This document shows positions 1-64,000 of a DNA stretch of 64,000 nucleotides, one piece after another; the stretch's first letter is position 1; every line of letters starts with the position of its first letter. The notes under the pieces were generated by a model. It made no database searches. It was not told the origin of the DNA and saw nothing but the letters and a program-made list of their open reading frames with translations. The position numbers and the translations under genes were made by a program. The stretch is from Isoetes taiwanensis (Eukaryota > Streptophyta > Lycopodiopsida > Isoetales > Isoetaceae), in NCBI GenBank assembly GCA_021234155.1, contig JAJEKV010000053.1:9121798-9185797 (forward strand). The letters run 5' to 3'.

Positions 1-390
1 ACCTGGAGCAATGCTACAAATGGCGTCTGCATAGTCCTCCAAGCTTTCGCCTTGGATCTCTGAATGGTGAAGGAATACTCGCTCTTCTTTTGAAGCGACA
101 ACAAGCTTAACGGCAGCATATCAGGGTTTCCCCATTATGGAAAATCGGCATTCATAGCATGAACCAGAGCATTCAAAGCAGTTCCTTCTTATGGTCGTAG
201 TCTACAAAGACCTGGACTTCCGGAAATCCATCTGGAACCAAATATATCCGTTTTCCAGGCTTACTGCCTTAGCCATCAGCTGCAACATTTACTGGCACCA
301 ACAAAATAGGTCTGGGCATTTTCGCATCCAAGTTAAATGCATCCTTTATTTTTCTGCTGATAGAAAAGGCAATGGACTGGTAAACCCTAG
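1..390 (-). pseudogene. Coding-like fragment inside the duplicated block, copy 1
   Basis: On the minus strand several peptide-like stretches follow one another in different frames. One contains PRPILLVPVNV, the next VPDGFPEVQVFVDYDHKK, then LNALVHAMNADF, then a stretch ending EDYADAICSIAPG near base 1. They are separated by an in-frame stop and frame changes, so no continuous product can be made. The same pieces recur in copy 2 at 2877-3265. I do not recognise the protein family. It looks like a decayed exon or processed fragment of a host gene duplicated with its surroundings. Confidence that it was once coding is moderate. Confidence 0.35.
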
Positions 391-1035
391 AGCTTCACGG
401 CATGCACTAGAATCAGACTTGCCATTGCAAACTTTTTGAAACAAAGCGGATCCGGGCTGGTTCTTTTTCACAAAGCGGATCCGGGCCCGGTTTGCTTGTC
501 GCACTTTAAGCTCAAAACTAGGGCATCCTAAAAATTTCATATGGTCATAAATTCGGTCTTGCGAGATGTAAATCTTTACTCAAGCAGAATATTCAATAAA
601 AGGTATAGATACCTTATTATGTTGCACACCGGACTTAAACAACTATAGGGTATCTTATTTTCCATCAATTCACATACAAGTTATACTTACATAGTGCATC
701 AAATGTAACAGGTCTTATATCAAACTGACCCAAATGAAGAATTGCACCAAAGTTCAAATGCTGGAAAACATACCATGGGTAGACTAGCTAAGATCTCTTA
801 GATATAGAATTAATTATCTCTTTCAGATATACCTTTTTAAGTGCCGATTGCCTTTGAGCAACTAACCCAGAGCAACTAACCCAGACATACGACACTGAGT
901 GCATGGGATAGTCTTTAGCCATGCTCATACATAACAATATCTGAGGTAAATCATTTGATTAAATGCACCCAATAGTGAATATCAATAATTTGCATAGCCA
1001 ACATAATTATCGTATTTGCATTAATAAAAAAAACC
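1..1035. repeat. Duplicated block, copy 1 (uninterrupted)
   Basis: This block is nearly identical to 2877-3585 joined to 7010-7340. The left limit of the duplication cannot be seen because the window starts inside it. Similarity ends at an A-run near 1025-1035, after which the two copies diverge. This copy has no insertion at 715-725, so it records the empty site for the elements inserted in copy 2. Small indels and substitutions between the copies, for example near 284-315, show that the duplication is not recent. Confidence 0.9.
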
Positions 1036-2876
1036 CTACCACCTACCGTGGAATGAGGGTAAACACACCTTGATAGTATCAATCTGTGACCATGGGGAGA
1101 GCTAACCCCCACTGCCACAGCAGGGGTTAAGCCTCATCCCATAATTTAAAGCAGAAGGAGATTCTAGATTTAGAACATACCTTGTTAATGGAGTTTTTGG
1201 AAACTAGAGCACCAACTAGAGCACACTTGTCTTTGTTGTGTCTTTATCATATTGACATAATTATATAGCCAAGCGGCATATGTAAAGTAAACAACTATAG
1301 AGCCAAGCGGCATCGGTATAGTGTCAAGCCTCATGGCCAATCTCATCTTGGTTGCATTTTGCAGATTTCCATAGTATCCTCAGTAGGTGGTATAACCTCA
1401 TACTCTTCCTCATCACATCGTCTGCCTAAAAAATAATATCTAACCTAAAAGTAACTCGCAAAATCAATATGTTGTCTACTAGAAATATCAATGCAATCAG
1501 CCATATATTTACGTTTCCTAAGTTGCGGACTTAGGGCGGCTTAAATGCTCATACAACTAGCCAATAGGTAGAGGACAACACCGGATATCTCGGTGTGATG
1601 AAGTGTCTAAAAAAACCCGGCTGAACTAGTAAACCTAGACCCGGACATCCGCCTCGGTCAATCCCTTGGCGAGATTATCACCCCGATACTAGACCCGAGC
1701 ATCTCTAGATCAGTGTCCTTTTACCCATTTTTACTTGTTCATTCCTGTATGCTTCAGCCAATATAGCATTTTTTCATCCATAAAGTAACAGTAGAATCAT
1801 AATATTTCAACAAAAGTACTATTCTTATCATTAATGTCTTGTCAATATTTAAACAATTCAGCATGTATTGATCATAAATCATTGCAAGAAGTATTTATCC
1901 AGTAAGCATCATGTTGTTTCAATATCTGGAGACTAATGTAGCAGATATTATTTTAATTACAAGCCTGATCTTTTCTAGTCACAGACTATTGCTAGAAAGC
2001 AAAGCTAAAATGATAATATTCTAAAAAAACCGTTTATGTGATGCCTTTGCCAATGTAAACTTCTTAGTGACAAACTTCAGCAACAAAATGAGCAAGATCT
2101 CCATCATTCTTCCAGCCAAATCCAACTACAAAAGCAAAGGGAACAATGGGAAGAAAATCCCGTACCTGCAGCCAATCAGTACCCTGTTAGCGTAAAAACG
2201 GTATCAGGGCAAGGGCCAAAAGGTACATTGGGATTTTCAGCTCTTCGCTGATTACCCATTGTGCCTTTTGCCCTGCCAGTTAGAAAAAGCTAAAAGAATG
2301 AAGGGAGAAACAAGCAACTGCCTAGACTCGTCCAATAAAAAATACAATGTCAAATTGACTTAGCTAAATTCTATGCCATTTCAGAAATATTTATGCATTT
2401 GCCTATTAAATGATGCCATCATGAGTATATAGGCCATCGTATCAGCTTATATCAATCTATCCAGATTTTTGAGTCAAGTCCCTATGCACAAACCTGTTCG
2501 TAAAGATTACGCTTGCCTAGAGCAATGATGTCCATAAGAATTATGTAAGTAAAGGGTATTTTGCTGTAAGCTCATGTCATAAGGACTTGGAAACAATTTA
2601 ACCTTAGAAATTCAGCTTGTAACATACTGCTGTAAGTATAGAACCGAAGAAATAAAAGTATTATGGACCCATTTCAAGTATAGAATCCAGTAACAGCTTG
2701 CTACAATTTTATCTAACAAGTATAGCAGTAAGAAACTGGAAGGCTTTATTTAGCAAATCAAATACATTCTCTGTATACATCTAGAAGAATGAATCCAAAA
2801 ATATTTTATAAAAAAACCTGAATGATTCTGAAAGTTGTGAATGACTTGGGCAGTTGCAAGTCTTCCATGCATTTCG
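1036..2876. other. AT-rich non-coding stretch
   Basis: No convincing reading frame, RNA gene or element terminus is visible. The sequence is AT-rich with scattered A and T runs. Confidence 0.5.
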
Positions 2877-3265
2877 ACCTGGAGCAATGCTACAAATGGC
2901 GTCTGCATAGTCCTCCAAGCTTTCGCCTTGGATCTCTGAATGGTGAAGGAATACTCGCTCTTCTTTTGAAGCGACAACAAGCTTAACGGCAGCATATCAG
3001 GGTTTCCCCATTATGGAAAATCGGCATTCATAGCATGAACCAGAGCATTCAAAGCAGTTCCTTCTTATGGTCGTAGTCTACAAAGACCTGGACTTCCGGA
3101 AATCCATCTGGAACCAAATATATCCGTTTTCCAGGCTTACTGCCTTAGCCATCACAACATTTATTGGCACCAACAAAATAGGTGCAGGCATTTTAGCATC
3201 CAAGTTAAATGCATCCTTTATTTTTCTGCTGATAGAAAAGGCAATGGACTGGTAAACCCTAGAGC
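2877..3265 (-). pseudogene. Coding-like fragment inside the duplicated block, copy 2
   Basis: This is the second copy of the fragment at 1-390. It shows the same order of peptide-like stretches on the minus strand, including APILLVPINV, FPEVQVFVDYDHKK and EDYADAICSIAPG, again in incompatible frames. Several substitutions differ from copy 1. The family is not recognised. Confidence 0.35.
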
Positions 3266-3773
3266 TTCACGGCATGCACTAGAATCAGACTTGCCATTGC
3301 AAACTTTTTGAAACAAAGCGGATCCGGGCCGGTTCTTTTCACAAAGCGGATCCGGAACTGGTTGCTTGCTGCACTTTCGCTCAAAACTAGGGCATCCGGA
3401 AAAATTTCATATGGTCATAAATTCAGTGCGCAGATGTAAATCTTTCTGCAGAATATTCAATAAAAGGTATAGATACCTTATTATGTTGCACACCGGACTT
3501 AAACAACTATAGGGTATCTTATTTTCCATCAATTCACATACAAGTTATACTTACATAGTGCATCAAATGTAACAGGTCTTATATCGTAAAGGAATGTTGG
3601 GCTGCCTTCTGCTCCCGTATCCAATCCCCTTGTGACACGTGGCAGAGATTCTAACCCGGGAATTACACTAAACTTTTTTTTTATTGCAAGTTATTGTGTT
3701 ATCGAAGTCAATTTTTTAGTGCAAGTTATTTTTAACTGCAAGTTTATCTTCAAAGTATTCTAAGACTATCCAG

Positions 3774-3895
3774 AATGAAGAGTAAAATTATCAGAATAGC
3801 ACAGTAAAATTATCAGAATGAACAGTAAAGTTATGAGAATGAAGAGTAAAATTATCCAGAAAGAAGAGTAAAATTATCAGTGACACAGTAAAATC
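3774..3895. repeat. Subterminal tandem repeats of the YR-carrying element
   Basis: About five imperfect copies of a unit containing GAGTAAAATTATCAGAAT occur in tandem, some with CACAGTAAAATTATCAG. They lie just inside the left terminus. Subterminal repeats often bind a transposase, but no such role can be shown here. Confidence 0.7.
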
Positions 3896-3990
3896 ACTTC
3901 AGTTCAAAATTCCCATTCATTGAAAAAGTTGTCAATTGAAAAAGCAAAAACATGGAAAATCCAGTAAGAGGCCCTTGCCCTCTTAACAGA

Positions 3991-4020
3991 GAAAGTAGAG
4001 TAGCGAAACTTTGCCTTATC
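3991..4020. repeat. Partial Tourist-like MITE end
   Basis: AAGTAGAGTAGCGAAACTTTG followed by CCTTATCC matches the right end of the MITE at 6903-7006, including the TTA that follows it. No left end is seen, so this is a truncated second copy or a shared terminal motif. Confidence 0.5.
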
Positions 4021-4025
4021 CAAAT

Positions 4026-4220
4026 TTACTTCATACTTGATCTAGCTGCAATATTTTTCACGAATTCTGACAGATCGATGTTGCTTCCTCCAGGTACAAT
4101 GATGCAGTTATGAAATGTTCCTCCTGAAAAGCTAGTATTGCCAACTTCCACTGATAAGTTGAAGGCCTTCCTCAATCTCACATCTTTTCCTCGCAATTTC
4201 TTCAAGAGAAATATTGTCAA
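4026..4220 (-). other. Possible alternative last exon of the recombinase gene
   Basis: Downstream of the apparent stop at 4281-4283 is an open minus-strand stretch whose peptide contains FSGGTFHNCIIV. Recombinase-like proteins of this group often end in a short beta-rich tail with a pattern like this, from memory. It could be a skipped or alternative terminal exon. No clean splice junction decides it. Confidence 0.25.
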
Positions 4221-4280
4221 GAAAGGATCATCTAAATCGGAACCACGTGTGTTAAATAATGGGATTCCAAAGCGGCAACT

Positions 4281-6347
4281 TCACGGTGGTTGACTCTCAA
4301 CAGCAGCAGAATCTTCAGTTGCAACATCAGGAACTAATTTCATATTACCTACAAGAAAAACACAATCATCTATTAAACTACTATTGGATAATTTATAAAT
4401 CCTAAAAACAACTAATTATAATTACTAACCTGCTGAAGAATCAACATTCTGAGGCACCTCGATGACAGAAAAAGTACCTGTATTCTGCTGTTCATCATAG
4501 GCCCTTAACTCACTCTCATATACCTGATCAAACATCCTGCGTGTGCCATCGTCATTGAAAGGCTTCCCGATTATTGACATTGCAGCCTTAGCCTTCAAAT
4601 CTTTAGTTTTATCATACCTATAATTGAAGCCAAATATAAGAATTAACACTAGAATAATTAAAGATAACAAAGGCAACACTACTTACCGCTTGTATGCTCC
4701 AGTAGTCCTGTGGCCTGTCACATCCATTCCAACTTCCACAGGAACATTCGCCCTTGCTAGCCTACTAACAACTGATGTCCTTCCAGATTTACCAGAAAAT
4801 TTACCTTCAACGCCTATTGTCTTCATCATATATTTCATCCAAGATCCTAACACTTTTGCGCTCACTCTATGCTTCTTGTTGTACCAGACCTGCAACACAC
4901 GAGTTTAAGTACTGCAAATTAAATATAAAAAAACAAAAACAAAAAATTGAAAAAATACTTACATGTGATTTTGGTGAATTAATGCACTGCATGAATATGA
5001 ACCATGGTGCATTTTCATCTTCAGGTTTAGGTAAATGTCGAACAAGACATTTAAATGTCAGCACCACATCATCCTCAAAACATCGAACAGGTTGCCTGAA
5101 TGACTCTTCCTGATACTTCTCCATTGTCACACGATGATTCTTGCTCATTCTCTCACTATATTCTAAACACTCCTTAGCATCAACTACCACAACTACAAAA
5201 TCAGTCACAACAAGCTGATACAACTCATCTCTCCCTCTAATAGCAAACCTTGACACGCAGTAGTACATAAACCTTCGCTGAAGACCCCTGTTGCTAAAAA
5301 TAGAATGGTCCATATCAGACAAAAGAGCTTGCTCTGTACTGTAGCTTATCTCATCAACCTTCTTACGCTTGCCACAAACACCAGGAGTTAATCTAGATCT
5401 TCTCATACTAGCAATACAAGCCTTTCTGGCATTAGCAAATATTGGACTCTTCTTGATCTCAAATGGTATCTCCTGAATACCAGTATGCCCTATTCTTACT
5501 TCCTGTTCTCTCCTGATGATAGCTCCAAACTTTCTGAAGATATCTTGCAGCCTACCACAAACGACAAAAACAGGTTACTATCGAATGAAGTATTAAAATA
5601 AAAAAACTAAACTAAAGTTCTACTTACGTTTTCATAGGGTAAAGAGATCCATTAAGCTTGCAAACTTGAAGCATAAACTGCTCCAACATTCGAGCAAACT
5701 CCATCAGATCCAATTCCTCTATTCTTTTCTCAATTGAAATCCCTTTCTTCACTCTCCAGTGATCAAATCTGGATCGAGCCCATTCTATCTTATCTATTTT
5801 TTGTACCAAAGAGAATTAACTTCCTTCACTAACTCATCATCAAGCTCTAGGAAAGGCACTTCTTTTCCAGATCCACTACTAATTTCAGAAACATTTTCAG
5901 ATACATTTTCTTTGTTACACTCTGTTCCAAAAAACCCTGGCATCTTTTCAACATCACGTAAGTACTCCTCAATCTCCCCATCCCCAAACTCTTTCAGAAG
6001 CTCTGTCTCAAAATCAACCTCACATTCTGTATTATCCAAGAAAGTAGAATGATCTGCACCTCCAATCTCTTGAGTGATGTTCAAGATGAAGCAAGGTGCG
6101 TCTATCTCAGCCATAGTAGACTGAGAAAGCATAAAACCTTCAAGAAAAATAAGTACAGACACTAAATAGTACACCAAAGCTCCAGTAGACGACATTACAA
6201 CCTTCGAACTCACTGCCGAAGCGTCAACAACCTGGAAAAGACAAATAAAAAGGTTAGATATGAAAGATTAACCGAAAACAGAGATAAAAACACACTTTAA
6301 TTTACCTGATCCTTCTGCATGTTACTCCCAGTCGCATTATCCGCCAT
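4281..6347 (-). pseudogene. Tyrosine recombinase (DUF3504/Crypton-like), six exons, one frameshift
   Basis: Exons can be placed from splice signals at 6347-6306, 6231-5628, 5551-4963, 4889-4687, 4617-4430 and 4348-4281. All introns are GT-AG. Joined, they give about 563 codons if a 2-bp excess at a TCTCT run near 5805 is allowed for, so the gene as read is frameshifted there. The protein has an acidic N-terminal half and then a catalytic domain like the tyrosine recombinases of Cryptons and the ZMYM2/QRICH1/KIAA1958 family. It shows the box I arginine in FAIRGRDEL, a box II GKSGR in which lysine stands where histidine is usual, and TGHRTTGAYKRY. The catalytic tyrosine, nine residues after the histidine, is the first complete codon after intron 4. 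Family membership rests on these motifs and their spacing. The role would be DNA strand exchange in element movement. Confidence 0.75.
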
Positions 6348-6439
6348 TATCTGCCAAAAATCGACACAACAATTAGATAACATTAAAAAAATCAACCTAA
6401 AACTCTAAAAATTACCTGAAACAGAGAAAGTCGACTAAA

Positions 6440-6667
6440 GACTCGCCAAGAACACTCCAAAATCAAGGCGCTTTGCGTAAAAACACTTTCGGAATCAAAG
6501 GCCGCTACCACAAATCCAAGACGCTGCTCCAAAACTTCACAAAATCACGAAAGACTTCGCCAAGAACACTCCAAAATCAAGGCGCTTGGCGTAAAAACAC
6601 TCAAGAATCGGGCGCTGCTACCAGAAATCAAGAGAATGCTCCAAAACTTCAAAAAATCACCAAAAAC
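6440..6667. repeat. Two-unit tandem repeat near the right end of the YR-carrying element
   Basis: A unit of about 115 bp beginning TCGCCAAGAACACTCC and containing AAAATCAAGGCGCT is present twice, at about 6440-6554 and 6555-6667. It lies upstream of the recombinase start codon, so it could also hold promoter sequence. Confidence 0.7.
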
Positions 6668-6902
6668 GGAGGCGCTGCAAGGAAAAACGAAGGCGCTGCA
6701 ATGCTAAAGCCTTCCTAAACGGGAAAAAGATGCATGCAGAGCTTAAAAGCTCGCCAAACATGCGAGCGCCACAGCGATCGGCTCGCCGGAAGCAAAAAGA
6801 GAGGAAGAAAAAAATGAACTCCAAAGCTTCGTAAAAGAGTCCGCTGACGTGGCGGACAAAAGGCTGACGTGGCAGAAGGCAGCCCAACATCCCTTTACGT
6901 TA

Positions 6903-7006
6903 GGGCAAAGTTTCGCTACTCTACTTTCTGGGTTGTCAAGTGGGCCTCGTGGCGACGTAGGCGTCGCCCCTTCCAACCCCGTCAAGTAGAGTAGCGAAAC
7001 TTTCCC
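6903..7006. mobile_element. Tourist-like (PIF/Harbinger) MITE, 104 bp
   Basis: The TIR GGGCAAAGTTTCGCTACTC on the left matches the inverted right end with a 1-nt indel. Both sides are flanked by TTA (6900-6902 and 7007-7009), the usual target duplication of PIF/Harbinger elements. It sits four bases outside the YR-carrying element, so it probably inserted beside it later. Confidence 0.7.
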
Positions 7007-7306
7007 TTATCCAAACTGACCCAAATGAAGAATTGCACCAAAGTTCAAATGCTGGAAAACATACCATGGGTAGACTAGCTAAGATCTCTTAGATATAGAA
7101 TTATCTCTTTCAGATATACCTTTTTAAGTGCCGATTGCCTTTGAGCAACTAACCCAGAGCAACTAACCCAGACATACGACACTGAGTGCATGGGATAGTC
7201 TTTAGCCATTCTCATACATAACAATATCTGAGCTAAATCATTTGATTAAATGCACCCAATAGTGAAAATCAATAATTTGCATAGCCAACATAATTATCGT
7301 ATTTGC

Positions 7307-7340
<34 letters not shown>

Positions 7341-8388
7341 CTGTTTACAGACCAGTATTTCGAAATCCAAATCCCTCCAATCCACAACATAAATACAGTG
7401 TGAATCGGGGGATTGAAAACTCCAGAGCCATAACATGACAGGGCCGGCAGGCAGTTTAAGAGAATTTGCAAGCTTGCCTCTAAGAAATTGTGTGGAGAGC
7501 TCTAGAGTGTTTTAAAATAAGAATAAAAATAAAATGGATATTCTAAGTGTGAAGCAAACACCTTGGTTTTGGTTTGGGTCAGCATCAAATTCTTATATAG
7601 GTACACTGCTCCAGAGAAAAAAATTGCATAACGTTAGTCGGATATCTACTCCTACTTTTTTTGGTTGAAAAAAAAAGCAACCCACGGCCTGAAGCCTTGA
7701 GTTGACATTCACCACAATTGGGCAATTTTTGCCATGGACGTGGCAGAAGCTAAAAATTGAGAAATAGAGCAGAAGATCAAAATTGAGGAATAGAATAGAC
7801 TTTTGTTGATTGGATAGAACAAAATTGTGCACGGTCGTAGACTTGGAGGGGATGATTGGAGGGGCAAATCCGGAATCACCTATATTCCAAATCCGGCATC
7901 ATCTAGAATATGATAGCATTCACAAAAGAATTCAGAATTCAATTCAGAAGAGGCTATTTTCCAAATCAGACATTTTTGAAAAGACCTGGTTAGAAAGAAG
8001 AAGACTGCACTGTCTTCAAAAAGTTCGAAGCCCCAACCAAAATGAAGTTTCAAGTTGTTCTAGCAAAAAAGAACTTCAAGTTGCAAGCTTCGAAACCTCT
8101 CAAAAAACCTCCCCAAAGCAATACCGTTAAAGAATTTGTAAATCGATGCACATGAAGATTTGCTTTTGAGTTGTGAAGCAAACATGTAGCTAGATCGATA
8201 GCTCAAATTGCCAGAAGAATCGACTGCTTCAGAGGCGAACACTCTTTTTTTATGAAAAAAAGCAATATGGAATGGAAATACAAAAGGGCCTAGGAAAAAG
8301 AAGGGAATAAATCTGGCCATAAACATTAAATTTATGTTGATTATGACGAGCTGCTATCATAGATCAAAAAATCCTAAATCTATAATAA
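7341..8388. other. Non-coding stretch
   Basis: Only short, low-quality reading frames occur. No gene or element terminus is recognised before the Helitron end at 8389. Confidence 0.45.
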
Positions 8389-8416
8389 CTAGTAACGGTG
8401 CCCGGCGTTGCCGGGC
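8389..8416 (-). mobile_element. Helitron 3' terminus
   Basis: Read on the minus strand, a perfect hairpin (GCCCGGC, loop AAC, GCCGGGC at 8416-8400) is followed by seven bases and then CTAG at 8392-8389, with a T beyond. A GC-rich hairpin a few bases before CTRR, inserted next to T, is the Helitron 3' signature. The element would extend to higher coordinates. I could not identify its 5' TC end or any RepHel coding sequence. Confidence 0.6.
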
Positions 8417-9490
8417 TCTAGCAACTATTTATAAGAAAATATAAAATGTCTTGTAAGTTGGAAAAGAGGCAAGAGAAGATAGGAGAAAGAAGATAATATA
8501 GATAAGGAAATTTGAGCTGTAGGAAATTACCATAAGCAAATGAACCCTAGCAATATATGGCATACATAGAGGCATATGCACGTATATGGAGTTATCATAT
8601 ATAGGGTGTATGTCTACTAAAGTAAAATGTAAATATAGCTAGATATAGGGTTGACATACATTTCAAAACGTACATATGTTGTTGCAACACATAATTCTCA
8701 GTACTAAAAGGAACTAAGATGATGTTACAGAAGATGTACAATATTTGTAGATAATCACCCATTGGTGCAACAAAACAATGGTAGTGTCGCATGTAAAATG
8801 AAGGTAAGGCAAATAGATAGTATGTAATATGGGTATGACAAAATCTTGTTTCCTCATCAAAAGATGGATAGACAAAGAAAGCATATGATTCCCTATAGCA
8901 ATTGTAAATAATTAATGATTTATTGTGCTCGTTGCAATAGGAAATGTATATTGTTGCTTTCTATTACTATTCATGCCATTAATACAAAAAGATTTGGCAA
9001 TGAACGTTCTTCTGATGGTTCATATATGTCTCTTGAATTTTTAGCACTCATATATGTCTCTTCAAGTATTTAGTACCTAATTGCTGTTTTGGACTCTTAA
9101 AGCTGTTGGAATATTGATACATAGGGCACTAAAAGAAAGCCTTACTTCTAAATGAATAGGTAGCAGGCCTTTGTAAGATCTCGGTTGTAACTTGCAAGCA
9201 TGGGTCGTGATTTGCATGTGATGGTCAACATTATGCAATTATATATTTAAACTTTAAAATGTGCTTTTAAGATGATATGATATAAAGGATGGACTCAAGT
9301 GTTGTGATTGAGTACGAACATGTTTATAGTCATTTGTTATGATACTTAGTTTAAGGAAGAGATTATAGGATGTCTCATGTTCATTTGTTTATCATACAGA
9401 ATTTTTCGTAGGGATAAGATGATAGATAGTGAGATAAAAGATATAATTAAGTCTTTTGATTGAGTACAAATATGTGTATGGTCATGTATC

Positions 9491-9552
9491 CGCTTTTATC
9501 ATCTCTACTATCACATTTAGTCGCTTTTATCATCTCTACTATCACATTTAGT
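9491..9552. repeat. 31-bp tandem repeat, two units
   Basis: CGCTTTTATCATCTCTACTA followed by TCACATTTAGT occurs twice back to back without a mismatch. Confidence 0.85.
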
Positions 9553-11780
9553 TTGAGGTGATGACATGAGGTGGATGTATCTTGAGGCAATGATAGCAGA
9601 TAAATCTTAGATTGGAGAGGTTTATAAATCTTTAGATCAAATGCAAAGAATTTTTTTTTTCTTGAGAGGGTGGAGGAGTTTGTTGCTAGTGCAGGGCTTA
9701 TGCATTGAGCACTGCTCAATAACATATGGATTAAAAGATTTTTTTAATGTCAGCAATTGCTTCGCAACAAATATAGAAAATGAGGAGCAACTGGACATAA
9801 TGTGCTTTCATTCTATTTGTAAACATCTATTCCGATTTTTCAAGCATGCCTTGCATGATAGTAAATAGATGCAAGGCTTACATTATATATAATTAATGAT
9901 AAAATATATGCCATGTGATTGCTGTCATGTATAAATGATCAAGATCGATCAATATCCAACCAAATTCAAAAAATATCTCAAGTACATCGATGTAAATGAA
10001 GCGTAGAACCTGCCAGTTCAACAAAGGGAAGAAAACAATCGCATTCAATATAATAGCTAAGAGCATTGCCACTTGTTGAAAAGAATAAATGTTAACAAAA
10101 GCAAATCGCATCGAATATCCTAGCTCGAGCATTGCCCCTTGTCTGGATAACTGAATTGCTAGAATCAGATGTATGCATCATCATAATGGCGCCAAAAGTC
10201 ATTACTTGGATAATGTATTGGCATTGGCTTTAATCGAATAAAAAAACAACACAGATACTGGAACTAAGCAAACACAAATCCTGCAGAACCTTGCATATCA
10301 AAGTCCATTCTTGCGCAAACACAATGTCTCAAATGCCATGGCAAAATGATAACAATTTACAGAAGGCAAAATGCAAAGCATTGATTGGAGAATTTCTAGA
10401 AAATGGCCAGAATGGGATGCAAAGTACTTGACATGCTTTTTCTAATAGACACTTGTTGCACTTTGCTCTTGATCCTAGATTGTGTAGTGGATATCTGTTG
10501 GCACTGTAAAGAGCCTTTTAGATCATTAGTATAGTATAACCTTCGCCTTGACATGGTGGCCTCCAACTTGAATGAGAAACATATACTAAATTATGTGTAT
10601 CTATTTATATGGCTTGGACTATACTTCAAATGACCTAGTGGAACATGGAATTTCATTCTTCTTGAATCAAACGTAGGCGAACAACCAAGTTGCCAATCCG
10701 TATTTCTGAAAGCAGCAAATTGTCATGTGGTCGTCACATAAATGCTACATTCGTCGCATCTTCTTCATGTCTTCTAGTTTAGCTTCTGCCTCAACATCAA
10801 CCTAAGAAAAATAGAGCACTCAGATATCATTTGTAACCTAAAAGATAATGCCACCTTCAAACTGAATAATACTTTTATAACAACCATGCCATCAGAGGGC
10901 TCGGCAGAGAATGCCATTAAGAATTGAAATACCTATTAACAGTCGCAATGTCTTGAAAACATTTAGAACAGCAAATCAGTTATGCTATGCTGATAGTCCA
11001 CATAATTTTTTAGTATGAGTCCCTAAGCTTCTACATTTGCAGGAACACACAGAATCCAAGGCTTGCAACAAAACTATCAACCTTTTCTTTTTTTGCATCG
11101 TTGCTACGAATCTGCCTTGAACAAGAAGATCTACAAAAAAAGTTAACCTGAAATGAGAACAAATCAATCCAACAACTCCATTCCTCCAAGGAAACACAAG
11201 AACGAAAATTCCACCTACCCTTGGATCACGTGCGGTAACCCACGGGCAGTCGAGGGTTTCAGACGGGAAACCGACAGGTGGCGGTGCTGCTCAGGGTTAA
11301 CGCCCTTTGGCTGAGAAAAACATCAAAAACTAAATCCTGTCCACATTCATTGGTGTTTTTTCCTTTATAATACAAGTGGCCATTCAGTCCTTTTGAAATA
11401 AATAGAAGATGTATAATTGGATGGAATAGTATTGTTTTATATCCAGTTAAAGCTAAAAATCTTTCTACACATGACTGTTCTTAATGCAAATGCAAATTAT
11501 CATAGTTTGGGCCAGAGATTTGCCATGATGTAAAATTCTTTTTAATCGCCACCCTGGTTGTTTGTCCGAAATGGCTAGAAATTTGAATGCACTAAGGATG
11601 GGATGGAGATAGTAGGAAAACTTTAGAATGAAATTTTGAATAGTAAGAACATAGCATGTAACATACGTTTGCTTGGCGGCGCCGCCGCCTGTAGGGTTCC
11701 TGCCAAAAACCCTCTCATACCTGTGGGTTCCCTAGCACGTACCTTTAAATTGTTGCTACGATGCATTGTTAATTGCATAA

Positions 11781-11907
11781 TTAGAGATTTGTGTGTCCAT
11801 CTTGTTGGAGTTCTGCCCCATTGGCTTTGTGTTTGTTGATTGCAACATTAGAGATTAGTGTTGTCCATCTCATTGGAGTTCTGCACCATTGGCTTTGTGT
11901 TTGTAGT
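11781..11907. repeat. 67-bp tandem repeat, two imperfect units
   Basis: A unit starting TTAGAGATT and containing TTGGAGTTCTGC and CCATTGGCTTTGTGTTTG is repeated at 11781 and 11848 with a few substitutions. Confidence 0.8.
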
Positions 11908-14900
11908 GGCATTCGCAAGAATGAAGTATGTTTGGATCATTTGGATCTAAGTTTGAGAATAGGGAAAAGCATCTATTCGGTGGGCTTTATGGAGATACTG
12001 TAGTTGTTCGAATTAACCAAGACGAGCACCTGAGGTACATACATAAAAAATCTGGTGGCATATTTTATGGTCGGCTATTGGACAAATGGATATTTTTATC
12101 TAAAGATAATTTCCACTTGGTAGAGTGCACTGAACATTGTGCAAAAACCACATAGCCCTTTCGAATCCATTAAATCTCATTTGGCCAGATTTGAGATCTC
12201 AACATGACCCATAACTTGGATTAAGGAAATCCACGTGGAATTTGAACGACCAATATAAGAGAAGGGCATTTTTCGTGAAAATAAGTATTATGTGGCAAGG
12301 GGTAGAGAGGGCATGCTTATTTATCATCCACGTGGCTAATGTTTACATGACATGTATTAGCATTGATTACCATGCATTTAATGATGCGAATATTGTGAAA
12401 ATCATTTCCCAAGATAGGCACAGGGAAATTTAATGACATACAAAATATGGAAAAAAGATCACAAAAATATTATATGCAACATAAGGTATTCAGAAGAATA
12501 AATGTCTAGACTTGAATAACAAAAAGAAATTCAGCATCGTTTCTTGGACAAAATTGAGATTGTAGTCTACAATTCTAGGTAGTTCTACTGACTTGGACTG
12601 TAAGTCGACTTTTTTATTGGCTTCTGGACTTCTGAAAGCCCATTCCATCCCCAGATGCGCAGGCGAATTATTATCTTATAAATTTAATACTGAATGAGCT
12701 AAAAGGTATTCTTGACCGCCTCTTAATATATTCTTTTTGCATCCTGATGCATTTACTGCTATAGGATAAGGTGTTAAAGTAAAGCACAAAAGGTTTGAAG
12801 CTTTATGTCTTCACTTACTAATGATTCAAACAACAGGAATTAGACCATATTGAGCTGTTTTTCTTACATAATTCCACTTTCCAACATAGTGTAGAGTACA
12901 CCAGGAAATACTATGAACAGTTCCTATGAATAAAGTTATTGTCCACTATAGCAGACAAACTACCATTTAAAATGCTTAACATCATGGGATATTTATACAT
13001 GGATACAACATACAATTACACTCTGCAACAATTGCGAAGCAAGCATAAATGCTAATTTTTCTAAGAGTTCTCTAAGAATCCATGTTATAGAACTATGAAT
13101 ACGAAATTGAACAAAACAAACAATTGCAACCGTGGCTCAGATAACTATATACCTAGTTGAGTACCACCTTGTTACGAAAGGCTCCAACTTGCTTGAATGC
13201 CCTTCTATAGATGGCACTCCATATCACCCTGAAATAGATGCCCTAAAATATCTCATTGTTTTACGTTCCTTTATCACCTTTCACCCTGTCATGACCTAGA
13301 TTTTATAGCAAGACAAAATCGAAATGTAAAAGGTGCATTCAACAAAAAAAAGAACGCGAAAAAATGTAACTGTAAATAGACTTTTTATGAGGGTTGAAGC
13401 AGCCAAAAAGGGCAACAAAGCAATAACAGAGAAGAAATGTATTGCAAATGCTTTGTTGCAATACAAATAAACAAATCTATTCAGAATTACCCAACTACCT
13501 CAGATTTTTGGCAAGCCATCACATACCAGCAATGCAAAGATCCTTTCGCAACACATGAACAAACATGCCATTTCAGAAGAGATTGCACCAGGAGCATGTC
13601 AACCGTTTGTAAAGTTTCTCCAATGTATTGACAGAACCATTCTAATAGATAATGATAGATCTTATCTATAAGATTCATTCTCTTGTTTCAAAAAACTTTG
13701 ATTTGAACATGACAAAAATCCCTGCAACAAAACAGACTGAGGTTGCTAGGCAGAAAAATGCAAAGATGTGTTGACGAATTTCTAGTAGCAGGGCCTTAGT
13801 GGCATGACAATCTTTAATGTAGAAAAATAGTTTAGTTCAATCAGATCCTTCTCCACATTAAGGCGCAAAGTTCCCTTCTTGTAAGCATTCCAACCAGAAG
13901 CTTTGACAATACGGTGTGTCGGCAAAACTCATCAATCATAACATGCCCTCCTTAAGGTAAATTAGCAAAGATATTATAATTCCCATCCATGTTTGAAAAT
14001 AGCATGAATCCCATTTTTTCATGGAAGCTAAGTTCAATTACGCCCCCCAAAAATGATACCCAGAATGACCTAAATGTCACACTTTCACGCAAAAACCACG
14101 AAAATGGATATTTTTTATGGAATTTCAGGGAATCTTTTAAAGATTCCTTTCAAAGTGTGTTTGGAGCAAATTAGTGCGTTTCAGTTAATCCCTTTGGTAA
14201 TCTCCCAACCCAAAAGAATCTGATGTGTAGCCTTCTATACCTAGCTGCATTAGGGTACAAAGGTACCATAGCTGCCATGGCCATTTGTGTTTTGTAAGGA
14301 ATCGACTGCATCCAAATAAAAGAATAGTACAAATTCTTGCTAGGGCGAGAGTAAACTCCAAGAGGTTTTTCCCAATTTCCTCCACCACATTATTGAAAAA
14401 TGAGATATTCGAGAGTACAGATTAGGCCACGTCTTTTTTTGCATGATGTGGCAAGCTCATGGATAGGCTAGAATTGAAGCAAAGCTTGTACTCCATGCTA
14501 AGGCAAGGCTGCTAAAAATATATGGAACTTTCTCAATGTGTGTAATAATTGTTCAAGATACGATAAAAAGCAACATCTGAGGTGCCCCTCTTTTTTAAAA
14601 TGATATATAAAGAAGTTTAAAAAAAAGAAGAATAGAAGAACATATGCAACTTTATTAGATGTTTTATAAGAATGATCAAGAGGCCCATAGGAGTCAAATA
14701 TAAAGAATTTAAAAACATAGCAGCCCTTTACTGTTCGGCCCCTTTAAAGAGTTTTCGAGGGAAAAGACTTAGCACTAATAAGCTCGATGATAAATTGTAC
14801 AGCTGTGCCTGTCATTGTAGTGAGCGTCTCCGGAACACACTTATGAAAAAAGTGCACTCAATTCAAAGCATTGTTCTACATGCGCAGCTGCAGTTGCAAT

Positions 14901-15572
14901 CCTAGAAATGGTCGGATTTTGTGCCAGTCACGATCCCTTTCTGTATGTCTTCAGGTCCTATTTAGAAGTATAACTTGCCAGCTTGGATATACATCTCATC
15001 TGAAAGCAAACAAATTCATGAGCAACTTGAGTAGATCCGAAATATATAATGGCTTGGGGGTATTCTTATAATCAAAGAATGTCCAAAAAGTGTAATTTTA
15101 AATGTTGTAATGAAAGGAAGGATTAATAATACCTAGACTCAAATTACTCAAAGAGACATCAACTCAATTGTAATGTTCTCAATCAAGTGTATAAAAATGA
15201 AGAAGAGATGATGAAACTTAACATCTACACTAGTCCAACCTTAGCTTTTCATCCTTCTCATTGCTTGTCATTTATTTGGGCAGCTTGCGGGAGGACAAAT
15301 TTTGAAAAAGGCCTTTATTATTATGTTGTTAACATTCGAGGTTTTTGGCATAAAGTTCATTATTGAGCTTAGTAGTTAATACTTCTTTCCTGAGTCCTGG
15401 CTGATGAGAAATTTCGTGGGATGGCCTCGCATAATCTTCATATTCTACATAGAAAACTGCAACTACCTATTCAGTTTATATGTAGCTAAACAAATAGCAG
15501 GCAAAGAATGGTTTCTTATGTCTGATCGAACTCTACTTGGGTTTTAATCAATTAATTATATTTAGAGAGTGA

Positions 15573-17163
15573 TTAACTGGGCCAACCAACCGGAGGCTCT
15601 TCCAGAATGGCTCCATTCCCATATCTGCCTATGTCATCAGGCACAATATCCTGTAATCTGGCTATATCATCGGGCACAACATGATCCAGTGATCCTTCCT
15701 CTGCATCAAAATGGCTGAAAAAGGATGGACCTGATGTGAACCACTCATAATTCAGTTCTCCAGGTTTGGCATATTTCTGCCTGAAACAAACAAAAATAAA
15801 GTTTCAGAGAAACTTTAAGACCATTAGACTAAACAACTCGACATACCATTCTTGGTCCTCAATCATAATATCTGTCATTCCAAATGCCTTCAACTCTTCC
15901 CTAGTATGGTGGACGAGCAGGCTGTATCTGCATTAGAAAAAAAAAAAGTTCTTTTTACAGGTTTAAGATTTCCTAAGAAAATATGCTGTTTACCTTCCTC
16001 CAGGTCCAAGCTCCATAACCATAGATCCGGTGTTACCAAAATTCCATAAACCTTCAAACTGATCAACTGTCCATTTGTACCATCTCATCAGGAAAACCCT
16101 CAAGGTAAGCCCATGTGAGACAATAATCAGATTCACATAATTGGACTTCTCTTCTGGTCTCTGAAATCGGCCTATTTCTATATCCCCTCTCAGTGTTTCA
16201 CGAAAGCCTGATTTAAAGCATGTCAGCTACTAGTTATCTGTTTGTATGGCAGAGAATGAAGCGCTTGCCTGTTATCCTGTCGTAAACATCTGCTGCAGAT
16301 TCTCCATTAGGGAACCTATAGAAGAACCTGCCATATCTTAACCTGATAGCCTTTTCTACTCTCATTCTTTCCCTGTCTTGAAAATTTCCTGCAGAAAAGA
16401 TGCTGTAGGCTGAAGCTAAGAAAATAGTATTTGCAGAAACTGAAGAGCCATATCCAGCAAAAATGATAGACTGTAACGAAATGAAAGATCAATGCAAAAA
16501 ACGAATCTAGACCTAAAGATGCAAATATGAAGCAATGCAATGTGAATAATCAGCGTAGAATATGAAGGGGCAGAATGAAAGATCAATCGAATAGACAAAG
16601 GTGAAAAACCCTAAATTATTTTCCTTACCAAAATCTTGCTCGCGGAGCCTTGGCTCTTCACGAACTCCGGCAATCCTTTCTTTTTCAAACGCCATGCCCA
16701 TAGCTCTCAAGGTCTGGAGAGTCCGTTTGTAAGGGGATACATAAAAATAAACTTTCCAATCCTCTGCTCCATCGCTTTCTACAAGATTTCTTATTCTTTT
16801 CCCACAATCAATGGCCTGCCTCCAACCATCCTCTGTTAGGGCAATTTTAGAATCCGGAATCTTTGTGTAACAACTCTCGTCTATATTCCCTTGGCTTTCC
16901 CCGTGCCGTACCAGAATAATCCTTCTAGGTCGAGGTGGGGGTTTGGATTCTTGAATAGAATGTGAAAAAATTCCTCCATTTTGAGAATCTCGACTCAAGG
17001 CAAGAGGAAGAAACTTACTTCTGCAACGCTTCTGCGCCGTGGCCACACATCTATCGCATTTTTCTGAATTTTGGAGTCGTCTAAACAGCAAATCTGCCAA
17101 AATGGGGTCAGATTGTGCATATCCCTGTGCCAAGAACTTTGCACCAGTGCTAGACTCTGCCAT
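15573..17163 (-). CDS. Phosphoglycerate mutase-like histidine phosphatase family protein (plant AT74-like)
   Basis: Five exons at 17163-16629, 16388-16269, 16207-15994, 15927-15847 and 15780-15573 join in frame to 1158 nt, giving 385 residues and TAA. Residues 81-90 contain the phosphatase signature LVRHGES with the phospho-accepting His87. The second conserved histidine is in VSHG near residue 250, and an arginine-rich YKRTLQT stretch lies between. About 80 residues precede the core, more than I recall for the Arabidopsis AT74 proteins, and could hold a targeting signal. The C-terminus repeats VPDDI twice. Proteins of this plant group are annotated as phosphoglycerate mutase-like; the substrate is not established. 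Intron 2 has a GC donor (AG|GCAAGC); the others are GT-AG. All frames are intact, so this is probably an active host gene and the only clear one in the window. Confidence 0.92.
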
Positions 17164-17480
17164 TCTAGCTATAAAATCATTCTGTAGCAGGTTCTACCGA
17201 TCCGAAACAGATTAAAAAGCTGGTCGGAAAGGGAAAAAAAATACCTCTGTCTTTGTCACAAATGCATTCTTGAGATGCCGGTTGGTCTGAATCAGAGGAG
17301 AAAAAGGGGGCTTTAAATGTCCCCTGTTATAAATTCGATGTGGAACAGGATTTAGGCCGCTGTTCATCCATCCAGAATCAGATCAGATCAGCTTGAAGCT
17401 TCTATTCTGCTAAAGGGATATTGCGGAAAGGAATTAAGGGGAAATAATGGAGGTTGAGCAGACATGGATTGACGGTTGCC
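17164..17480 (-). promoter_or_regulatory. 5' leader and probable promoter region of the phosphatase gene
   Basis: Non-coding DNA lies directly upstream of the start codon. A possible leader intron could use a donor GTATTT near 17245 and an acceptor CTACAG near 17184. No decisive TATA box was identified. The Mutator-like foldback begins 576 bp upstream of the start codon. Confidence 0.3.
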
Positions 17481-17738
17481 AGGCGGCTACGGGAGCTTCA
17501 CGTTGATTTTCGTGTTTTGTTTTTGAACTGGATTTGAATATTGTTTGTTTTACTTCTTCGACAAGTCAGATTTTAGTGTATTCCAATTTGAGATATGCAT
17601 TACGTGCACATGTTGCCTATCACAACTAGGAGCTCTAGGGGGGAATATAATAAAATTTATAATTTTACAATATAATACCCCTACTGATATTGGCTCTCTT
17701 GTAGGACGGCACTCACACTATCTCCGCCCGATTTGGGT

Positions 17739-18227
17739 GGGTGAAAATAGCTTTACCCTGGTTTTGATGATTCTGTCGCGGTGAATACTCTCCCGAGGAA
17801 TCATAGACCCTCTGGGAACAGGATCCGTTTCAGAGGTCCCATTTTCCGTACTTGACAGTGTCAGACATACCCTCTGATGAATCATAGCCGTCCGTCTGCA
17901 GAGTGCATCCTGTCTATCCGTTTTATACCTCCTCGCAGAATCACAACGGTAGAATACCGCCGGACAGCGATTCCGTCACGTGGAATAGAGGCAGTGATTC
18001 CGTCCGGCCATATTCTGTCGTTGTGATTCCGCGGGGAGGTATAAAACGGATGGCCAGGATGCACCCTGCAGACGGACGGCTACGATCCATCAGGGGTACG
18101 CCTGATACTATCAGGTACGAAAAACGGGACCTCTGGAACGGATCCTGTTCCCAGAGGGTCTGTGATTCCGCGGGAGAGTATTCACCGTGACGGAATCGCC
18201 AAAACTAGGGTAAAGCTATTTTCACCC
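17739..18227. mobile_element. Mutator-like foldback MITE with 9-bp target duplication
   Basis: The two halves of this 489-bp element are imperfect inverted repeats of about 230 bp, beginning GGGTGAAAATAGC and ending GCTATTTTCACCC. It is flanked on both sides by GATTTGGGT (17730-17738 and 18228-18236). A 9-bp duplication with very long TIRs is the mark of Mutator-like elements. There is no transposase, so it is non-autonomous. Confidence 0.88.
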
Positions 18228-18499
18228 GATTTGGGTTATTAAATAAATCAGTGGAAACCCTTCCGGGCTTCAATATTGAAACTCTTCCAAATTTCCATGA
18301 AATCAAGAAGGGTTTCCACATATTGAAGCACAGAAGGGTTTCCATCAAAAATATAAAATAGATTATTTTTTGGGGGAAGATATCCACTGCTTCTTAGAAA
18401 TTAATTCCTACGACTATTCTTGAAGAGCCTTTTAGAGAAAGGGATTTGTTTTTTGTCTTGCCACTTGTTCCGGCAATTTCTCTCTGCAACTGAGAAATC

Positions 18500-18585
18500 A
18501 GGAAGTGCTTCAGGCGATCAGAAAGTGTTTCGGGCGATTAAGGCGATCAGGAAGTGTTTCAGGTGATTCACGAAGTGTTTCTATT
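18500..18585. repeat. Imperfect tandem repeat, about 20-30 bp units
   Basis: Four imperfect units contain AGGAAGTGTTTCAGGCGAT. Variants differ by one to three bases. Confidence 0.65.
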
Positions 18586-18938
18586 CAGGAATTGCTTTTG
18601 TGATTCAAGAACGGTTTTAGTGATTGCGGTTTAAGTTTCAATCAAGTATGAAGAAGCCAATGTTCCCTTCAATTTTCAGAGTTTCGGAAGCATTGCCCCT
18701 GTGTTTTATTTTCTTTTCTTTTTGTAGAAAAATTAGGAAGCAGACCCAACAGTTCCTTAATCTTTCTTGGGCATTTTTTGCAACTGGTGCTAATTTCTAG
18801 TATCGATCAGGTAAGAAGTAGCTGCTCTTCTGTTCAATTTCTGGATTTGTAGGAGCATTGCACATCCTTTTTATTATTTTTGCAGGATTTCCATGGCAAG
18901 ACAGTATACGCTGAACAAATCAAGCGGCTAATCCACGG

Positions 18939-19030
18939 TAAATTTGTCGTTTCCTCTATAAATTTGCATGTCGTTTCCTCCGTAAATTTGTCGTTCCCTC
19001 TGTAAATTTGCATGCCATTTCCTCTGCAAA
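18939..19030. repeat. Imperfect tandem repeat, about 22-26 bp units
   Basis: About four units of TAAATTTGCATGTCGTTTCC with small changes occur in a row. Confidence 0.7.
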
Positions 19031-20527
19031 TTCAATTCTACTATTATAAAAGCTCGGAACAAAACAACATGGAGCTTGGCGCCAAGAAGCAGCATGGAAA
19101 ACAAAAGCGGCAAGAAAATACAGAACATTGGATGGTAGCTACAATTGACAGTGGCAACAAATTTTTTAATTTTTTCTTAATTTTTTTTTTAGAAGTCTCA
19201 AAGTAAGATTTTTGAGGAAAACCTGGACCGATTCAACGCATTCCAATTTAGAAATATCTGTGGAAGAAAGAAGGGAAAGCTTGATTTCCACTATACAGAT
19301 TTCCTCTACTCTGGTAATGCACAGTATTGCTTTTAGTTGGTAGTATTTTGTTTAGGGATGATGGTACTGCATTTGATATGGCATATGGATTCTTTTTTTT
19401 ATAATTAAAGGCTGAGTGACAAACATTTGAGAAAGTTCAACAAGTAACTGAAAATCAGATGGTTGTGGATGTTTCTACTGTTACTCCAAATGCTAAATTT
19501 GTTGAGCTTGGAGCAGGTTCCCTTCACAATATCTAAGGCGGGTTTGTAACTTTTTGAGAAGTCGTGTTTCTGGGTTGCAGCTTGGAGCACAATACAAAAA
19601 ATTTCTCCTTTTTGTTCATTATAGCATACAAATAATTAGCACATGCAATTAGCATATAAATAATTGCATCTATTTCCTTGAAGAATAGCTTAATTCTAGT
19701 GAAATTTTTTTGAATCCTTTTCATCTCGAATGCTTGAAGGTGCAATGCATTTACTAATTGAGCAAATCATGAATCCTCTTCGACATTCTTATTTCCTTTG
19801 ATAAATATTAGAAACGCTTGGGTTTTAACCCAATCAGAACTTCAAATGTATTGTGTTCAAATATTATAAATAAAAGCACTCAAAGTGCAATTTCATTGCA
19901 CCTCTACTTCTTTTTGCTTATGTAAATTCTCTAGCAAAGTAAAAAAGGGCTGAGCATATTAAGTTTAGGTGCAACAAAAAAAGGGCATGGAAACGATTCT
20001 TCTATATCCACTCAAATAGATTCTACCTTGAACGATTGTAATGCACAGTTATAAGTCAAACGTGAACTAGCGAATTCAATTCTCTTGGAATTCACAATGC
20101 TCTTCTTTGTTGCTTGTCATTGATTGCTCAAAACACGTTGTGTTTTTTATTAGTAATTTTTTTTACATGTTTCTAGTATATTACATGCTTACGCTTCTTT
20201 TGTAATGTTTTAATATAAATACGGTGGGCATAGGTGCGGGCCAAGATCAAGGTGGGCCCCACCCGCCTGTTGGAATTATGACGTTTGCGCCCGACGGGTT
20301 AATCTCTAGTATAAGCGTAGGTTTCTATTGTTCGGTATCTAGTCATGGACACAAATATAGGGTGTCTCCCAATTTTATTTCTTGTTCTTTTAGACATAGA
20401 ACGTGTAGTATTATTCCCGTATGTAGAGAAAACTTATTTTTTTGTCCATTGCTTTAGAGTTGTGTGAACTTAGAATTTAGAATTCTTTAGGGACGAGCTC
20501 CATGGGCATTGGAGAATACGTCAATTA

Positions 20528-20749
20528 TTGATCACCATCCCTGGGGCCCATACAAGGTCCCAGAATAGATGGTTTTGTGAGCACGAGGGTTGCACACACA
20601 CGCTTCGAGGAGACCAGGGTGGTTGGAGTCTAGGTATGGATGCTGCGAAGAAGCACCATGAGAGCCAGCATGGGAAGGTACTATGGGTGCCTCGGCCTCG
20701 TGGTGCACGTAGAGTGCGTCCAAGGGACGAGGAGGACGAGGAGGCATGA
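20528..20749 (+). CDS. Short ORF with a cysteine/histidine cluster, unrecognised
   Basis: The 73-residue frame contains WFCEHEGCTHT and, 20 residues later, KKHHESQHG. This gives a C-x4-C ... H-x3-H pattern like a non-canonical zinc finger. The spacing is longer than a classical C2H2 finger and no further domain follows. It ends directly at the 3' end of the LINE at 20750, so it may be the remnant of a gene or element interrupted there. An overlapping minus-strand frame is equally long, so coding status is doubtful. Confidence 0.25.
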   Translation: MITIPGAHTRSQNRWFCEHEGCTHTLRGDQGGWSLGMDAAKKHHESQHGKVLWVPRPRGARRVRPRDEEDEEA

Positions 20750-20852
20750 GAGAGAATGAATGAATGAATGTTTTATTATTTTGTCGTCAGACCATCAGGT
20801 CTATATGACAATGACATTTTCCTACTAACAACCCCCCGTTCACGAGTCGATG

Positions 20853-22517
20853 TCACTCCAAGGGAGCATCATCCAACTCAAACTCCTGGTCTCTCTCATG
20901 TTCTTCATACATACCGAGTAAATCCTTGTAGTTCTTAATAGTCATCTCTCTTGTCTTCATAACTTCAATGAGGTAATTTCCTATAGTAGTGGCTGGAAGT
21001 GCAAAAAAGGCACTCAGTGTGGATAGCGAGGAGATCCCAAATCGCTCTCTATCCAACTGATACGCCGGACACTGTAGCACTACATGTTCCTCGTCTTCCA
21101 CCTCATCCTCACCACATACTTTGTATACTCTGTGGTACTTGGGAACATTCCCCCATCTCCCAACTTCGACCCCTAAGTGATGTGAGCTCATCCGCAATCG
21201 ACATATTAAATGTCTTTTATAACAGGAAGTATGTCCAGACAGATGTGGTGCTTCTGATAGATTGCTATTAATGTGACACTTGTAGAATGCCATTTTCGTG
21301 CTCGGGTTGCTCCAGATTTTATGGCGTACATGTGCTTCTACCCATGCCATCATCTTATTTTCCTCATCAGGCAAATGATCCAGGTCCATGTTCCATTTTC
21401 TTAACCATCGTCTGATGCTCATATGCCATCCCTTGTCTATGCTTTGCTTCATTGCTAACAAAGGTAATCTATCTTCATCCATCGCATGCATGCGCAACAA
21501 GTATTTAAGCGTTTGGGTAAGTGCTTCTACCTCCAATGCTACCAATCCTGATTCTGCTAGTAGCATATGGTATGGTGTTTGTACTTTGACCCCTAGCTCA
21601 GCCAACAAAAATTTTTTCTGGATCTTTTCTACTCTCTTCCACATGTCATCTGATAATCCCGGCCCCCAAGCTTCACATCCATACAGAACTACTGATTTAA
21701 CAAGTGCTACATACAACCTTTTTATCAATTCCCAATCAATGATACCTGTCTTGCTACACTGACATTGCATTGCATAGAGAGCTTTAATGCTCGCATCCGT
21801 ACGTTGCTCAACCGCTTTGTTCCAACTGTAATTGTGGTCAATAACCAGTTCTAAATATTTATAGGAGTTCGTAACTTCCATCTCCTTCCCATTATAGTAG
21901 AAGTGAAACCCGTCTCGAGACCTTGTGCCAAAAATCATAATCTTGGTCTTGGAGAGATTCACCTTCATCATGCCTCACAAAAGCTTGCCAGCGCATCTAA
22001 ATGTTTTTGCATGTCTTTGCATTTCTGGCAAATATTACATTGTCATCCGCATATAGCAGCATCAATATTGTGTATCCCGCTAGTGGCGTGCCTACCCCTC
22101 CATGATCCTGCATCAAGTTCTCTAACTGATCAATATAAATACCAAATAGGGTAGGGGAGAGGGGGCACCCTTGTCGGACCCCTATATTACTATCAACAGT
22201 TTCTTGGCAGCCTTGGTTGAAGGGGAAAGAGAGTTATACCACTACCTTCTCATATAAGTTTGCAACCACATTTCTCATTTCTGATGGGACCCCTATCGTC
22301 TCCATGTGATCCCACATATTCCCTCTGTTTACTGTGTCAAATGCTTTTGCCAGGTCTACTAAAAATGCAAATAGCGGCTTTTTTGTTTTTTTGATGGAGT
22401 CCATAATAGCCCTGATGGTGACCAAATGGTCGACAGTGCATCTTTTCGGCCTGAAACCTGCTTGCCCTGTAGCCCTGATGTGGTTCCTCTCTGCCCACGT
22501 GCTTATATACCTTTCTA
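20853..22517 (-). pseudogene. LINE reverse transcriptase, 3' half (copy A)
   Basis: The minus-strand sequence encodes the reverse transcriptase palm and the C-terminal region. Visible pieces are LFAFLVDLAKAFDTVNR (RT motif A), GVRQGCPLSPTLFG (motif B region), LMLLYADDNVIFA (catalytic YADD), and a 372-residue open C-terminal part. That part ends in a zinc-finger-like CxxC...HxxxxC region, VCGEDEVEDEEHVVLQC. A stop and a frameshift separate palm and C-terminal parts near 21990-22230, so no full enzyme is made. It would have copied element RNA at the target site. Confidence 0.85.
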
Positions 22518-22522
22518 TTATT

Positions 22523-25327
22523 TGTGACGAGCCTGCCGAGTTGACCCTCTAGGCAACTCGGGATCTTGTCAATACTGTGCTAATTCTAGGTTGGTGTGAC
22601 AAACAATTGGATATGGTGAAGATTTGAATCTTCCTCTTGCACAGTTGAAATGACACGCTCAAAACTCAATAAGCAAAATACTTATGATCTCAATATAATC
22701 AGAAAATATTAACATCCAAAGAATCCATATTCTCAACAAATATAACATCTAATTGTGTACAATTCAACCCAGGAGCTTCGCTCAACCATGATCCTCAGCT
22801 GCACCGCTGCCATCCCTTGCTTATTCACTGCACATGCATTCACTGGGGTTAGTCCTCGTGACTAAGTGGGGATCCCTGGCTGCCACTGCATGCATGGAAT
22901 ACTCTGGAAATCTCGGATAAGCATAAACACAGACGGAAAATCCTACGTGAGTACCGTGCTAAGACAACAACATAATCCAAGGAAATAGCAACATGAACGT
23001 CAGAAGCAAGACATAGTCAAAAATACCAAACCATCATGACACATAGCTCGGGACAATGGGAAGCTCGGCCCGCCTACATGCAGCCCCCACATTAGCGAGA
23101 AATGCCCGACCGACTCACATTCCGAGCCCCCCTTGGCGGAGTTGGTGGGGTGAACCTCAGTATCGATACCCTTCCCGACCCGACGTCCCGTGAAGGACCT
23201 CTTACCATGGAGTCACAGAGGTGACATAGCATCCCGATCGGGGAAACTACGCCCGTGTCACGAGCACAAGAACCACAGAGAAATCACGGATGAACATGAG
23301 CATCTTAGGAGCAACCTAGGCCACCCAGAACCTAGAAGTCCGGCCAGGAGGTTCCAAGTACATAACATAATATCAAGAACGACGATTGGAACAATGCAAG
23401 ACCATAACATGTGCGTTCATTAGAGAATTTACTACAAATGTGCCTAGATCATACTCTTGCCGATGTTGCCTTTGCACAACTTGCCCATGTTGAGGTAGCT
23501 AACTTACTTGATCCAAACATGTTGAGGAAGTCACAAGCCTAACTATCATTGATGTAGCTCCCATACCTATGTTCTTCTTCGAACAAGGAAAACAACATTC
23601 CAAACAATGCAAACTTACCTCGGGACCATTCTCCCATGAGGATAATCCATTAGCTACGATGCCTTTGTTCAAAGATGTGCAACAACTTAGATACTTACAG
23701 GTATACACTTAGCTAATAGTGCTCCATGCCATAGCCTCATCTGGACCCTCCATATACTTCATATTTCTCTCTCTCGGCCCAACTTCACTTGATCTCCAAG
23801 GTTCCAGCATGCTTTCCTTCTTTAAAATTATTAGCTAAGGTTTTTAATATTTCCATTAAAAACCTACTTTTCCATAGCTAAGGACTTATTAGTGCGTCTT
23901 AATGTAAAAACTCAAAAACCCGCACTTCCAGCTTAAAAATCCACAGGGTCTTATGACCGTAACTGCATATAACTTCTGTCAACTGATCCCTAGACTAGGT
24001 TCCATCTCCAGGAGCCAAAATTACCATTATCTCATTGTTTTTATCCTTATATCACATATTCTCTTACTTAAATGACTTCCGCGATTTTATGCAAAGCAAA
24101 TTATCCTATTTGTTATTACTATGCTATGCTCTCTATGTTCCTATTGTTTCTCCTGAATAATCCTTCTTTAAGCCCAGTGCACAACCCATTTCCATCTATG
24201 GGTATCTCCTTTGCAATATTAAGATATCATATGACTTAAAGTAACAATTCAACCAAGCCAAATGTTAGCAACAACATGCAATGGAACAAAATTACATGCA
24301 AAGGAAAACGAAATTATAGAACTCAAAAGTGACAAAAGTGACGTATCCATATTTCAGCCTCTTCCAGGTCTGATTTTAGCCTCGATTCTCAATCCACTCA
24401 TGACCCACAGCCAAATCGGCATGCCCCAGCACCAAATCGGCTTGATTCCAATGGATTTGAGTATGTTTTCTTGGATTCCCTGCAGTTGGGTAGCTTCTAA
24501 AGCTCTTCAAATCTTGCAAGGTGTGCCTTGATTCTCCAATTTGCTGATGTTCCAGGTCAAATTACCCCTTTCTTAAGCCAAATCGGCCCTTCCAGATGGT
24601 TCTAGTCTGACCCAACCTGGCATACATGGATTAATCGAGTCTGGCCAGATCCTTAAATGCCCCAAATCTGTATTGAAGGCTCACTTTCAGCCCTTGATTC
24701 ACTCTAATATGTCCTTGTCTATATAAATCCGGTTGACAAGAAGCAAATTCGGCTCCTCTTGCTTAATTATGAGCTTATCCCAATTCCAGTCCTTCTCTGG
24801 CTTTCATAGTTTACAGCCGCTCTTATCCTCTGCTGATTCCAGCACATTTGAATCCTAAAATCATCAGGAGCTATTGCCTTGAAAAGCTAGCACACATTTG
24901 GCATGCTATTTGCTATTCGGATCCCTTTTATTAGCTTCCTTGTTAAGCTCCTTTGCAGCCACAATCAACTCCATACAAATTGCCAATTGTTATCATTTCC
25001 AAGTGATTCTCATAAGCTAATCATGCCAGCCTACACAAGCCAAAGAATCACAACAAAACCCCACCTGATAAGAGACGATTTGGTGCAGTTCCGTTCTCCG
25101 TCTCCAACTCTGATAAGCTCCAATGCTTCTCTGCTTTGATGCTCCCAAATAGCCTTCTCTTGCAAAGAGCTTCACGTACCACCAAAAGCCCTCTTTCCCA
25201 AAATTGTCTTATTTTGTAAACCCTTTGTTTACATGAGACCATGCTGCATGCATGCCACATATACAACTCATATACATACCATACCCAAATGTGTATACTG
25301 CACCATTAAGTGGCCAGGTCTGTTACA
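22523..25327. mobile_element. Solo LTR, 2805 bp, with 5-bp target duplication
   Basis: The insert begins TGTGACGAGCC and ends GGTCTGTTACA. It is flanked by TTATT on both sides (22518-22522 and 25328-25332). Removing it and one TTATT makes the LINE sequence contiguous within the reverse transcriptase region. No internal direct repeat of its ends and no gag-pol are seen, so it is a single long LTR left by recombination. The family is probably Ty3-like from the TGTGACG start, but this is inference. Confidence 0.85.
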
Positions 25328-25332
25328 TTATT

Positions 25333-26070
25333 GTTGCATACAATTTAGCAAACAGTAGTTCCCATAGTCGTGTATGTCACCTGCTTTATGCAATGGTACA
25401 ACTCTATTCAGTTGCCAAGCGGATGGAAAGCCATTAGCCAATGCATCATTTATCATGTTGGTCACTATTGTAAGCACTGTAGGGCCTGCCCATTTTATCA
25501 TTTCCGCTACCAGGCCAATTGCATCGGCTGCCCTGCCATAGGTCAGTTTACTGATACCTTCTTTGACATCCTCTTCAGTTAGGACCAAAATGTCACCTTG
25601 CTTTTGCATTCTATCATCTAACCCAGCAATGTGGTAGAGTTTACGAACCAGCGATAAGAGCGCATCACATCCAATTTTATTGTCTGTGGCCTCCTTGCCT
25701 TCAAGCGTGCCCAAAATTTGCGGGGGTCTATTAACAATTCATTTGCAAGTTCCTCTTGTTTTGTATTTATATATGCCCTTTTCTTCCTTGTGGTTAGCAT
25801 GCGGTATTCTTTCCTAATCTTATCCCTGTCCCTCCTTTTTGCTGATTTAAACTCTCTTAGCTTCTGCTTCCAGTCATTATCAAACCAGCTGTTGCAAGGT
25901 AAGCCTTTGGCTTTCCTTTTGGATTCAAAGCATTCCTTGGCTGCTCCTATGAGCATATATGTAAGCAGCATATTTATTCCATCAGCATCTGAGGGCCAGG
26001 TAATCTGGCTAGCTTTTCCTTCACATGTTGCCATAAATTTGTCCCTTTTTCTATGATACATTCCTTCAAA
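25333..26070 (-). pseudogene. LINE reverse transcriptase, 5' part (copy A)
   Basis: This is the continuation of copy A on the far side of the solo LTR. It encodes the region between endonuclease and reverse transcriptase and the finger domain, including GLPCNSWFDNDW, DPRKFWARLK and LVAEMIKWAGP, then WQLNRVVPLHKAGDIHDYGNY just before the LTR. There is a frame change near 25700 and a small deletion next to the LTR. The 5' side is cut off at a different repeat. Confidence 0.8.
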
Positions 26071-26345
26071 CCTTATAGTATTTTGCAAACCTCAATATAC
26101 AGTATACAAAAACTTGTACAGGCATACCCCACAAACGAGGATCGCTATGTACGGTCCTGATCGAGGAATAAAGGGTAAATATGCCCATCCGACAGCTCTC
26201 GCTGCCCTACGTAACCCCCCGTGTGAATATGCACCCAAACCAAAGGGGGTTTCAGGGGGATTTTAATTTAAATGCATTGAATGCAATGGTTGGTAATTAT
26301 GTGTTTGTTGTTATATCAAAAAAAAATTTGGGCCCTTCGGGCCCT
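26071..26345 (+). repeat. Dispersed repeat R1, copy 1
   Basis: The segment from TTATAGTATTTTGCAAACC to the GGGCCCTTCGGGCCC palindrome is homologous to two copies near 54 kb, one inverted and one direct. Shared landmarks are CCCCCCGTGTGAATATGCACCC and AAAGGGGGTTT. Class unknown. It truncates the 5' side of LINE copy A. Confidence 0.7.
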
Positions 26346-29289
26346 AACAAAAGGAAAAATAGATAAACTTTAAGGGCGTAAATATTAATTATTAATTCAA
26401 GAGATTGTATAAAACATCAAGGACATTACATTACATTACATTTTCATTTAATACAATGCATTTTTAGCTGGAAATAGTTGTAACATTTGAAATGCACAAA
26501 TGGCCATCCAGCGGATATATAGCACGACTGGAGCTGCCTTCTTGAGTTCCTTAGAAATATCTAGCATAGGTCCAGGATCTCCGACATCAAAACAAAGTAC
26601 TGTATTTTCATAGATTATATCCACAAAACTATTGAAACTTGGAGTATACCTTTTGATCCAAAATGTTCCATGTTTGCACAAATCATGAAAATGGGTCAAA
26701 GATTAGCAATAACTACTACACCCTTCAAAGTTTAATGATATAGCTTGTAGGAATATGGATATGCAATGTCTAAGATCTCCGCCTTCTTACGTCTTCAAGT
26801 TACAAACCAAAGACAAACTAATTTCAAATCTCAAATGACAAATATAACACGTCCTCATATTTAGTTAGCAAGTTTATATTTAATAGTAGGTTTACTTTAC
26901 AATCGAGAAACAACTTAATTGTATATATGGACCTCAACGTAAATGTAATGGCAACAAAAGGTCTCCACTTATCCGCTCCATGTAAAGCGGCATTTTTTAT
27001 CGGCAGCCCATAGATTGAAATATCGTCTCCATCCTTCGGGGAGGACTAGCAATGCTTCCCACCAGGTTTTGAGAAGTTAACCTGGTTTCAATAAGCTATT
27101 CAATCGGAGAAATTATCTGAGAAAATACGAGCGAAATAAATACAAAAATTTTGAAGCATCCATACAATCCACGTTTATATGCATTGTGCTTCTCACAAGT
27201 ATAGCCTAAGGTCATCTATTCTTTGAATAATGCAAAATATGTTGGCAATATATGAGTGCATGAGATTAAATAAACATGCATAAAGACAAGCAGGCTCTCT
27301 ACTTTTAGATAGTACTAAGCAGCAAAGCCATGTGCAATGCAAAATCAGAACACCTTGAAATTGAAGTACATGATGGTTTGGACACAGGCGACTTAGGGAT
27401 ATTAGAAAATGATGCTATTATGCTATTATGATGATATTAGAATTATTTACCACTAGTTGCATCTTGTTTGCATGGATATGGGCTGATTGTAGTTGTTGTA
27501 GAGGAGAATTATTTATCACTAGTTGCAAACCTGGATTGCAAGGCTGGGAAGGTGATCATTCATAGCTGTAAAAGCTTTGCCATGCTTTATGTCTGCTAGC
27601 AATTGCATTTGTTAGAGGAGGCAATTAACTATTGAAACATGAATGATATTAACCTGCAAGAGTTTGAACTCCAGCTAAGCTCCCATTTTGCTTTTGCTCT
27701 CTTGCTTGTGATTATGCTTGCATTTCTACAAAGGCCATGTATGTAAAGGCACAATGTTTGCAACCCATAAAACTTAGCATGTTCCTCTGAGAATTCCTGC
27801 AACACATGTAGATGCAAATAGGTAAGAAAAATGGAAAACAAAAGATGTATAGCATCATATGTTGTGTAGAACTCAGAAAACGTTTACTACCTTTTGCAAT
27901 GCGATATCCAAAGTTGACAAGTTTTACATTACATCTCTCCAACAAATAGTAAAATAACAACAAAGAAGTAATATATTATATTCTCATAAATTGCAATGTT
28001 GCCTGTCATCCAAGCAATTCCGTTCAAGCTATGAATGTGTAAAATGTATAATGTCCGAAAAGCTCTTATTTCTACATCCTGTTTTAGTCATTTAGAGTGC
28101 AACTTTACCAATGTGCAATGCGTGAAAGTTCTAAATTGTTAATTCGATAACCGCCTTTTATGGGACTCTTGAGCATTAAAATGCTACATAAAGCCAAGCT
28201 AGGACACAGTAATAACAAAGTTTCAAAGTTGTAAGCGAGTTCATTCATTGCAAGGCAACCCGCTTAACAAAGAGTAGAAGGCAAATGAAGAATGGAACAC
28301 ATACACAAGCTCCTTCGACCGTCTATGTTGCGTAATGGCAACTCAGACATTGTGAAGTGAACTAGAGAGTTCAAATAGAAATAAGTTGCAACCGGTTAAT
28401 AAGCATTTTCTTGCGGACCAAAGCTGATATATGTAGGCTGTACCTTGAACGATGTGGATGGCTTAATCACATGCATGCTTAGAAAAATTTAATGGCGAAG
28501 CCCAAAGATTCGGACATTGCCCATTCTACATCGCGGTGCCATAGAATGACAACACAACCGAGATAGATAGAGGAGGCTTAAATAGGCATGAGCATACACA
28601 CCGAGTAAATACCTCAACACTTCGAAATTAACATTGCGGGAGAGAAAATGAAGATTCGTTATGCTCCAAAGATCACTAGAATTCAAAGATGCTACGAGAA
28701 TATAGACATTAATAGGTTTATAAGGAAAAAAATAGATCAGCTTTCCCGTATGGATTAAGCGGGCATACATAGCATAAATCCCGGATGACAACCCGCTAGA
28801 CCTAAGGCTAACCGTTGAAGAAGGATCACGCAAATTACATTTGAATGAAGTGGAATCCAACACCATTGGGAAAAGAACTAGCAATGCTTCCCAGGCGGTT
28901 CGTTAGTCATCAACAAAGGCATAAGCCCCAAAGCTGCTTCAATCGATCGGCCTTCCAAGAATCGAAATCCGGAATCTTCTGCCGCTGTTAGGTTATCCAA
29001 GGAAAATATTTTAATATCACAAATTTAATAAAAAAACAAACATGCAAGGGGAAATACCTACAACCACAGGATTTGCCTTCTTCTTGGAAATCAATGGCTT
29101 AAAAGAAGGTGCACTCTATAAATACTGTTTAGTACATGCAGATGAATACAACGGCTAAATCATAGGAAAACCATGTAAAAAAGCGTACAAAAACACAAAA
29201 GAAACCCCCTGTTATAATGCTACATATACTCATGAAACCCTTGTGCTCTGTACCACCCTGCTGCATGGAATTATACATGAATTGCACAT
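26346..29289. other. AT-rich stretch without a recognisable gene
   Basis: Open frames are short. The longest, about 130 codons on the minus strand at 28489-28884, has no motif I recognise. The phrase ACTAGCAATGCTTCCCA appears at 27046 and 28878, suggesting a small dispersed repeat. Confidence 0.4.
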
Positions 29290-29998
29290 CTAGCACTAAT
29301 GGTCTGAAGTAGCATATGTATTGTCTATATAAAAACTATGCATTGTATCCATCATATGTGTTCCTGCTAGTGCAAAATCGACCACGCTGCTGCCTTTTCC
29401 CATAGAGCCAATGGAAGTACAATTACCAGAGTTTGGGAATTTTTGAATACCATTCAAGATAATTAAATTCAGTCCGCTGCACATGTTAAGAAGGTGCGCA
29501 CCTTGTGGGTTTGTCTCCTTATCTTCAGTTATGCGTGATAGTCCTAGTTCAGCAACATCATGCTCACTGGCTGGCTCCACCCATATGGGCTCTCCCCGCT
29601 GCAAATGAATGCTTGCTTACTAGCAATTCTGCTATTAAAATCCCCAAGCAGCAATATATCACCTTGTTTGCTAAGTTCTAGTGCTTCCTGTTCTAGATGA
29701 TAAAAAGGAGTCATCTTTATCCATGTCTGTCCTTCTATATACTGGTGATTCCCGAGGAGGATAATAGCAACCTGCAACATAGATTCTACCACCTGTCCCT
29801 TTGCCTTCTATCCAAATGTGTTGTTTTGATCTGCCCTTATTCACAACGGTGAATAGATGCGCTATTTCGTGCTTGGCATAACATGCTATACCTCCTGTCC
29901 CTCTGTATTTCCACCCTTTGTAATTCCAAACTGACTGCAGTAATTGAAAGCCTGGTATTTCCACCGTCCCCTGCCCTTCATGCTCATGTGTTTCTAAC
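29290..29998 (-). pseudogene. LINE endonuclease fragment (copy A')
   Basis: On the minus strand an apurinic-endonuclease-like domain is recognisable in pieces: GGIACYAKHEIAHLF, HIWIEGKGTGGRIYVAGCYYPP, then DILLLGDFNSRIASKQ. It ends with VVDFALAGTHMMD and a terminal SDH. Frame changes separate the pieces. The fragment is cut at its 5' side by the 3' end of LINE copy B, which inserted into it, and at its 3' side near 29290. It belongs to the same family as copies A to E. Confidence 0.8.
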
Positions 29999-30109
29999 AG
30001 GGGGGGAGGGAGAGAGAGAAATGAAATGAAATGAAATGTTGTATTTCTTACGTCTGTAGACCACCAGGTCTATGAGACGATCAATGTACATATTCAACGT
30101 TATAAAAGA

Positions 30110-33100
30110 TATCCTCTAATGCATCTTCTGACAAGAATGCATTAGACTCTTCCCATCTCTCATCATGTATAACATTACAATCTTTAATACTCATTAACTG
30201 TTCTCTCTGTATCAATATTTCCTTCAAGTATTTCCCAATGTGATGTCGGGCATATCAAAGAATTCCAACAAAGAGTTTGAATGGATCTTGTACTTATCTC
30301 GAATCCACGAGTATGGCCGGGCACCTTACGATGACATGTAATTCATCTTCTACTTCTCCCATATTGCATACTTTGCAAAATCTCAATTCATGGGGAATAT
30401 TACTCCAACGTCCTACTTCAACCCCAAGCCTATGGGAGCTAAGCCGCATCCCCGCTTATCATCATGCGGCCAAAAAGACACACCTTCCTTGAGGTATTTG
30501 GCCTCTTGGAGAGTGGGATTTATATCTTGTCTATAGAAATGTTTTTTGTCTCCTGACTCTCCAACTTCTTCTAATGAGGTGCTCATGCACCCACTCTCTT
30601 AGATTGCCCTTATTCTCACGCATACCATGAATGTCCATCCCCACTTCCTCATCCATTCCCTAATATCTCGAAAATACCATCCCTTGTCTCTTGTTTCTTC
30701 TAATGCTAGCCTTGGTAAGCTATCTTCGGCATATCAAATAGCAACTTAGAGATATATGTAAGTGTTCTGCATAGGGGCTTCACCTCTAGTGGCATCATGC
30801 CACACTCTACAAGTAGCATATCATATGGAGTTTGAGCTTTAGTACCCAATTCTGTTCTCAAGAACTTCTTACGCACTTTCTCAACCTTTTTCCGAGATTC
30901 TCTGAGATAATCCGGCCCCATACTTCACACCCATAGAGCAAAACTGTTTGGACCAGCACTTTCGATATAATGTGCGCTTCATGCTAAAGTCCCATATTTC
31001 TGCTTTTTTCCACTTTTTTGCATGCTATATAGTGCTTTCAGGGCCCCCATTTACTCTATGCTCAACAAAGCCGAGTTCCAAATATGCCCCTTGTCCACAT
31101 GTATCCCTAGATACTTATATGAGGTGACAATTTCCACGGGTTCTCCATGATAGAGGAATTTAAGATGATCTACTTTATTTGTCCCAAATACCATCATCTT
31201 AGTCTTTGACATATTTACCCTCATACTTTTACGTTCCACAAAATGTGCCAGTAGCATCTAAATGCTTCGCATGCCTTCCACCGAGCGGAAAGAAGAACAA
31301 CATCATCAAAGATATAAGAGCAACAGAACCATGCATCTAAACAATGGGGTCCCCTCCCATGTATTCGGACATCCAAGCACCCCAATTGGTCTATGAATAG
31401 GCCAAATAGTGTGGGCGACAATGGGCACCCTTGCTTCACTCCAATATTACTTTCTACCACATCTGCATTGCTCAATGTAGGGGATGATAGCTGTACCAAA
31501 ACTTTATCATAAAGTATCTTCACCGCATGTCTAAGCTCAATTGGTACCCCTAGGGCCTCCATCCTCTCCCACAAATTACTCACGAGATCACCGTGTCAAA
31601 TGCCTTAGCATAATCAACAAAAGAGCATAAAGGGTTTTTTTTACCCTTAACCGAATCAACCATAGCTTCGCAAAGTAACCAAATGATCAACTGTAGATCT
31701 TTTTGGTCTAAAAGCACTGCCTGTCCAGTGGCTCTAACATTATGTTTTTCAGCCAAGGTGCTCAATTTACAATTCAGCATAGCAGCAAATAATTTGGCAT
31801 ATAAACTACTAACCAGAATCATTCGGTAATTTCGAGGATCATTCTCATCTCCAGCTTTATGCAAGGGGATAACTCTGTTCAGGTTGCCAAATCTTGGAAA
31901 CCCTTTGCGCAAAACATTGTTAAATAATGACAACAATGCAGCATGTATTGAGTTACCTGCCCATTTGAACATTTCAGCTACCAGCCCAATTGAATCAGCC
32001 GCTTTCCCGTTGGCAAGATGACTTAACCCTTCTTCTAAGTCTTCCAAATCAAAGCACCAGCCTACATCCTGTAAGTCAATATTACCGACATTGGCCTCCG
32101 GCATGTGATACAGCTTACGCACTTGGCTTAATAAAGCCATGGTTTCCAGGTGGGTCTCCTGCTTCATCTTAGGCTTAAGCTCATTCCAGAATTTTTTGGG
32201 ATCTGCTATAGTGTCACGGATCAGCTCCTGCTGTCTCTGATATACATACTTTTTCTTTTTTGATTTCGTGAGTGCAAAATATTCTTTCTTTAATCTCTGT
32301 CTATCTTCCCCCCTTGCCTGCTTAAATGCCTCTCTTTTTGCTCTACAAGACGCATCAAACCAACTATTGCATGGCAATCCCTTCATCTTTCTGCGTGAGA
32401 CAAAACAATCAGTGGCAACATCTAGAACTAACTCTGCAATCTTGTCACTTAATTTATCAGTGTCGCTGGGCCAATTTGTTGTGGAGGCTCTTGCCTCACA
32501 CTTCTTCATATAGCTTTCCACTTTATGATATTTCATACGTATGCGAGGCTTAGAGACACCACGTGCCTGGTGGCATGTGTAATTCTTGGTGCTTAACACA
32601 ATCAAGTATCGATTGTATGATCCGAGATCTTTTCCATCTCTTCCCCTATAGACATATGTAACACCTGCTTACGGGATGTAGCAAGAACGAGATCAACAAC
32701 ACTTGCATTTCTGCATGTGCACTTACCTGTACCTGGAAACCTTTGTGTGCCATTATAAACCAATAAATCAAGCCCGCTGCACATATTAAGCACATGGTTG
32801 CCTTGGGGTGTAGGCCATCTTATTCTATCTGTCGTGGTTCTACTCCATCCTTCCTGGGATACTTCCTTATCATCAAGCATCTCAACCCATACGGGATCCC
32901 CTTCCATGCTAGCGATAGCTGCTTGTTTGGTAGCAATGCGCCCGTTGAAATCTCCTAATAAGAGAACATCACCATCTGGCAGCAATGAAAGCACATCCTG
33001 TTCTAAGCTAAAAAAGGGGTCATCCGCGATCCGTGGTCCGAGTCATAAATCGGTGATTCTCTCGTGAAAGTAACATCCCGCCACAAAGATCTTACCTTTC

Positions 33101-33387
33101 TGGCCTTGTAACTCCACCCAGATATGCTGCAATGATCCTCTTTCATTCATTATTTTCACCAGGTGTTTCATGCCTGACCTTACATAGCATGCAATCCCGC
33201 CATGTCCTTTTAGGCGCCAGCCTTTATTGTGCCAAACGGAGTGCAACAGTGTAAACCCATGTATGTCTGGTAAACCTTTTTCTTCATTTTCACAAGTTTC
33301 TAAGAAGAACAAAACATCTACATTTGAAAATAGATCATCTACTACATCTATTTTATACTGACTAATAGAATTTATGTTCCAACACAT
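30110..33387 (-). pseudogene. LINE ORF2: endonuclease-reverse transcriptase (copy B), broken
   Basis: ORF2 begins with ATG 21 bases after the ORF1 stop and starts MCWNINSI, the usual opening of an AP endonuclease. Endonuclease motifs GGIACYVRSG, LLLGDFNGRIATKQ and SDH follow. The RT region shows FVDYAKAFDTV and GVKQGCPLSPTLFGLF; the catalytic segment reads YIFDDVV where YADD is expected, so it is mutated. The C-terminal part near 30240-31260 is in several frames. At least four frame changes are visible. The product would nick target DNA and prime reverse transcription, but this copy cannot make it. Confidence 0.87.
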
Positions 33388-33408
33388 TATCCTAGTGGTC
33401 TCAAATAC

Positions 33409-34284
33409 CTATGCATTTTCTGGATTTTCCACCATGACCTTCCCCCGTCGCCAGTACGCTTTTTTCCCCGCTTGCCTTGCTTCCTTGAGGATCTGCACCT
33501 GTTCCTTGTACTCTTGAAACTGGTTCTTAGTAAGATCATCATTGATCCAGATCTTCTTTCCCTTGAGCATGGTCTTCTTTTTCAGTATATTAATCTTGTC
33601 TTCCTTTGATCTGAATTTGACAATAATGTGACGATCCCTATCAGTTTGCTTGCCAATCCGAAATGCATCTGTAATGCCTGAATCTATCACCGCCAGTTCA
33701 TTTTCACAAAACGCCTGAACAATGTCTTTGGTCTTTTCTCTGGTCTGTTCCGGTATGCCAATCAAACGGATGTTCAATGCTTTTTCTCTCCTTCCTTGCT
33801 CTTCTATAAAAGCTGATAATTGCTTTTGGATTCCAGAGATGTCCTTTTCTTCCTGCTCTTCTACATCATCTTCACAATCACTATCTTCACTCAAAACCTC
33901 TTGCTTGAAAGCTTCAAATTCTGCTTTAATCCCCTTCTTGAACTGCTCTAATTCCATTATCATATTGTGCTGACATTTCTCCACTTCTGCTTGCACATGA
34001 GCTGACAAGAAAGATTTCAAATCACTTACCATGTTTTGGACAGAGGCCTCCATTGATGTCTTCATAGACAGGGTTGAGAATTCCATGGCTGCCCTCATCT
34101 GGCCAACGGCATCTAACAGATCTTGCTTGGTCACTGCACTCTCAGTTTTCTCTGGAGCTTCCGATTCTGTGGAGGAAAAAACCAGGTTCCCTGTTTTCTT
34201 GATACTTCGGCTCCCCTGTTCCGGCACCGAGTCGATGATCGACCCGGCATCCTCGGTTCCCTCTTTTTGTTTACGCGGTCCCAT
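33409..34284 (-). CDS. LINE ORF1 protein with coiled coil and RRM-like domain (copy B)
   Basis: This is an intact frame of 291 residues starting with ATG at 34284. Residues of about 60-170 look like a long coiled coil, preceded by a charged serine-rich leader. An RRM-like core follows, beginning LNIRLIGIPEQ, with FRIGKQTDRDRHIIVKF and a C-terminal KIWINDDLTKNQ stretch. This order (coiled coil, RRM, C-terminal domain) is that of L1/Tx1-type ORF1 proteins, which coat element RNA as trimers. The stop is 21 bases before ORF2. Being intact while ORF2 is broken suggests moderate age. Confidence 0.85.
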   Translation of the reverse strand: MGPRKQKEGTEDAGSIIDSVPEQGSRSIKKTGNLVFSSTESEAPEKTESAVTKQDLLDAVGQMRAAMEFSTLSMKTSMEASVQNMVSDLKSFLSAHVQAEVEKCQHNMIMELEQFKKGIKAEFEAFKQEVLSEDSDCEDDVEEQEEKDISGIQKQLSAFIEEQGRREKALNIRLIGIPEQTREKTKDIVQAFCENELAVIDSGITDAFRIGKQTDRDRHIIVKFRSKEDKINILKKKTMLKGKKIWINDDLTKNQFQEYKEQVQILKEARQAGKKAYWRRGKVMVENPENA

Positions 34285-34481
34285 CTACGGTCCGTTTCTT
34301 TTTGCCATTTGCTTACTACCCGTTTGTCCTATACACAAATTCCGAAAATGCCAATTCTGAGACTATCAAACTGAATCAAAAGTATTGATGTTATACACCG
34401 TTGGAAAGAGCTTCGATAAGCTTTCCAACGAGCCCAACCGTTGCAATCGACCGCAATGGCTTTCTGAAGTTACGAAACCCT

Positions 34482-34625
<144 letters not shown>

Positions 34626-34675
34626 GAAGTGTATTAAGTCTAGGGAGGCCTCAAAGGCCCAAAGACATCAAAATT

Positions 34676-37600
34676 TTAAACATGATCATAAAAAAGTAGA
34701 TGAGTCTCAGAATCCTCATCTAACTCATCACTCTCACTCTGTATGTCAACATCTTCTAGTATACTATTCAATCTTTTCAGACAACTCTCTCTATGTTGTA
34801 AAAGTTCTAATAGATAGTCACCAATCTTCCCTCCATCTATGGAGAAGAAGGTCTGGAGATCTTGTGCATGAATCCCATGTTGCATTCTCAGTGAATAGTA
34901 TGCACTGCATCTTAGTAATGCATGATCTTCATCTTCCACTTGGTCCTCGCCATAAACTTTACAATATCTCTCACTTCTTGGTATGATTTGGTCCCATCTG
35001 CCAGTCTCCACTCCTAGACGGTGTGAGCTAAGACGAATCCTGCCCAATGCATGTCTTTTCTTGATTGAGATATTGTCCTGTAAATACTTAGCTGCTACTA
35101 GCCCAGGGTTCATCTGTTGTTTGTACAGGATCATTTTCGTTTTAGGCTGCGACCACATCTTCTTGTATACTTTATCTAAAACCCATTGCCTCAGATTCTT
35201 TCCCTCTAGTAATGCTTCCTCCCATCGGATATCCCATCTATCCAGCCATCTAATAGCATCCTGAAACCATCCTTTATCTTTGCTAGCTGATAAAGCCTTA
35301 TGTGGTAGCCGTGTATCATCCATCAAAGTTAACTTCTTTAAATACCGAATACATCGAATCATGGCTTCTCCTTCTAGAGGTAATAAGCCACATTCCGTCA
35401 GCATCATTTGATAGGGTGTTTGGGCCTTAACTCCCAGTTCAAGGCGTATGAATTTCTTTTGTATCTGTTCAAGATCATCCCATAGTCCACGTGGAAGACT
35501 GGGCCCCCATACCTCACTGCCATATAGAGCTACACTTTGTACCAAAGATTCAAAGAGTCCTTTTTTAAGTGGCCAAGCCCATAAGTGCGCTTCCCTGCAT
35601 AGGCTTTGCATAGCATAGAGTGCTTTATGGCTGCCATCTATTCTCTGATGAATGCAGGCGTTCCATCTGTGATTCCTGTGGAAAATCAGCCCTAGATATT
35701 TATAAGAATCACAAGTACTTACCATTTGGTCTTTATATCTGAACGAAGTTTCTTGTTTTAATGCTCCCACTGTCATGATATTTGATTTATCCAGGTTTAC
35801 TTGCATCCCTGTGGCATCACAGAACCGGGCCAGCCCATCTAGATGCTGTTGCATATGCTTCACAGAGCGAGCAAAGATGACCACATCATCTGCATACATC
35901 AGAAGCTGGATTACATAGCCATGAATCTCTATTCCACCTGGGCAGTTATCTTGTAGCCATTTTTCCAAGCTATCAATGAATAAACCGAACAGCGTGGGGG
36001 ACATTGGGCAGCCTTGCTTGACCCCAATGTTGCTACTAACATATTCTCGTTTGTCTAATGAGAGAGGAAATGACAATTGTATCAATACCTGCTCATACAA
36101 TCTTTGTACTGCCTCTCGCAACTGCTCCGGTACCTGTAGCTTATCCAATCTCCTCCATAGCTGCGATCTAGGTACTTTGTCAAAAGCCTTCCTAAAATCT
36201 ATGAAGGCTACATACACTGGTTTCTTCGTGCCTTTGACTGTCTCAAATATAGTCTTGAGTACCAGTAAGTGATCGATTGTAGATCGGCCTGCTCTGAATC
36301 CAGCTTGTGTTTCTGCTCTTATGTTATTTGTTTCAGCCCACAGACTTATTTTTCTCTCTAATATAGATGCAAGAAGTTTTGAGAGTAAGCTGCTCACCAA
36401 TATGGTTCTATAATTTCCTATATCATTGATATCACCTTCTTTATGGACTGGAACCACTCGGTTAACTTGCCATTGCTCAGGCAAGCCATGTGCCAGTGCT
36501 TTGGAAAACAAGTCTGCTATGACATAGTGCAGCTTTGGGCCTGCCCATTTCAAGTGTTCCGCACATAAGCCTTGTGAATCTTTTGCTGTGCCATTGGATT
36601 GATGGTCAATACCATCTGAAACATCTTCAGCCGTGATCACAAGATGGAGTCCTCCCTGTTGTCTGATATTGGGATGTTCTCCAGAACTATGGTATAGACG
36701 GTGCACATATTGCCATAATATTTCTGCTGTAATTGGAAATTCTGTTTGCCTATTCTTACGGATAGTATTCCAAAAACTTTTTGGATCCGAGACATAGTTT
36801 TGACATAAAAGCTCTTGCCGAGAATGGATAAATTGTCTCTTTTTCTGCCTAGTGATCTTCCTGTACTCCTTCTTATAATGTTCTTTCTCAGAATCAAGAC
36901 TCAGCTTCCATTTAAGCTTAGCATCCTTGCATGTCTGATCATACCATGCTTTACATGGCAGCCCCCATAAAATTCGTTTTGAAGTGAAAACTTCTTCAGC
37001 CACTGTTGATAGCAGTTTACTTAATTGTTTGCTAGCTATCGTTAGATCCGGATCCCAGTTTATCTCCTGTACCTTTTGCTCAATCATAGCCTGGTAACAT
37101 GCTTTTAGGCTTGGTTTCAGATAATATCTCTGTGTCTTATTTGTTTCAGTCACACCATAGTTTTTTCTAATGCTAAGAGTAAATAATAATGGGCAGTGAT
37201 CAGATTCTAAGTTTTCTTCTCCAACTCGAAAATCTGATATTTGATTTAGTGTGCGATCTGCCATCATGACATAATCGACTGTGCTCTTAGCACGGCATGT
37301 ATTTCTATGTGATGCTGGAAATCGTTCTAAGCCATTGCATATCAGCAAGTTTGCGCTGCAGCATAATGTGAGCAAGGATCGCCCTGTTTTTGTTACAATT
37401 TTATCATGAGATTGCCTGCTCCATCCTTTATTCATTAAATCGTCTTTATCCATTTGATCCAGCCAAAGAGGATCATCCATCTCGGTATATATTACTGCTT
37501 GCTTGCTTCCTGTTCTTCCATTAAAGTCCCCAGCCAAAATGATTTCGCCCTTGGATTGGAAACATATGATATCCTGTTCAAGATTGAAGAATATATCGTC

Positions 37601-37980
37601 TTTAGAGGCATCTGTTACAGCATAAATTCTTTTGTGTCTTGGTGCAAAATAGCATATAGCCATATAATAGGAAGCATGCAGCCCATTAATTTCTATTCAG
37701 ATGTATTGCCCATTCTTATCTTGCTTAATCCCTTTCACAAGGTTTCTGTAACATGGTCTTGTGTAGCATGCAATTCCACCATTTCCATTATCCATTGCCT
37801 TAAATCTCTTACATCTTACTGAATATGTTAATTCAAAACCTGGTATTTCTGGTAAAGCATACAATTCATGTTCCTTAGTCTCCGTAAAAGCATATCAGAT
37901 CTATTTTCTCTAGATTATCCTGCATAGTTACCACTTTATCAACCGTCAATCTGTTAATATTCCATACAGCTATGTTCAAG
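34676..37980 (-). CDS. LINE ORF2: endonuclease-reverse transcriptase (copy C), mostly open
   Basis: An uninterrupted 995-codon frame runs from 37663 to 34676. The first 100 or so endonuclease residues (37980-37664, opening WNINRLTVDK) lie in other frames with stops. Motifs are AGDFNGRTGSKQAV and ESDHCPLLF of the AP endonuclease, then YVAFIDFRKAFDKVPR, GVKQGCPMSPTLFGLFID and the catalytic LLMYADDVVIF near residue 590. A C-terminal zinc-finger-like region follows, in which CKVYGE has tyrosine in place of the second cysteine seen in other copies. This is the best preserved RT in the window. It would perform target-primed reverse transcription. Confidence 0.87.
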
Positions 37981-37994
37981 CCTCCCACGCTTTC

Positions 37995-38748
37995 CTATGC
38001 TGTGATTATTGCCTTGCCCTTTTCCCATTTAACTTTCTGATTCTTTTGCTTGGCTTCTTTGAATTTTAGCAATTCCTGTTTTTTCTCTTGCACCTGCTCC
38101 TTGGTTAAGTCATCATTTATCCAGATAAATTTGCCTTTCAGAGTATATCTTTGTTTCAAAACTTGGAACCTAGCATCTCGGTTGGCGAATTTCAGCAATA
38201 TATGTCTTGTACCCATGCCTTGCTTACCAATCCGGAATGCTTCTGCTATCTGAGGGCTGTCCATAAGCATATCATTCTTCAGAAATGTTTCTACTAGCTC
38301 TTTAGTATTCTCATTATCCTTTTCGGGCAGTCCAACGATCCGGAGGTTTAGGGAACGCTGTTTTCTCTCTTGAGATTCAACATATAAATCAAATACATTT
38401 CTCAAAGTCCCTATCTCTTCCAATGCAGTTTCGACTCCTGATTCTGAGTTTTTTTTCCTTCAGCTCTTGTAGTTCACCTTTGATCTCGTTTAGTTCATCC
38501 TAGAGTACTACGAAATTTGCACGCAAAGCCTCATTCTCCAGTCTTAAACTCTTCATTTCTTCAATCAATCTTATTTCCCTTAAAGCAGACTCTTGTCGAA
38601 ACTAAACAATTTCTGCCATGATAGTGGTAAGTGAAACCTCCATGGATTCAGAAGCCTCGCCATCTGAATCAACAGGGTTGGGTCGAGCAGTTTTCTCTTC
38701 GATATCTGTCACAGCTTTTGTCTTTTTCGCTCTATCCTTCTGCGCCAT
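37995..38748 (-). pseudogene. LINE ORF1 protein (copy C), broken
   Basis: The frame begins MAQKDRAKKTKAV at 38748. It meets a stop after about 48 codons, resumes in the same region with a coiled-coil-like stretch, and shifts frame near a T-run at 38447-38455. The final 142 codons are open and contain LNLRIVGLPEKD, AFRIGKQGMGTRHILLKF and KFIWINDDLTKEQ. These match the RRM-like core and C-terminal domain of ORF1 in copy B. Confidence 0.82.
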
Positions 38749-39162
38749 AGAGTTTTCAGCGATAATGACTTGTCTTTTTTTTAACAGATGCACAATCTGA
38801 TATAACAGAGTTCCAGAAATAGCCCAATCCTCCACGGCTCAGATCTTGGGAAGAGATCAGCTCGAATCCACAAGACCCTGTTGCCTCAGGTTTGCTTCAG
38901 AATCCGAAGTTTCTGAGCCAGAGATTTGCCCTGCCTTAGTATTCCTGCCACGAATCTGCCTTCGAATAATTGCAGCGAACAGGGGTTTCGGCCAGGCTAA
39001 GCCGATTTGTGTTTAGCCAAGACAAAGGTGAGCCCACCCGGCTTATTACAGGCCGTGGCCTTGCATGCAAACAGTGAACGGAGTAGTAGTTGCAGCAGAC
39101 ACAGTTTTCAGCGAACAAACTTCTTGGGGCGCATGCAACTAGCGCCTAGGGTTCCCACACTC

Positions 39163-39469
39163 ACATATTGCCATAATATTTCTGCTGTAATTGGAAATTC
39201 TGTTTGCCTATTCTTACGGATAGTATTCCAAAAACGTTTTGGATCCGAGACATAGTTTTGACATAAAAGCTCTTGCCGAGAATGGATAAATTGTCTCTTT
39301 TTCTGCCTAGTGATCTTCCTGTACTTCTTCTTATAATGTTCTTTCTCAAAATCAAGACTCAGCTTCCATTTAAGCTTAGCATCCTTGCATGTCTGATCAT
39401 ACCATGCTTTACATGGCAGCCCCCGTAAAATTCGTTTTGAAGTGAAAACTTCTTCAGCCACTGTTGATA

Positions 39470-39471
<2 letters not shown>
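39163..39471 (-). repeat. LINE ORF2 fragment (copy C'), near-identical to part of copy C
   Basis: About 309 bp match 36704-37013 with only about four or five substitutions. It codes, on the minus strand, for GLPCKAWYDQTCKDAK and RKNRQTEFPITAEILWQY. One edge joins the 5' end of copy C without microsatellite. The other runs straight into (AG)n. Confidence 0.92.

Positions 39472-39538
<67 letters not shown>
39472..39538. repeat. (AG)n microsatellite at the 3' tail of LINE copy D
   Basis: About 33 AG units lie directly before the ATGAA repeats that end copy D. Confidence 0.95.
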
Positions 39539-39541
<3 letters not shown>

Positions 39542-41705
39542 AATGAAATGAAATGTTTATTAATCACGTCTGTGAGACCATCAGGTCTAGAAGACGTTCA
39601 CACTATACACATTCAAAGTTATAAAAAATATCATCTAATGCATCCTCAAACAGGAGTGCATTAGCCTCTTCCCCCTCATTCTTATCTATAAGATCCTTAT
39701 CATGCAGCTTCTTTAAGCAGATATCTCTATGCTTGAGGACCTCCACAAGGAATCCACCCATCGAAAAGGCACCAATATCAAAGAATTCTAACAATGTACT
39801 TGAGGAAATCCCAAATTTGCTTCTAATGTCAGCATATGCAGAACAATGGAGAATCACATGGGGTTCATCCTCTATCTCATCAGTATCACATAGTTTGCAT
39901 ACTCTTGCTTCTCGTGGTATATTGCCCCATCTTCCTACCTCCACTCCAAGTCTATGGGAGCTGAGTCGCATTCTGCTAATGGTCTGCCTCATTTTCATTG
40001 ACACCCCCTCAAGTATGATGCCTCCTGCAGGGTCGGGTTCATCATCCTTCTATAGAATTCTTTTTCCACTTCTGGGACACTCCACAACTTCTGTAGCATA
40101 TGCTCCCTGACCCATTCTCTAAGCCTACGTCCATTGATGCTGAGCGTATTTATATCTAGACGCCACTTGTGCATCCAAGCTACTATGTCAGCATACCACC
40201 CTTTCTCTTTACTTGCCTCTAATGCCAAGCGTGGCAAACTATCAACTTCCATCTCAAATTGCACTTTGCATAAGTATAACAATGTTTTAAGCAACGCTTC
40301 TACCTCCAAAGGGAGCATCCCACATTCGGCCAATAACATATCATAAGGTGTCTGCATTTTTGTACCTATAGTTCTGTATGGAAAAATTTCCTCTGAACCT
40401 TTTCGACCTTTTTCCACATCTCCAATGAAAGCCCAGGCCCCCAAACTTCACATCCATAGAGCACAACAGACTGCACAAGGGAGCTATATAGCATTTTCTT
40501 GATACTGAAATCCCATATTTCAGCATTTGAACACCTTCTCTGTAATGCAAACAATGCTTTTAAGCCACCACTGACTCGTTGCTCTACTGTCTGATTCCAT
40601 ATCAACAATCAACCCAAGATATTTATATACACCTATAATTTCTATAGTTTCACCTTTATAGTACCATGCAAGGCGATCCACTTTATTGGCCCCAAAAATG
40701 ATGATTCTCGTTTTATTCATATTCACTACCATACCTTTTGCATCGCAAAATTCCGCCAAGGCATCTAAGTGCTTCTGCATTCCCCCAGCATCTCTAGACA
40801 AAATCACAATATCATCTGCATACAACAGGAGTAATATAACAAATCCATTCAAGGACGCACCTGCTCCTCCATTTCTGGCTATCCATTCCTCTAACTCGTC
40901 TATAAATAGCCCAAATAAAGTCAGAGACAATGGGCAGCCTTGCTTTACCCCAATATTGCTATCCACTAAGCTTTGACACTTTTCAAAAAAGGGAAACGAT
41001 AATTGAACATATACCTTATCATATAGCATCTTGACTGCAAGTTAATATTCCATAGGAACTCCTATCTTGTCCATGCGCTGCCAGAGATTACTCCTTTGCA
41101 CCTTATCAAAGGCCTTTGTGAAATCAACAAATAATGCAAACATAGGTTTTTTCTTACCTATGACAGAGTCCATCAAAGCTCTGAAGGTGACCAGATGATC
41201 TGTCATGGGTTTTTTGCGACGGAATCCAGCTTGACCCTTAGCTCTAACCTTAGATTCCTCCGCCCAGCCACTAATTTTAGCATCAAGCATGGTAGCAAAA
41301 AGCTTTGAATACAAGCTACTAATCATTATCATTCGATAATTATTTGGGTCTGATTCATCACCTGCTTTATGCAACGGTTTGACTCTATTTATCTGCCATG
41401 ATTGTGGGAATCCCTCATGTAATGATGCATTAAACATCGAGACAAGCACATTAGCAACAGAAGAGCCTGCCCATTTAAACATTTCTGCTGTTAGCCCCAA
41501 GGCGTCTGCCGCTTTTCCATTAGAAAGCTTTTGTAGTCCTTTAAGGACATCCTCAATAGTAAATACAAGGGTATTAAACCCAACTGCATGCCCAGCGGTC
41601 TCATCCAGCCCCTGTACATGATAGCTCTTGCACCTGCTTCCACAAATCAGCCACATCAAGCATTGCATTCATTGGTTTCTTAGGCTTAAGCCTTAGCCAA
41701 AACTT
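39539..41705 (-). mobile_element. LINE copy D, 5'-truncated
   Basis: The 3' stem-loop is at 39567-39596, with TTTCA tail repeats next to (AG)n. The body encodes reverse transcriptase and C-terminal region. The 5' side ends in an AG/GAGG/GATA microsatellite at 41706. Confidence 0.88.
39603..41668 (-). pseudogene. LINE reverse transcriptase (copy D), broken
   Basis: From 5' to 3' on the minus strand: LTAEMFKWAGSS, INRVKPLHKAGDE, FALFVDFTKAFDKVQR, GVKQGCPLSLTLFGLFID, LLLYADDIVILSRD, GCEVWGPGLSLEMWKKVEK, and SSHRLGVEVGRWG. A zinc-finger-like CKLCDTDEIEDEPHVILHC follows. At least three frame changes interrupt it (near 41040, 40600 and 40000). The catalytic YADD is retained. Confidence 0.85.
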
Positions 41706-44350
<2,645 letters not shown>

Positions 44351-45689
44351 GACAGTGGCAGTGGATCCCCTTAGTGTGAAGGGACACATGGAAAGACATG
44401 GGCTTGTCACGCCTTATGCCCCATCGGCACGAGATTGGGCAGAGATTAGTCATGAGGCATGGACGATTGATAGGACTGCCTTAATTTAGGAAAAGGATGT
44501 TTTGGAGTACTAAAGAGTCAATATCAAGTGTCAATCAGACGTCAAGCCATTAAAATCCCTTTTTACTATGTTTTTCTTTTCTCTTTTGTTTGAAGAAATG
44601 ACAGAGTTTTTTTTCATATGATGTAGAATTGCAACACATTTATGATTCGATATGAATCGTATTGGAAGAACTCAAGCACATAAGGAACCATGAATCTCCA
44701 AATAAGAAACTACTATTACAAAGTAAGATGAATGAACAAGTCGAATACTATTGGTGGGGTCATTCAACATCTTCGTCAGCTTACTACATGGAAAGAGCAT
44801 CCTTCTTCTGCTAAAACTAAGTACTATAGAAACTTCTCCATGGTTGCCAATAATTAATTATTTTTCTACCTAACCATAGCATCTTATGATACCCTTATTG
44901 GCCATATATGGATTAAGCACAAATAATGATTTCCAGTATTATTTTGCAAATTAGAGGAGTAAAACTTGGATCAAAATCTCGAGAAGACAGAGAAATGATA
45001 TGTAGACAAATAATTGTCCAAACTTTATGCTGGAAGGCAAACATTCCTATTGTAAAGGCAATGCAATAGCTTAGCTCCCCATGAGCCTGAATCCAAATGA
45101 ATGCCAACTAGACCTCAGCCCAACCCTAAGAATTTGACTCGAGCATGGTGCATTATTGGAGTTGCCTTTAGGTCATCATGCGTCCTTACAAGTAAAAATT
45201 CAGCAGCTATCCATCTATCTAGATGTGATTAGTCTACTATTAACTTAGAACAAGACAAATCTACCAAAGTACTCTCCAAAACCCAGCCTTCAAATACAAA
45301 ATGTGAGAAAACTTTCAAAATCTTGGAAACTCACTAATCCATCTACTATAGCTACATAAAGAAACAAAACTTGTTGCCCCTAGAAAATGATTTAATATGA
45401 ATGACCTGGGTGAAGCCATGGATCCTTACCCATGAATCAGAGCAGAAGGAATCTTATAGTTACAAATATATAGGAGCCACTATTTTTTACAAGTTTATGA
45501 ATTTCAAAAATCCTTCTAGTATAATTTGTGGAAATCCAATGCGATTTTCTTGCCTATAGCATGAGAAAGAAATAATTCTTCCTTCTTTCCATAGAGAAAT
45601 TACCATCTAGGAAGCATTCTTGAGTTGGAAACGGTGCCATGATTGGCTATGTTGGCAGGATTGCAACTAAGTTTTATTACGTCGTGGGG

Positions 45690-46060
45690 GACTAATTCGA
45701 TGAGAGCTTCTGGTGCCTTTGCTGCCATAATTGGGTCATCGGAGGTAAACCCATCCCATCTGATTCTAGTCTTATTTTATCTGGCCCTAATCTTATTTTA
45801 TAAGCAAATCTATGGTGTCGCCCACAAACCCAAGCTCGCATTCAAATGTGTAAAATGGAATCTAGTTCCTTATATTTGCAGAACAAAAATCAACGCTATA
45901 TTTATGGGCAAATCTCGTAGTTTTGATGATGGTAAATTTGCATTTTGCTTTAATACACTATGGATTAGATGGAAAGATGAAGCTTTCTAAGCTCTATGCA
46001 TTGAATATTTTGTCTAGCTCATACCCCGTGATTAAACCTCTGCTTAAGATTTTGCATGAT
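45690..46060. repeat. Dispersed repeat R2, copy 1
   Basis: Two parts resemble 53220-53400 in the same order: CCTTTGCTGCCAT...TTGGGTC...GTAAAC near 45712, and TGCATTGAATATTTT...CTCATACCCC...GTGATTAAACCT near 45996. This copy has extra sequence between them. Class unknown. Confidence 0.55.
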
Positions 46061-46089
46061 ACAACCCTATGATCAATGCATATCCTTAT

Positions 46090-46167
46090 GGCCCGTGGCG
46101 GTCCAGGCGCCCATGCCCGCCCAGCCGCCCACGCCCGCCCGTGCCCGTGGCGGTCCAGGCGCCCATG
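46090..46167. repeat. GC-rich direct repeat
   Basis: GCCCGTGGCGGTCCAGGCGC followed by CCATGC occurs twice, separated by C/G-rich sequence. Confidence 0.7.
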
Positions 46168-48623
46168 CTTTGGAGGAGAATTGCAGAGGTGATTGAAGCA
46201 CCCAGGCCAATTGCAGGTCAAAATGCTCCAAAGTTTAGCAGAGTCCCACCAAATGTAGCTGCATTCCATTGTTAGTGAGCCCACATCAACTGGGCTGTTG
46301 GGCCATGATGGTGGTTTGAGGATCCATGACCATGAGAAAGGTGTGACTGCACGACACCAGATGCCAGGTCGGCGAGTGGCAGCTAGGTCGGCACAATAGG
46401 AGGCAACCCTGCTTAGCGATGCATGGCCTAAGGGGCTATACTGACAGGATAATGCACAGCCATGGACCGGGCGGGTTACGCAGCGGGGGCACCTACCCCC
46501 CCCCCAGGGTGTTCCCATGAGGTCGAATGGACCTGAAAGAAACCAAGCCAAAGTTCGAGTCCCCCTATTGCCATGCAACCGGACTTTGAAGCCAGCAAGT
46601 CAAATTCGGATCATGGGAATGTGTCCTTGCTTTGAAACCCTTGTAAGTCAGCCAAGTTTGGTATTATGCTTATATCCAAAAGAACCATGTCCATGTCGTA
46701 TGGAGGATTGCTTGCAAAGCCCACGCTGCTTCTGCTAATGATATAACCTGCATTATTTATGGCTCAGGTGAGTGCATCAAGCCGATTGATAGGATTATGA
46801 AGAGAAGACACGGTTATTGGGATGATGGGCACATGGAAGAAAGACGGATGTCTCCTTTGAATGTGAGAATCTTGCTGATATCCTTAGGCCAAAAGAGCCG
46901 CCTATATCTGTAGGCACGGATTTCATACCTTTTAATTTGGATAATTTTCACTTGATGTTGCTTAATTTTATTGGAAATACTGATGTTGTAAATGTGGTGG
47001 TGAAGTGATGGCGCCATCACACTTGTATTGAGTTTATTTCTGATAGTGAATACTAGTTGGAAATAACGTTTCATTACATGTGGTAGAATAGAATGAATGG
47101 ATGGTCTAGAACTTGCAGGTTACGAAACTTACAATGTTGGATGTCTTCAGGAGCGCACACAAAGATACTAGGTAAGGTTTCAAATTTTTGGCTATTTAGA
47201 AATGCTTAGGTTCGATTCCTAAGGAGTTGTTTGGCGGTAGCCTTTTTTATTCCTTAAGATTTGTGTTTTCGAATTCATTAAGCATAAACCATTATATATT
47301 CATTGAATGGATTATATCCCTGTCTTATATCGCTTCGTGTCTTATCACTCATTCCTAGCCATTGATCATTGTAATATTCCTTCTCTTATTCCTTCTAGCG
47401 CATTGTAGACCATCCACCGAATCCATGATGGGGTCAAACTGGCATTTCCACCTCACCATAAGATTTGTGAACCATTGATAGAAGTCAACATATAAGTCAA
47501 TTAGGAAACAACATGCAAAAAAGGGGACTTGAACCCCCTGCCATATGAGGCAGGCTCAGGTTGTTGTTCTCCTTATGGCTTAACATAACATTACATAGGA
47601 CGCTATGAATTATATGTACTACAGTCTACATGTTTGTACATCCTTCTAAAATATAGACACGAAATGTGTGCACTACATATTTCTACAAACTTAATAAAGA
47701 ACCATACATTCTTTTAAAATGTACACAAGTGCTTCTCAATCTCAAGTTGAAACCACGGACTTTGATGTACTTGTCTGCCAACGGCAGCAACAGCAAGTGT
47801 AAACTATGCAACACCTTGTCTGCACAAATTTGCAGCTAAAAATAAACTGTGCATTCCAAAATTCAGAATGTCACTTGCACTTTTAGGACAAATCCTAAGG
47901 CTAAACAACATGCAGAAATTCAGAAGATCTGTGTACATGAAAACCTGCGCGCATGCTCCAAACTGCTATTTCCATGTCAGCATATGATTTCGGAACAATA
48001 GTGTCTGAGTCAATATCAATCACTAACCAAGGCAAATAGATCAAAACAAATGAACAAAAATATACTATGAAATACAAGAATGACATATGAATAGAATTGC
48101 TCATACATTAATCTATTCCATATATTATATTCTCTTACCAAAGTAATGAACCTGATTGGCTCGCTATAAAATCCATTGTTCATGAGGTTACGACTCAATC
48201 ACTGTTACAACAGCTGCAACGACTACTTTCGATTTTAGCACACCAAGTCTATATGAAAATCACTCTTAATTTTTCAAATTCTAATAGTTTGAAACCTTCA
48301 ACAAGTAGCCCCAAGAGCATGAGCACAATCTGCACATGCAAGAAAGGATATCTCTTTTTTTTTTTTTTTTTTTTTTTTTTTGGAGGTAAGATTAGATATA
48401 TATATTAATAGAAAATAGTATGTACAATGAGACCCTCTCAGGAGTAAATAGAAAGCATTACAGCTTAAGACGATGTAGCGGGAGTCACAGCACGTGTACT
48501 ACGGAGAGCATCTTCTCGTCTTCCCTACTTTAAGGGTACTATCGGGAGTCGCCCATCTTCACCATAAAGTAGGTACTATAGAGGAAAGCAACTCCGTTCC
48601 ACTACTGGGTCCACATAACATTC

Positions 48624-50535
48624 TCAATTCTGAATAGATAGAATACCTGAGCCATTGTCATCACTTACTTCGTTATCAGCCCAATGACACTTAAAATAAA
48701 AGTAGAAGCCCTGTAAGGATCCAAGTCTGTCAAGATCCTTGTTGTAGTTAATACCATGCCTCCTGTGATGTGATAGCGCCATCAGTGCCACTTCTGAGTT
48801 GAAAGAGTTCTTTAGCTTCATTATGGAGATCCCTTGGCCACCTAGTGCCACATCACATCGGTGCTTCCAGATGACCCATAGCGCAATATTCACTAAAGAG
48901 GCTTCGATACTGCACCTATCAATGATCAATAAATCTGGCCACCTCAGATGGTGTACCATCAGCCCAATAATGGGGCAAACCCAGTGCCAGAACTCTGCAA
49001 TCTGGGGGCAGAAGAAGAGGTGTTCAATAGATTCAGTGATATGGCAACCAAGTGGACACCTATCGTTGTCCAGAATACCCTTATTAAATAAACTTTCCTT
49101 TGTACTAAGCCCCCCTTGCAAAGTTGTCCACCTGAAGAATTGTATCTTTCTTGAACAAAGATACTTCCAGGAGTTGGCTAAAGCAGCTTTGGCAACTCCA
49201 TTGCTCACCCCAAGCCTTGCCTCGGCTATCAAAGGAGTATCTTCACATAGTCCTCGATAGATTCTAGCCACATTATATTGTGCATGTCCATCAAAACGCC
49301 ATTCCTCACAAGGTCCCACTGTTCCAGATAGGTTGGTGACCTTGCCTAAGATATCTCGTAGCACCTTACGGTCACCTTTGCCTGGGTTCTGGATTTTACT
49401 CTTGAATGTAGTCCAACAGACCCATCTCCCATTCATCCACAAATGCTGCAACCTAGTGATTCCACAACTCTTCCACTTAATGAAGATGCGGGGGTGAGAG
49501 AGGGGGCGCAGTAAGGCCCTCCCTCCCCCATACCCCAGTATTCCAAAATAAGCTGAAACCACCTGCTTCCCTAGGAGGATCCATAGGGGTGAAAAGATGT
49601 TGCACGTCCAGCCACGCTTGGAGAATCTTTCTCATCACAGGAGACGTACCAGGGGCTACCTTGAAGCTAAAATAGAAAGCTCCCAACTCATCTCTGGGGA
49701 GAGCTGGCTTTCCCAAGAGCTTACCTTGCTTCAACCAATAGGATATAAATTTCAAAGCAGGTGATAAAGTAGATGACTCACCTTGTAGTACTCTCCAAAC
49801 AAATTTAGCTGCCAGGGCCTGTGCCTGAGTGAATGGGTCTTTGCAGCCCAATCCCCCATCCCTTTTATCCCGACACAGCTCCTCCCAGGCCACCTTAGCC
49901 ATGCCACCCCAGATGAATTTCCTGATGATAGTTTGCATTTGATTGTAAACCCCTTTCTGGGCAATCATCGCTGATGAGTAATAGATATGAGAGGCAGCTA
50001 GCACTGCATTAGCAACTGTCACACGTCCAGATGTTGCCAAGGTCCTTGTGGACCATAGACTTACCTTCTTTCTGAGTTTATCCAATATGGGGGCCCAGAG
50101 GCCTTTGAGGTTGTCTGAAAGCACCAGGGGAAGACCCAGAAGCTTAACTGATTCCCCAGCTGCCACAACTGGAAAACCCAGACCCCCGGCCCGAGGATCA
50201 ATGGGACTATCTGAAGCCCAGAGAACTGCACACTTATTCGCATTAAGGCCGATTCCAGATATAACCTCAAAGGACGTCAGAATCTCTCGAAATGAGTGGA
50301 AACTGTTGTCATCATATCTGAGGAACATGAAGGTGTCATCTGCATATTGCATAATTGTTAACTTTTCTGTACCCCCGGGAAAAGTAAGCCCTTCCAGATC
50401 CCCCTCCAACATCTTTAACTGAACCATTCTTGTCAAAAGGTTAGCCATGATGAGGAACAAGTAAGGAGCGAGGGGGCAGCCCTGTCTAATCCCCTTCTTG
50501 AGTTTAAACAGGCCAGATGGTTGTCCATTAACCAG
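48624..50535 (-). pseudogene. L1 reverse transcriptase C-terminal half with zf-RVT domain
   Basis: Two open stretches, about 50460-49480 and 49560-48624, overlap in different frames. The first begins just after GIRQGCPLAPYLF and contains the catalytic LTIMQYADDTFMFL, then the thumb and connection region with KVSLWSTRTLATSGRV and KFIWGG. The second contains the zf-RVT domain: LQGGLSTKESLF, then CPLGCHITESIEHLFFC. One frameshift near 49520 separates them. Confidence 0.87.
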
Positions 50536-50538
50536 GAC

Positions 50539-51430
50539 CAGTGTTGTTTACGTACCCGTATTTTACGTTTACATACGTCCCGTACCTTCGTCACAGTACT
50601 ATACGTACTATACCTATAAGTTGACAGGTCAAATTGAGCTCTTGTTTTATTAATACCGTACTTAACGTATTTAATACGTTTAGTACGTATGATACGTACT
50701 TTAAAAAAAAAAGTGTCCAAATGACATTAGACCAATAGAATTGGTAAAATTATACATTAGGAAAAATACATTAGTATATATTATTATAGAATAGGAGAGT
50801 AAAAAACACATTAGGAGATATCTTCTTGCAAATAAAAACCCAAAACCTCTGCGTTTTCCCCCTCTTTCTTCTTACCCTAGCCGCCAAATCGGAATGGAGA
50901 TGGAGATGCAGACCCACCTTTCTCCTTGTTTTGCCATGGCAGGAGGTAGATCTTCTCCTTAATGCTTCAGTAGCTTGCATTTATGCCAGGAAAGAAATAA
51001 GAGGTCAGCGGCGTTTAATAGCTTCGGATGCAACAAATGAGCAACAATTACTTAAATTTATTTGTCTGTGGGTATAGATTGCAAACTAGAATATATAACT
51101 CTTAAATAGACATATTTTGGATTGAAAACTTTGAGAAATACTTAATTTTCTAGAGTAATATATTCTAGTTCATTATTTAAAACTTGAAGCTCTTCATACT
51201 AGTTGTTATTGCAACTATTGCAACTACAATACAAGAAATAATAGTTTTAAAAAATTACAGGAAGTACTTAACGTACTATACGTAAAGTACGTATTTTACG
51301 TATTTAATAAGTATTTTATAATTTCAAAAAACGTATTTAAAGTACATTTTAAATGAGAGGTATGCATACGGTATTAATACGTTAAGTACATATAATACCC
51401 GTACCGTACTAAACGTACCTGACAACACTG
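50539..51430. mobile_element. Non-autonomous hAT-type element, 892 bp, with 8-bp target duplication
   Basis: Ends CAGTGTTGT and ACAACACTG are inverted repeats. ACCAGGAC flanks both sides (50531-50538 and 51431-51438). Removing the insert restores the LINE reading frame around VLVNGQPSG. TIRs starting CAGTG and 8-bp duplications are hAT features. Both subterminal regions are full of TACGTA-like motifs. No transposase is encoded. Confidence 0.9.
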
Positions 51431-51438
51431 ACCAGGAC

Positions 51439-52059
51439 CGACGCAGATGCTAAGTTATTCATCCCCAAAGCCAACTGAATAAAGTGGGACTCAAATCCCA
51501 TATGGTACATGACTGAGCGCAACCCTTCCCATCTAAGAGAATCATATGCCTTTCTAAAGTCCATCTTGATCATTACACAATTTTGTTTGGAGGCCTGGCA
51601 CCAATGCAGACCTTCCCTGGCTGCAAGGTAGTTATCCAATATGTATCTGCCTGGCAAGAAAGCTGATTGCTCATGCCCAATGACCCTGTTCAAAATTGGT
51701 TTCAAGCGGTTAGCAATAACCTTCATGATTACTTTATAGATGACATTGGTGAATGCAATAGGCCTCCATTCCCCGAGGCTTTGAGGTCTTGGAACCTTAG
51801 GAACAAGAGTGATAAACCCTGCTGCTAGTGACGGGTGTAGAGAACATGACAACCATGCTCCACATACAGCTCTGATGAAGTCCGGTCCAAGCACATCCCA
51901 AAATTCAACAAAGAATTCTGGAGGGAAACCATCTGGCCCAGGAGATTTTCCTGCTGCAAGGGAGCATAAGGTTTTGTAGATCTCATCTCCCTCTATGTTA
52001 TGTAATAAAAGTTGATTTTCTTCTCGAGTAACCTTCCCCCCCCAATCCACTTTAGACAA
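51439..52059 (-). pseudogene. L1 reverse transcriptase, N-terminal half
   Basis: An open frame encodes the finger and early palm of a plant L1 RT, with AAGKSPGPDGFPPEFF, FITLVPKVPRPQSLGEWRPIA and NRLKPILNRVIGHEQSAFLPGR. Motif A, MIKMDFRKAYDSLRW, is close to the hAT insertion. The upstream endonuclease is absent. Confidence 0.87.
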
Positions 52060-52380
52060 CCAAAGTGCAGAAACTGCTACAATTCCTGCTGCCTATTGAT
52101 GGGTATGGCTACGTGATACACTCTCCAAATTCCCTCAGCAAAACTGCTAAGAAGACTTCCTTGGCTCTACCTTACCTGGAAGATGAGAAAACCTATCAAG
52201 CCAGGGCATGCCGATGCCTCCACATAGCCGCCAACATGCAGCATGGAATCCGATATCTAACTCCGCTCCTGGCTCCATCTCCATGGTTCGGATCCCTGAG
52301 TCCCCTTTGTCCCCTGCTAAAACAAAAAACCTTCGAACACGAATACAAACCCTGGGGTCCAACATCAGCAAAACAGGGAA

Positions 52381-52990
52381 TAAATTGCTAATCGCATATT
52401 TCTTATTAGCCAGAATGACTTTAGCTAAACTTGCTCGATATTAATCCCAAATCTTTCTGTGGTTTAGCTAAACTCTACACTTTTTTCCTCTCATACTTTC
52501 TAGCATTTAGCTAAACTAATCCAAACATCATCCCAAAAATTTCTATGGTGTGGCCAACAGAAAATATTAAACCAAATTAGTTAACTTTTTTTCAATATAT
52601 TCCATTTATTTTAGTCATTTTCTTTGTGAAAACATTCTAAAATAATGCTAACTAGCAAAGTCTAGGACTCAAATTAATTCATAATGCTAGAAATTAAACT
52701 ACTAATCATATATTTCATATAAACTAGAATGATGTTAGCTAAACTAGCCCGAAATTCAATCTAAAAGTTTCTATGGTTTAGCTAAACAATACAAAGTTTC
52801 ACTCTCTTACTTTCTAGCGTCTAGCTAAAGAGCTCCAGGGTTGGTGCAGTCTCGAAAAAAGTTAAGCTAAAATTATTATTCTTTTCCCAATTTTTTCCAT
52901 TTACTTTAGCCAATGTTTTTTTAAAATGTGCTAAAAAATTGCCAAATAGCTAAGTTTAGCCCTTAAATTATTCCATGCAGCAAAATACGA
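52381..52990. repeat. Degenerate tandem duplication of about 300 bp
   Basis: 52381-52689 and 52690-52990 share a series of landmarks in order: a CTAATC...TATTTC start, TTAGCTAAACT, TTTCTATGGTTTAGCTAAAC, ACTTTCTAGC and CATTTATTTTAG. The copies are roughly 75-80 percent alike by eye. The repeated TTAGCTAAAC motif is frequent. Confidence 0.65.
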
Positions 52991-53219
52991 CCACCCATAT
53001 GAATATCTAGTTTTAACCATTCCAAACCTTACTATACCGACCTCAATTCACGTTTTTTTTTTTTTTTGACACATTATTGTACTGTTTGGTTATTCCAGTT
53101 TTAGGATTTTCATTGGAGGGGTTAAGATTTAGCCTCAGATATCCAGTAGGCCCTGGCCCGTCGAACCAAGGTTTAGTTAGAATGCAAGATTTAGCACACC
53201 CTTATATGGGACGAAATAT

Positions 53220-53400
53220 TGAATATAACCCCCCTTTTCTGTTCGGGGTCCCTTTGCCGCCATAGCTGGGTCGCCTCAAGTAAACTCATAACGAGTGACC
53301 TCATTCTTATTTTACGAGTACAACCATGCATTGAATTTTCGGTGCAACTCATACCCTGTGCTGTGATTAAACCTGAGCTTAAGTTTTTGCTATGACCCAA
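53220..53400. repeat. Dispersed repeat R2, copy 2
   Basis: This is the shorter relative of 45690-46060, with CCCTTTGCCGCCATAGCTGGG and CATGCATTGAATTTTCGGTG followed by CTCATACCCTGTG. Confidence 0.55.
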
Positions 53401-53869
53401 TTCATATCCTTATTTTGCATACAAAACCGCAAGTGTTATCGCTTGGAAATGCGATGTTAGAACCCAATGCCAAAGTAAAGGCTCCCGAAACTGGATTGGT
53501 TTATACGAATCTATTAGGCGCACAAATGGATGCAGTTTATTCTGCAATAGATGCATTGGATTTTCACGATTTATAGTTTTCCATAATCGAAACAGGATGG
53601 CCATCAAAAGGAGAACAACTGAGGTAGGAATTTCTCTGAAAAATGCGGTAAGTAACATACAATGCAAATTTGGCGATCTGTGTAAATTTACGAACGGGAA
53701 ATCCAAATGTGAAGCCTGATTTGCATAGGTTCGAATATATTCCCAATATATTATTTCCCAATATATTATTTTTCCTACAACCCAAATATTCGCCACATGA
53801 TCCATATTTGAAATAAGCATCAGAAAATAAGAACCTAACAAATCTAATGAAACAAGCATCAAAGAATAA

Positions 53870-54310
53870 AAATATAACATATAACACAAACCATTACATT
53901 ACACCCATTAAAATTAAATTCCTCCTTAAACCCCCTTTTGTTTGGGTGTATATTCACACGGGGGGTGACTCCGGGCAACGAGAGCTGTTGGATAGGCATA
54001 TTCACCCCTTATTCCTTAATCTACACCATACACAAAGTTCCTCGTTTGTGAGGTATGGATGTACAGAATTTGTTATACTATATAACAAGATTTGCAAAAT
54101 ACTATAAGATTTCAGGCAATATACTATATGGTGTTGATTTTGTACTTGCAAAACATAATTATAAGGGCTCTCGTTGCCCTACGTCACCCCCCGTGTGAAT
54201 ATGCACCCAAACAAAAGGGGGTTTAAGGGGGAATTTAATTTTAATGCGTGTAATGTAATGGTTTGTGTTATATGTTAAAAAAAAAATTTGCCCCTTCGGG
54301 GCCAAAAAGA
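53870..54310. repeat. Dispersed repeat R1, copies 2 and 3, inverted to each other
   Basis: 54106-53870 on the minus strand matches 26071-26290 along its length. 54150-54310 on the plus strand matches its right half, ending in a run of A and GCCCCTTCGGGGC. Together they form a foldback with arms of about 120 bp. Shared landmarks are GTGTGAATATGCACCCAAAC and AAAGGGGGTTTAAGG. Confidence 0.75.
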
Positions 54311-55360
54311 AACAACGTTACATGACACTTAGATGAGTTGATGTTGCGAATATAAGCCAAACAAAACAAAACAATTATACATTTAGAATAGATAATGAGA
54401 AGAGCAACTGCAATTTTTGGAATAGTTGTGCATCCAATTCATGTGTATCAAATTCCTGGGTGGAGCGATAGCTTTGGTCTGGAATTTGAACCCAGAGTTA
54501 ACCATCCATCATGATATGAGTTGTTTACAGTGCTATATAACATAACAGGGCTGGTCAATTGCAGCAAAATAGAGCGTTGAAGCTTCATTCTTGCATAAAA
54601 TATGTCTTAGGAGAACAAACAAGAATACAATTAATATCATCCATTTATTTGCAAAGAAATAATGAAAGCTACACTTACTGGATATGTAGCACAATTGTGG
54701 CCTAATACAAAAATTACCACGATACAATCCAGTTATTGCATATCGCGTTTCATCAACAAATCTTGTAAAGCTTGATCAGGGCAGCGACAGACTATAGTTT
54801 CTCATTATACTTGTAAGGAATACAAGCTCCAACATGTCATGCATAATCACTTCAAATACAAACCTGTGTACGGCCTGCATCAGCTACTGTAGTGTGAATG
54901 TTGGAAGACCAGCTTTTTCAGCTTTCATTCTAATATCATTCCTGATAATAATGGGCAAGCCATCAGTCAGACAATATCCAAGAATGCTGTTAAGATACTG
55001 CAACCTCTGTGGTGTTCATGCCTTTGATATTAAAATTTCACCCACTCTACTAGAATATAGATAGATAGAGTATAATAGCCTCATTTCTTGTTGATCTTTG
55101 CATGTGACCACAATCTTTGGCTGTCCACATGCTTCCCATTTGTATAGCAATGTCCGCTGACTAACTCCGGAAGTAAATTGCTACTGAAAATTAGTCAAAA
55201 CACCGATTTATTTCTAATACACATATGAATGAGGTGCAAACTTTCTTTGGAGCTGAACAAAAACCTTTGCGATCAAAGAAACCGAATGAATATTGTGTTT
55301 TTTTCCTTCTGAAGGTAAGCCACTAAATCTTACCATTTTGAGTTCTTCATTTTCCGACAT
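54311..55360. other. Non-coding stretch left of the retrotransposon
   Basis: Only short frames; no motif recognised. Confidence 0.4.
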
Positions 55361-55547
55361 TGTGTAAGTCCCCAGACTTTTCTCCTTTCAGCTTTCTGCG
55401 ACGATGTGGCGTTCCAAAGACAATTATCGGTCCCCGGGGCGTATCTTTGTCTTTGCCAAATCGCAGCGATACCATACCACCATTTGGCGTTAATGCGTCG
55501 GCGACGTAACGTAGCCAGCGGTAGCCCTAGGGGGCAACTTGCAAGGA

Positions 55548-55720
55548 GTGTGCATTTATTAATGTGCACATTTAACCATGTGCACATTTATCTAGGTGCA
55601 CATTTTCCCATGTGGACACTTTATGCCAAGTGGACCATACCCAAGTGTGCAATTAATGTGCACATTTACCAATGTGCACATTTATTAAGGTGCACACCTT
55701 TCCATGTGGGCACATTTTGC
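55548..55720. repeat. Array of GTGCAC-centred short repeats in the LTR
   Basis: About ten variants of ATGTGCACATTTA follow one another 14-16 bp apart, several containing the palindrome TGTGCACA. They lie just upstream of the TATTTAAG box, where a U3 enhancer would be. Confidence 0.75.
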
Positions 55721-55808
55721 CACCTAGCCATTAAAGGCAAGTGGGCCCATTCCCAATTATCCCACATGCCTAAAGGGGATAATTGGAAACCCTAGCCAAC
55801 CCCTTGTC

Positions 55809-55816
55809 TATTTAAG
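55809..55816 (+). promoter_or_regulatory. Putative LTR TATA box
   Basis: TATTTAAG lies downstream of the GTGCAC repeats and is followed by a leader-like AAGGGAAACCCTAAC. The position fits the U3/R boundary of the LTR. Confidence 0.45.
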
Positions 55817-57087
55817 AAGGGAAACCCTAACTTGCCCATTTTTTGTTCCTAGGGTTTTAGAGCTCTGTTTTGACTGGCTGCCCCAGGGGTCAAAACCGCC
55901 TCCCCAGAACTTGCGAGCGAATTGCCCCATTAGTTTCCCTTGATTCGAGCAGTTTAGCAGGATGGTTGAGCTCAGGTCAGGAGGAGGAGCTCAAGGATCA
56001 GGTATTTCGTCAATTTAATAGCCTAAACCATCTTCTAGTCATTTAATTAGTAGGTTTAGCCTATTAAATTGCCCATAGCAGCCCTCTAGATCTCTAGATA
56101 CCAGACTCTAACTAAAGAACCTAACTCTATGATATAGATTAGATCTTGTTCTTTAGTTCTTCTATGATGTATATGGATGATGTATCTCTATGAACTCCTT
56201 GTATTGGGAAGGGGGGGAGAGACCTAAAGCTTGGTAGTAGATGCTCCTAGATTAGCCTCTCTAGCACACTATAGTTCGGCCTGTGTACAAGAGCCACACA
56301 CAGTTGTGGGTGAAGGGGCCGCACCGGCTTAGAAGGAGGTTCGTGTCCCCGACCCTTCAACGATCCTTCCGGTGTGTAAGGCCTCACCGGGATCATTGTG
56401 ACTAGGTCTAATGGCTTACCACCGAGTGTGGGTAAGGCATGGGCTCGACACCCAGAGTGAAGTGGTGTACACTTTCCAAAGGTTCATCCGAATAAGGGCG
56501 GTGGCCCTCTCTAGTCACCTTGGGTCGAGCATGTAGACCTCACGGAGGGAGTGATCCCTACACCCCCCATCGAACCGGGAGATGCAACCCGGGAATAGCC
56601 CCTTTGGCTATGCCTCCTAAGGGCTTCTGATCCAGTCCCAACACTTTTCAGCCTACTCGCAAAGTGTGCACAAGAGGGGCGGATGGAGTGGACAACCCTA
56701 AGCCATGTTCTTATGCCAGCCAAATCCATTGCCATGAATTCTGTCTGCAATGAACTCTGGAGACCCAAGCCGTCAGTCATTCCCTCGAGTCTGAGCCTTG
56801 GGTAGGACCCCTATGTATGATGCTGATCATTGTCTATGCAGATGTTGGTGCACCACCCTTCGGGGTGGGTATGTGTTTATGTTGTATACTGACATGTATG
56901 TTTACGCTTCCGCAGCTAGGTAGGCCCTGAGGGAGACGGGGTAAAATGACCCCTTCACTCTTCCCACTGGGACTCGTTACGGGTGCAGTGATTGTGGAGG
57001 GCCCTGTATCAGTGTGGAGCTGGTATGGGGGATGAACTCCTGTTTGTATACGGTGGATGCACCGTATGTGAGTAGGGGACGTCACAG

Positions 57088-57099
57088 TGGTATCAGAGC
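57088..57099 (+). other. Primer-binding site for initiator tRNA-Met
   Basis: TGGTATCAGAGC is the standard plant retrotransposon site complementary to the 3' end of initiator methionine tRNA. It begins one base after the CA end of the LTR. Confidence 0.9.
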
Positions 57100-57295
57100 A
57101 ATGTTCTTGGAGACCAAGAGCAAAGCACTGACCATGCTCCCAGTAGTACTAACTTGATAGGATTCTCAAACCTCGAAAAAAATGGGAATTTTTTTTTTCT
57201 CATTTTTGTAGTTTATGCTAAGCGAGTAACAGTTAAAATGAATGAAAACATAAAAAAAACTAAAATTGGTGAGCCAACCTCCAAAAAGCAGGGTG

Positions 57296-57362
57296 GTCTC
57301 ACACGTCGCGCCAGGACAGATAATGAGAATCTCATTTTCGGGCTGGGCGCAACGTGTGAGAC
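57296..57362. repeat. 67-bp hairpin, copy 1 (type A)
   Basis: Arms starting GTCTCACACGT and ending ACGTGTGAGAC pair over about 33 bp with a few mismatches. Type A has GAGAATCTCATTTTCGGGC in the centre. It lies 202 bp upstream of copy 2 and belongs to module 1. Confidence 0.9.
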
Positions 57363-57497
57363 ATTCAGCTTGGAACACACTAAAAAGTCATAAATTACAG
57401 AAAATTAACTTGATAATTCTAAAATTGAGCTAAGAAGTAGTAGAATTGGCGGGTTGCATCCTCAGAAAGTATAAAATTTAGTAGCGGGACCCACCAT

Positions 57498-57564
57498 GTC
57501 TCACACGTCGCGCCAGGACAGAAAATGAACTTCTCATTATCGGTCTGGGCGCAATGTGTGAGAC
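57498..57564. repeat. 67-bp hairpin, copy 2 (type B)
   Basis: Same arms as copy 1 with the variant centre GAACTTCTCATTATCGGTC. It is followed 77 bp later by TATAAATA. Confidence 0.9.
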
Positions 57565-57640
57565 CATGCTTAAAATTAGGTGTTTTAGATGTTTTAGGCA
57601 ACCCAAAAAGGTAGTTGAAATTTGACCTAAAATCGACCCC

Positions 57641-57648
57641 TATAAATA
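57641..57648 (+). promoter_or_regulatory. Putative internal TATA box of module 1
   Basis: TATAAATA is preceded by CCCC and followed by a CCCCCCC run and a GCTCTC...GGCGATCTTC leader. It lies 109 bp before the ATG of the H3-like gene. The same elements in the same order recur in module 2. Confidence 0.55.
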
Positions 57649-57749
57649 GATCTAGACCCCCCCATTTCCGCGTCCCTTCCTTAGAAAATCTGCTCTCGTT
57701 TGCCAAGGCGATCTTCTGGCGCATAGCTCGGATCGGCGAACCGTCGAAT

Positions 57750-58986
57750 ATGGCCCCTGGAAAGCGGATCGCTAGGAAGCCCCGCCCCGAGGCGAATCTT
57801 CCAAATGCCAAAGGACCCCATACGATACGAGGGATACCCAAGAACGCTTTTTTCGGCAAATCTTCATCCGAAGAGGGAGGCGCACTGCACCAAAGCGACG
57901 TAACGGAGGTCATAGGGCAGGAGCAGCCGGATGTCATGCAACAAATCCTCGAAGAAATCGCCGAGGAGGAAAGGAGGAGCAAGGAGGAACGAGAGCAGCA
58001 GGGGCAGCCGACCGTCGAAGAACAACTCGAAGCTTGGGCCCGTCTGGAGGAAGCTGAGGAGAGGGAGGAGCAGCAGCAGCCGAAGCTTAGCCCTGCTGAA
58101 GAAGCAGACTCATGGCGCTCATCGCCAAGTATGAAGCCAAAGAGCCCCGCCGAGAGAGGAGGACAAAAAGACGGGAGGACGAAGCTAACCACAAATGCAT
58201 GAAATAAGAGAAAGAGGGCCAAAGGCATTAAGGCGGGCAAGAGAACAGTTGTGAAGGTTGGTAACCGAGCGCAGGGTCCCGTCATCAATGAGCCATCAGG
58301 CAAGCAGACCCCGCCTTCTACCGACGACTCGGACGAAGATTACGTCCCCAACACTGGGGGGGCAAGCTCTTCGAAACCCCCGGTCGTGGAGAAGGAAGTA
58401 CCCGAAAGGTGGCACTTGAGCAGAGCAGCCCGCAGGCCGGCTCCCACCATTCCCGACGGGGATAGGGTCAAAGTCCCACGGCCACAACGGGAGGCGTACG
58501 TGATAGACCCCGTCAAGGTCTATCAGAAGAAGATCAAGGAGCACAACGCTTACATGGCGAAGTGGGAGGCATACAACGCTTACTACCAGGAGCACAGGGT
58601 GAGAACAATTGAAGGCGGACGCCCGACAAAAAGCCAGACCACGGCCGCCGCCACCCGTGCCCAAGCCTCCTGAGCATCGAAAGAAGCGGACCAACAAAGA
58701 AGCGTATGAGCAGAGAGCCCTCAAGGAAATCCGGCACTTCCAGCGAAGTTACGGACTCTTGATCCCCCGGGCACCGTTTCAACGCTTGGTCCGAGAGGGT
58801 ATGCAAGAGTATAACACAGATATGCGGGTGACCGATGAAATGTTGCTGTGCCTACAGGAGGCAGCAGAGGCAAAACTGGTGCAGCACTTTGAAGATTCGA
58901 CGGCCTGCACAGTTCGCGCGAAGAGGGTCACGCTCATGAGACAGGATATGCATCTTGCGAGGCACATCAAGGGAGAACGCCCTTGA
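57750..58986 (+). pseudogene. Long-tailed H3/CENH3-like histone gene inside the retrotransposon
   Basis: One gene is inferred from ATG 57750 to TGA 58986, interrupted by an in-frame TGA at 58200-58202 and a one-base frame change between about 58605 and 58670. The first 120 codons are lysine-rich and then a glutamate-rich predicted coiled coil. After the TGA comes a basic KRKRAKGIKAGKR, possibly a nuclear signal, then an acidic DDSDEDY stretch and a helical basic region. The last 89 residues are a complete histone H3 fold. The TGA could come from CGA by cytosine deamination, as is common in silenced elements. The gene lies between the primer-binding site and gag, so it belongs to the element. 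Long variable tails are typical of centromeric H3. Function is inference. Confidence 0.8.
58609..58986 (+). CDS. Histone H3 fold domain (open frame of the H3-like gene)
   Basis: From 58717 the frame encodes ALKEIRHFQRSYGLLIP and, further on, PFQRLVRE, CLQEAAEAKLVQHFED, RAKRVTLMRQD and a terminal GERP. Placed against plant H3 from memory it aligns without a gap from A47 to residue 135, with about 49 of 89 identities. DNA-contacting R72, R83, R116 and T118 are kept; H113 is arginine, K56 is arginine and K79 is asparagine. HF at 53-54, P63, A65, T85 and LMR at 119-121 match plant CENH3 rather than H3, while loop 1 has H3 length and lacks the extra CENH3 residues. The canonical ARTK tail is absent. 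It would be expected to pair with H4 in a nucleosome. Confidence 0.88.
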   Translation: MKADARQKARPRPPPPVPKPPEHRKKRTNKEAYEQRALKEIRHFQRSYGLLIPRAPFQRLVREGMQEYNTDMRVTDEMLLCLQEAAEAKLVQHFEDSTACTVRAKRVTLMRQDMHLARHIKGERP

Positions 58987-59130
58987 ACTTTTTGTAAATA
59001 ATGAAAAATTTTGCTAATATAAAGAATTTTTGTGTAAATAATGTGTCCAATCTTGCTTAACTAGGTTAAGATATTGAATTCTAGCTTTTGTTTTGATCAA
59101 ATTGGACTTTTTGAGCAAAATTAAGACGAT

Positions 59131-59197
59131 GTCTCACACGTCGCGCCCGGACAGAAAATGAGAATCTCATTTTCGGGCTGGGCGCAACGTGTGAGAC
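59131..59197. repeat. 67-bp hairpin, copy 3 (type A)
   Basis: The same type-A hairpin as 57296-57362, located after the H3-like gene. It lies 199 bp upstream of copy 4, nearly the same spacing as in module 1. Confidence 0.9.
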
Positions 59198-59329
59198 CAT
59201 GCCCAAAAATGCCCAAAACAGCTCCAAATTGACCAAATAAGGGGTCAATTCTGCCTAACTCGGCGAGTCCAGTAAGATTAGACCCTTAGATCACCCAAAT
59301 TGATCAAGTTTATCCCATTTAGAGCCCAT

Positions 59330-59396
59330 GTCTCACACATCGCACCAGGGCAGAAAATGAACTTTTCATTATCGGTCTGGGCGCAACGTGTGAGAC
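59330..59396. repeat. 67-bp hairpin, copy 4 (type B)
   Basis: The type-B hairpin with centre GAACTTTTCATTATCGGTC, as in copy 2. The order A then B is kept in both modules. Confidence 0.9.
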
Positions 59397-59587
59397 CTCT
59401 CAGCATTTTCTTCACCATGCCATGTCTAAATCATCTCCAGTTTCTTGCAATAGGTTCATTAGTCCATCTTAGCATGCTCAAACCCTAAAAGTAGTCTTCA
59501 AACTCTCAATTGCACCTCTTAATAGGTCAGAATCGCCCAATCCCAGTAAATTCTAGGTCATTCAAAAATTAGGGTTTTCCCCTTTTC

Positions 59588-59595
59588 TATAAATA
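59588..59595 (+). promoter_or_regulatory. Putative internal TATA box of module 2
   Basis: TATAAATA is followed by a CCCCCCC run and AAATTTGCTCTC...AGGCGATCTTC, matching the leader in module 1. It lies 124 bp before the ATG of the acidic-protein gene. Confidence 0.55.
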
Positions 59596-59711
59596 GGTCC
59601 CCCCCATTTCTCATTTAACACCCTACAAATTTGCTCTCCACTGCTTAGGCGATCTTCCAGCTCCCTGAGGCGCTCCTGCATCTGTTTGATAGTCTCTTCT
59701 TTGCTAGATCA

Positions 59712-61224
59712 ATGACCACTGCTGACTTCAGGCGATGGTACAGCGCCAGTACCCATGCTACCGAGGCGGATGTCAATGACATCTTCCGAGTCTTTGGGAA
59801 AGAAATAGATGTCCAAGCCACTCTGAATGCAACCCCAGCATATAGACAAGTCTTAGCAGAGTTCCAAGCTAGGTTAGGACCCTCCCTCGTTCAACTTGCA
59901 TAGGCTATTTTGTTCCCCGCCCATCCCTTCAAACAGCCTTGGGCGATGTCCCCAACATCGCCAAGTACTTAACTAACAATAGGCGCAGAGGCTGCCAGAC
60001 TACATGTCCTGACAGTTGACAGGACCAAGTATTTCTCCTATACCGCCGCCCTAGCTATTTTCCTATCCCACCATGCCGAAAACCCAATGGGGGCAACCTC
60101 TATAGGGATGGAGGTGGACCCCATAGCAGCCCAAGCAGAAGAGCGGATGCTTTTGCAGTACCAGCAGGAGCAAGAAGGAAGAGAAGAAGAAGAGGAGTCG
60201 GACGACGAAGAGTACACGGAGCTCGACTCAGACGAAGAACGGCGCCAAGCAGAGGAGGAGCTGGCCAACATGGAGCGGAGCCGGCAGACCCTCAGGATCG
60301 CTCCCCCACTTGAACTAGGCATCACAAGCCTAGCCCCCATCATCATCAACGGAGAGGAGTATTTACTCCTCAGTGACATCCAGAACCTCCCCGAATGCAG
60401 GGAGAGGGAGCTCAGACTTGATGAGTTGCTGCACCAACTACGGCAGCAACCAGAAATGGACGACTTCATCGTCCGAGGAGCCTCAGACTTCCCGCTTCAA
60501 GTGCGAGAAGCCGACACCTACACAGGGGAGTCGACTTCTGATATCCAGGCCTTCAGCAGCATAAGACAGGTTATGGAGGCCGGAGACCTGCCATCGGAAG
60601 AAGAGTTCCTCGCCATCCAGGAACGGATGGGGATCAGAGGCAAGACCACCAGCATCTTGATGCCGAGCCCCTCGACACCACCTCCAACAAGAGGAGCAGG
60701 AATCGACATCAGGCGAGTCGACTCCACAATTGCAGACTACCGGGAGCTGACTGAGATAGAGGTCGACGACTACGCTGGACGGCATAGAACGGGAGGCCAA
60801 ACAAGTGGAGAATCATCTGCGACACACAATGACAGGTCGCTGAGGTACTACCTGCCCCTGCTGCTGGATGGGAGAATAGCGGTGATACACCGCAAATTCG
60901 GCCCACGAGGTGAAGAGGGAGTGTTCATGCTTATTGCACTCTCAAGCTTCGGCAGACATAATAGCGGCAAATGTCGACTATGCTGTTCTAGTGAAGAGAG
61001 CAATGGCAATGGACCTCTTTGACTTCGCCATGCCCTACCGACGGCAGGGAAGATTGGCAGTAGCCGCGGCCTACACCTCCGACCGCAGGGTGGAAGAGTT
61101 GGTGGCGGCCTTGCAGGGCGGGACGTCGACCAATGTCCTTAGGAACTTGGGAGCCTCAATAGGAACGGCCCAAGTTAAGAAGTTCCTAGAGGACAACCCA
61201 TCTTACCGGCGATTTCAAGATTAA
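59712..61224 (+). pseudogene. Acidic protein gene upstream of gag, unrecognised
   Basis: The frame starts MTTADFRRWYSAST at 59712, has stops at 59901 and 59970, and is then open to about 60940. A frame change there leads into a final stretch ending NPSYRRFQD at 61224. A strongly acidic segment rich in E and D lies at about 60175-60245. Downstream are leucine-rich helical parts and YRRQGRLAVAAAYTS near 61040. I find no domain I can name. The acidic run is of the kind seen in histone chaperones, and the gene sits beside an H3-like gene under a matching promoter-like module. A chaperone role is therefore a hypothesis only. Translation is blocked in this copy. Confidence 0.6.
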
Positions 61225-61442
61225 TAGACTCTTGATCCCGGAGATTTTGTACTAAAATATTATATAATATAAATATAATTTCTTTTGCACTTTAAATGTT
61301 TTGTTGATATATTTTGTTCCACAACTATGCCAACAAACCACATACAATGCAAGAGAACAAGTAAAACTAACCATATAGCCATGAATTACTTGTGTATGCA
61401 GCTAGAGGCCTAGACTCAGGGGAACGACAACGCCGAGACCAT
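61225..61442. other. Spacer before gag
   Basis: A short AT-rich intergenic segment. No third copy of the hairpin-TATA module is seen here. Confidence 0.5.
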
Positions 61443-62660
61443 ATGGAAGAACAGAGTCCGCCCAGGCCACCCCCGGCAAGGAACCTGTTTGAGGAATTTG
61501 GACCCATGACCCCAGAAGAGGAAATATCACAGATAAGAACGGACCTTGAGCAGATAAAGGCTTTGCTGGCCGCACAAGCAGGAGCAGGTTCGGTGGGCAA
61601 CGCTCAGTTGCCTCAAGCATCAGCTTGGAAAACAGGCAGGGACAAGAAGAGGAGCAAGAGAAGGAGGTCCTCCAGCTCGGAATCCTCCGACTCAAGCTCC
61701 GATTCGGACTCCGACTCTGAGGAAGAGGAAGAGCAGGCCCAGGACCGAACAGATGGAAGGCAGAGGAACACTGCAGATGGAAGACAGAGGGATACCACAG
61801 ATGGACGACAAAGGGACACAAGAACCTCTGATTACCAGAAGAAGGTAGATTCGGCATTGGGAAATGTTTGGAAGGCCAGGAAGCAATTCTCAGGCGAGAA
61901 CAGGTCAGGCATGGAGGCAGAGGCTTGGCTCGATGAGATGAGTGAATATGGCAATGCTTATGGTATGAAGGACAAGGATAAAGGCAGGGTGGCAACAGCC
62001 AACCTGAAAGGAGCAGCACGCATATGGTGGAAGGGGTATGCAAAGGCCCATGGCTTGAGCAGGGATGCTTGCAGGTTCAGGAAGTTTGCTAAAGCCTTCA
62101 AGCGCCATTACATCCCAAGAGAGCACAAGTCCAGCATGATGCAGCAATTCTATAGGTTGCAACAGGGAAACAAATCAGTCCAGAAATATACAGAGGAATT
62201 CATGAGGCTAAGGCTTTATGTGCCAAAGTTGGGCGAAAAGCATGCAGTGGAAAGCTATATTGAGGGGCTGAATGATGAGATCCGTAAGCTTGTAAGGGCA
62301 ATAAACCCTAAGACAGTATCAGAAGCAGAGTCCAAGGCAATAAGTTTGCAAGGAACAGGGCCTCAGAATAGCGGGCAGAGGCAGCAGTATTATCAGGACA
62401 AAGGCAAGGCAACAGGGAGTTATAGCCCTAGGGCAGCCAGCCCAGGCCCAGCTAGAGCCCCATATGGTGGCAACCAGGGAAAGCAGCAGGAAAAGAAGCA
62501 GGTGTCCTTCAAGGACAAGCAGGGGGGGTCAAACTACTCCAAAGCAGTGCGATCCTTTTTGCAGGCTATGCCCAAGGAAAAGAGGCAGGAGTGCATAGAA
62601 AAGCAGCTTTGCTTTAGGTGCTTCCAGCTCAGGTCATAGGACAGCGAACTGCCCCTACGT
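61443..62660 (+). pseudogene. Retrotransposon Gag with CCHC zinc knuckle, frameshifted
   Basis: The frame has its first ATG at 61443 and is open to a TAG at 62637. The N-terminal third has a serine/aspartate/glutamate-rich low-complexity region and three DGRQR repeats. The Retrotrans_gag domain follows, with EAEAWLDEMSEYG, ARIWWKGYAKA, FKRHYIPREHK and YTEEFMRLRLYVP. It ends in a glycine/glutamine-rich part and the start of a CCHC knuckle, CFRCFQ. The second half of the knuckle, GHRTANC, is in the next frame, so one extra base inside the knuckle causes the shift. Gag would form the particle and bind RNA. Confidence 0.9.
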
Positions 62661-63150
62661 CATGAGTGCGGCACTAGCGGAGTTGGGAGATTGGGACATT
62701 CTGTCTGATGACGACGGCGAGGCAGGCCGCGACTACATCCAGGGTGAGTGTCATATCTTTGCCGCAATAGATACAGAGCAAGCAGAGAGCCAGTATAAGG
62801 TAATTTCTACAGTAGGGAAGGCCAAGGCCAAGTCTTTCATAGTCTTGATAGTGCATCCCCCAGAATGGTTGAAATGTTGAAGTTGAAACCATTAAAGTCG
62901 AAGCCAAGGCCCGTCGTCTTAGCAAGTGGAGCAGTAAGGCAGACGGCAGGTAAGAGAATTAACTTCGACATTGACCTGCCAGGGATTAATATCTAGATGG
63001 GGGCAGAGGTAATGGGCATTGGCAAGTATGACCTGATCATAGGAATGGAGTATCTTGGACCAGCAGGGGCCATCATCGATTGTGGGAAGCGGAAGATGAC
63101 ATTCCCAACGCCCGACGGCAAGATCATTGAGATCACAGGTAAAGAAGTTG
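62661..63150 (+). pseudogene. Retrotransposon aspartic protease region, damaged
   Basis: After the knuckle, an open stretch runs through DWDILSDDDGEAG to KAKSFIVLI. Then a frame change brings DSASPRMVEMLKLKP, where the expected catalytic D-S/T-G reads D-S-A. The region ends with VMGIGKYDLIIGMEYLG, the usual C-terminal motif of Ty3-type proteases, after an in-frame stop near 62994. A small deletion at the active site would explain both the frame change and the missing glycine. The enzyme would have cut the polyprotein but is dead here. Confidence 0.75.
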
Positions 63151-64000
63151 TCCCCATCATGCAGTGTATGTCTTCTAAGCGACTGTTCAAGTGCATCAAG
63201 AGCGAGCAGGTAGCTTACATCTTCAAGCTTGAGATTGAAGAGCCGGAGTTGGAAGAAAGCAAAGAAGACAAGATGCTCAGCAAGTTGCCGAAGCAAATAG
63301 CTAAGTTGATCACGGAATTCCACGATCTCTTCCCAGATGAGATCGAGCACCTCCCTCCTTACAGGGGAGTCGAGTGTGAGATAGCACTCGAACTGGGAAC
63401 GAAGCCGACAAGTAAGGCCCCATACAGAATGAGGACGCAGGAGTTAACGGAGCTAAAGAAGCAATTGCAGGAGTTGCTCGACCTAGGCTTCATTAGACCT
63501 AGCATCTCGCCGTTTGGAGCGCCTATTCTGTTTGTTAAGAAGAAGGATGGCAGTTGAACAAGCACACCATCAAGCACAAGTATGCGCTCCCCAGATCAGA
63601 TGACTTGATGGATCAGCTCCAGGGTGCAAAGGTCTTCTCCAAAATTGACTTAAGGTCAGGTTATCACCAAATCCGGATAAAGGAGGAAGATATCCATAAG
63701 ACAGCTTTCAGAACCAGGTATGGGCACTATGAGTTCACGGTAATGCCTTTCGGCTTATCGAATGCCCCCGCGACGTTCATGAGGCTCATGAACGACATCT
63801 TCAGGGAGTTCTTGGACACCTTTGTGATAGTATTCTTTGACGACATTTTGGTGTATAGCAGATCCCTTGAAGAACACGTACAACACTTAAGGAGAGTGCT
63901 GGAGAAATTGAAGAGGCACCAGTTGTACGCCAAGTTGTCGAAGTGTCACTTCGCAACGGAGAAGGTGGAATACCTGGGTCATGTGATCTCAGCGGAAGGA
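63151..64000 (+). pseudogene. Ty3/gypsy reverse transcriptase, N-terminal part, broken and running off the edge
   Basis: The RT begins after a linker and shows the entry motif [28 protein letters not shown] deletion then removes the segment before [13 protein letters not shown] and changes frame at 63555. Downstream, open to the window end, are [32 protein letters not shown] and the catalytic [10 protein letters not shown] at about 63830-63856, followed by [11 protein letters not shown]. The Asp pair is intact. RNase H and integrase, if present, lie beyond the window. Confidence 0.9.

Follow-up and report, generated by a model that had tools for sequence, protein, structure and literature searches.

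A chromodomain-bearing Ty3/gypsy chromovirus in the genome of Isoetes taiwanensis carries, upstream of gag, a gene whose product ends in a complete histone H3 fold. By the tests made, the element itself is a chromovirus, and the new part is the histone gene (ORF-A). The copy described here lies in a stretch of 64,000 nucleotides, hereafter called the window. The gene recurs ahead of gag in many other copies, belonging to five lineages, which answers the initial annotation's concern that it might be a one-off insertion. By our sorting, a core histone is carried in at least six lineages, at some two thousand places found by exact motifs of the element type, and these would be the first retroelements to provide a core nucleosome component. 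The H3 that the elements bring with them may alter the chromatin around them.

Architecture of the element

The features of the window copy are given in Table 1. The full order is LTR, primer-binding site (PBS), two hairpins, TATAAATAG, ORF-A, two hairpins, TATAAATAG, ORF-B and gag, followed by protease (PR), reverse transcriptase (RT), RNase H, integrase with chromodomain and LTR. The histone gene therefore sits between the PBS and gag of an LTR retrotransposon, as the initial annotation had placed it, with ORF-B additionally intervening before gag. The order gag, PR, RT, RNase H and integrase was found in the window element, the PR being weak by Pfam (E = 0.14). Behind the RT, in the stretch L009 downstream of the window, Pfam recognised RT_RNaseH_2 (1e-25), Integrase_H2C2 (1e-20), rve (3e-10) and SH3_Tf2-1 (1e-22), and, at the C terminus of the integrase, a chromodomain (Chromo PF00385, 1.8e-10; window element only). 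In this chromodomain (L009:1363-2178), two of the three aromatic residues of the methyl-lysine cage look replaced.

Table 1. Features of the chromovirus copy in the window
Feature	Position	Strand	Remarks
5' LTR	55511..57086	+	left edge uncertain by 15-20 bases; right edge ...GACGTCACA
Primer-binding site TGGTATCAGAGC	57088..57099	+	just after the LTR
Hairpin 1 of leader repeat	57296..57362	+	z -7.6
Hairpin 2 of leader repeat	57498..57564	+	z -7.6
TATAAATAG, putative internal promoter (TATA box) of ORF-A	57641..57649	+	predicted
ORF-A, H3 variant gene: tail start, long linker, histone fold	57750..58986	+	broken in window copy
H3 histone fold, H3 residues 47-135	58717..58983	+	PDB and Pfam matches
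Hairpin 3, second copy of leader repeat	59131..59197	+	z -10.4
Hairpin 4, second copy of leader repeat	59330..59396	+	z -6.1
TATAAATAG, putative internal promoter of ORF-B	59588..59596	+	predicted
ORF-B, second accessory protein	~59712..61224	+	broken in window copy
gag	61392..62636	+	PF03732 Retrotrans_gag 9e-18, Ty3_capsid 3e-16
Protease region	62997..63554	+	RVP_2 E 0.14, below cut-off; region seen again in other copies
Reverse transcriptase	63554..64000, continues past window end	+	RVT_1 3e-36

The 5' LTR and the 3' LTR, which lies downstream of the window (L009, 3155-4723), are 95.5% identical (1,587 alignment columns, 42 mismatches, 22 gap openings), and no target-site duplication was readable at the window element. 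The PBS, which we take to be of the initiator-tRNA-Met type, was found as the exact 12-mer in 9 of 11 loci of the window lineage (lineage A) and in the C and E loci; it was not found upstream of the fold in the B locus and the D locus (one locus each). Fragments of LINE-type reverse transcriptases, recognised by eye, adjoin the element at 51409-52059 of the window (minus strand) and on the minus strand of L009 (a frame of 562 codons).

The four hairpins, similar to each other and 67 nt long, are arranged in two pairs (57296-57564 and 59131-59396), each with TATAAATAG and a similar leader behind it, so that the hairpin-TATA leader occurs once ahead of ORF-A and once ahead of ORF-B. This doubling is expected if one duplicated cassette, with a putative promoter role, drives both accessory genes. 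The TATAAATAG motif precedes ORF-A in all 11 lineage-A loci read; in front of ORF-B it is exact in the window and in 6 of the 9 lineage-A loci that have ORF-B in place. Since only lineage A showed this leader, we rejected it as a general trait of the family.

The window copy has a stop at 58200-58202 and a change of frame between ~58600 and 58716. With this stop, and with the fold in another frame than the N-terminal part, this copy is broken for the ORF-A protein.

The histone fold: identity, copies and constraint

The initial annotation had recognised, in 58717-58983, an H3 fold alignable without gaps from residue 47 to 135, and both sequence and profile searches bore this out. The frame 58714-58983 encodes 90 residues, of which 2-89 form an ungapped alignment with H3 chain positions 48-135 (initiator Met counted); a PDB sequence search with this frame matched 174 distinct sequences, with a best E value of 3.1e-25, and Pfam PF00125 (Histone) matched 58609-58983 with an E value of 2.2e-26 (92.9 bits, for a cut-off of 26.4). 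The H3 match of the window fold is far above chance, and a complete H3 fold was also found in one copy each of lineages B, C, D and E. A single-sequence structure model of the window fold was poor (pLDDT 62) and was set aside. Residues C110, H113, R116, D123 and L126, which build the H3-H3' bundle of the nucleosome, are those of the host H3 in all tabled copies of A-E, except for H113R in the window copy, which looks like a private change. The DNA-contact residues of B-E are nearly all as in the host H3. The conservation of bundle residues and DNA contacts fits a whole nucleosome better than a mere H4-binding stub. The lineage-A fold differs from H3 by R49K, R63P, K79N and F84V, so that a lineage-A nucleosome could be unusual.

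The search covered an assembly of 1,658,258,908 bases in 1,110 contigs, in which we distinguished at least six lineages, under labels of our own (A to F, A being that of the window), and read the gene order in five. With the window fold as query, we obtained 8,878 first-look candidates; the best 150 of these 8,878 were scored, and all had an identity of 92% or more from residue 1 or 2 to residue 90, with a stop in 8 of the 150. The exact back-translated motif AKRVTLMRQDM of lineage A occurs at 782 places and the motif AKRVTIM[PT]KDL of its relatives at 1,215, with no occurrence of either reversed control. Matches to a CENH3 query gave 18 further loci, which constitute lineages B-E and all have the fold (two of them partial), while lineage F is one fragment (L100). 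One-off insertion and chance match were thus both rejected by the copy searches, the motif counts and the sample drawn with non-coding DNA that is described below. A KDI pattern (100 matches) was dropped as a count of host H3 genes, since it takes in element copies: all four of the repeated types fetched look like lineage D.

Among the lineage-A loci, read at 9-10 kb, ORF-A, ORF-B and gag were found in this order in 9 of 11, and PR and RT followed within the fetched stretch in 8 of these 9 (not in L010). The exceptions were L011, with gag and ORF-B inverted, and L019, without ORF-B and gag. In B, C, D and E (one locus each), the fold is followed on the same strand by gag, PR and RT. The identity of B-E to lineage A is 54-56% in the fold, 50-53% in gag and 61-87%, depending on the piece, in the RT. 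Two loci, L102 and L105 (scaffolds C907 and C380), represent sub-lineages of A, with 38-44 silent and 13-15 amino-acid-changing codons among 88 when counted against two main-type copies.

Ranking by protein similarity biases a sample towards low dN, and copies were therefore sampled by the non-coding spacer behind the gene. Forty spacers were scored, including that of the window copy, and the DNA beside the other 39 was fetched. The fold was present next to the spacer in 38 of the 39, several being aligned only in part. In eleven of these copies the aligned sequence was free of stops and indels (for L084 and L089, over a partial alignment); 9 had stops and 24 had indels, two classes that overlap and in which some of the indels are alignment gaps. 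Among the 39 copies and the window, changes seen once comprised 46 non-silent, 17 silent and 6 stop changes, and those common to at least three copies comprised 7 non-silent and 42 silent changes and 6 multi-step changes left unclassed (common versus private, Fisher P = 3.5e-10; changes found in just two copies and codons at most two positions from a gap were excluded). With a ratio of 0.76, private changes seem nearly neutral, and the ratio of 0.047 among propagated changes indicates strong constraint.

Pairwise dN/dS across copies agrees with this. Among ten lineage-A loci it was 0.037 for the fold, 0.184 for tail and linker, 0.182 for ORF-B and 0.130 for gag, and it was 0.108 for PR (nine loci) and 0.063 for RT (six loci). 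The fold is the most constrained of the six regions compared and is under strong purifying selection. In similarity-ranked sets, which are biased to low dN, the values for the fold were 0.032 in A, 0.025 in B, 0.029 in C, 0.054 in D (one pair) and 0.016 in the host H3. In comparisons of one lineage with another, most if not all pairs have a saturated dS.

Tail, second accessory gene and origin of the fold

The initial annotation had described the long tail as unrelated to that of H3, a view that the related copies contradict. Among 19 lineage-A loci surveyed (L001-L008 and L010-L020, L001 being the window), 14 have a matching gene start, all but L001, L004, L007, L008 and L014. Twelve of the 14 begin with MARTKQTARK, one with MACTKQTARK and one with MARTKTNARK; the start of the window copy is MAPGKRIARK. 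The H3-type tail peptide of lineage A is ARTKQTARKPRR. Codons 2-9 of the tail, eight of the nine that follow the ATG, each have silent variants that leave the peptide unchanged. These loci come from a similarity-ranked search, and its bias extends to the tail only to the degree that the tail decays along with the fold. The predicted lineage-A protein is an H3 with the first nine residues of the tail, a long and variable insert of ~300 residues and then the fold. In the window lineage, the tail start ARTKQTARK is under constraint at the peptide level, which points to tail readers or modifiers. From its likely start, the ORF-A product has ~400-450 residues; the H3-like length of ~135 residues without inserts was not observed.

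The K9 segment is kept in A and missing in B-E. None of the B-E copies read starts with ARTKQTARK, and E begins with MARTKGTKS. In the place of the H3 tail, the ORF-A of B-E has a common N-terminal domain of ~200 residues (RIPYP...ERFLIKLN...YRYLG; L034, L044, L039, L050). Homology between this domain and the lineage-A linker was rejected (hhalign probability of 1.7%, versus 99.8% for the folds).

ORF-B is kept across lineages, with homologues in B, C and E and an identity of 25% between A and B; none was seen in the one D locus. It forms open frames of 481-529 codons in L017:2522-4108 (minus strand), L051:4951-6393 and L052:3542-5047 (minus strand), and none of these three open copies has a Pfam match. 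For ORF-B and the N-terminal domain of B-E together, we found no Pfam family, a weak PHROG match in one copy (E = 0.038), nothing of note in the PDB (two proteins tried) and no confirmed relative among viral contigs. A third extra ORF lies ahead of gag in lineage E (L054:6686-7195) and lineage B (L051:6743-7090); the E copy has no Pfam match.

The initial annotation had also pointed to several positions shared with plant CENH3, together with a loop 1 of canonical H3 length. The alignment agrees on loop 1, and the evidence on kinship to CENH3 is divided. In its favor are the CENH3-like motifs of lineage A (ALKEIRHF, LLIP.AP and VTLMR) and the position of this lineage in the trees, on a long branch beside two plant CENH3s, with supports of 83/86 or 91/91 that are below the level starred by the tool. 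Against it are the identity of the window-lineage fold, which is 58% with the host H3 versus 51-52% with CENH3, the tail start, and loop 1, the longer version typical of CENH3 being absent. The final proline that replaces the last alanine of H3 in A, B, C and E copies (by eye) was counted on the H3 side as well. Lineages B-E form one clade beside H3 (97/97; 87/84 when lineage F is added). A single clade of all element folds was not rejected (p-AU of 0.21 and 0.16), nor was a tree that parts element folds and H3 from the CENH3s (p-AU of 0.08). There may have been one capture followed by a fast branch, or two captures.

No host CENH3 was found in the genome with the Arabidopsis CENH3 fold as query: the eight places followed up were six copies of B or C elements, one host H3 with its tail and one lineage F fold. 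The back-translated C-terminal motif of CENH3 had no match in the genome. The kinship was therefore tested against CENH3s of other plants only.

Possible roles and known systems

We lean towards the reading that this accessory gene of the chromovirus encodes a nucleosomal H3 variant that would change chromatin to the benefit of the element. In lineage A, the protein would be made from its own message, the putative TATA box lying ~110 bases ahead of the ATG. It would pair with host H4 and be handed to nucleosomes by the host H3 chaperones. The H3 of the resulting nucleosomes would carry a bulky, element-made arm in lineage A, and in lineages B-E an element domain would replace the normal H3 tail. 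Whether confined to element DNA or more widespread, such nucleosomes could weaken H3K9/K27-based silencing or otherwise favor transcription of the element. Among such effects we favor relief of K9/K27 silencing, given the loss of those sites in B-E and the bulky arm added in A; since the fates of the tail differ, with K9 kept in A and lost in B-E, a single K9-based effect cannot explain all lineages. Entry into nucleosomes and contact with tail readers would be in keeping with the kept bundle residues and with the constraint on both the fold and the tail peptide.

Some of this evidence could also serve other roles. Nucleosomes with the ARTKQTARK tail might be a landing mark that the integrase chromodomain of the family reads, leading to insertion into marked chromatin. 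The chromodomain of the window element and the peptide-level constraint on the tail start, read in different copies, speak for such targeting. We nevertheless regard it as fairly unlikely: B-E are without the K9 segment, two cage aromatics look replaced in L009, and copies are dispersed. Among the matches listed, 31 lineage-A motif places lie on scaffold C907 (53 Mb), spread over 0.5-49 Mb, and their distribution did not depart clearly from uniform (Kolmogorov-Smirnov P = 0.09; one scaffold, covered to ~49 of 53 Mb). Repeat density is described as homogeneous in the host genome paper (PMC8566536). The initial annotation's suggestion that the histone might steer integration to centromeres thus found no support; its other suggestion, that the element marks its own chromatin, may hold. 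A centromere-restricted family is likewise unsupported, the copies on C907 showing no sign of clustering at a centromere, as far as element DNA rather than protein is concerned. Should the family bring both the mark, an H3 variant whose ARTKQTARK tail can be modified, and its reader, the integrase chromodomain, which seems to us a rather slim prospect, the chromatin of the element would be chemically recognizable to the element itself.

The protein could instead act as a decoy or poison histone that sequesters H4, chaperones of H3, or tail readers and methyltransferases, blunting silencing in trans without forming stable nucleosomes. A fold close to H3 and a lineage-A tail start that mimics H3 would suit this role, but bundle residues would not be needed there and are kept, making it unlikely. 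We likewise rate as unlikely that the H3-like protein condenses cDNA or RNA of the element in a virus-like particle or preintegration complex, where nucleosome-like contacts would serve instead of in host chromatin. In the lineages read, the gene has kept its place ahead of gag, basic stretches precede the fold, and viral histones of the Marseillevirus type do package virus DNA. Yet H3 alone needs H4 for folding, and no gene resembling H4, H2A or H2B was found in the element (no Pfam match for three copies of ORF-B and one of the third ORF); packaging would moreover have no use for the tail readers or modifiers to which the constraint on ARTKQTARK points. That a captured host H3 or CENH3 sequence merely multiplies as a passenger is hardly credible. 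Many copies are broken, including that of the window, as a passenger's would be, but changes common to several copies are mostly silent and no other region compared is as constrained, so that the selection tests contradict this explanation for the fold, provided that the sampling was unbiased. The histone gene makes it testable whether a mobile element rewrites the nucleosome to escape silencing or to steer integration, and the family supplies, for study, H3 variants shaped by natural evolution, in which the tail has a huge insert or has been swapped.

The initial annotation knew of no retrotransposon family with such a gene, and our search of the open-licence PMC literature (no preprints) agrees, having returned no retroelement-encoded histone. 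Nor is one reported in a retroelement in the passages searched from the literature on accessory ORFs, giant transposons and virus-encoded histones. The word "histone" is absent from the main texts of the genome papers of I. taiwanensis (PMC8566536) and I. sinensis (PMC10541799). The chromoviruses of non-seed plants, as described in excerpts of PMC2864245, share with the Isoetes element the LTRs, gag, PR, RT, RNase H and integrase with C-terminal chromodomain, and occur in lycophytes. No histone gene is mentioned in these excerpts, outside which the word "histone" occurs once in that text; in Isoetes two genes, apparently three in B and E, precede gag.

Captured or accessory genes have precedents, again judged from excerpts. 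In orchids, Ty3/gypsy elements bearing an ORF for an AlkB-like m6A demethylase (PMC9289625) likewise have a captured host-type domain at the C terminus of an ORF, kept across subfamilies, but it is an RNA-acting enzyme, in elements of the Tat lineage with a tRNA-Arg PBS. Conserved accessory ORFs are also known from plant LTR retrotransposons (PMC7264820) and from the ORF3 captures of bdelloids (PMC5408684). Those of plants differ in lying mostly between pol and the 3' LTR and in having functions that are mostly unknown, and "histone" does not occur in the main text of either paper.

Core histones are known in DNA viruses, according to excerpts of a review of viral histones (PMC9145170), in whose main text "retrotransposon" does not occur. 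As portrayed there and in parts of PMC5423620, the bracovirus H4 (CpBV/CvBV-H4) is the single core histone of a mobile agent, has an added tail, joins host nucleosomes and changes expression, as we propose for the Isoetes protein. It differs in being an H4 and in belonging to an agent of viral descent with DNA circles, not to a retroelement; it acts in the parasitized insect. Single viral H3s offer a further parallel in the excerpts of PMC9145170, as does the nudivirus Orf1, a protein of 1,111 residues whose last 200 form an H4-H3-like doublet, so that a histone fold ends a long unrelated protein; the carriers of both are DNA viruses.
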